Of a stretch of DNA of 33,179 nt, positions 1 through 33,179 are shown piece after piece. Positions within the stretch are counted from its first letter, which is position 1; every line of letters starts with the position of its first letter. Position numbers and translations under genes: made by a program. A model generated the notes under the pieces. The model did no database searches, was not told where the DNA came from, and was given only the letters and a program-made list of their open reading frames with translations. The DNA is from Phycisphaerae bacterium (GTDB lineage Bacteria; Planctomycetota; Phycisphaerae; Sedimentisphaerales; Anaerohalosphaeraceae): contig JAHDQI010000415.1 of assembly GCA_018433925.1 (NCBI GenBank), positions 1 through 33,179 on the forward strand. The letters are read 5' to 3'.

Positions 1-336
1 CCCCGCCGTCAGGCCAAAACAAAACAGGCCCCCCAGCAAAACCGCCCGCGGCCGCAGCAGTCCCTCCACCAGAACCCGGCTGTCCCCAAACGTCTCCGGC
101 CGGTCCACGCCGTTTCGATAATCATAATATTCATTGACCAGGTTCGTGCCCGCATGAATCGCCAGCGAGGCCAGCGCCACCGGCCCCAGCAGCCCCCACG
201 CCATCGGCCGACCCAGAAACACTCCATACGCCGCCGCGTAAAACACCGGCACCAGCGACGCGGTATACGAAAACGGCCGAAGCGCCTGCACCCAGATCCC
301 AAACGCCGATCGATTCGCCGAGCCGGCCGAACCCAT
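1..336 (-). CDS. menA: UbiA/MenA-type polyprenyltransferase, N-terminal part (runs off left edge)
   Basis: Only the first 112 residues are present; the gene continues beyond base 1. The start of the protein reads like 1,4-dihydroxy-2-naphthoate polyprenyltransferases: a short N-terminal stretch, a hydrophobic helix beginning RPFSYTASLVPVF, and then HAGTNLVNEYYDYRNGVD followed by ETFGDSRVLVEG. Asn68, Asp72 and Asp78 form the Asp-rich prenyl-diphosphate/Mg2+ site of the UbiA superfamily. Family members are integral membrane enzymes that attach an isoprenoid chain to an aromatic acid; for MenA this makes demethylmenaquinone. The ATG lies 15 bases after the truD stop and follows AAAGGA, so the two genes are probably co-transcribed. 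The GTNLxNxYYDYxNGVD form favours MenA over UbiA, but the C-terminal half is not available to confirm it. Confidence 0.85.
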   Translation of the reverse strand, partial: MGSAGSANRSAFGIWVQALRPFSYTASLVPVFYAAAYGVFLGRPMAWGLLGPVALASLAIHAGTNLVNEYYDYRNGVDRPETFGDSRVLVEGLLRPRAVLLGGLFCFGLTAG

Positions 337-351
337 GCCAATTCCTTTCGC

Positions 352-1596
352 TTACGAAACATCCTTTTTCATCAGCTCGCGCAGCAGAACCGTGGCATAA
401 CAGCCCGAATCCAGCTCGAAACAAAGCTCCAAATACGCCCCCGCCTCGTCCTGCCCGGGCTCCATCGAAACATCCCGCGGCCGAAAACGAAGCGGACGCC
501 GCCCCCCCCGGGCCCCGTACAGCCGGATCCGCCGAAAGTCCTCCTCCCGCAGCGGAATCGGATCGACAATCGGGTTTTCAATCTCCCCGGCCGGACCCGT
601 CAGGCGGGTCGTACGCATCCCCGCCAGCGGACCGGTAGGACTGATCTCAAACCGATCGCACCGCGGCTGCTCGGCCGCCGCGTCATTCACCCGAAAACAC
701 GCCCCGTTCTCGTGCTTGACCGCCATATCCCCCTCCAGCAGCCGGTCAATCCCCGGCATCCGGGCCGAAACCACCTCGTTAAAAACATGCGACTGCCACG
801 CGCACGTCAGCAGACTCCGCAGCGACTTGCCGATCCGCTGCGCCGCGGCCGCCTTGTGGCCGGGATGATTAATCAGGTATTTCAGAACCCGACGCTGATC
901 CCGAAAACGATACGGCCAGTTGCGATACGCCTTGCCCAGATCCCCCTCCTCGTAAAAGCGACGCGCCCGGATAAAATCCGGCTGCCGATCCAGCTCCGGC
1001 CGACCCAGCAGCATATCCAAAAACGCCTCCGTCTGGTCCGTCACCAGCAGCCAGCCCAGGTGATGAAAATCATGACGGGACCCGAACCGCTGCGGACCGA
1101 AATAATTCGGAACCCCCCGCCGAACCAGCACATCCAGGCACCGGCCCGCACGCTCCACCGCCTCGGCCATCGGCACCTCCAGGTTCCGCAGGCGAAGGCG
1201 AAACCGGTTGGCCAGCAGATGCCCCGTCTTCAGCTTGTTCCCGTGCCGGCCCGTCTCCAGAATGCGAATCCGCGGCAGGTCCAGCGCCTCCACTCGCCCC
1301 GGCTCCACATGCTCGACCGACATCCACTGCCGCGTCACCGCCCGCGTGTCCTTGCGGCCGGCAAACCCGATCTCATGATGACGCACCCCCAGCGCATCGG
1401 CGATCCGGGCCGCCGCGTCCGAGCTGGCCAGACCCGTTTTTTCAACCCGAAAATAAACATGACTGCCCTCTCCTGAAAGAGGATAAAGCGGCACCTCATC
1501 CACCCGGAAATCCTCCGGAAAGACCTTGATCGACCCGCCGATACCCGGCAGATCCGCCGTCAAATACGGCCGGCTGGTTTTTTCGATCTCTTCCAT
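352..1596 (-). CDS. truD: tRNA pseudouridine(13) synthase TruD
   Basis: The 414-residue protein matches TruD along its length. TruD converts uridine 13 of tRNA-Glu to pseudouridine in the cytoplasm. The N-terminal part has the PEDFRVDEVP strand. The catalytic loop GFAGRKDTRAVTRQ has its aspartate at about residue 83, equivalent to Asp80 of the E. coli enzyme. The motif VPNYFGPQRFG follows at about residues 175-185, and a TRUD insertion domain lies in the second half. Length is larger than the E. coli enzyme (about 350), as in many non-proteobacterial members. The frame is open to 1656, but the upstream residues do not resemble the family; ATG at 1596 or 1608 fits best, and neither has a strong ribosome site. 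It is followed closely by the prenyltransferase gene. Confidence 0.93.
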   Translation of the reverse strand: MEEIEKTSRPYLTADLPGIGGSIKVFPEDFRVDEVPLYPLSGEGSHVYFRVEKTGLASSDAAARIADALGVRHHEIGFAGRKDTRAVTRQWMSVEHVEPGRVEALDLPRIRILETGRHGNKLKTGHLLANRFRLRLRNLEVPMAEAVERAGRCLDVLVRRGVPNYFGPQRFGSRHDFHHLGWLLVTDQTEAFLDMLLGRPELDRQPDFIRARRFYEEGDLGKAYRNWPYRFRDQRRVLKYLINHPGHKAAAAQRIGKSLRSLLTCAWQSHVFNEVVSARMPGIDRLLEGDMAVKHENGACFRVNDAAAEQPRCDRFEISPTGPLAGMRTTRLTGPAGEIENPIVDPIPLREEDFRRIRLYGARGGRRPLRFRPRDVSMEPGQDEAGAYLELCFELDSGCYATVLLRELMKKDVS

Positions 1597-1830
1597 CAAA
1601 CAATGCATTCCATCTAAGTTTTGCGTGCGATACAATATACAGTACACCCCCGGCAAAAAAATGCAAGCCCCCCCAAGAAATTCGTAACCCGCCCCCGCTG
1701 TTTATTGGGCTGTTGTGTGCGGCAACTCCTGCCGGTTCCGGCGAAAACAAACGGGACCCTTAAGAATTCACAATTCAAAATTTCTCCGGCCGCATCCTCT
1801 CCTGACCAGAGGAATTAAGATAATCCGTTT

Positions 1831-2595
1831 TTATTTGGGAGGATAAAAAACACCGAGTACCATAAACTGGTCTGAAAATCTCTGCATGTTGCCAACAAAC
1901 AAGTAACTGTCTCTTGAATCTGAAACGATAGACAACCATTTTTCCTGAATCTTTTCAAGAAGAACCTTTGTTGTTTTGTACTGATAACGCCACCTCCGAT
2001 AGGACTGCCCTATTTCCCAGTCCAGGATAGGAAGTTTATGTCCTGGACAATTTTCTCTATCAAAGCATTTAAAATGATAATAGAAATGAAAAGGGATTTC
2101 TTCGATTGCGTCTTTCTTTTTGTCAAAAAAAGAAAGTTGTGAATAACAGGCATCGCGTTTAGTAGAGTCATTAAGTTTTATTTCCCGTGCGGAAAAACTG
2201 ATCTCCCAGGGCTTGAACATCCCCAAAGACTTCTGGTTGGGTACTTCTCTCAACAATTCACAAAAAGAACGGCAGACAGTAGGCATTATAATTTGTTTTC
2301 GTCTTTCCCATTTATTCCTTGTATCAAGCTGCTCAATGACCTGAATACTATCACTGTCAACTCGGTAACTCTCGATTCTGTGATCATTTGGGGCTTTCCT
2401 GCATTGAACTTTAAGGATAGTATATTTTTGAAATTTTTGGGACTCCTCCAGATCTCGATAAGGAATTGGGTAAAGCCGGATCCACTGTGATGTTTCAAGA
2501 TCAATCCCGGCGCAACAAACCGTTTCGCCGTATTTTTTGCTTGGATTAGGATATGTTTTTACTGTAATAAGAACCTTCTTTGTAAGCAGCCCCAT
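1831..2595 (-). CDS. Conserved protein of unknown function, partner of DUF488
   Basis: This 254-residue soluble protein begins KKVLITVKTYPNPSKKYGETVCCAGI and continues with a WIRLYPIPYR segment. I recognise this N-terminus from uncharacterised bacterial proteins but know no assigned function. No signal peptide, membrane segment or catalytic motif is evident; the C-terminal third is aromatic and basic (around RRWRYQYKTTK). The gene starts 21 bases after the DUF488 stop and is read the same way, so the two form one unit. Base composition is far from the neighbours: two sampled 60-base lines (2041 and 2281) give 28% and 35% GC, while truD is GC-rich. This suggests horizontal acquisition. A role in nucleic-acid handling or defence would be a guess. 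Confidence 0.8.
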   Translation of the reverse strand: MGLLTKKVLITVKTYPNPSKKYGETVCCAGIDLETSQWIRLYPIPYRDLEESQKFQKYTILKVQCRKAPNDHRIESYRVDSDSIQVIEQLDTRNKWERRKQIIMPTVCRSFCELLREVPNQKSLGMFKPWEISFSAREIKLNDSTKRDACYSQLSFFDKKKDAIEEIPFHFYYHFKCFDRENCPGHKLPILDWEIGQSYRRWRYQYKTTKVLLEKIQEKWLSIVSDSRDSYLFVGNMQRFSDQFMVLGVFYPPK

Positions 2596-2616
2596 AGCGT
2601 CTCCTTCGTGATGGAA

Positions 2617-3057
2617 TTATAAATTGTTTATTAAAAGTCTGTTTTTATCCTTTTCTTTTATCTTCTGAGCCACCAGGCTTCGATGGCACTGTTTCGGGGA
2701 TTTTTCAAAACACAGTAAACAACTGACATTTTCAAGAATGCAGTGATAGGCCTCTTCTAACGCATCCTCCACATCGGCCAGATGATTTTCCATGGCCTTA
2801 AAGAAAACTACATAGTCCTTTGTTTCTTTGAGTCTTTCCCGTATCTCTTTGGGGCTGCCGAACTCTCGAAAGTGGATGTATTTTATATGGTTCCTTTCCA
2901 GATGATTTTTCAGGGCCGTTTTGGAAAATCCCCTTTTTCGGGATAAGGGCAGTTCACGAACATCCAAAAGACATTCGATAGAATGCTCTTTTAGGGCCGT
3001 AAGAAAGGACTCAATGCTTTGTCCCTCATAACCTAATGTATACAATGTACTTGCCAT
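2617..3057 (-). CDS. DUF488 family protein
   Basis: The 146-residue protein is a complete DUF488 domain. It opens LYTLGYEGQSIESFLTALKE, has the LLDVRELPLSRKRGFSK segment at about residues 30-47, HFREFGSPKEIR in the middle, and the family signature CFEKSPKQCHRSLVA at about residues 115-129, with the paired cysteines and His-Arg seen in the family. The biochemical activity of DUF488 is not established as far as I know; the conserved DVR and C-x-E-x4-C-H-R motifs suggest a catalytic or metal/nucleotide-binding role. It is the first gene of a two-gene AT-rich cassette. The ATG at 3057 is directly followed by the domain, which supports this start. Confidence 0.9.
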   Translation of the reverse strand: MASTLYTLGYEGQSIESFLTALKEHSIECLLDVRELPLSRKRGFSKTALKNHLERNHIKYIHFREFGSPKEIRERLKETKDYVVFFKAMENHLADVEDALEEAYHCILENVSCLLCFEKSPKQCHRSLVAQKIKEKDKNRLLINNL

Positions 3058-3535
3058 GATTGATCTTGATACTATATCGTTATGTCGCAGTAGAGTTCAT
3101 GAAATTTTATATATATTTTTTCGGTTTGGGAACTTAGGACAGTCGCCGTTTTTTCAGATTCCCGCATTTTCAAAAACCCAAAATCCCAATCCGCAATTCA
3201 TGATTATTGGCTATGGAAAAATGGCAGACGTCCTTCTTGCCCTGTCCCTTCTTCTCCTGATTCATGCTCCTGTCTCCTTTCACGCTTTCACACCTTCATG
3301 CTTTTACGCCTTCACGCTCCATTGAACCCACAGCCCGCATTATACCGCCGTTTTACATTTCAACAATCCATTTCTTATAATATTTCCTTATTCTAAACTC
3401 TTCATTTTCCCCGTCCACTCTGTCCACTCTGTCCACCAGGTCCACCAGGTCCATTAGGTCCATTGCCGCCCGCCCGCCTCCGCACAAATCAGTATTTAAC
3501 AGTCCGTAATATAGAATAATATTTTACTATTTTTC
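3058..3535. other. Gene-free spacer with repetitive short words
   Basis: No convincing gene is present. The left part has a run of related words built on TTCAYGC and TTCACRC between about 3261 and 3320, then the 9-bp tandem repeat at 3413-3466, then AT-rich sequence leading into the dispersed element. A frame open over 3056-3325 on the plus strand encodes only what the repeated words give and has no recognisable domain. Confidence 0.6.
3413..3466. repeat. 9-bp tandem repeat, six units of GTCCAYYNN
   Basis: Six consecutive 9-base units are visible: GTCCACTCT twice, GTCCACCAG twice, GTCCATTAG once and GTCCATTGC. The GTCCA core is invariant and the last four bases vary in blocks, which suggests local duplication of pairs of units. 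Related GTCCACT words are typical of intergenic regions in some planctomycete genomes (from memory, not checked). The unit is far too short and has no spacers, so it is not a CRISPR. Confidence 0.85.
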
Positions 3536-3555
3536 AAATAATTAACATTTTATAC

Positions 3556-3583
3556 TTGGTATATAATATTTTTATGGTATAAT
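3556..3583 (+). promoter_or_regulatory. Promoter-like site inside element copy A
   Basis: TTGGTA (3556-3561), a 16-base spacer, then TATAAT (3578-3583) preceded by TG to give an extended -10. Copy B has TTGATA, the same 16-base spacer and TAGAAT at the equivalent place. Transcription would run rightward into the rest of the element. Confidence 0.6.
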
Positions 3584-3634
3584 ACCCCCCGTAAGGCCAG
3601 GAGCTTTTTGAAAAGTGCAGAAGAGAAAAAAGCG

Positions 3635-3657
3635 GTAGGGTGGGCTCTTAGCCCACC
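3635..3657 (+). repeat. REP-like hairpin with GTAG foot
   Basis: GTAG (3635-3638) is followed by a perfect 8-bp stem, GGTGGGCT (3639-3646) and AGCCCACC (3650-3657), closed by CTT. A tetranucleotide such as GTAG or GGAG at the foot of a short palindrome is the hallmark of REP sequences moved by RAYT (TnpA-REP) transposases. The same hairpin occurs in copy B, where one A-T pair becomes G-T, so pairing is kept. Confidence 0.65.
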
Positions 3658-3776
3658 GGCTTACGAATGGCCAGTACCCGAAGGTTAAGGCGCATAAATC
3701 AACAACCGCCCAAAAAAAACTCTCCCCCTGCCAAGGGGGCCCGCCCGAAGGGGGAGGGGGTTTTTAAAAACAGTTT

Positions 3777-3806
3777 CCGCCAAAGGCGGTTTCCTTATTT
3801 CTTTTC
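3777..3806 (+). terminator. Terminator-like hairpin in element copy A
   Basis: CCGCC (3777-3781), AAA loop, GGCGG (3785-3789), followed by the T-rich stretch TTTCCTTATTTCTTTT. The stem is short and the T tract is interrupted, so termination is possible rather than certain. It is conserved in copy B. Confidence 0.4.
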
Positions 3807-4119
3807 TCTCGGCAACGTTAAAACGCTGGCAAAACTCGGAAAAAACCGGAACAAAAGCGGCAATTTTTGGACAAAAAACGGACAAAACAGAACAAAGAGC
3901 GTACAAAAAAGGAAAAGAAACGGACAAACTTGGCATCAGTAATAATACCCACAAAACCGCCCCAAAGCCGCGTTTCCAGCCCAAAATCAAGGATATCACG
4001 CGTTTTTTCTTTTTTTCTCAACGCCCGATCCAGACATTGACGTCCCGCTCGCATGCCGGTACCCTATGCAAACCCGGCTGCCTTTATGCCCCAGACCTCC
4101 TGCGCAGGAAAGGATATAC

Positions 4120-6312
4120 GTGCGAAAAAGAATCGTTTTCACGGGACTGTTGCTGTCCGCTGTACTGCTCTCCGGCTGCGTATCGATGCCAAAGCAGAGG
4201 ATTTCCGAGTCCATCGAGACCGGGGAACTCAGAACCCACACAGAGTTTCTCTCCCAGCCCCGCCTGCGGGGACGAAAAACCGGCTCGCCGCAAGCCAAAA
4301 TCGCCCGCCGTTACCTGAGCCGGAAATTTGAGCGGCTTGGCCTGGTCCCCTGGGGACAGGCCGATAGTTTTGTGCAGGATTTTATGATCGGGAAAAACGT
4401 GATCGGCGTTCTGCCGGGGTCCGATCCCAACCTGGCCAGTGAGATCGTCCTTGTTTCGGCACATTACGACCACCTCGGAGCCGGACTCTTCAAAATGTAC
4501 CCCGGCGCCTGCGACAATGCCGCCGGCGTCGCCGCCCTGCTCGAAATCGCCGAGAAAATGAGCTGGCCCCAAAACAGACCCCGACGTCCGGTCTGTTTTG
4601 CCTCTTTTGACGCCGAGGAAATGGGCTGCCTCGGCGCCTTCGCGTTCACCTGCCGGGACGATTACGACGATTCAAAAATCGCCGCCGTGGTCAATATCGA
4701 TCTGCTCGGCCGGGATTTTCTGGAGGTGGTTGATAATAGTTTGCTGGTCGTCGGCGCCGAACGATTCCCCGCCCTGTGCGAGCACATCGAGCAAGCCGCC
4801 GCCGAACCCAACCTCATGATCCTCCCCTTTGAGACGGAACTGGTCGGCCCGGTCGGCGACCATGTCGCCTTTTTGTCTCCGCAGCGGCCGGCCGTATTCT
4901 TTACCTGCGGTCTCTACCGGGATTACCACCAGCCCACCGATACGGCCGACAAACTGGATTTTGATAAGATCCGCAGGGAAGCGGCCGTCATCTACAGCAC
5001 ACTGGACCACCTGGCCAATGTCCGCACCATCGAAAAGCCGGCCGAAGAAGATCCCCCCGCGCCGCGAACAATCCAATCGCTTGCCGTCGTGCTAAACGCC
5101 GTCGAGCAAAATACAGAGCTCTTCCGATTCGATCCCAATGATCTGAAAACCATCCAGGCGGTCCGAAAACAGGTGATAAAAACAGCAGAACGAGCTTCGT
5201 CCATCTCAGCCGCACAGCGGGCACGGATCGAGCGAAACGCCCTGAAAAAACTCCTGCCGCTCCTGAAGGGGGTTTTCCCGGAAATGGCCCAAAACGCCGA
5301 TACATTTCTGCAAATGGGCGAATGGTTCGCCCTGTATCCGCAGGAGTTTACCGCCGGGTACCGCGAAATCATCCGGCAGGGACTGGCAAAAAAGCCCTCC
5401 CTGCTCAGGAAAACCGTACTGACCCACAAAATCACCCCGGAACCGACAGACCGGGACTGGGCGATTCTCAGCGAACCAAACGGACTGTTCCTGGCCTGCG
5501 TGCAGCCGTGTTTTGAGACGGAGGCCGAATATTCCCTGATCGGGTCCGGCCAGCTATCCTTCAGTTTCAGTTTTCAGATCGATCTGTTTCGGGGACCCCG
5601 GAATGAGCTTGTCGATTATGTGATGCTGAAAATGATCGACGATTATTTTACGGTTCCCGAGGATTCTGAACACAGCCGTTTGCCCGATTCCAATGACTTT
5701 TCTTCAGCCAGCGCTGTCGATATTGTCCTGGATCCGAACTGCTGCGGTTCATTCTGGAATCGGATTTACCAAACCATCCCGCGCGGCGATCCGAACTCGG
5801 CCGCCCGGCCGCTGCTGGATGTTTATTTCGATCACAATGATCCGAATACGCTGTACACGCGATGGCTGACGGCCCTGCGGAGAAGTTCCAATCTGTTTTT
5901 GGCCGCCCCTGCCGTGCAGACCTCTCTGGGCCGCGAGACGGAAGACCCTTCACCGCTCTGGAGATCGCTTCTGGAAGATCCCAATACTCATCCGCAGGTC
6001 CGGGTCGGCGCCCTTTACAGATTAAGCCGGCGCCCATCGAGAGAAAATCTGCTGGCAATTACCAGGCGGCTGGAAGACCGAACGCCCTGCCCTCCTATGG
6101 AACCCAGAATGATGGCACACAAAAACTTTCCCCTGCAAGATCATCCCTTGCTGTTGCCCTTTATGCCTCACCTGAAGAAGTGGCTGAAAACCGAGCCGCC
6201 CAAAACCCTCGGCCGGATAGCCGCCGAGACCCTTCGGAAACAGACAAAGAAAAATTTCGGAACCCGCCCAAAACGCTGGCAGACCTGGATTTATAAACAC
6301 TATCCTGAATAA
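4120..6312 (+). CDS. M28-family zinc metallopeptidase, lipoprotein, with long unknown C-terminal region
   Basis: A 730-residue secreted peptidase. Residues 1-19 form a lipoprotein signal ending LLSG-Cys20, so the mature protein is probably membrane anchored. The N-terminal half is an M28 aminopeptidase domain with its co-catalytic zinc ligands in order: His115 in SAHYDHLG, Asp132 in ACDNAAGVAA, Glu166-Glu167 in DAEEMG (base and ligand), Asp194 in VNIDLLG, and His270 in YHQPTDTADKL. From about residue 305 to the end there are some 425 residues I cannot assign to a family. The GTG at 4120 follows AGGAAAGG at a good distance and starts exactly at the signal peptide; the ATG at 4066 would add 18 residues unlike a signal. 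The substrate is unknown. A TTGACG at 4037-4042 might be a -35, but no good -10 follows it. Confidence 0.9.
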   Translation: MRKRIVFTGLLLSAVLLSGCVSMPKQRISESIETGELRTHTEFLSQPRLRGRKTGSPQAKIARRYLSRKFERLGLVPWGQADSFVQDFMIGKNVIGVLPGSDPNLASEIVLVSAHYDHLGAGLFKMYPGACDNAAGVAALLEIAEKMSWPQNRPRRPVCFASFDAEEMGCLGAFAFTCRDDYDDSKIAAVVNIDLLGRDFLEVVDNSLLVVGAERFPALCEHIEQAAAEPNLMILPFETELVGPVGDHVAFLSPQRPAVFFTCGLYRDYHQPTDTADKLDFDKIRREAAVIYSTLDHLANVRTIEKPAEEDPPAPRTIQSLAVVLNAVEQNTELFRFDPNDLKTIQAVRKQVIKTAERASSISAAQRARIERNALKKLLPLLKGVFPEMAQNADTFLQMGEWFALYPQEFTAGYREIIRQGLAKKPSLLRKTVLTHKITPEPTDRDWAILSEPNGLFLACVQPCFETEAEYSLIGSGQLSFSFSFQIDLFRGPRNELVDYVMLKMIDDYFTVPEDSEHSRLPDSNDFSSASAVDIVLDPNCCGSFWNRIYQTIPRGDPNSAARPLLDVYFDHNDPNTLYTRWLTALRRSSNLFLAAPAVQTSLGRETEDPSPLWRSLLEDPNTHPQVRVGALYRLSRRPSRENLLAITRRLEDRTPCPPMEPRMMAHKNFPLQDHPLLLPFMPHLKKWLKTEPPKTLGRIAAETLRKQTKKNFGTRPKRWQTWIYKHYPE

Positions 6313-6393
6313 ATCCGCCACATGATTTTCCTTGCAATGCGTTGGGACGGCGGATATACAAAAAGAAAAACATTCAGGAACGGATCAGGATTG

Positions 6394-7026
6394 ATGAAAA
6401 CAGCGGTATCAAAAGACATGCCTAATACGGCCGGGACGGAATGCCCTTTTACGATTCATGTAAACAAGCTCAACGAATCGGGTTATGAAGCGGCCCTGGC
6501 GGGGCTGGCTCACAATAAAAAACAAAGCCCGGAGAAGATGACCGCCGTGGCCGAGCGGTTGTCGGACAAAGACGGCGGGCATAATAAATTTCTCGAAAGC
6601 ATCTATGTCTGGCTGGATGTCAGAGCCCCCCGGTACTGGTGGCAGGAGGCCGATACATTCCGGCTGTCCACCAAGCAGTCTGAGAGTACCATGCATACGC
6701 TGACCGGCGAACTGTTGGCGGTCGATCTCGAAAACCCCGGCTCCGTAGAGGCGTTTAGGCGGCAAAACTTTGAGCCGGACAGTTGCTCTCTCGATACGCT
6801 TAAAGAGATTTACCGGGCCGCTGAAAACAAAGACCTGGTGGGCGTCAAAAAACGCCTGCCGGAGGGCTTTCTGCAAACGCGGATGTGGTGCATGAGCTAC
6901 CGGACGCTGCGCAACCTGATCCTCCAGCGGCGCACACATCGCCTGCCGCACTGGAAGGAGTTTATAAGACAAACACTCGCTCAACTCGACCATCCCGAAC
7001 TGCTGCCGGGACGGTCCGCCGACTAA
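6394..7026 (+). CDS. ThyX-like phage-type conserved protein
   Basis: The 210-residue protein has NKFLESIYVWLDVRAPRYWW followed by EADTFRLSTKQSESTMHTL at about residues 65-105, and PEGFLQTRMWCMSYRTLRNL with ILQRRTHRLPHWKEF near the C-terminus. This pattern belongs to a family common in phages and anaerobes that looks distantly like FAD-dependent thymidylate synthase (ThyX), with the serine-rich STMH segment in place of the ThyX motif. No reaction has been shown to my knowledge. The frame is open from 6322; ATG at 6394 follows AGGA and gives the family-like N-terminus, while the upstream residues look untranslated. Its stop overlaps the stop of the converging sulfite reductase gene by 4 bases, an unusually tight convergent pair. 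Confidence 0.7.
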   Translation: MKTAVSKDMPNTAGTECPFTIHVNKLNESGYEAALAGLAHNKKQSPEKMTAVAERLSDKDGGHNKFLESIYVWLDVRAPRYWWQEADTFRLSTKQSESTMHTLTGELLAVDLENPGSVEAFRRQNFEPDSCSLDTLKEIYRAAENKDLVGVKKRLPEGFLQTRMWCMSYRTLRNLILQRRTHRLPHWKEFIRQTLAQLDHPELLPGRSAD

Positions 7027-8342
7027 TATCTCTGCCGGAACCAATGAGCGATTTGCCGGGCAGGAACCGTATCCGCTTTTTCGGCCAGTTTGTCTGTTTG
7101 GCCGTGTCCGCCGCCGGTCAGGATATCGAAACATTCCGTGCGCCGGCCGTGGATGGTTTGGAGACGTCCGATCAGGCCAATGTCCGCAACGGCACTGTGA
7201 GCACAGCCGTTAGGACAGCCGGAAACAGCGATCTTCTTTCCTGCCAGGTCAATCCCTTCCAGCCCCTGCATTTCCACGGCGATCTCTTGGGTGCTGACCA
7301 GGGCCCGCGGGCAGGAGGCCGCCCCCGGACAGGCAACCACGCAGGGCAGGTTCGCAAACCCCTGTAATTCCTTCGGCAGAGCAAACGGCTTCGGCCCATA
7401 CAGCTCCAGCCCATGCGAAAGATTAATGCGCAAAACGGCATCCCCCTCCTGGGCGATCTCAGCCAGTTGTATGGCTTGACGAGGATCGATATTCCCATTG
7501 GGCAGTTGCAGTACATGAAGCCGCCTCATTCCAGTCCGGCCCCGAGACAGAACAATAGCCGGCCACGGGTGCTGCCGCCGAAGAGCCCGAAAACGCTCAT
7601 CCAGTTGCCTGCGAAATACGTCATTCCCCAGCCGCTGCCGCACATGCCGCAGCCGGGCCTTGGACCGGTTCTGCCGATCCCCCAGTTCAATAAACAACTC
7701 CAGCGCTGCCCGTGCCAGCAGGATAACATCTTCAGCCGGCATGTTTTCATAAAGCACAATACCGGTTTGCGGACGTGGGCCCAGCGAACCGGCCCCAATG
7801 ACCTGAAATGAGCAGTCCGCCTGTACAACGAAACCGAGGTCGCTTATATACGGGCAGGCGTGATGATTGTCGCGGCCTGAAAAACTGACCTTAAATTTTC
7901 GCGGCAGCGAATGCTCTGCGGACATTTCCAGCAGAGTCTCCCTGACCAGTCGTGCCAGGGGCAGGAGGTCAAAACCGAGCTCATCGAATTCACACGCCGG
8001 GCAGATAGTAATATTGCGGACCGAATCACCGCAGGCGCCATAGGTGTTCAGCCCGATCAACTGCAATTCCTGAGTTACCTGCGGCACACACGGATCCGGC
8101 AGGTCGTGCATCTCGATATCCTGCCGCGTGGTAATATGCAGCGGCACACCGGGTGTATAGCGCTCGGCCAGGGCCGCCACCTGCCGCCATTGTTTCCAGC
8201 CGATCCGGCCGGCAAACACCGGTATCCGCTGCATGGATCTCCCCTCCTGCTTTTGCGGATAGGTTCCCAGTAATCGTGAATTCATGTTTGAAGAACCGGT
8301 GTTTGGCTCGGCCGAATCGATCTGGACGGATTGCCGTTTCAT
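7023..8342 (-). CDS. Siroheme-[4Fe-4S] sulfite (or nitrite) reductase
   Basis: A 439-residue hemoprotein of the nitrite/sulfite reductase family, which reduces sulfite to sulfide by six electrons. Two ferredoxin-like half domains (GTYPQKQEGRSMQRI...HITTRQDIEMH and HVLQLPNGNI...HGLELYG) flank two siroheme/4Fe-4S domains. The cluster ligands are Cys338 and Cys344 (CPGAASC) and Cys376 and Cys380 (CPNGC). It follows cysH with only two bases between stop and start, so sulfite reduction is more likely than nitrite reduction. ATG at 8342 follows GGAG. The later ATG at 8234 has a textbook AGGAGG before it, but this encodes the conserved QEG of the first domain, so that start would truncate it. Confidence 0.9.
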   Translation of the reverse strand: MKRQSVQIDSAEPNTGSSNMNSRLLGTYPQKQEGRSMQRIPVFAGRIGWKQWRQVAALAERYTPGVPLHITTRQDIEMHDLPDPCVPQVTQELQLIGLNTYGACGDSVRNITICPACEFDELGFDLLPLARLVRETLLEMSAEHSLPRKFKVSFSGRDNHHACPYISDLGFVVQADCSFQVIGAGSLGPRPQTGIVLYENMPAEDVILLARAALELFIELGDRQNRSKARLRHVRQRLGNDVFRRQLDERFRALRRQHPWPAIVLSRGRTGMRRLHVLQLPNGNIDPRQAIQLAEIAQEGDAVLRINLSHGLELYGPKPFALPKELQGFANLPCVVACPGAASCPRALVSTQEIAVEMQGLEGIDLAGKKIAVSGCPNGCAHSAVADIGLIGRLQTIHGRRTECFDILTGGGHGQTDKLAEKADTVPARQIAHWFRQRY

Positions 8343-8344
8343 GG

Positions 8345-9064
8345 TCAGCTCCGGGAAGCAGCCGTCTTCAGCGGACGTGTATGAATGCCGCATTCCCCGC
8401 CGCATTTGCTGGTTCCAATCCAGCGTCCGGCTCGCTCATCAGCTCCCTGGGAAATGTGCGTGCAGGGAGCACAGCCGAGAGAGCGATACCCCCTGGCATA
8501 TAAGGGATTAACAGGGACCTGATAGACAGCCAGGTACTGCCAGATCTCCCGTTCGTACCAAATCAACACGGGATTGAGTTTAACCAGACCCGCATCTCTC
8601 TCTTCCACTTCCTGAAAATCCGTGCGGGTGCGGCCCTCGGTGCAGCGCAGACCGGTAACCCAGCAGGCCACGTTCATCTCGTCAACGGCCTGCCGGGTTG
8701 GTTCGACCTTGAGCAGGTCGCAGCAGCGGTCCGGATCGGTTTTGTATAATTCCTCCGGAATCTCCACCTCATTCCTGAATACCCGGAGTTCCGGATACCT
8801 GGCGACCTGCTCGTGCATAAACCGTACCGTCTCAGCAGGTTTGTAACGAGTAGTGACAATAAAACCGGGGATGTCGGGGCTGACTCGTTTGGCCAGATCC
8901 CAGATGACCACGGAATCTTTTCCCAGACTGTTGGCTACCACCAGCCGTTCGCCATATTTTTTCCAGGCGGCCTCGATCAAGGTCAGCGCCCGATCGACCT
9001 TCTCGGCAAAATTCAGCCCTTCCACCAGTTCCTTCACATTCTGATTGGCAAACTCTTTCAACAT
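8345..9064 (-). CDS. cysH: Assimilatory APS/PAPS reductase CysH
   Basis: The 239-residue protein is a thioredoxin-dependent reductase that releases sulfite from an activated sulfate nucleotide. The P-loop-like SLGKDSVV lies at residues 46-53. Cys114-Cys115 and Cys198-x-x-Cys201 form the four-cysteine [4Fe-4S] site typical of APS-using enzymes and of the cluster-containing CysH type. The catalytic cysteine is in the C-terminal GGECGIH (Cys225). The cluster cysteines suggest APS rather than PAPS as substrate. It lies in a unit with a DUF2061 gene before and sulfite reductase after, so sulfite is passed to the next enzyme. Sulfate activation genes (sat, cysDN) are not in this window. ATG at 9064 has GGAAAGG about 10 bases upstream. 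Confidence 0.93.
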   Translation of the reverse strand: MLKEFANQNVKELVEGLNFAEKVDRALTLIEAAWKKYGERLVVANSLGKDSVVIWDLAKRVSPDIPGFIVTTRYKPAETVRFMHEQVARYPELRVFRNEVEIPEELYKTDPDRCCDLLKVEPTRQAVDEMNVACWVTGLRCTEGRTRTDFQEVEERDAGLVKLNPVLIWYEREIWQYLAVYQVPVNPLYARGYRSLGCAPCTHISQGADERAGRWIGTSKCGGECGIHTRPLKTAASRS

Positions 9065-9098
9065 AAATTTTAACCTTTCCAGAAAAATTTCGTTCAGT

Positions 9099-9320
9099 TT
9101 AAATCTGGTATTCCGGCGGTTTCATCTTGCCAAACGGCAGATGATTCCATAAGCGTTCGTGAAAATAAAAAACTCCGATTTTGAGCAGCGTATCAACCAC
9201 ACCGATTTTGGCGGCATCATCGATCCGGCCGATGACCAACCAGGCGGTCAGAAACGTCACCACCGTCCCCCCCGTCCGCCATGTGACTGCCTTAAAAATG
9301 CTTCGCAGATGACTTTCCAT
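9099..9320 (-). CDS. DUF2061 membrane protein
   Basis: A 73-residue protein with the DUF2061 pattern: SIFKAVTWRTGGTVVTFLTAWL as a first membrane helix, a short loop, then DTLLKIGVFYFHERLWNHLPFG. Such proteins are small, hydrophobic and frequently encoded next to cysteine biosynthesis genes; their function is unknown, though association with sulfate assimilation has been suggested by context. Here it sits between the Rrf2 regulator and cysH. AGAGGAG precedes the ATG. The start codon lies within the 12-bp palindrome ATAAACGTTTAT (9319-9330), which may be an operator or an mRNA feature. Confidence 0.9.
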   Translation of the reverse strand: MESHLRSIFKAVTWRTGGTVVTFLTAWLVIGRIDDAAKIGVVDTLLKIGVFYFHERLWNHLPFGKMKPPEYQI

Positions 9321-9342
9321 AAACGTTTATACTCCTCTTATT

Positions 9343-9359
9343 CCCATAGATATAGTAGG
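9343..9359 (+). promoter_or_regulatory. Candidate Rrf2 operator before the cys genes
   Basis: CCCATAGATATAGTAGG shares the GATATAGT core and the CC...AGG ends with the site just upstream of the rrf2 start (9839-9856, read on the minus strand). It lies in the 57-base gap between rrf2 and the DUF2061/cysH/sulfite reductase genes, the place expected for control of sulfur genes by a CymR-type regulator. Inference only. Confidence 0.35.
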
Positions 9360-9377
9360 TTATGTATTCAAAAAAAT

Positions 9378-9833
9378 TTATATGACATAATTACCGATAT
9401 AGGCGGCCTCGCATTCCTGCTCCTGCCGGACCATATCCTCAAGCGTGATCTTGTCCATGATATCCGAGATTGACGCATTAGTTTTCGTAAACAGCCATTT
9501 TTCGCTGAAATCACCTGCTTTAATTCGTTTCGGTTTAGACAGTTTTCCGCTGTCATCTGGGCGAATTGATTCGACAAACCGGATAATTTGTCCAACGGTG
9601 ATCTGGCCCGGCTTTTTGGCCAGTACATATCCGCCGTGTTTTCCTCGAACAGAAAGTACAAAACCACCCTGTCGCAACTGGCTGAGAATGACCTCCAGAA
9701 ACCGTGTTGGGATATCCTGAGTGTCCGCCACTTTTCTGACGCCAACCGGCTCTCGGCTATTTTGTAAAGCCAATTGAATCAGTGCCCGCAAAGCGTAGCG
9801 GCTTTTTTGTGATATTTTATAATACTCGTACAT
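9378..9833 (-). CDS. Rrf2-family transcriptional regulator (CymR-like)
   Basis: A 151-residue Rrf2 protein with an N-terminal winged helix-turn-helix (YKISQKSRYALRALIQLALQ, then IPTRFLEVILSQLRQGGFVLSVRGKHGGYVLAK at about residues 41-73). Known members include IscR, NsrR and CymR. The three clustered cysteines that hold the iron-sulfur cluster of IscR and NsrR are absent: the only cysteine is near residue 142. This fits CymR, the cluster-free repressor of cysteine and sulfur genes. The genes that follow on the same strand encode sulfate reduction enzymes, so it most likely controls them and itself. GAGGT precedes the ATG. Confidence 0.9.
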   Translation of the reverse strand: MYEYYKISQKSRYALRALIQLALQNSREPVGVRKVADTQDIPTRFLEVILSQLRQGGFVLSVRGKHGGYVLAKKPGQITVGQIIRFVESIRPDDSGKLSKPKRIKAGDFSEKWLFTKTNASISDIMDKITLEDMVRQEQECEAAYIGNYVI

Positions 9834-9838
9834 TATTA

Positions 9839-9856
9839 CCTCACTATATCAGTCGG
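9839..9856 (-). promoter_or_regulatory. Candidate Rrf2 autoregulatory operator
   Basis: On the minus strand CCGACTGATATAGTGAGG is a near-palindrome (CCGACT against AGTGAGG) that overlaps the ribosome site and lies between the promoter and start codon of rrf2. It shares the core GATATAGT with 9343-9359. A repressor bound here would block transcription of its own gene. Confidence 0.35.
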
Positions 9857-9870
9857 ATTAATGATGTTTA

Positions 9871-9899
9871 ATTCTAAAAAAATTTAAACGTCTTTGCAA
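9871..9899 (-). promoter_or_regulatory. Promoter of the rrf2 gene
   Basis: On the minus strand TTGCAA (9894-9899), a 17-base spacer and TAGAAT (9871-9876). Transcription would start near 9864, upstream of the candidate operator and the start codon at 9833. Confidence 0.5.
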
Positions 9900-9910
9900 C
9901 TGTTTTTTTA

Positions 9911-9940
9911 AAAATTTTTGATTCCCTGTTAAAATTTTTG
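9911..9940. repeat. Direct repeat AAAATTTTTG, 20 bp apart
   Basis: AAAATTTTTG occurs at 9911-9920 and 9931-9940, with centres exactly two helical turns apart, in the divergent promoter region between rrf2 and the mgtC-family gene. The spacing would put two bound proteins on one DNA face, but A/T tracts alone may also explain it. Confidence 0.5.
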
Positions 9941-10007
9941 TAATCATATTTATAATAATGGTTTATACTCTTTAGAAATCGCTCGTTTTTTGACGATACA
10001 TAGAGTT

Positions 10008-10490
10008 ATGGAACAATTTTGCCCATTGATTGATAAAATGAATTTACAACAGTTTACGCCGCTGGCCGTAGCGATCCTGCTGGGGGGGCTGATCGGTATT
10101 GAGCGGGAAATCCACAAAAAGCCGGCCGGGCTTCGAACCAATGCACTCATTTGCCTTGGGGCGGCCCTGCTGACCATGATTGCCCGGACCACCGCAGGGG
10201 GGGAGGATGGCTCCACACGGATTATCCAGGGGATTATCACGGGCGTCGGCTTTATCGGGGCCGGAGCGATTATGCGCGATCAAGCCAATATTTATGGAGT
10301 AACCACCGCCGCCACGATCTGGATCGTAACGGTCATCGGGATTGCCTGCGGGTATGAACTCTATCGGCTGGCTGTCTTTACAACCATCCTGTCGCTGCTG
10401 ATTCTTTTCGGGCTGGGGCAACTGGATCGAAAAATTCAAAAACACGTCGATAACGGAATCCACCAACACACAAAAGAATCCGGCCAGTAA
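10008..10490 (+). CDS. MgtC/SapB family inner-membrane protein
   Basis: About 160 residues with four to five hydrophobic helices. The family signature is clear: LLGGLIGIEREIHKKPAGLRTNALICLGAALLTM at about residues 26-60, then GIITGVGFIGAGAIMRD and TTAATIWIVTVIGIACG. MgtC-type proteins act at the inner membrane and are linked to growth at low magnesium and to membrane energy balance; many distant members have no tested role. This copy lacks the C-terminal soluble domain of the longer MgtC proteins. ATG at 10008 or 10038 are both possible; an upstream TTG at 9990 is less likely. It is divergent from rrf2 and has no obvious operon partner. Confidence 0.88.
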   Translation: MEQFCPLIDKMNLQQFTPLAVAILLGGLIGIEREIHKKPAGLRTNALICLGAALLTMIARTTAGGEDGSTRIIQGIITGVGFIGAGAIMRDQANIYGVTTAATIWIVTVIGIACGYELYRLAVFTTILSLLILFGLGQLDRKIQKHVDNGIHQHTKESGQ

Positions 10491-10532
10491 TCAGTTCCAC
10501 CATGGTGTTTATGGACTGCCGCAGGATGGGTT

Positions 10533-10561
10533 TTGACTTATTTTAGGGGATGTCATATAAT
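10533..10561 (+). promoter_or_regulatory. Strong sigma-70-type promoter
   Basis: TTGACT (10533-10538), a 17-base spacer and a perfect TATAAT (10556-10561), 44 bases before the ATG of the DRTGG gene. Confidence 0.75.
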
Positions 10562-10605
10562 CTGCACTTGCCGATAAAATTCAAAATTCAGACAAGCGGA
10601 GATTC

Positions 10606-11691
10606 ATGAAACCGATTTATATTGGAGCGACGCTGCGGGACTGCGGGAAGACCTCGGTCAGCGTGGGCATGATGCAGATTTTGCGTCAGCGCGGGCTGGA
10701 ACCGGGTTATTGCAAACCCGTCGGGCAGCACTATGTTCGCTATCAAGATAAAAATATTGATGAGGACGGCGTGCTGATGCACCAGGTCTTTCACCTGCCG
10801 GACGAGCCGTATTACCTGAGCCCGATTGCCATCGAACGTGGGTTTACCCGCAAGTTCATCGAAAATCCGGATGTGAAGCCCCTTGAAAAGCAGATTCTCG
10901 ATGTGGATGCCCAGTTGCGGGCCGCCCATCCGATGATTATCTACGAAGGGACCGGCCATGCGGGAGTGGGAAGCTGTTTCGGCTTGTCCAATGCCCGAGT
11001 CGCCCAACTGCTCGGAGCCAAAGTTGTCATCGTCACGGCCGGGGGCATCGGCCGGCCCATTGATGAGATCGCCTTGAGCTTATCGCTGTTTCGAGATTAC
11101 GATGTGGACGTTCTGGGTGTGATTTTAAACAAGATCCTGATCGATAAATACGACTCGGTTCGGCAGGCCGTCTCAAAAGGTCTGTCCCTGCTTGATACGC
11201 GGCTTCTGGGGGCGATTCCCTATGATCCGGGCCTGGCGGAATTTACGGTCGGCCAGGTGGCGGAGGAATTCAGCTACCGGGTGCTGTGCGGTTCCGATGC
11301 CCTGAACAATCGGATTCACCATACGGTCATCGCCGCGATGGAACCGCAGCATGTGTTTGAGCATGTTGTGGATCACACGTTGGTGATTATGCCCGGCGAC
11401 CGGGTGGATAACATTCTGATCTCCATTTTACTGTTGTCCAAACAGGCCGAACGAACGGGCGGGATGATCCTCAGCGGCGGATTTGAGCCGCATCCGACGA
11501 TTGAGCCGCTGCTCCGGGCCAGCCAGATTCCGGTCCTGATCAGCGAGGATGACACCTTTACCGTCAGCGCCCGGATGAAGGACCTGGGCTTCAAGATCCG
11601 CTCGTACGATACCGATAAGATCACCCGGCTGCATCAACTGGTGGATGAATACGTCGATATGGACCAAATCCTCAAGGCCCTCGAAGATTAA
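10606..11691 (+). CDS. P-loop NTPase with DRTGG domain (Pta N-terminal/BioD-like)
   Basis: A 361-residue cytoplasmic protein. The N-terminal domain (about 1-210) is a BioD/CobQ-like P-loop ATPase with GATLRDCGKTSVSVGMM at residues 7-23 and YEGTGHAGVGSCFGLSNARVAQLLGAKVVIVTAGGIGRP in the middle. Residues about 215-325 form a DRTGG-type domain, here written ERTGGMILSGG. The architecture is that of the regulatory N-terminal part of long phosphotransacetylases, without the catalytic Pta domain. Stand-alone proteins of this type have no firmly established function; a nucleotide-sensing or metabolic regulatory role is inferred from the domains. It has its own strong promoter. Confidence 0.85.
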   Translation: MKPIYIGATLRDCGKTSVSVGMMQILRQRGLEPGYCKPVGQHYVRYQDKNIDEDGVLMHQVFHLPDEPYYLSPIAIERGFTRKFIENPDVKPLEKQILDVDAQLRAAHPMIIYEGTGHAGVGSCFGLSNARVAQLLGAKVVIVTAGGIGRPIDEIALSLSLFRDYDVDVLGVILNKILIDKYDSVRQAVSKGLSLLDTRLLGAIPYDPGLAEFTVGQVAEEFSYRVLCGSDALNNRIHHTVIAAMEPQHVFEHVVDHTLVIMPGDRVDNILISILLLSKQAERTGGMILSGGFEPHPTIEPLLRASQIPVLISEDDTFTVSARMKDLGFKIRSYDTDKITRLHQLVDEYVDMDQILKALED

Positions 11692-11812
11692 TCAGGGAAT
11701 ATTCTTTTTAAATGGGAGGGGTATTTTTTAAAGAGCGGTCAAGTCACATTGGGAAACTTTCAAGCGGGCCACTTTTTGTCTGATTTTTGTCGAAAAGGGC
11801 TAAATGTTCGTT
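11692..11812. other. Spacer before element copy B
   Basis: No gene or clear hairpin. It contains short T- and A-rich stretches only. Confidence 0.4.
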
Positions 11813-11992
11813 TATGGGCTGGAAATGCGGTTTTTTGGAGGTTTTATAGGTATTATTCCTGATGCCAAGTTTGTCCATTCCTTTTCCTTTTTTGTCCACT
11901 CTTTGTTCTGTTTTGTCCGTTTTTTGGCCAAAAATTGCCGCTTTTTTTCCTGTTTTTTCCGAGTTTTGCCAGCGTTTTAACGTTGCCGAGGG

Positions 11993-12021
11993 AAAAGAAA
12001 CAAGGAAACCGCCTTTGGCGG
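11993..12021 (-). terminator. Terminator-like hairpin in element copy B
   Basis: On the minus strand CCGCC, AAA, GGCGG followed by TTTCCTTGTTTCTTTT, equivalent to the hairpin at 3777-3789. Weak as a terminator but conserved between copies. Confidence 0.4.
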
Positions 12022-12069
12022 AAACTGATTTTAAACCCCCTCCCTTTCTTTGCCGGCCCTTCGTAAGCC

Positions 12070-12092
12070 GGCGGGCTAAGAGCCCACCCTAC
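12070..12092 (-). repeat. REP-like hairpin with GTAG foot, copy B
   Basis: On the minus strand GTAG followed by GGTGGGCT, CTT, AGCCCGCC. One position differs from copy A (A to G), turning a T-A pair into a T-G pair and so keeping the stem. Confidence 0.65.
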
Positions 12093-12143
12093 CGCTTTTA
12101 TCTCTTCTGCACTTTTCAAAAAGCTCCTGAGCTTACAGGGGGT

Positions 12144-12171
12144 ATTCTACCATAGATATATTAAATATCAA
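12144..12171 (-). promoter_or_regulatory. Promoter-like site inside element copy B
   Basis: On the minus strand TTGATA (12166-12171), a 16-base spacer and TAGAAT (12144-12149) preceded by TGG. Same spacing and place as in copy A. Confidence 0.6.
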
Positions 12172-12185
12172 GTATAAAATATTAA

Positions 12186-12352
12186 AAATTAGAAAAATGT
12201 TGAAATTTTTAAGATTTATTGGACATGGAACGGCGGCAACCATTATGAATGCCTGGAGATAAACGACTTGTGCATGGCCGTCTCTGAGGCATTTAAAATA
12301 AACCTGTCAATCCAAGAAAAACTTTTTCCCTTTTTCTGCCAAGGGAAATGGA
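12186..12352. other. Spacer with a possible gene remnant
   Basis: No intact gene. One plus frame from about 12219 reads YWTWNGGNHYECLEIND and continues LCMAVSEAF, faintly like the start of a C-type-lectin-like secreted domain (W-NGG-HYE, then an Ala-rich helix), but there is no start codon or signal sequence. It may be a decayed fragment or chance. Confidence 0.25.
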
Positions 12353-12574
12353 TTATTGAGGGGGTGTGTCCAGTTGAAAGACTTCTTCGACCTGCCTGCC
12401 GAAGGCGCGGGCGATGCGGATGGCCAGCATCAGCGAGGGGCAGTACTTGCCCTGCTCGATGGCGATGATCGTCTGGCGGGTGACGCCGACCTTCTCAGCC
12501 AGGGCCTGCTGGGTCATCTGGCCGGCGTCAAACCGAAGCCGACGAATCGTATTGGTGAGTTGATCCTTACTCAT
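12353..12574 (-). CDS. XRE-family transcriptional regulator
   Basis: A 73-residue Cro/CI-type helix-turn-helix protein: [20 protein letters not shown], then [20 protein letters not shown], then [14 protein letters not shown]. The helix-turn-helix spans about residues 18-50. It belongs to the compact group of XRE regulators often encoded with small membrane proteins. It is last in a four-gene unit: its ATG overlaps the end of the preceding gene by 8 bases, with GAAGG upstream, so translation is probably coupled. An earlier ATG at 12589 is in frame. It probably represses its own operon through the palindrome at 13566-13580. Confidence 0.88.
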
Positions 12575-12998
12575 TGCCTTCTTTCCCATGGTACAAAAGG
12601 AATAGGAATTGGACTGTTCCGGCGATAAAAAAACCGCAAAGGAGGGCCAGCGGGATTGACCACATCGGTACCATGCCCCGACCACCGACAAGATAAAAGG
12701 CAATAACTAAAGCAAGAAACACATAAGCAATAAAAACATGGTTACCGACGTTGATCGATCTTTGTATCAGAAAAAACTCTCGTTCGTCATACTGCGGTTT
12801 ATTATTCCGTTTACGTATTCGGGCATTTAAAAAAAACATGAAACCTACACACAAACTGGCATAGGCCAACCCAATGATTAAATATTTAGGGCCTTTGATG
12901 TCTGCATAAGCCGCAACCCCGAAGAGCAGCATTATTGCAATTGTTATCACACAGGCAATCCGGAAATCCTTCCACGCTTTTTTCTGCATGCGGTTCAT
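12567..12998 (-). CDS. Small membrane protein, third of a paralogous trio (DUF2178-like)
   Basis: A 143-residue protein with four predicted membrane helices and a cytoplasmic loop holding [12 protein letters not shown], a DERE-type motif like that of DUF2178 proteins. It begins MNRMQKKAW, the same start as the two proteins encoded before it. Its ATG overlaps the stop of the preceding gene as ATGA. Function is unknown; pairs of XRE regulators and membrane proteins of this type occur widely and may act in envelope stress or drug response, but nothing in this sequence shows that. Confidence 0.8.
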
Positions 12999-13420
12999 AC
13001 GTCGCTGCCTCCTTTTCTGTATGCAATCAGATAGGTCAGGGACTCAATAAATACGAAAACTACGGGGGCAAGACACACGCAGATCGGCAGGATGTTAACA
13101 TTGATGAGCGCCCCGGGTCCGTTATAGAGCCAGATTCCCATCGCCAGTAACACAAAGAACATGTAGGAAGCGATGAATCCATTGTTTTTGGCCAACTCTT
13201 TGATTGCCCGGTCTCGTTCATCCACAATAGCGGGGTCGTCTTTTTTGACAAATACGCCGCAAAGATACCCGAGAATACCGGTGTTGACGAAGAGGAACCC
13301 CCGCCAGGCGAACGGGAATCCTTTTGCGGCAGTCCAGTAAACAACGATCATGCAACTGACAAAAAACGCTATCCCTATCGAGATCAGTGTGATCCAGGAT
13401 TGTTTCTGCAAACGATTCAT
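12995..13420 (-). CDS. Small membrane protein, second of a paralogous trio (DUF2178-like)
   Basis: A 141-residue protein beginning MNRLQKQSW with four predicted helices. The central loop has DERDRAIKELAKNNG, which matches the DERE loop of the next protein. The frame is open upstream to 13564, but the ATG at 13420 overlaps the stop of the micro-protein gene as ATGA and gives the family start, so the longer form is rejected. Codon overlaps at both ends indicate coupled translation. No catalytic residues are evident. Confidence 0.82.
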   Translation of the reverse strand: MNRLQKQSWITLISIGIAFFVSCMIVVYWTAAKGFPFAWRGFLFVNTGILGYLCGVFVKKDDPAIVDERDRAIKELAKNNGFIASYMFFVLLAMGIWLYNGPGALINVNILPICVCLAPVVFVFIESLTYLIAYRKGGSDV

Positions 13421-13536
13421 GCCTGGTCTCCTCCTTTGCCACAGAGAATCAGGATTGTCACTGCGATGGCCGAACAGACCAGGGCGGCCCCCATTGTAAT
13501 CACCATCAGCCAAGACATTTTCTGAATGCGATTCAT
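13417..13536 (-). CDS. 39-residue membrane micro-protein, first of a paralogous trio
   Basis: This 39-codon frame begins MNRIQKMSWLMVITMGAAL and contains a single membrane helix ending in a short GKGGDQA tail. It aligns with the first 35 residues of the next protein (MNRLQKQSW, then a helix of similar pattern), so it looks like a single-helix paralogue rather than noise. The ATG follows AGGA about 7 bases upstream (GGACAGGAAAATG), and its TGA overlaps the next ATG. It is the first gene after the promoter. It could be a subunit or regulator of the larger paralogues, or the remnant of a full gene that still serves coupling. Confidence 0.75.
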   Translation of the reverse strand: MNRIQKMSWLMVITMGAALVCSAIAVTILILCGKGGDQA

Positions 13537-13552
13537 TTTCCTGTCCTTTCCA

Positions 13553-13601
13553 ATGTATATTCAACTATACATAATGTATACTATACCGTACTATATGTCA
13601 A
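13553..13601 (-). promoter_or_regulatory. Promoter and palindromic operator of the XRE/membrane operon
   Basis: On the minus strand a perfect TTGACA (13596-13601) is the -35. A perfect palindrome, TATACAT-A-ATGTATA (13566-13580), covers the -10 region, and a further ATGTATA half site lies at 13553-13559. The location fits an operator for the XRE protein at the end of the operon. The -10 itself is TATACA or TACATT and is weak. Confidence 0.65.
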
Positions 13602-13631
13602 GTTATTTTTACATATATTTTGAAAAAATTT

Positions 13632-13916
13632 TTATCGTTCCTTTTCCAGATATTTTGGGGTTCCCAGTCGGGACAATTTTACATATTGTCCTTCTATTTT
13701 GTAGATCATTACGATATCGTCGTAAACATAACAATCATACCATCCCGATCCTTGGGCAGGAATCGAGTTTACTGCGTATTTTTTTGATAAGTCCTTTCCC
13801 TGATGTAGGATAGAGACTGCCTGAAAAAGTGCTTTTCGAATCTGAGGAGATTGCTTCAGTCTCTTTTCGAGTTGCTTATAATCTTTTTTGAATTCATCCT
13901 TCCAATGAATTCTCAA
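13632..13916 (-). CDS. RelE/YafQ-family toxin of a type II toxin-antitoxin pair
   Basis: A 94-residue protein with the RelE-superfamily fold pattern: IHWKDEFKKDYKQLEKRLKQ as the first strand-helix, PAQGSGWYDCYVYDDIVMIYKI in the core, then VKLSRLGTPKYLE. Toxins of this family cut mRNA on the ribosome. In YafQ the C-terminal histidine of G-[ST]-H-S is catalytic; here the place reads GTPKYLE, without histidine, so activity may be reduced or use other residues. The gene overlaps the antitoxin gene by 4 bases (ATGA), the usual antitoxin-first order. Confidence 0.88.
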   Translation of the reverse strand: MRIHWKDEFKKDYKQLEKRLKQSPQIRKALFQAVSILHQGKDLSKKYAVNSIPAQGSGWYDCYVYDDIVMIYKIEGQYVKLSRLGTPKYLEKER

Positions 13917-14176
13917 CGCTCAAGCTCCTCAAAAAGCTCCTCAACACTTTTGGCCTCATGCAGACCAATGCCTGCGTCTACTTCATCCATGATTCGTTTG
14001 GTTTCTTCGTTAAACTCCAGATATTCGAGGGGTATTCTGCCCTGGTTGTCGATTTGCCCCAGAAACATTTTGATGGCCCCGGACATACTAATCTGCATTC
14101 GGCTGAGGATTTTCGAGACCCTTTTTTTCAGATCCTCATCCACACGTATTTGAATTGTCGTTGTTTTTCCTGCCAT
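13913..14176 (-). CDS. RelB/DinJ-family antitoxin
   Basis: An 87-residue protein with an N-terminal ribbon-helix-helix domain (TTTIQIRVDEDLKKRVSKIL, then MQISMSGAIKMFLGQI at about residues 27-42) and an acidic C-terminal tail (SVEELFEELER) that would wrap the toxin. RelB/DinJ antitoxins neutralise the toxin and, as a complex, repress the operon. A matching inverted repeat lies just upstream (14189-14220). The toxin gene follows with an ATGA overlap. Confidence 0.9.
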   Translation of the reverse strand: MAGKTTTIQIRVDEDLKKRVSKILSRMQISMSGAIKMFLGQIDNQGRIPLEYLEFNEETKRIMDEVDAGIGLHEAKSVEELFEELER

Positions 14177-14188
14177 AATAAACTCTTT

Positions 14189-14220
14189 TGTAGTGAAATT
14201 GTCATTACATTGTCACTACA
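14189..14220. promoter_or_regulatory. Operator of the toxin-antitoxin operon
   Basis: TGTAGTGA (14189-14196) and TCACTACA (14213-14220) form a perfect inverted repeat. Between them ATTGTCA occurs as two direct copies. It starts 12 bases before the antitoxin ATG, the expected place for RelB-type autorepression. Confidence 0.65.
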
Positions 14221-14263
14221 TATACTATCGCATATTTCGCCGTTTGGTTCAAGATATTTTTAT

Positions 14264-14296
14264 AAAAAAAGCCGTCCCCGTGTTGTCGGGGACGGC
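14264..14296 (-). terminator. Rho-independent terminator of the beta-helix gene
   Basis: A perfect 10-bp stem, GCCGTCCCCG (14271-14280) and CGGGGACGGC (14287-14296) with a 6-base loop. On the minus strand it is followed by seven T residues. It lies 21 bases after the stop of the beta-helix gene and insulates the toxin-antitoxin operon. Confidence 0.92.
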
Positions 14297-14317
14297 GGTA
14301 TTTAAATCTGCCGGTTT

Positions 14318-15841
14318 TTACATCGGCAGCAGGATCACGACTCCGGCCATCCATGAATTGGAGAGGATTGCCAGATCTTCGAGGTCCACTTTTCCGTCGT
14401 TGTTGACATCTCCCGGCAGGAGGGTTCGGCTGGCCTGGGGGGTTCCGCCGTAGGCGCCCATGTTGATTCGTCCGCCGTTGTAGGGGGCTTCCCGGGAGAT
14501 ATCGGAGGCGGGGTCGCCGGCATCGAGGCAGGGGGAGTTTTGCGTGATAAAGTCATCGACCCAGCCGCCCTGTCCGAAGGGTCCTTTGGGCTCCCAGTAT
14601 CCGCCGGTGCTGAGGATATGGTAATTGTTGTCGTTGGGGTCGGGGCAGGCGGGATTGGCAAACAGGGGATCGACGCTGATATCGTGCGGGCCGGGCGAGG
14701 CCGTTCCGCCGTAGTTCCAGTACGCTCCCGGATTGCCGGGCTGCTCATTTTCAAACACGCAATTATAATCAATTTGCGGCGAGGCCCCCTGGGTGAAAAT
14801 TCCATTGCCGATATTAAAAGCGATGATATTATTGGCCACCGTCGGTTCTACACTATTCCAGCATACCAACGCCCCTTCATTATTTTCGGTGAATGTGTTA
14901 TTGATCACGTCCATGTCATTGTCTGATCCCATACTGAGATAGATACCGCCGCCGGCGGAGGCGTTATTCCCGGCGAAAAGGTTGTTTTGAATTGTCGTGA
15001 CGGCATCGGTTCGCAGGGTATCGCCAAAGAACGCGCCGCCTCGTGACATTGCTTTATTCATTCGAAACTCATTTTCGAGAAAGCAAGACAGCGTGCGGTG
15101 CGTATAAACAGCTCCCCCATCCTGGGCGGCATTGTTTACAAATATACTGTTTCGGCAGTCCAGGGGGGCTGAGTTCCAGGTATGGTAGATGGCGCCGCCG
15201 TCTTCGGTGGCGGAGTTGTTTTCAAGCCGGCAATCGATTACCTTTATGTTGACGGTTCCGCCGCCGATGCAAATGGCGCCTCCGATTTCGGCTGAGTTGT
15301 TTCTGAAGGTGCACTGCTCGAACACAGCGCCGCCGGAAAATTCGCTGAAGGAGACGCCGCCCCGGTCGGCATAGCAGTTCTCGAAGATGCATTGCCGGAA
15401 CGTGATTTCGCCTCGCAGGTAGACGACTCCGCCGGAGGGTTTGGATTCGCCTCCTTCGGGATAGCCATAGCCGTTGATGATTTTTATGCCGCGAACGACG
15501 GTATCGGTGGTTTCTCCTTCATGGATCCAAAAGCCGCGGCGCGGGGACGCGGCACTGCCCTCGCAATCCAGACAGGTCGCGGCGACACAGGATGGATCAT
15601 TGGGGTCCGTACTTCGCAGGGTGATGGCTTTGCCTCTTGTTTCAATGCCTCGGTCGCCCCAGTGATCGAACCCTCGATAGATGCCGATGCCGAGGACGAT
15701 TTCATCGCCGGGGTTGGCGTTGTCGATTGCCTGCTGGATGCCAAAATAGTCGCCTGAGCCGTCGGCCTCGACCGTGATCACCGCGGCAAAGGACAAACCG
15801 CAGGCCGACAGTACGAGCATAAGAAGTGCCGTGTGTCGCAT
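14318..15841 (-). CDS. Secreted right-handed beta-helix protein with C-terminal dockerin repeat
   Basis: A 507-residue secreted protein. Residues 1-19 are a signal peptide ending LSFAA. Residues about 25-430 form a pectate-lyase-like right-handed beta-helix made of polymorphic repeats such as NNSAEIGGAICIGGG, NNSATEDGGAIYH and NNASAGGGIYLSMG. Near the C-terminus SPCLDAGDPA and INMGAYGGTPQAS are the usual end of such domains. Residues about 479-500 (GDVNNDGKVDLEDLAILSNSW) make a single dockerin-type EF-hand. Planctomycete proteins often carry one such repeat; its partner is not known here. No catalytic residues for a polysaccharide lyase can be named. It has its own promoter and terminator, and type II secretion is a plausible route out. 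Confidence 0.9.
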   Translation of the reverse strand: MRHTALLMLVLSACGLSFAAVITVEADGSGDYFGIQQAIDNANPGDEIVLGIGIYRGFDHWGDRGIETRGKAITLRSTDPNDPSCVAATCLDCEGSAASPRRGFWIHEGETTDTVVRGIKIINGYGYPEGGESKPSGGVVYLRGEITFRQCIFENCYADRGGVSFSEFSGGAVFEQCTFRNNSAEIGGAICIGGGTVNIKVIDCRLENNSATEDGGAIYHTWNSAPLDCRNSIFVNNAAQDGGAVYTHRTLSCFLENEFRMNKAMSRGGAFFGDTLRTDAVTTIQNNLFAGNNASAGGGIYLSMGSDNDMDVINNTFTENNEGALVCWNSVEPTVANNIIAFNIGNGIFTQGASPQIDYNCVFENEQPGNPGAYWNYGGTASPGPHDISVDPLFANPACPDPNDNNYHILSTGGYWEPKGPFGQGGWVDDFITQNSPCLDAGDPASDISREAPYNGGRINMGAYGGTPQASRTLLPGDVNNDGKVDLEDLAILSNSWMAGVVILLPM

Positions 15842-15900
15842 TGATTACCCTCCTTAAAATAATGTTGCAGATGTTCGATTAACCCTTTTCCTAATCCAGA

Positions 15901-15929
15901 AAAATACCACATATACGTTGGTTTGTCAA
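15901..15929 (-). promoter_or_regulatory. Promoter of the beta-helix gene
   Basis: On the minus strand a perfect TTGACA (15924-15929), a 17-base spacer and TATTTT (15901-15906). An AAGGAGG ribosome site precedes the ATG at 15841. Confidence 0.75.
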
Positions 15930-15963
15930 GATAGATTGGGTTGAATATGGGGTATTCGGGCAA

Positions 15964-16467
15964 TTATTTTTCGATCTGAAGCATCCTTAATTTAGTGCGG
16001 GTTCCTCCCGCTGCGGAAAAACCGCCGGGTGATCCGTCCGCGCGAATAACGCGATGGCAGGGAATGATCAGGGGCAGGGGGTTGACGGACATGACCTGTC
16101 CGATGGCCCGGACTGCATTTGGGCGGCCGATTTTGTGGGCGAGCCAAGAATAGGTTATTGTGTGTCCGTATTTAACGGTTTTCAGGGCCTTCAGCACATT
16201 TTTTTGGAAATCGGTCCGGCCGCGGAGGTCGGTTGGAACTTTGCTAAAATCCACATAATTTCCTTCAAAATAAGATTTTATGTCATTTTGGACAGGGCTG
16301 AAGTACAAGGGATCATTATAAGGGGCGTCTAATCCTGATAATAAGATGCCCCTTATCCTGTCTGGGTTATTGATGGGCAGGCAGGTTCGGATGATCGCTT
16401 GTTTATTGCCTGCGAGGCCGAACCAGCCCCAGCGGGTCCAGAATATCGAGTAATAAAGTTTTTTCAT
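15964..16467 (-). CDS. ogt: Methylated-DNA--protein-cysteine methyltransferase (Ogt/Ada C-terminal type)
   Basis: A 167-residue DNA repair protein that transfers the alkyl group from O6-alkylguanine to its own cysteine. The acceptor is Cys137 in LIIPCHRVIRADGSPGGF. Before it come TDFQKNVLKALKTVKYGHTITYSWLAHKIGRPNAVRAIGQVMSVNP, the helix-turn-helix and arginine finger of the DNA-binding domain, all intact. The N-terminal 80 residues are the variable cap domain. It stands alone, divergent from pheA and upstream of the beta-helix gene, with no Ada regulatory domain. Confidence 0.95.
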   Translation of the reverse strand: MKKLYYSIFWTRWGWFGLAGNKQAIIRTCLPINNPDRIRGILLSGLDAPYNDPLYFSPVQNDIKSYFEGNYVDFSKVPTDLRGRTDFQKNVLKALKTVKYGHTITYSWLAHKIGRPNAVRAIGQVMSVNPLPLIIPCHRVIRADGSPGGFSAAGGTRTKLRMLQIEK

Positions 16468-16625
16468 GGCGCCTGAATTTTAACAAAAAACGGAAACTTT
16501 TCCTTTAAGCAAATGCAAAAGCCGTCATTTTGATTGACGGAGGGCGTTGAATATGGTACATAAGCCGTTTCTGTAAACAAGGGAGAATGTCTGTCTTTAT
16601 AACACGACGGATGCGGCCGTACTTT

Positions 16626-17696
16626 ATGACCCTGGATGAGCTGAGAAAGCAGATTGATACGATTGACGAGAAGCTCGTGGAGCTGGTCAATCAGCGTGCG
16701 CAGGTAGCCGCGGAGATCGGCAAGCTCAAACAGGCGGGCCATGAGCCGATCTATGTTCCGCACCGGGAAAAGGCGGTGCTGGATAAGATCGCGGCGCTGA
16801 ATCAGGGTCCTCTTCCGAACAAGGCGATGCATGCGATCTGGCGGGAACTGATGAGCGGTTCTTTTTTTCTGGAACAACCGCTTCGGATCGGCTTTTTGGG
16901 TCCAAAGGGCAGTTTCAGCCATAACGCGGCGATTTTGAAATTCGGCCAGAGCGTGGACTATGAGCCGCTGGCGGATATTCGTGCGATTTTTGAGGAAATC
17001 AGCAAGGGACACTGCCATTTCGGGATTGTACCGATTGAAAACTCGGCCGGCGGGGGGGTGCGTGAATCGCTGGACGCCTTTATTGAAACCGACGTGATGG
17101 TTTGCGCCGAGGCGCACATGGCGATTCATCATAATTTGATGGCGACCTGTTCGATGTCGGAGATTGAGCGGATTTATTCGCAGCCGGAGGTTTTTGCGCA
17201 GTGCCGCAACTGGCTGGCGGGGGCGTTTAAGGAGGCCAAGACGATCCCGGTGGCCTCGTCGTCGCGGGCGGCCCAAATGGCGGCCGAGGAGCCGGGTTCG
17301 GCGGCGATTGCCGCGACGATTGCCGCGGAGATTTACGGGCTGAAGATTCTTTGTGAAGATATCGAGGATGTTTCGAACAACATCACGCGTTTTCTGATTA
17401 TCAGTAAAGAGGACGCCCAGCCGACCGGGGACGACAAGACGATTGTGCTGTTCAGCACGGCTCACCGGACCGGGGCGCTGGTGGATGTTTTGAATGTGTT
17501 TAAGGAATATGATATTAATATGACGAATATCGGGTCGCGTCCGAATAAGAAGCGCGAATGGGAATACTACTTTTTTGTGGATTTTCTGGGGCATAAGCAG
17601 GATGACCCTGTTGGCAAGGCGCTGGCCGAGGCCAAGGAGCACTGCCTGCAACTGTCTATATTGGGCAGTTTTCCCCGGAGCCGGAGTGTGCTGTAG
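16626..17696 (+). CDS. pheA: Bifunctional chorismate mutase/prephenate dehydratase (P-protein)
   Basis: The protein makes phenylpyruvate from chorismate in phenylalanine biosynthesis. From the chosen ATG (356 residues) the order is: AroQ chorismate mutase, residues about 1-80 (LDELRKQIDTIDEKLVELVNQR); prephenate dehydratase, about 85-265 (IGFLGPKGSFSHNAA, IVPIENSAGGGVRESLD, and the NNITRF motif); and an ACT domain, about 273-350. The ACT domain keeps GALVDVL, but the usual ESRP phenylalanine-binding motif reads GSRP. The start is uncertain: ATG at 16587 has GGGAG only one base away, 16611 is in frame, and 16626 begins the mutase domain. A weak promoter-like TTGATT/TATGGT pair lies at 16530-16557. 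Confidence 0.93.
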   Translation: MTLDELRKQIDTIDEKLVELVNQRAQVAAEIGKLKQAGHEPIYVPHREKAVLDKIAALNQGPLPNKAMHAIWRELMSGSFFLEQPLRIGFLGPKGSFSHNAAILKFGQSVDYEPLADIRAIFEEISKGHCHFGIVPIENSAGGGVRESLDAFIETDVMVCAEAHMAIHHNLMATCSMSEIERIYSQPEVFAQCRNWLAGAFKEAKTIPVASSSRAAQMAAEEPGSAAIAATIAAEIYGLKILCEDIEDVSNNITRFLIISKEDAQPTGDDKTIVLFSTAHRTGALVDVLNVFKEYDINMTNIGSRPNKKREWEYYFFVDFLGHKQDDPVGKALAEAKEHCLQLSILGSFPRSRSVL

Positions 17697-17741
17697 AAAG
17701 CGAATGAATCGAAACCGACTTAGAGGCAACAGGAGCAGACC

Positions 17742-18509
17742 ATGAGAAAACCGTTTCTTGCCGGCAATTGGAAAATGAATATGAACAGCGCCACGGCGGT
17801 GAACCTGGCGGCCGGACTGGCCAAGGAGCTGGCTGAGATCCGGACGGTGGACGCGGCGGTCTGCCCGCCGTTTGTGTATCTTCAATCCGTGTCGGCGGCG
17901 CTGTCGGCCTCGGATATCGCCGTTGGCGCGCAGGATGTTTACTTTGAAGGCAACGGGGCCTTTACGGGGGAAATCAGTTGCGAGATGCTCAAGGACTGCG
18001 GGTGCCGCTATGTGATTATCGGTCACTCGGAGCGGCGGCATGTTCTCGGCGAAACGGATGCGCTGATTAACCGGAAAATCAAGGCCGCCATCGGCCGCGG
18101 GCTGCTTCCGATCTTCTGCGTGGGCGAGCTGCTCGAAGAGCGGGACGGGGGCCAGACCAATGCGGTTGTCGCCGACCAGGTCAGAAAGGGGCTTGCGGGC
18201 ATTTCGTCCGACCAGGTCAAGACGATTACGGTTGCGTATGAGCCGGTCTGGGCTATCGGGACGGGCCGCACGGCCACGCCGGAGCAGGCGCAGGAGGTTC
18301 ACGCGATGATTCGCGGTCTGCTGGGTGAGCTGTATGATCCGGCGGTTGCCGACGGCCTGCGGATTCAGTACGGCGGCTCCGCCAAGCCGGGCAACACGGC
18401 CGAGCTGATGGCTCAGCCGGATGTGGACGGCCTGCTGATCGGCGGGGCCAGTCTGAAGGTCGAGGATTTTTCCGCTATGATTAAAACAGTTGCTGAAAAA
18501 CAGAAATAA
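17742..18509 (+). CDS. tpiA: Triosephosphate isomerase
   Basis: A 255-residue glycolytic enzyme that interconverts dihydroxyacetone phosphate and glyceraldehyde 3-phosphate. All active-site parts are present: Asn9 and Lys11 in AGNWKMN, His95 in IIGHSERR, and Glu167 in VAYEPVWAIGTG with its loop 6. Phosphate-binding IQYGGSAKPGN and GLLIGGASL follow near the C-terminus. Length is normal. ATG has AGGAG about 9 bases upstream. It is followed after 24 bases by secG, an arrangement seen in many bacteria. Confidence 0.98.
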   Translation: MRKPFLAGNWKMNMNSATAVNLAAGLAKELAEIRTVDAAVCPPFVYLQSVSAALSASDIAVGAQDVYFEGNGAFTGEISCEMLKDCGCRYVIIGHSERRHVLGETDALINRKIKAAIGRGLLPIFCVGELLEERDGGQTNAVVADQVRKGLAGISSDQVKTITVAYEPVWAIGTGRTATPEQAQEVHAMIRGLLGELYDPAVADGLRIQYGGSAKPGNTAELMAQPDVDGLLIGGASLKVEDFSAMIKTVAEKQK

Positions 18510-18533
18510 TAACGTTCAGGAAGGGTACGCAAT

Positions 18534-18983
18534 ATGATGCTTCCGCTGGCCAAAATTTCGTTACTGATGCATGTGATGATCGTGCTGTTTATCGCCATTG
18601 CCCTGCTGCTGATTCTGGTGATTTTGATTCAAAAGGGCAAGGGCGGCGGTATGGGCGCGATGTTCGGGGGCATGGGCGCCTCGAGTCTTCTCGGTTCGAA
18701 GACGGGCGATTTTCTTACGTGGGTGACCATCGGGCTGGTGGCGCTGTTTCTGGTGCTGGCCGTGCTGATGAACAAGCACTTTAAAACGCAGATTAGCGGG
18801 GACTTGATGATTCCGCCTGCGCAGGCCCTGCCGATGGAAGGGACGGAGGGCGTTTCCCAGCCGGCGGGTGAAGCGGCGGGCGAAGCGGTCGCCCCGCCGA
18901 TGCAGGAAGTCCAGGAGACGTCGGCCGAGGTTGCCGAAGAAGCCGAAGCGGCTGTTGAAACAGCGCAGGAAGAGGCCCCCTAA
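18534..18983 (+). CDS. secG: Preprotein translocase subunit SecG with acidic tail
   Basis: A 149-residue membrane protein. Two helices (about residues 10-32 and 60-82) flank the SecG loop IQKGKGGGMGAMFGGMGASSLLGSKTGDFLTW, which is diagnostic. SecG assists SecYEG-driven export. Beyond about residue 85 there is an extra tail of some 60 residues rich in Ala, Glu and Pro, ending in EVAEEAEAAVETAQEEAP, roughly doubling the usual length of 75-110. The tail has no recognised domain. Position directly after tpiA is typical. Confidence 0.93.
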   Translation: MMLPLAKISLLMHVMIVLFIAIALLLILVILIQKGKGGGMGAMFGGMGASSLLGSKTGDFLTWVTIGLVALFLVLAVLMNKHFKTQISGDLMIPPAQALPMEGTEGVSQPAGEAAGEAVAPPMQEVQETSAEVAEEAEAAVETAQEEAP

Positions 18984-19020
18984 CCGGCTTTCAGAGCCAA
19001 CAAGATCGGGATATGCCTAT

Positions 19021-19908
19021 ATGATAAGCAGTATGACAGGATTCGGTCAGGCGGCCAGCGAGGCCGACGGTGTGCTCTATACCGTAGAGATCCGTTCGCT
19101 GAACAACCGGTACCTGAAGACCCAGCTTCGGATGCCGGATATCGCGGCCTTTCTCGAGGATGATCTGGAGAAACTGCACCGCAATCTGCTGCACCGGGGC
19201 AGCGTGAGTTTTTCGCTGCGGATGAAAAATGTTGCCGGCCGGGTGATGGCTGACATTGATGAGCAGGCCCTGCGGACTTATATGGAACGGCTGACGGCGC
19301 TGATCCCGGACGACGGGGATTCGCCGTTTCGCGTGGATCTGGCGGCGATGCTGTCGCTGCCGGGCATTGTCCAGCCGCTGACTCCGGATCCGGCGACGCT
19401 TGAGACGATGCGTCAAACGGTGCTTTTGCTGACGGAAGAGGCGATTGCCCAGCTCAAGAAGACCCGTCTGGAAGAAGGGCATCTTTTGACGGAAGACCTG
19501 AAGGACAACTGCCGTTCGATTCGGGACAAGCTGGAGACTATCCGGACGCGCAAGGGCGCGGTGGTGCAGGAATATCACCAGCGTCTGAAAAAGCGGGCGG
19601 GCGATCTGCTGGCCCAGGCGCAGTTGAATATGGATGAGGCGATGCTGGCGCGGGAGGTGGCGATTTTTGCCGAGCGTTCGGATATTTCCGAGGAGCTCAT
19701 TCGGCTGGACAGTCACCTGGGCCAGTTTGAGGCGTGCATGGACAACGGGGGGCCGGCGGGCCGGCGTCTTGATTTTATCGCCCAGGAACTGCTTCGGGAG
19801 GCCAACACGATTGCCAGCAAGGCCGCCGACGCCGTGATTGCCCAGTGCGTGATCGATATCAAATGTGCCGTGGATCGAATCAAGGAACAGGTGCAGAACA
19901 TTGAATAG
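19021..19908 (+). CDS. yicC: YicC/YloC-family endoribonuclease
   Basis: A 295-residue protein with both conserved ends of the family: ISSMTGFGQA at residues 2-11 followed by VEIRSLNNRYL, and GRRLDFIAQELLREANTIASKA at about residues 245-266. E. coli YicC is an endoribonuclease involved in RNA decay. Its linkage to gmk and rpoZ, as seen here, is common. The frame is open to 18868 but the ATG at 19021 begins the conserved MTGFG motif region. Its stop overlaps the probable start of gmk by 8 bases. Confidence 0.94.
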   Translation: MISSMTGFGQAASEADGVLYTVEIRSLNNRYLKTQLRMPDIAAFLEDDLEKLHRNLLHRGSVSFSLRMKNVAGRVMADIDEQALRTYMERLTALIPDDGDSPFRVDLAAMLSLPGIVQPLTPDPATLETMRQTVLLLTEEAIAQLKKTRLEEGHLLTEDLKDNCRSIRDKLETIRTRKGAVVQEYHQRLKKRAGDLLAQAQLNMDEAMLAREVAIFAERSDISEELIRLDSHLGQFEACMDNGGPAGRRLDFIAQELLREANTIASKAADAVIAQCVIDIKCAVDRIKEQVQNIE

Positions 19909-20515
19909 CCGCCGTCCTGAAATCCGCCGCGATGGAAAAGACCTTTCGAAGGGGACGCTTGTGATTTTGTCCGGTCCTTCGGGGGTGGGCAAAAGCTCGA
20001 TCAGCCGTGAGTTGATCCGTCGGCTGGGGGCGTTTTTCAGCGTGTCGATGACCACCCGGCCCCGGGGGGCGGGGGAGGAAGAGGGTCGCGATTACCGGTT
20101 TGTCAGCCGGGAGGAGTTTGAAGAGGGGCTGCGGAACGATGCGCTGATCGAGCACGCCGAGGTGTTCGGGCATTATTACGGGACGCCTCGCGGTCCGGTG
20201 GAGGAGGCGCTGGCCGCCGGTCGCATCGTGCTGCTTGAAATTGACGTGCAGGGCGCCCGCCAGGTGCAGAAGCAGTACCCGCAGGCGGTTTCGATTTTTA
20301 TCCTGCCGCCCCGGCCGAAAGACCTGGCCGACCGGATTGACCAGCGGCAGCGCGGGGAAGACGAATCGCAGCGGAAAAAGCGGCTGGAGAAGGCGTCCGA
20401 TGAAATGGCGGCCGCTTTTCAATATTATGAATACCAGGTAGTCAACGATGACCTCGAGCAGGCCATCCGTGAAGTGATTGATATAATCCAGGGAAAAATC
20501 GGAGACCGAATATGA
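19901..20515 (+). CDS. gmk: Guanylate kinase
   Basis: The enzyme phosphorylates GMP to GDP. The P-loop GPSGVGKSS lies at residues 25-33 (counting from TTG 19901), the GMP-binding [22 protein letters not shown] follows, then [16 protein letters not shown] and [12 protein letters not shown], and the lid helix RQRGEDE. Length is 204 residues, as expected. There is no ATG at a suitable place: TTG at 19901, preceded by AGGTG and overlapping the yicC stop, is the most likely start, while ATG at 19865 lies 44 bases inside yicC. Its stop overlaps the rpoZ start as ATGA. Confidence 0.95.
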
Positions 20516-20748
20516 TCGAAGAATTAAAAGACACAGCGATTCTGAACAAGGTGGGCGGGCGGTTTAAGCTTTCGTCGATGATCCAGAAACGGATGCTTGA
20601 ACTGATGGAAGGCGGGCGGCCGCTGATTACCGACACCGAAGGCATGACCGCGATTGAGATTGTCATCGAGGAAATCAAGCAGGATAAGATCGCGGCCGAT
20701 GACGGCACCGGCACGACCGAGAAGCCGAAGAAAAAGGATCCTTTCTAA
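20512..20748 (+). CDS. rpoZ: DNA-directed RNA polymerase omega subunit
   Basis: A 78-residue protein matching omega subunits of planctomycetes and relatives: [21 protein letters not shown] at about residues 15-35, then [15 protein letters not shown]. Omega helps assemble the beta-prime subunit of RNA polymerase. The ATGA overlap with gmk gives coupled translation, and gmk-rpoZ-coaBC is a widespread gene order. The C-terminal tail is charged (EKPKKKDPF). Confidence 0.92.
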
Positions 20749-20760
20749 ACAAGGTCCCCG

Positions 20761-21324
20761 ATGACGGAACAGGCGGCTCCACTGCGGGAGAAAAAGATTC
20801 TGCTGGGCGTGTCGGGCGGGATCGCGGCGTACAAGGCCGCGGACCTGGCCAGCCGGCTGACCGGCGGCGGCGCGGCGGTACAGACGATTCTGACGGCGGC
20901 GGCCCGGGAACTGATCGGCGTCAAGACCTTTGAGGCGGTCACCGGCGGGGCGGTTTTTACGGATTTGTGGAGCGGGCCGGAGAGCTTTCGGATCGGGCAT
21001 ATCCAGCTTGCCGACTGGGCCGACGCGATTGTCGTGGCTCCGGCGACGGCGGATGTACTGGCGAAGACGGCCTGCGGTCTCTGCGATGATCTGCTCAGCA
21101 CGACCCTTTGTGTCTGCTGGGAAAAGCCGATCCTGCTGGCTCCGGCGATGAACACGAAGATGTGGACCAACCCGGCCACACAGGCCAATCTCCGCGTGCT
21201 GCAAGAGCGAAATCTGCGCCTGGTCGGCCCGGCGACGGGACGGCTGGCCTGCGGAAGCGAAGGCCCCGGCCGGATGGCCGAGCCCGCCGACATCCTGGCG
21301 GCTCTGGCCGAACTGCTGTCATAA
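20761..21324 (+). CDS. coaC: Phosphopantothenoylcysteine decarboxylase (CoaC, stand-alone)
   Basis: A 187-residue flavoprotein of the HFCD family in coenzyme A synthesis. It has LLGVSGGIAAYKAADLASRL (FMN-binding), the catalytic histidine in IGHIQLADWAD, the substrate clamp PAMNTKMW, and ATGRLACGSEGPGRMAEP near the end. Most bacteria fuse CoaC to CoaB (the synthetase); here the protein ends after the decarboxylase domain, and no CoaB follows, so CoaB must be encoded elsewhere. Start at ATG 20761 has no clear ribosome site, though it lies 12 bases after rpoZ. Confidence 0.94.
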   Translation: MTEQAAPLREKKILLGVSGGIAAYKAADLASRLTGGGAAVQTILTAAARELIGVKTFEAVTGGAVFTDLWSGPESFRIGHIQLADWADAIVVAPATADVLAKTACGLCDDLLSTTLCVCWEKPILLAPAMNTKMWTNPATQANLRVLQERNLRLVGPATGRLACGSEGPGRMAEPADILAALAELLS

Positions 21325-21470
21325 TCTTCTCCTGAATTTTCACACTCCTTTCCAGCAAGAAGCACCGCGGTTGTTTCTATTGACGGGAAGCGGGGTATTT
21401 TTCCATTGATCTTTATGCCAAGGTTTATATTCTTTAGGAAAACGGTTTTTTGGATATGCGGGAGGACAGC

Positions 21471-21905
21471 ATGAAAAAGGGATGGATCCTTGCGGTGGTG
21501 ATGGTGTACGGATGTGCGGGGTACCAGGTAGCGCGGGTGCCGCAGCCGCAGGGCACCTCCGTGCCGGCGATTTACGCGGCCGCGCAGATCGGCCAGTCGG
21601 CCACGCGCAACCAGGCGCTCCGCCAGCTTGCCTACCGAGACAGTCTGACCGAGTCCGAACTGCTGTATATGATTGACCTGCTTTCCATTCGCAAGGGCAC
21701 CAGCGAGCAGCTCCGGGATGTGCTGCTGACGATTCTCAACAATCCTTCGGCCGGTTTCCAGACCAAACAGCGCATCTCCGGCGCCGTGCCCAATCTCGGC
21801 CTGGCCCCGCTGGATCAAAAGGAACTTGTCGATGCCCTGGCTCCCCGGCCAACCCAATCTACCAAAGACCAAGAAGCGGTCGTTCCGCCGAGCGAAATCG
21901 AATAA
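21471..21905 (+). CDS. Small lipoprotein of unknown function
   Basis: A 144-residue protein beginning MKKGWILAVVMVYGC, a short lipoprotein signal with Cys15 as the lipid site. The rest is soluble, with helical segments (ATRNQALRQLAYRDSLTESELLYMIDLL) and a Glu/Pro-rich tail. I do not recognise the family. ATG at 21471 follows GGGAGGA at a good distance, while an earlier ATG at 21450 lacks one. A weak TTGATC/TATTCT pair (21406-21433) may be its promoter. A terminator-like hairpin follows at 22071-22094, beyond the opposing tRNA. Confidence 0.75.
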   Translation: MKKGWILAVVMVYGCAGYQVARVPQPQGTSVPAIYAAAQIGQSATRNQALRQLAYRDSLTESELLYMIDLLSIRKGTSEQLRDVLLTILNNPSAGFQTKQRISGAVPNLGLAPLDQKELVDALAPRPTQSTKDQEAVVPPSEIE

Positions 21906-21943
21906 AAAGAAATCAGATTGGCTGATGCCTAATAGGTGTTGAC

Positions 21944-22014
21944 TGGAGCTGGCGGGAATCGAACCCGCATCTCCGCGATGCGACCGCGGCGCACTCCCAT
22001 TATGCGACAGCCCC
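21944..22014 (-). tRNA. tRNA-Ala (anticodon CGC)
   Basis: The minus strand folds as a full cloverleaf of 71 bases. Acceptor GGGGCTG pairs with CAGCTCC and includes the G3-U70 wobble that marks tRNA-Ala; the discriminator is A. D stem GCAT/GTGC encloses AATGGGA. The anticodon stem CCGCG/CGCGG holds loop GTCGCAT, with anticodon CGC (21980-21982) reading GCG. T arm GCGGG-TTCGATT-CCCGC. The variable loop has four bases. CCA is not encoded. The D loop is short for tRNA-Ala, but all stems pair. Confidence 0.93.
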
Positions 22015-22032
22015 GAAGGTATTGCATGGGGT

Positions 22033-22060
22033 ATTATAGCCGGTGTTTCGGGGAAATCAA
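22033..22060 (-). promoter_or_regulatory. Promoter of the tRNA-Ala gene
   Basis: On the minus strand TTGATT (22055-22060), a 16-base spacer and a perfect TATAAT (22033-22038), 18 bases before the tRNA 5' end. Confidence 0.75.
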
Positions 22061-22070
22061 ATTTTTTTCA

Positions 22071-22094
22071 AAAAAGACCTGATCGGGTCTTTTT
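22071..22094 (+). terminator. Rho-independent terminator, possibly bidirectional
   Basis: AAAAAGACC (22071-22079), 6-base loop, GGTCTTTTT (22086-22094). The U tract follows on the plus strand; the symmetric A tract allows use on the minus strand too. It would separate the small lipoprotein from the DUF1573 gene. Confidence 0.75.
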
Positions 22095-22267
22095 CGTCAG
22101 TATTTTGGGTCTCCGGCCGGGCGTGGGCGGTTTCTGCATAAAGCGGGCCTGAACATCGGCCGAAAAGACCATTGCGGCCGATTGAGATTTTGATAAACTG
22201 AATGCTATTATCGGCGTAAAATGAAGGAGGCAGGTTCGCACAAATCCGCGCATTGAGGAATAAAAAC

Positions 22268-23377
22268 ATGAGAAATGTACAAAATTACGGTTTTTTGGTT
22301 CTTTTTGTCATTATTATCCTTATGGCCGGCTGCCAGGAAAGCTCGGCGACAGAAACGGCCCGGCCGGCTGTTCAGACGTCAGCGCCGACGGTTGCCCCTG
22401 AGCCGCCGGGTGTCATTGAATCGGCCGTCCCGAAGGCCAGGGAGATTGCGGCCGCTCCGGTTGTTGAAGGGCCGAGCATTCTGGTGACGAAGGATTCCCA
22501 TGATTTTGGTGATATCGGACCCGGTTCGAATCATGTTTGCGAATATACCTTCAAAAACATCGGATCCGAAACCCTCGTGATTGACAAAATCCAAAGCACG
22601 TGCGGGTGCAGCGTGCCGCAGATGAAGAAGAATGATTATACGACGGGCGAAGAGGGTATCATCACGGTGCGTTTTCATGCTCCTAACAGCAAAGGGGCAA
22701 CGACCAAGCACCTCTACATTCTCAGCAACGATCCCAAGCATCCTCGTGTGCAGCTTGAGCTGAAGGCGACGGTTTCCGTGAAGGTGGCGGTGGAACCGGA
22801 AGAGGCCTCGCTGCTGCTGAATAAGCCGAACGCGGGCCTGGGTCCTATAACGGTTAAGGGAACTGACGGCAGCCAGTTTGCCATTACCAAATTTACCTCG
22901 ACGAATAACGCGATTGCCTGTGATTTTGACCCGAAGCGCAAGGCCTCGGAGTTTGTGCTCCAGCCGGTCGCCGATCCGAATCTGCTTGCCAGGTATCCCA
23001 ATGGCGTCATGCAGATTGAGGTCGATCATCCCCAGGGCGGGATTCTGCTGGTTCGCTATTCGGCGGTTCCGAGATATGAGGTCAACCGGCCGCGGATTAT
23101 CCTGCAAAACGCCCAGCCCGGCCAGAAAGAGCAGAAAGAGGTGCTTGTCAAAAGCAATTACGGCGAAACGCTGGAGATTGCCAACGTTTCTTCGCGGCTT
23201 GGGTACATGAAGATCGTGGGGCGTGAAATTGAGGAAAACGCGCTGAAACTGACGATAGAGATCAATATGCCCGATAAGGAAACGGCGACGCGGCGCTATT
23301 TTTCGGATGAATTGAAGATTACCTTCGAAAATGAGCAAGAGGTTGATATCCGCGTCAGCGGCTGGTTTAAGACCTAA
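22268..23377 (+). CDS. DUF1573 lipoprotein
   Basis: A 369-residue exported protein. The signal LVLFVIIILMAGC ends in a lipoprotein cysteine at about residue 22. After an Ala/Pro linker, residues about 80-175 are a DUF1573 domain: DSHDFGDIGPGSNHVCEYTFKN, then IQSTCGCSVPQ, and VRFHAPNSKG with LYILSNDPKHP, an Ig-like fold seen in many Bacteroidetes and planctomycete proteins. Residues about 180-369 form a further all-beta region with similar character. The function is not known. ATG at 22268 has GAGGA eight bases upstream; the TTG at 22253 is inside that site. It precedes the type II secretion genes by about 150 bases and may be co-expressed. Confidence 0.87.
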   Translation: MRNVQNYGFLVLFVIIILMAGCQESSATETARPAVQTSAPTVAPEPPGVIESAVPKAREIAAAPVVEGPSILVTKDSHDFGDIGPGSNHVCEYTFKNIGSETLVIDKIQSTCGCSVPQMKKNDYTTGEEGIITVRFHAPNSKGATTKHLYILSNDPKHPRVQLELKATVSVKVAVEPEEASLLLNKPNAGLGPITVKGTDGSQFAITKFTSTNNAIACDFDPKRKASEFVLQPVADPNLLARYPNGVMQIEVDHPQGGILLVRYSAVPRYEVNRPRIILQNAQPGQKEQKEVLVKSNYGETLEIANVSSRLGYMKIVGREIEENALKLTIEINMPDKETATRRYFSDELKITFENEQEVDIRVSGWFKT

Positions 23378-23533
23378 GTGCCGGGATCGGCGCATGGCGG
23401 TGTGTAAAAAACGGTAAAAAAGACCGCGGTAAAGACCTGAAAACAGGGAACCGAGGATGGGTTTGAAAGGTCTAACAGAAGGATGATGAGATGCATTTCG
23501 GGCCTTTGTGTTGGCGATATACTGGAGATATGA

Positions 23534-24604
23534 ATGCTTAAAACGCTTCGGATCGCGAGTATTCTTACCGTCGCCGCCGCCGCGGTTGTCAGCGGCGGAG
23601 TCGGTTTTGTTGCGCTTCGGCCCGATCCGCAGATCCAGGATTTTTTAAATCGGGAAGGGGTTGTTGAACAGTTTCGCGGCCGAGCCACCCCGATTGCTCA
23701 AAAAGAGGACACGATTTCTCCTCTTGAGGCATCCGCCAGGGCCTTTGCCCTTCGAATCGATCCGCCTCCTCCGCCTAAACCCCCCAAGCCCCCATCGCCT
23801 CCACCTGATCCCAAGCCGGCCCAGCCGCCAGTGGATGTTGTTAAGCCGCCTCAGGAGATTCGACGGCCGCAGATGACTGCGAAGTTTACCCTTGTTGCCA
23901 CGGCTCGCTATCCGGATGAGCCGGAACGATCGATGGCGCTGCTGAAAAGCGTGCAAAATGAATTTACCTGGTATCGCCAGGGGGATCCGGTGGGCCATTT
24001 GGAACTGCATGAGGTTCGTGACGGCTCTGTGGTGTTGTACCAGGGGGGGCAGTTGAATTCCGAGATTTTTATGCCGAACCCGCCGACGGCCAAATCTTTG
24101 CTGAAAGGGGATGAATCGGCGACCGGCTCTCCGGGGCCTTCGACGGTGACTGTCACGACCCCTCCACTGTCGGATCAGGATGTGGTTGTGACCACCTCGA
24201 CCCCGCCGGAAAGTCCTTCGGAGTCTGAACGGCGCACGATTCCGTCGCGGCTGCCCACGGGCCAAAGAAGACCGGTTGCCTCCAGAAACTCCGCTATTCC
24301 CTCTCGGCCGGTACGGACCGCGCCGCAGCCCACTCCGGAGGAGCAAAAGGCCTCCATCGAAGAAAGCATATCGAGTATTCAGGAAATTATGAATGCTGTT
24401 CAGCCGGTTGAAGGGCAGAGCGAAGAGGCGATTCAGCAGGAGCAGGAGTCCTGGAAGCAGTTGATCAGTATTCTGGAGTATGAACGGGACAATATCGCCA
24501 AAGCCACGGGGGAAACACCTGAAAAGCCGGAATCATCGGAGGAATCGGAATCCGGAGAAGAAAAACCGGATGCTGAAGAAGAAAAGTCCGGCAAAATTCG
24601 GTAA
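23534..24604 (+). CDS. gspC: GspC-like inner-membrane protein of type II secretion
   Basis: A 356-residue protein with an N-terminal membrane helix (about residues 5-28), a proline-rich linker (about 75-110, with runs such as PPPPPKPPKPP), and a compact domain at about residues 113-182 (FTLVATARYPDEPERSMAL...VGHLELHEVRDGSVVLYQGG) that looks like the homology region of GspC, which contacts the secretin. The rest is low-complexity: Ser/Thr/Pro-rich, then an acidic tail ending in EEEKSGKIR. Identity is low, so the call relies on topology, the domain and its place before gspD. PilP-like proteins share this design and are the main alternative. Confidence 0.68.
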   Translation: MLKTLRIASILTVAAAAVVSGGVGFVALRPDPQIQDFLNREGVVEQFRGRATPIAQKEDTISPLEASARAFALRIDPPPPPKPPKPPSPPPDPKPAQPPVDVVKPPQEIRRPQMTAKFTLVATARYPDEPERSMALLKSVQNEFTWYRQGDPVGHLELHEVRDGSVVLYQGGQLNSEIFMPNPPTAKSLLKGDESATGSPGPSTVTVTTPPLSDQDVVVTTSTPPESPSESERRTIPSRLPTGQRRPVASRNSAIPSRPVRTAPQPTPEEQKASIEESISSIQEIMNAVQPVEGQSEEAIQQEQESWKQLISILEYERDNIAKATGETPEKPESSEESESGEEKPDAEEEKSGKIR

Positions 24605-24917
24605 GAATTACTTCCATCGCGAGGGCATTTATCCGATATAAAATCAGGGCGATTCCGCGTCCTTTGGGGGGAACCTTTGGGCGAGATAATGGTCTGATTT
24701 AGAGAACGCCGAAGGTGGTGTACACAAAAGTGACAAAAACTGAGTTTAGAGACGTAAATGTCCGATAACAAAAGAGATACTTGCCTTTTGTCAAGTCGAA
24801 AAAGGGCCGCGTTTCGGCGGTTCTTTTGCAGGTCGGTCGTAAAAAAACAAAACAGGATCGACTATCATAGGAATATACGATTGATAAGCGCATCAACGTT
24901 GAATTTTGGAGCCGGAA
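24605..24917. other. Gene-free spacer before gspD
   Basis: No gene longer than about 50 codons stands out; one short plus frame at 24758 has no recognisable content. No strong promoter or hairpin is visible, only CCTTTGGG twice near 24659-24680. It may hold a transcription start for the secretin gene that I cannot locate. Confidence 0.4.
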
Positions 24918-27900
24918 ATGCAGTGGTATAAATTGGGTTTTCCAACCGGGGTAAAAACAAGCTGGGCGATTTGGGCCTTTGTGGTCCTGTTTCTGTGGTT
25001 TTCTGTTTCTTCCCGGGTTCCCGCGGCCGAGGAGGCAAAGCCGTCTGTGGACCGAAGCCGTGTGTATAAGCTTCGTTACCTGACGGCGGAAAAGGCGGAG
25101 GCGTATCTTACTCAACTGCATGTGGGGCGCCGAGTGAGCGCTCTTTCGGATAAGATTTTGATTGTAACGAGCGATCAGCCCGGCGACCTTGTGCGGACCT
25201 CCAGTGTGCTGGAAATCCTGGACAGCGAACTGCCGCGGTCGGTTCGCCGGTGGAGCCGGCAGGCGGATGTGGGTCTGCCGGAGATAAGCTTTCTCCTGTC
25301 GGAATTGAAACTGGCTGAGACGTATACAGGCACGCTGATGGACCCGCCCTCCAGCGGGGTCAGCGAGCCGATTATCCTGGATATGCATCATGAGATGCTG
25401 GTTGGGGTTGGGGCCGAGACCTTGCTTGACCGGGTTGATTCGATTGTGCAGGCCTGGACGAGCCAGCAGCGCCGGCAGCGGCCGGCGTCGGAGGCCGCAG
25501 AGGAGCCGAATGTGCCCCAGCCGGCCCAGGTTCTTGCCGGGCCTGATGCGCCTGTGCTGATGGAGGAACTGGCCGAGGTGATGGCCGCTCAGCCGCTGGT
25601 GGAAGCGGTCCCGGCCGCTGTGCCGCAGATGGAGCTGGTCCCGGCGGAGGAACCGGCCATCCCGCAGCCGGAGGTTACGAGCGATGAGGAATTTTTTACG
25701 ACGGAACTGATCCAGGCCCTGACTACGGCGGAGGAAAACGCGCATCGGCTGCAGGAGAAAATCGAAGCCGAAAAGCGTCATCTTGAAAAAGAGACCGTCA
25801 AAACCCCTGTCGAGGCAAAGCCGGCCGCAGAACCGCAGCCGACTGAGGAGGCCGATCCGCTGCTTGCGATTCTTGAGGCCCTTCAGCGTCAATCGGAGCC
25901 GGCCGAAAAAGAGCCGCCGTCCGACGAGAAAACCATTGTGACCGAGGCGCTGCCGGAAGCGCCCATTGAAACGACACCGCCGGAGGCCCCCTCTGACCTG
26001 GCCCGGCTTGAACAGCAACTGGCCCGGCAGGAGCAGCAGATTGCCGAACTGAAGGCCCTGCTGATGGACCGGGCCGAGGCGCCGCGGGCTTCGGTTCGCG
26101 TGGCCCCGGAGATGTCCGAGCCGGAGATTCCGGAGGGGGACAAGGAGCTTGAGCTGACGATTACGCTGCCGGAGAAGGTGGAGATTACCTCGCTTCTGGA
26201 ACTGGTGGGCAAGCAGCTTGGTCTGAATTACATGTACGACCCGGCCCAGGTGCGGGGCGATGTGACGCTGAAGATTCACGACGGCAAGATCAAGGTCAAA
26301 GATACTTATGCGCTGCTTGAGTCGGTGCTTCGTTTTCGAGGGTTTGTGATGACCCGGCGCGGCAACCTGGTGACGATTGTGCCGGCCAGCCAGATGAAAC
26401 AGAGCGACCCGATTATCCGGGGTCCGGATGAGCCGATTGAGCCCGGCGATGTGATTGTCAGCAGTATTTTTCATTTGGATCATGTCACGCCGGCGGCGGC
26501 TCAGAAGATGCTGACGGACATGCAGCTTGGTACGGCGTTTGTGCCGGTGGCGGAGACGAACACGCTGATCGTGACGGACTATGCCTACCGCATGGATCGC
26601 GTTGAAAAGGTGATCACGATGGTGGATGTGGCCGGCGAGCCGAAGGAATTCAAGTTTCGCCAGTTGCGGTATATGGACGCGGCGAATATGACCAACAAAC
26701 TCAAGACGCTGACGGCCCAGATGGAAGGGGTCACGGTTGCGGGGACGGCTGCCGGGGCTCCGGCGACGCCGGCCCCGACGCAGGTGCGTCGAGATGCCCG
26801 CGGCCGGGTGATTCGCACACCGGCTCCGGCCGCCGCCCAGCAGGCCGCCCAGGCCGCCGCGGGCCCGGCCCAGCAGGAGACGGTGTTTCTGGATGTCGAT
26901 GAGCGGACCAACCGGATTATGATGATCGGCTATCCCGATCAGATCAGCATGATTAACGACCTGATTGATACGCTGGATGTGCCCAAGTATCAATTGCGTT
27001 ATGTTCGGGAATATTTTATTCAGAACGTGGAGGCGGCTGACATTGTTACGGCGATGAACGAGCTGGGTCTGGCCAGCGTGACGGTTTCGGGCGGGGCCCA
27101 GCAGGCCGGCCGCACAGCCGCTGCGGCCCGCCAGCCGGCGGCGCGTCCGGGTCAGCCGGCTGCCGCTCAGCCGGCCGCCGCGGCGCAGGCCCAGACGGTG
27201 ACTCCGGCCGGCGAGGACCAGCCGTATATCTCCATCCGGCCCAATACCAATTCGCTGCTGGTCAACGCCACCACCGAACAGCACGAGGCGATTGAACTGG
27301 TCATTGCCCACGTGGATGTCAAACAGAAGGGGGAGCGGGCGATTCAGGAATATGAGATTCAGAATGTCGATGCGATGTCGGTGGTTAAGACGCTGGAGGA
27401 TTTGGGCATCATTGCGCCGGGCCAGTCGGACAGTACTACGGCTCGCGGCGGCTCTACACGGCAAACCTCGACCCGCCAGCCGGCCGCCCCGCAGGCCCAG
27501 CCGGGCCAGCCCGATGCGCCGGCGGCCATGCTGACGCTGGAGGGCGAGCCCGTTACGGAACTGACGGCCGCCCAGCCGCAGATTGCGGTGTTGGAGGCGA
27601 CCAATTCGCTGCTGGTCAACGCGACGCCCCGCCAGCACGCGGCGATCTCGCTGGTGATTGCTCATGTGGACCGAACGCTTGAGCGGGTCTCGACGCCGTA
27701 TGTGGTTTACCCGCTGGAAAACCAGGACCCGGATGAACTGGCCGGTGTGCTCAATGAACTGATCCAGGAAACCCTTGAGCAGGCGCAGAAGTCCGCGCCG
27801 GACGCCAAGATCCAGACCGGCGGGGCCACGGCGGCCACGCTGCCGATGAAGGAGGAAGAGCGCATTCGGATTATATCCGATCCCATGACGTATTCGCTGA

Positions 27901-28970
27901 TCGTTTATGCGAATAAGAAAAATCAGCAGTGGGTCGGCGAGCTGATCCGTGAGCTGGATGCCTACCGGCCGCAGGTGCTGCTGGACTGCACGCTGGTGGA
28001 GATTACCAAAGATGATCAATTTAAATATGAAATTGATCTTGTTTCAAAGACTTATAGTACAGATGGAGGAAGCCCGCCGGACTCTTCTGTTTTGCGAGAT
28101 ACAGTCGGCGCTGCACTTTTAAACAACAGTGGCTTTTCTTTGCAACGATATGCGCATGGAGCCACAAGCGCCGGTCAAATAACAGGATTTTTTAATAGTG
28201 AAATGGTGCAGGGTCTCTTAACGGCGATGCAGCAAAATCAATATGGCCGTATTATGGCAAGGCCTAAGATTCTTGTCAATGACAACCAGGAAGGTGAGAT
28301 CAAAACGGAAGAAATACAGGCCGTCGCGCAAATTAAAACCAATGTAATACCGGGTACTGCAACGCAGACATCCACGACTTCTCAGGACGCCACATTTACT
28401 GATTATACCGCAGGTGTGACCCTTAAAATCAAACCGCATATCAGCAAAGGAGATATGCTGCGGCTTGAGATAACGTTAAACAGAACCGATTTTGGTACAA
28501 CCACAAAGACCATTCCGATTTCAGACGGTTCCGGCGGAACAACCCCTGTTCCTTATCCACCTGACAGAACCACTACCGATATTACCACTGTCTCTACAAT
28601 TCCTGACGGCGCCACTATTATTTTAGGCGGTCTGGAAAAGGTCAAACAAAACAAACTGAATGCCAAAGTTCCGATTCTGGGTGACTTGCCATTGGTAGGC
28701 GGTTTATTCAGAGATGTAAACAATCGAGATGAACAAGGCAAGCTATATGTTTTTGTTAAGGCGAATATTCTTCGGCCCGGTGATCAGGCCGGCGGTCTGG
28801 AGGATATGCGGCGTGTTTCCGGAAGCAATCGGCAGGCCTTTGAAGAATTTGAACAGAACTTCCAGGAAATGGAAGACTGGCCGGGAATCAGGCCAAAGAC
28901 CATGGAACCCCGGCAGATTCTGGAAGAAGACAATGTTTATAATCTTAGTGAAGAAGAGACGCTTTATTAA
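24918..28970 (+). CDS. gspD: Giant type II secretion secretin GspD
   Basis: At 1350 residues this is about twice the usual GspD length. Residues about 10-35 are a signal/anchor. A first small domain (about 45-110) is followed by an Ala/Glu/Pro-rich region (about 180-400). Then come an N0-like domain (LELTITLPEKVEITSLLELVGKQLGLNYMYDP) and several tandem secretin N-type repeats, three ending in [VA]ETNTLIVTDYA, NTNSLLVNAT and ATNSLLVNAT, with Ala/Gln/Pro inserts. The outer-membrane secretin domain starts near residue 1025 (VLLDCTLVEITKDDQFKYEID) and holds VPILGDLPLVGGLFR at about 1251-1265. DNA coding for about 1033-1285 is AT-richer (38-45% GC in sampled lines) than the rest. ATG at 24918 follows GGAG; the upstream TTG is less likely. 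Confidence 0.9.
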   Translation: MQWYKLGFPTGVKTSWAIWAFVVLFLWFSVSSRVPAAEEAKPSVDRSRVYKLRYLTAEKAEAYLTQLHVGRRVSALSDKILIVTSDQPGDLVRTSSVLEILDSELPRSVRRWSRQADVGLPEISFLLSELKLAETYTGTLMDPPSSGVSEPIILDMHHEMLVGVGAETLLDRVDSIVQAWTSQQRRQRPASEAAEEPNVPQPAQVLAGPDAPVLMEELAEVMAAQPLVEAVPAAVPQMELVPAEEPAIPQPEVTSDEEFFTTELIQALTTAEENAHRLQEKIEAEKRHLEKETVKTPVEAKPAAEPQPTEEADPLLAILEALQRQSEPAEKEPPSDEKTIVTEALPEAPIETTPPEAPSDLARLEQQLARQEQQIAELKALLMDRAEAPRASVRVAPEMSEPEIPEGDKELELTITLPEKVEITSLLELVGKQLGLNYMYDPAQVRGDVTLKIHDGKIKVKDTYALLESVLRFRGFVMTRRGNLVTIVPASQMKQSDPIIRGPDEPIEPGDVIVSSIFHLDHVTPAAAQKMLTDMQLGTAFVPVAETNTLIVTDYAYRMDRVEKVITMVDVAGEPKEFKFRQLRYMDAANMTNKLKTLTAQMEGVTVAGTAAGAPATPAPTQVRRDARGRVIRTPAPAAAQQAAQAAAGPAQQETVFLDVDERTNRIMMIGYPDQISMINDLIDTLDVPKYQLRYVREYFIQNVEAADIVTAMNELGLASVTVSGGAQQAGRTAAAARQPAARPGQPAAAQPAAAAQAQTVTPAGEDQPYISIRPNTNSLLVNATTEQHEAIELVIAHVDVKQKGERAIQEYEIQNVDAMSVVKTLEDLGIIAPGQSDSTTARGGSTRQTSTRQPAAPQAQPGQPDAPAAMLTLEGEPVTELTAAQPQIAVLEATNSLLVNATPRQHAAISLVIAHVDRTLERVSTPYVVYPLENQDPDELAGVLNELIQETLEQAQKSAPDAKIQTGGATAATLPMKEEERIRIISDPMTYSLIVYANKKNQQWVGELIRELDAYRPQVLLDCTLVEITKDDQFKYEIDLVSKTYSTDGGSPPDSSVLRDTVGAALLNNSGFSLQRYAHGATSAGQITGFFNSEMVQGLLTAMQQNQYGRIMARPKILVNDNQEGEIKTEEIQAVAQIKTNVIPGTATQTSTTSQDATFTDYTAGVTLKIKPHISKGDMLRLEITLNRTDFGTTTKTIPISDGSGGTTPVPYPPDRTTTDITTVSTIPDGATIILGGLEKVKQNKLNAKVPILGDLPLVGGLFRDVNNRDEQGKLYVFVKANILRPGDQAGGLEDMRRVSGSNRQAFEEFEQNFQEMEDWPGIRPKTMEPRQILEEDNVYNLSEEETLY

Positions 28971-29025
28971 GGTTTTTGGCGGCGGCGGCGGATGGCGGCT
29001 GCCTGCATGAGATTCATAAAACGTT

Positions 29026-30726
29026 ATGAAAGAGTTATTGATTGAGACGGCCCGACGGACGGGGATTATGAACGCCCAGTCGCTTGAGCAGTACCTCAGC
29101 GAGCACGCGGACGATCCGCGCCGGGTGGATGAGATTCTGCTGACGGCGCCGACGTTTACGGAGGAGATGGTTCTTCGTCTGATCGCCGAGACGCTGGGGC
29201 TGGAGTTTTTGGACGAGATCGACGCGTCGACGGTTCCGGAGGCGTTTATCGAGGCGATTCCCGCGCCGTACGCCCAGCACCATTACCTGATCGGTCTGCA
29301 GCGCGGCGAGGGCGAGGAGATTACCGTGGCCGTGGCCAACCCGCTCAATACGCTGATTGTGGACAATGTCTCTCGCAAGCTGCGCCGGCCGGTTCGGCTG
29401 GCGGTCAGTTCGCGGGCGGCGATTACGGCGGTGATTGACACCGCGTATGAGCAGAAAAACACGGTCATCGAGGAAGTGGCCGAGGAGCTGGATTCGCAGA
29501 ATCTCGACCAGCTTGTCGATGAGGTGGCCACCAGCGACGACCTGCTGGACGTGGTCAACCGTCCGCCGGTGATCCGGCTGGTCAACGATATTCTCTTCCG
29601 CGCCCTGCAGATGCGGGCCAGCGATATTCACATTCATCCGTATGAGACCAAGATCCAGGTGCGTTACCGGATTGACGGCATTTTGTACGATACGCTGACG
29701 CTGAACCGCAACGTGCTGTCGCTGGTGATCTCTCGGATCAAGGTGATGGCGGGGATGGACATTGCCGAGCGGCGGATGCCGCAGGACGGGCGCACGAGCG
29801 TTCGCATCGGCCAGCGGGAGATTGATTTGCGTGTCAGCACGGTGCCGACCAGTTTCGGCGAGCGGGCGGTGCTGCGAATCCTGGACAAGAGCACCGGCGT
29901 CCTTTCGCTGGAAGAGCTGGGGCTGTGGAAGCAGGACAAGGAGGCCTTCGACCGGATGATCAACCGTTCGCACGGGGTGATCTTTGTGACCGGCCCGACC
30001 GGCAGCGGCAAGAGCACCACGCTGTACGCGTGCCTGAACCGCATCAACGCGGTCGAGAAAAACGTGATGACCGTGGAGGACCCGATTGAGTATCAGCTCG
30101 AGGGCATCAGCCAGATGCAGGTGGCCAGCAAGAAGGGCATGACGTTTGTCAATTCGCTGCGGCATATTCTGCGGCAGGACCCGGATGTGATTATGGTCGG
30201 CGAGGTGCGCGACCGCGAGACGGCGGCCATGGCGATTCAGTCGTCGCTGACGGGCCACCTGGTCTTCAGCACGCTGCATACGAACGACTCGGCCGGGGCC
30301 ATCAGCCGGCTGCTGGATTTCGGCGTGGAGCCGTACCTGGTCAGCTCGTCGCTGGTCTGCGTGCTGGCCCAGCGGCTGGTGCGCCGCATCTGCCCGGACT
30401 GCAAAGAGGCCTATACGCCGGCGCCCCACGAGCTGCGCGACCTGGGCCTCCGCGAAGAGGACGGGGCGGTGACGTTTTATACCGGCCGCGGCTGCGGGAA
30501 ATGCTTTGATACGGGCTACCGCGGGCGAACGGGGATTTATGAACTGATGGGCATCAACGACGACATTCGGGAGATGATCTACCGGCGGGAGACGGCCGGG
30601 GCGATCAAGAAGAAGACCCTGGAGTACGGTATGCAGACGCTGCGGATGGACGGGGCCCGGAAGGTTCGGGAGGGGATTACGACGATTGCCGAGGTGCTTC
30701 GGGTCACCCAGTCGGACAGCATGTAA
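29026..30726 (+). CDS. gspE: Type II secretion ATPase GspE
   Basis: A 566-residue cytoplasmic ATPase that drives pseudopilus assembly. An N-terminal MshEN-like domain (about 1-150) includes FLDEIDASTVPEAFIEAIP. The core has ASDIHIHPYETKIQVRYRIDGIL, Walker A GPTGSGKSTT (about 323-332), the Asp box VMTVEDPIEYQLEGISQMQV, Walker B RQDPDVIMVGEVRD and the His box TGHLVFSTLHTND. Two CxxC pairs (CPDC near 456 and CGKC near 490) form the zinc-binding module typical of GspE and PilB. It is followed by gspF after about 110 bases. PilB could look similar, but the neighbouring pseudopilins with GspG features favour GspE. Confidence 0.95.
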   Translation: MKELLIETARRTGIMNAQSLEQYLSEHADDPRRVDEILLTAPTFTEEMVLRLIAETLGLEFLDEIDASTVPEAFIEAIPAPYAQHHYLIGLQRGEGEEITVAVANPLNTLIVDNVSRKLRRPVRLAVSSRAAITAVIDTAYEQKNTVIEEVAEELDSQNLDQLVDEVATSDDLLDVVNRPPVIRLVNDILFRALQMRASDIHIHPYETKIQVRYRIDGILYDTLTLNRNVLSLVISRIKVMAGMDIAERRMPQDGRTSVRIGQREIDLRVSTVPTSFGERAVLRILDKSTGVLSLEELGLWKQDKEAFDRMINRSHGVIFVTGPTGSGKSTTLYACLNRINAVEKNVMTVEDPIEYQLEGISQMQVASKKGMTFVNSLRHILRQDPDVIMVGEVRDRETAAMAIQSSLTGHLVFSTLHTNDSAGAISRLLDFGVEPYLVSSSLVCVLAQRLVRRICPDCKEAYTPAPHELRDLGLREEDGAVTFYTGRGCGKCFDTGYRGRTGIYELMGINDDIREMIYRRETAGAIKKKTLEYGMQTLRMDGARKVREGITTIAEVLRVTQSDSM

Positions 30727-30747
30727 AATGGGATTGTAACCGGGAAG

Positions 30748-30802
30748 ATCATGAAGCCCATGAAGAAATAAATATGGAACAATTCTTCCTGCTCTTCATG
30801 AT
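30748..30802. repeat. Inverted repeat ATCATGAAG/CTTCATGAT between gspE and gspF
   Basis: ATCATGAAG (30748-30756) and CTTCATGAT (30794-30802) can pair around a 37-base loop that also holds GAAGAA and TTCTTC. It is AT-rich and lacks a T tract, so it is more likely an mRNA structure or repeat remnant than a terminator. Confidence 0.5.
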
Positions 30803-30838
30803 TTTCATGGTGAGTCTATCAGGAACAGGATTTAGCCA

Positions 30839-32050
30839 GTGCCCAGATTTAGTTATACAGCGATTGGAATGAACCGGAAGGCGCAGAAGGGGACGATCTC
30901 CGCGGAGAGCGCGTTTTCGGCCCGCAAGCTGCTGCGCAGCAAGGGGCTGCATCCGACGGACGTGGAGATGATTACCTCGGAGACGGCCGGGCGTTCGCTC
31001 GGCTCGATGCTGGGCAACAAGAAGAAGGCCGTGGCCGAATTTACCAAGGAGCTGGCCACGATGCTGCGGGCCGGCATCAAGCTGACCGACGCCCTGTCGG
31101 TGCTCATCCAGCAGATCGGCGATCCGCAGCTTAAGAATGCCGTGACCGACATTCGCGACCGGGTGGTCACCGGCGAATCGTTCGCCGATTCGCTGGACGA
31201 ATACGACGCCTATTTCGACGTGATTTATGTCAGCATGATGCGGGTCGGCGAGGTGACCGGTACGCTGGAGGAAAGCTTATCGACAATGGCCGGCTTTATG
31301 GAAAAGCAGCGGCAGCTTGAAGAGAAACTGACGACCGTCATGATGTACCCGGCCATCCTGTTTACAATCTGCATCATCGTGGTGCTGATTATCATGATCT
31401 GGTTTCTGCCGCTGATTACCGAGGAGCTGGTGAAGATCGGCCAGGAACTTCCGCTGAGCACCCGCTTTCTGATGAAGACCTCGGAGCTGCTGACCAGTTT
31501 TTGGGCGCTGGCGATCCTGGGCGGTCTTTTCGGCATCGGCTGGCTGTACCGGCGGCTGGTGCGGACCGAGCGCGGCTCGCTGCTGCGGGATACGCTTCTG
31601 CTGTCGATGCCCGGCGTCGGCCCGCTGATCAAGCAGCGCATTGTCTCGCGGTTTGCCTCGACGCTGGCGACGCTGCTCGGGTCGGGTATGTCGATGGCCG
31701 AATCGCTGAAGGTCGTCTCGCAGGTGACCGGCAACCGGGTCATGGGCCAGGCCGTCGGCCAGGCGCGGGAGCGCATCCTGTCCGGTTCGGATATCGCCAC
31801 GCCGCTGCGCGACAGCGGGGTCATCGGCCCGTCGATCTCGCACATGATTACCGTCGGCGAAAAGAGCGGCGAGCTCGAACAGATGCTGCGGATGATCAGC
31901 GAAAACCTGGAGGCCGAATCCGACATCGTGATCGAACGGCTCAGCAAGTTCGTCGAGCCGCTGATTATTGTATTCATGGCCGGGATCATCGGGCTGATTG
32001 CCTACGCGACGATGATGCCGATTATTAAATTTTCCGTAACCCAGTTTTGA
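30839..32050 (+). CDS. gspF: Type II secretion inner-membrane platform protein GspF
   Basis: A 403-residue protein with the duplicated GspF domain: first copy about residues 70-190 (FTKELATMLRAGIKLTDALSVL, MRVGEVTGTLEESL), second about 270-395 (RFASTLATLLGSGMSMAESL, ITVGEKSGELEQMLRMI). Three membrane helices lie at about 170-195, 220-240 and 375-395. GspF links the ATPase to the pseudopilus. The N-terminus FSYTAIGMNRKAQKGTISAESA is the family start. GTG at 30839 follows AGGA with suitable spacing and gives this N-terminus. Confidence 0.96.
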   Translation: MPRFSYTAIGMNRKAQKGTISAESAFSARKLLRSKGLHPTDVEMITSETAGRSLGSMLGNKKKAVAEFTKELATMLRAGIKLTDALSVLIQQIGDPQLKNAVTDIRDRVVTGESFADSLDEYDAYFDVIYVSMMRVGEVTGTLEESLSTMAGFMEKQRQLEEKLTTVMMYPAILFTICIIVVLIIMIWFLPLITEELVKIGQELPLSTRFLMKTSELLTSFWALAILGGLFGIGWLYRRLVRTERGSLLRDTLLLSMPGVGPLIKQRIVSRFASTLATLLGSGMSMAESLKVVSQVTGNRVMGQAVGQARERILSGSDIATPLRDSGVIGPSISHMITVGEKSGELEQMLRMISENLEAESDIVIERLSKFVEPLIIVFMAGIIGLIAYATMMPIIKFSVTQF

Positions 32051-32101
32051 TCCGGACGGATGGTGCCGGATGGATGATTCGACTTTATTGAAGAGGAACT
32101 G

Positions 32102-32539
32102 ATGATGACCTACGAAAAAACCGGACAGCGCAGGGGCTTTACCCTGGTGGAAATCATGGCCGTGGTTTTGATTCTGGCCCTGCTGATGGGGATCGCGGCC
32201 AAGAATTTCATCGGGATGACCGACAAGGCGCGGGTGACTACAACCAAGGCCACGCTCAAGGAACTGCACGGGGCCGTGAACATGTTCAAGCTGGATACCG
32301 GCCGGTACCCGACCGAGGAGGAGGGGCTTTATGCCCTGATCGATCAGCCGACCGATGTTGAGGGGTGGACCGGGTACCTGGAGACCACGGATATTCCGCG
32401 GGACTCCTGGAAGAACGAGCTGGCGTATATCCTGAACCCCGAAAGCGGACGGCCGTTTGTGGTAATCAGCTACGGCGCCGACGGCAAAGAAGGCGGTGAA
32501 GGGTATGATATGGACCTGTACAGCACCGATGTGGAATAG
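32102..32539 (+). CDS. gspG: Major pseudopilin GspG
   Basis: A 145-residue prepilin. The cleavage site RRGFTLVEIM, with Phe+1 and Glu+5, is followed by the hydrophobic helix AVVLILALLMGIAAKNFIG. The GspG C-terminal pattern is present: LKELHGAVNMFKLDTGRYPTEEEGLYALI, then a WTGYLE segment, IPRDSWKNELAYILNPESG and ISYGADGKEGGEG, including residues of the calcium-binding loop. It forms the pseudopilus shaft. GAGGA precedes the ATG. The end overlaps gspH by 11 bases. Confidence 0.97.
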   Translation: MMTYEKTGQRRGFTLVEIMAVVLILALLMGIAAKNFIGMTDKARVTTTKATLKELHGAVNMFKLDTGRYPTEEEGLYALIDQPTDVEGWTGYLETTDIPRDSWKNELAYILNPESGRPFVVISYGADGKEGGEGYDMDLYSTDVE

Positions 32540-33092
32540 CCGCCGCCGGCCGCGGCCGGGTTTCGTGTTGATCGAGATCATGATGGCCGTCGGCCTGATG
32601 AGCTTTCTGCTGGCCATCGGCATCATCAGTTTCGAGGCCGTCTGGGGCCATTCGAGATTTAAGAATCAGGCCCGCGAGCTGGTCCACCTGTTTCAGATGG
32701 CCCAGGAGGCGGCCGCCCAGAGCGACCGGCGCTACGCGGTGATCCTTGATTTTTCGGAAGGGTCGTATGTGCTGCGGCAGTTCGCCTCGCTGGATCTGGA
32801 GACGATCCCCGAAGACGAGGCGATCATTCATACGGGCTATTTTACGGATACGTGTCAACTGGATTATGTGCTTTATGATGACCTGGACGATACACGGGAG
32901 CGGGAAAATGTCACCGAGGTGCGGTTTTTTGCCGGCCGCAGCGGCTGGCAGTACGGCGGCAAGGTGGTGTTGCGCGATGCCGACGGGCAGCCCTGGTCGA
33001 TCGTGATTTCCCGCATGGTCGCCCCCATCCGGCTGGTTGAGGGCGAGGCGGACATTTTGCTTCCTCAGAAGCCGGATGATGTACGTTTTTAG
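32529..33092 (+). CDS. gspH: Minor pseudopilin GspH-like
   Basis: A 187-residue prepilin with the site RPGFVLIEIMMAV and a hydrophobic helix, then FEAVWGHSRFKNQARELVHLFQMAQEAAAQSDRRYAVILDF, the helix and first strands of the GspH/FimT fold. The remainder is beta-rich and Asp/Glu-rich. Val replaces the more usual Thr after Phe+1; Glu+5 is kept. ATG at 32529 lies inside the end of gspG; an in-frame ATG at 32496 would add 11 unlikely residues. The end overlaps the next pseudopilin gene by 14 bases. Confidence 0.85.
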   Translation: MWNSRRRPRPGFVLIEIMMAVGLMSFLLAIGIISFEAVWGHSRFKNQARELVHLFQMAQEAAAQSDRRYAVILDFSEGSYVLRQFASLDLETIPEDEAIIHTGYFTDTCQLDYVLYDDLDDTRERENVTEVRFFAGRSGWQYGGKVVLRDADGQPWSIVISRMVAPIRLVEGEADILLPQKPDDVRF

Positions 33093-33179
33093 ACGATCTG
33101 TGTGGGCGGCCGGGCGCCGGCGGGGGTTTACCCTCGTGGAGATGGTTGCGGCGCTGGCCATTCTTGTGGGCATCCTCTC
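33079..33179 (+). CDS. Type II secretion pseudopilin, probably GspI, N-terminal part (runs off right edge)
   Basis: Only 33 codons are present. The start MYVFRRSVWAAGRRR is followed by the prepilin site GFTLVEMVAALAILVGIL, with Phe+1 and Glu+5 intact. Position after gspG and gspH suggests GspI, but GspJ cannot be excluded from this short piece. ATG at 33079 overlaps the end of gspH by 14 bases. Confidence 0.8.
   Translation, partial: MYVFRRSVWAAGRRRGFTLVEMVAALAILVGIL

Follow-up and report, generated by a model that had tools for sequence, protein, structure and literature searches.

A modular, non-coding interspersed repeat with a predicted curved core and a GC-skew polarity in a Phycisphaerae bacterium

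The two inverted sequences that bracket an 8-kb segment of the analyzed window (the whole stretch of 33,179 nucleotides) belong to a dispersed repeat family with at least 46 copies in the genome. Copies A and B (Table 1) are best described as members of a lineage-specific, non-coding, modular, BOX-like interspersed repeat with a predicted curved core and a replication-strand polarity, which has probably spread in trans; the probability of this description as a whole is about one half.

Table 1. Coordinates of the repeat copies and of the reversed gene block in the window.
Feature	Position	Strand	Basis
Copy A	3518-4005	+	blastn and inverted-repeat match to 11812-12209; family of at least 46 copies
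Copy A, sigma70-like promoter: TTGGTA (3556-3561), 16-bp spacer, TATAAT (3578-3583)	3556-3583	+	predicted by reading; in the optional 5' module, conserved across 5' modules
Copy A, middle cassettes: GTGGGCTCTTAGCCCAC palindrome, CTCCCCCTGCCAAGGGGG palindrome, CCGCC-AAA-GGCGG palindrome	3629-3827	+	cassettes swapped, lost or replaced among copies
Copy A, 3' core: phased A-tracts, predicted curved, near-invariant 28-mer at 3922-3949	3828-3949	+	period of 10.5 bp; curvature peak; 28-mer found 46 times
Copy A, tail: more variable, 11-bp one-turn unit present or absent among copies	3950-4005	+	alignment columns 174-220
Copy B, inverted	11812-12209	-	blastn and inverted-repeat match
Copy B, sigma70-like promoter: TTGATA (12171-12166), 16-bp spacer, TAGAAT (12149-12144)	12144-12171	-	predicted by reading and alignment
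Copy B, 3' core: phased A-tracts, 28-mer at 11876-11849	11849-11970	-	28-mer pattern, curvature
Gene block from the 6322-7026 protein to DRTGG	6322-11691	.	tblastn synteny; inverted relative to ogt-pheA-tpiA in comparison with congeners G002 and G004

The copies were counted by the 28-mer GGACAAACTTGGCRTCAGGAAWAATACC, allowing up to 3 mismatches. At least 46 are present in the organism's own assembly (3.76 Mb in 441 contigs), about one per 80 kb; 41 of the 46 show no mismatch to the degenerate pattern, and the reversed 28-mer pattern, used as a control in the same assembly, gives no match. For 34 of the 46, the distance to a contig end is no more than 450 bp, which suggests that the assembly is interrupted by the repeat itself. 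The pair had been presented earlier as an undescribed element to be sought in the genome and its relatives, and this search, so productive here, finds the family in none of 160 other genomes of the order, including five congeners. In the case of congener G002 (1.4 Mb compared), dispersed repeats are few and the sole match is a 25-nt palindrome. Approximately 85,000 species genomes and a viral collection yielded only isolated chance matches of 19-25 nt in unrelated organisms, and homologs of the repeat in other species were rejected on these grounds. A plasmid or phage origin was likewise rejected, no plasmid or phage record matching the repeat, and Rfam contains no family at the gathering score and no meaningful match at E up to 1. 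The repeat is a previously undescribed non-coding family, found in this species alone among those searched.

Each copy is a mosaic of an optional 5' module, shuffled middle cassettes, and an invariant 3' core of ~122 bp that ends in the 28-mer. The 5' module (~110 nt) is AT-rich and, in the alignment of full copies, contains a sigma70-like promoter (TTGNTA-16-TATAAT) and GTAAGGCCAGGAGCTTTTTGAAAAGTGCAGAAGAGGAAGT; it is present in some copies only. Between the conserved ends, the recurring cassettes comprise arrays of CTGGTAT/CTGGCCA heptamers, a GTGGGC palindrome, a CCCCCTGCCAAGGGGG palindrome, the CCGCC-AAA-GGCGG palindrome, and a GTGTGGCTCAAAAATGTGCGCC block, in shuffled arrangements. For the CCCCCTGCCAAGGGGG cassette, 12 of 13 matches in the genome are found on contigs that also carry the 28-mer. 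The tail on the 3' side of the core is looser, and its 11-bp unit corresponds to one helical turn. The mean identity is 91% for the core and 77% for the 5' module, the core being the more similar in every pair of full copies, and the core alignment contains one gap in 42 rows of 121 columns. This higher, nearly gap-free similarity indicates that the core is under constraint, or homogenised among copies.

The earlier note had left room for a known transposon or a coding repeat. No coding signal and no encoded transposase were found within the repeat. The variable columns of the core are distributed approximately evenly over the three codon positions (counted by eye), the tail carries the 11-bp indel, and the copies enter the core in different frames, and a coding repeat was rejected on each of these points. 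In ten full copies, the longest end-to-end inverted match is 5-9 nt, within the range of shuffles, so no terminal inverted repeats are discerned. In respect to target-site duplications, matches of 5-8 nt occur at inconsistent offsets, the ends of the element being blurred and no empty site being available for comparison. At three loci (L033:3456-4667 on contig C8 of the own assembly, G000, and also L006 and L022) a transposase gene and an identical IS end (...GGTTGACAC) are found just before GGGGGAGGGGG. The gene at L033:3456-4667, which we take to be IS481-like, is a separate insertion beside some copies and not part of the repeat; the IS end lies at the same point in at least three repeat copies, by repeated insertion at one site or by the spread of an IS-carrying copy.

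The A-tracts of the core have a best period of exactly 10.5 bp over ~10 turns. The best-period power is reached by 3 of 500 dinucleotide shuffles, and the power at 10.5 bp by none of the 500. Intrinsic curvature is predicted for the core, with ratios of contour length to end-to-end distance (dinucleotide-wedge model, parameters from the literature) of 1.42-1.79 in all 42 measurable copies, while the window has a median of 1.03 and a 99th percentile of 1.19. The predicted curvature exceeds that of all 500 mononucleotide shuffles, and the stretches with the highest predicted values in the window are copies A and B. On the sense strand, the RNA of the core folds no better than shuffles (z of 0.80 and 0.12); a structured RNA or Rfam family was rejected on these values and on the lack of an Rfam match. 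The conserved unit is an A-tract array with no notable fold and not a short imperfect palindrome.

Helically phased arrays are found in other settings. The parC iterons of ParMRC plasmids are direct repeats about one helical turn apart, whereas here single arrays are dispersed in the chromosome, with no linkage to parM or parR seen. The mobile element IS5 reportedly has an A-tract region with a bend; it shares the 10-11-bp phasing of A-tracts but is one IS, and not a unit repeated at least 46 times. Phased A-tracts of the same 10-11-bp spacing, tied to intrinsic curvature, are also described in bacteria as a statistical, genome-wide signal (PMC3940949), while here a discrete unit of ~122 bp recurs at least 46 times.

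The orientation of the copies follows the strand composition of the chromosome. When the flanks are oriented by the element, the GC skew is negative in 35 of 44 loci (mean -0.077, t-test p=1.5e-5). At third codon positions the skew on the element strand is approximately -0.092 for co-oriented and -0.116 for opposite genes (genes called with a crude ORF picker), and this negative sign in both sets indicates that the polarity is not an effect of gene direction. GC3 skew on the + strand of the window changes sign between the outer flanks, from -0.38 beyond the left end of copy A to ~+0.25 in the core genes that follow copy B on the right; with respect to these flanks both copies obey the genome-wide orientation rule, which could alone be enough to explain why they are inverted. 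The cumulative GC skew has a minimum at ~9.85 kb, with opposite skews on either side, from about -0.24 to +0.17 (window 9800-14000). A replication origin within the segment is not claimed, as only three loosely matching, scattered DnaA boxes are present; the minimum, with no DnaA-box cluster, marks the boundary between two replichores or else a junction left by a rearrangement. The skew of the window is much stronger than that of the homologous regions in the congeners (L121-L125 of G001-G005).

The strand polarity and the conservation might equally well stem from a function in the host that selection maintains. The repeat would then be a site of chromosome architecture, its core and 28-mer bound by a putative nucleoid, segregation or topoisomerase protein and held in a fixed orientation in each replichore to organise the DNA. 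We consider this a possible explanation: the core has hardly any indels and is conserved much more strongly than the 5' module linked to it, the helical phasing extends over ~10 turns, the polarity is independent of gene direction, and the spacing is about one copy per 80 kb. A host function should, however, leave some trace in the congeners, all of which lack the repeat, and promoter and palindrome cassettes are unexpected in such a site. To our knowledge, no protein is known to bind the core. A related suggestion, put forward tentatively and with some doubt, is that a dispersed, replication-polarised site, composed of a 10-turn curved array and a fixed 28-bp landmark, could serve to organise or segregate the chromosome, having originated and increased in number in a single lineage.

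In the window, copy A returns in reverse complement as copy B with 88-91% identity, far above chance. The inverted-repeat search gives two ungapped pairs of arms, both of 88%: 3758-4005/11793-12040 (248 nt) and 3518-3672/12055-12209 (155 nt). The corresponding blastn matches are 3752-3986 with 12044-11812 (91%, E=2.5e-90) and 3518-3672 with 12209-12055 (88%, E=3.7e-50), so the inverted pair seen earlier by eye is real. The middle of copy A is ~85 bp longer than that of copy B; the size of ~450 bp given in the earlier note suits copy A, and copy B is shorter (~398 bp). The enclosed genes are those for M28, the 6322-7026 protein, a nitrite/sulfite-reductase-like protein, a cysH-like protein, an Rrf2-like protein, mgtC, and DRTGG, in agreement with the M28, cys, mgtC and DRTGG content named before (M28 and DRTGG are confirmed by Pfam). 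The 5' ends of both copies are the outer ones, on the island sides, as had been noted, but both predicted promoters point inward, away from the islands.

The outer neighborhoods have features of their own. Just outside copy A (3400-3480) lies a short tandem run of GTCCACCAG/GTCCATTAG nonamers, and related sequence is found upstream of several other copies. An AT-rich DUF488 gene lies between TruD and copy A (1831-3057), and a neighbor of this gene weakly matches, below the cut-off, the dual-OB domain PF22557. At 13632-14176, a pair of YafQ-type toxin and RelB-type antitoxin genes adjoins an XRE regulator, which is accompanied by two proteins with no Pfam match.

In congeners G002 and G004, the homolog of the 6322-7026 gene adjoins ogt-pheA-tpiA (tblastn synteny), and relative to these genes the block in the window is reversed and has copies A and B close to either end. 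Such an inversion is the outcome expected of a past recombination between A and B, which it fits but does not prove. On the recombination reading, the M28 gene (found within the genus in this genome alone) and the XRE/toxin-antitoxin stretch are expected to have been gained earlier or later than the inversion. In G002 and G003, DRTGG abuts a fumarate-hydratase-like gene, the homolog of which lies here on another contig. The genes that have left the neighborhoods of DRTGG and TruD were located, and in the stretches examined no repeat copy is found beside either; with no copy near the fumarate-hydratase-like homolog, not every rearrangement here is explained by the repeat.

The inverted pair and the reversal of the block against G002 and G004 would also agree with A and B being a specific switch that flips the 8-kb segment. 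This is highly improbable, as at least 46 copies exist with no such pairing rule, the longest exact match between A and B is only 39 bp, and there is no gene that the promoters would obviously switch. The capacity of the pair to invert the segment, proposed earlier, agrees with the comparison to the congeners, but a dedicated two-copy device does not agree with the copy number or with the genome-wide skew rule; the repeat resembles a mobile repeat or a site that organises the chromosome. It is also very unlikely that a chimeric join at repeats produced the inverted arrangement of the window (the family would still be real). The assembly does struggle at the copies, most of them being close to contig ends, but the longest exact matches to any other copy compared (74 bp for A and 73 bp for B), like that between A and B, are short for a false join, which they make less likely, yet possible.

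The genes beside the copies do not bear out the earlier idea of a preferred landing site for acquired genes. In a comparison against 45% (1.4 Mb) of G002, the first gene beside the 3' end of a copy has an ortholog in 14 of 35 cases, versus 41 of 141 other genes (Fisher p=0.23), and many genes adjoining copies look like housekeeping genes. The genes downstream usually start or end within 300 bp. Their orientation is unbiased, with approximately 23 in the same and 19 in the opposite direction (p=0.64). A Rho-type terminator read on the other strand was considered for the regularly spaced YC dimers and rejected, opposite-oriented downstream genes not being enriched.

The nearness of these genes, together with the predicted sigma70-like promoter and its 16-bp spacing conserved in the 5' modules, would be expected of a regulatory or transcribed element, in which the promoter drives a small RNA or a neighboring gene and curved DNA tunes transcription. 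A precedent for an A-tract-containing mobile element that activates a gene has been published for IS5 (PMC2753651). This explanation is nevertheless unlikely: downstream orientation is unbiased, the RNA of the core folds no better than shuffles, and several copies have no 5' module. Moreover, the promoter strand is the C-rich strand, and transcription would run head-on if the G-rich strand is the leading one.

In architecture, the closest published analogue is the BOX element of Streptococcus pneumoniae, which has terminal inverted repeats, target-site duplications, and a predicted RNA structure (PMC3049150). Both repeats are short, intergenic, lineage-restricted and present in many copies, can cluster with or insert into other repeats, and have fixed end modules around a variable middle, the 5' end module being optional here. 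In contrast to BOX, no terminal inverted repeats, consistent target-site duplications or RNA structure were found in the present repeat, and its conserved core is composed of phased A-tracts. With MITEs (reviewed in PMC10969869) it shares small size, the lack of coding capacity, many dispersed copies and, presumably, movement in trans. Lacking terminal inverted repeats above shuffles and a consistent target-site duplication, it is not filed as a MITE. The REP/BIME and IS200/IS605-derived elements (PMC2817692, PMC6006769) are likewise mosaic intergenic repeats, but the core here is an A-rich phased array and not a REP hairpin. IS608 and ISDra2 target the lagging-strand template (PMC6006769), and lagging-strand-coupled single-strand transposition of the IS200/IS605 type would produce a strand polarity.

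The lineage restriction, dispersion, mosaic cassettes, and intergenic sites argue for a mobile repeat, although the moving unit lacks definition, since the 5' module is missing from several copies. The repeat has probably spread as a non-autonomous element, moved in trans by a process associated with replication, which would fix its orientation relative to the replicating strand. By analogy, the polarity could result from single-strand, replication-coupled insertion, and equally from selection on a host site that has a polarity. A putative mobilising or accessory protein might assemble on the curved core and the 28-mer, with the upstream promoter and the palindromic cassettes as exchangeable cargo. 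Inverted pairs of copies would then be ordinary substrates of homologous recombination, offering an explanation for the inverted block.

The repeat explains a practical problem, as the majority of its copies lie at contig breaks of the draft genome. Palindromes and RNA folds are the usual hallmarks of interspersed bacterial repeats, whereas the conserved unit here appears to be a DNA shape, made of helically phased A-tracts and kept in more than 40 copies nearly without indels, whose orientation follows the strand bias of the chromosome. Should this be borne out, a single family would connect DNA curvature with replication-strand-coupled spread and with the rearrangement of the genome.
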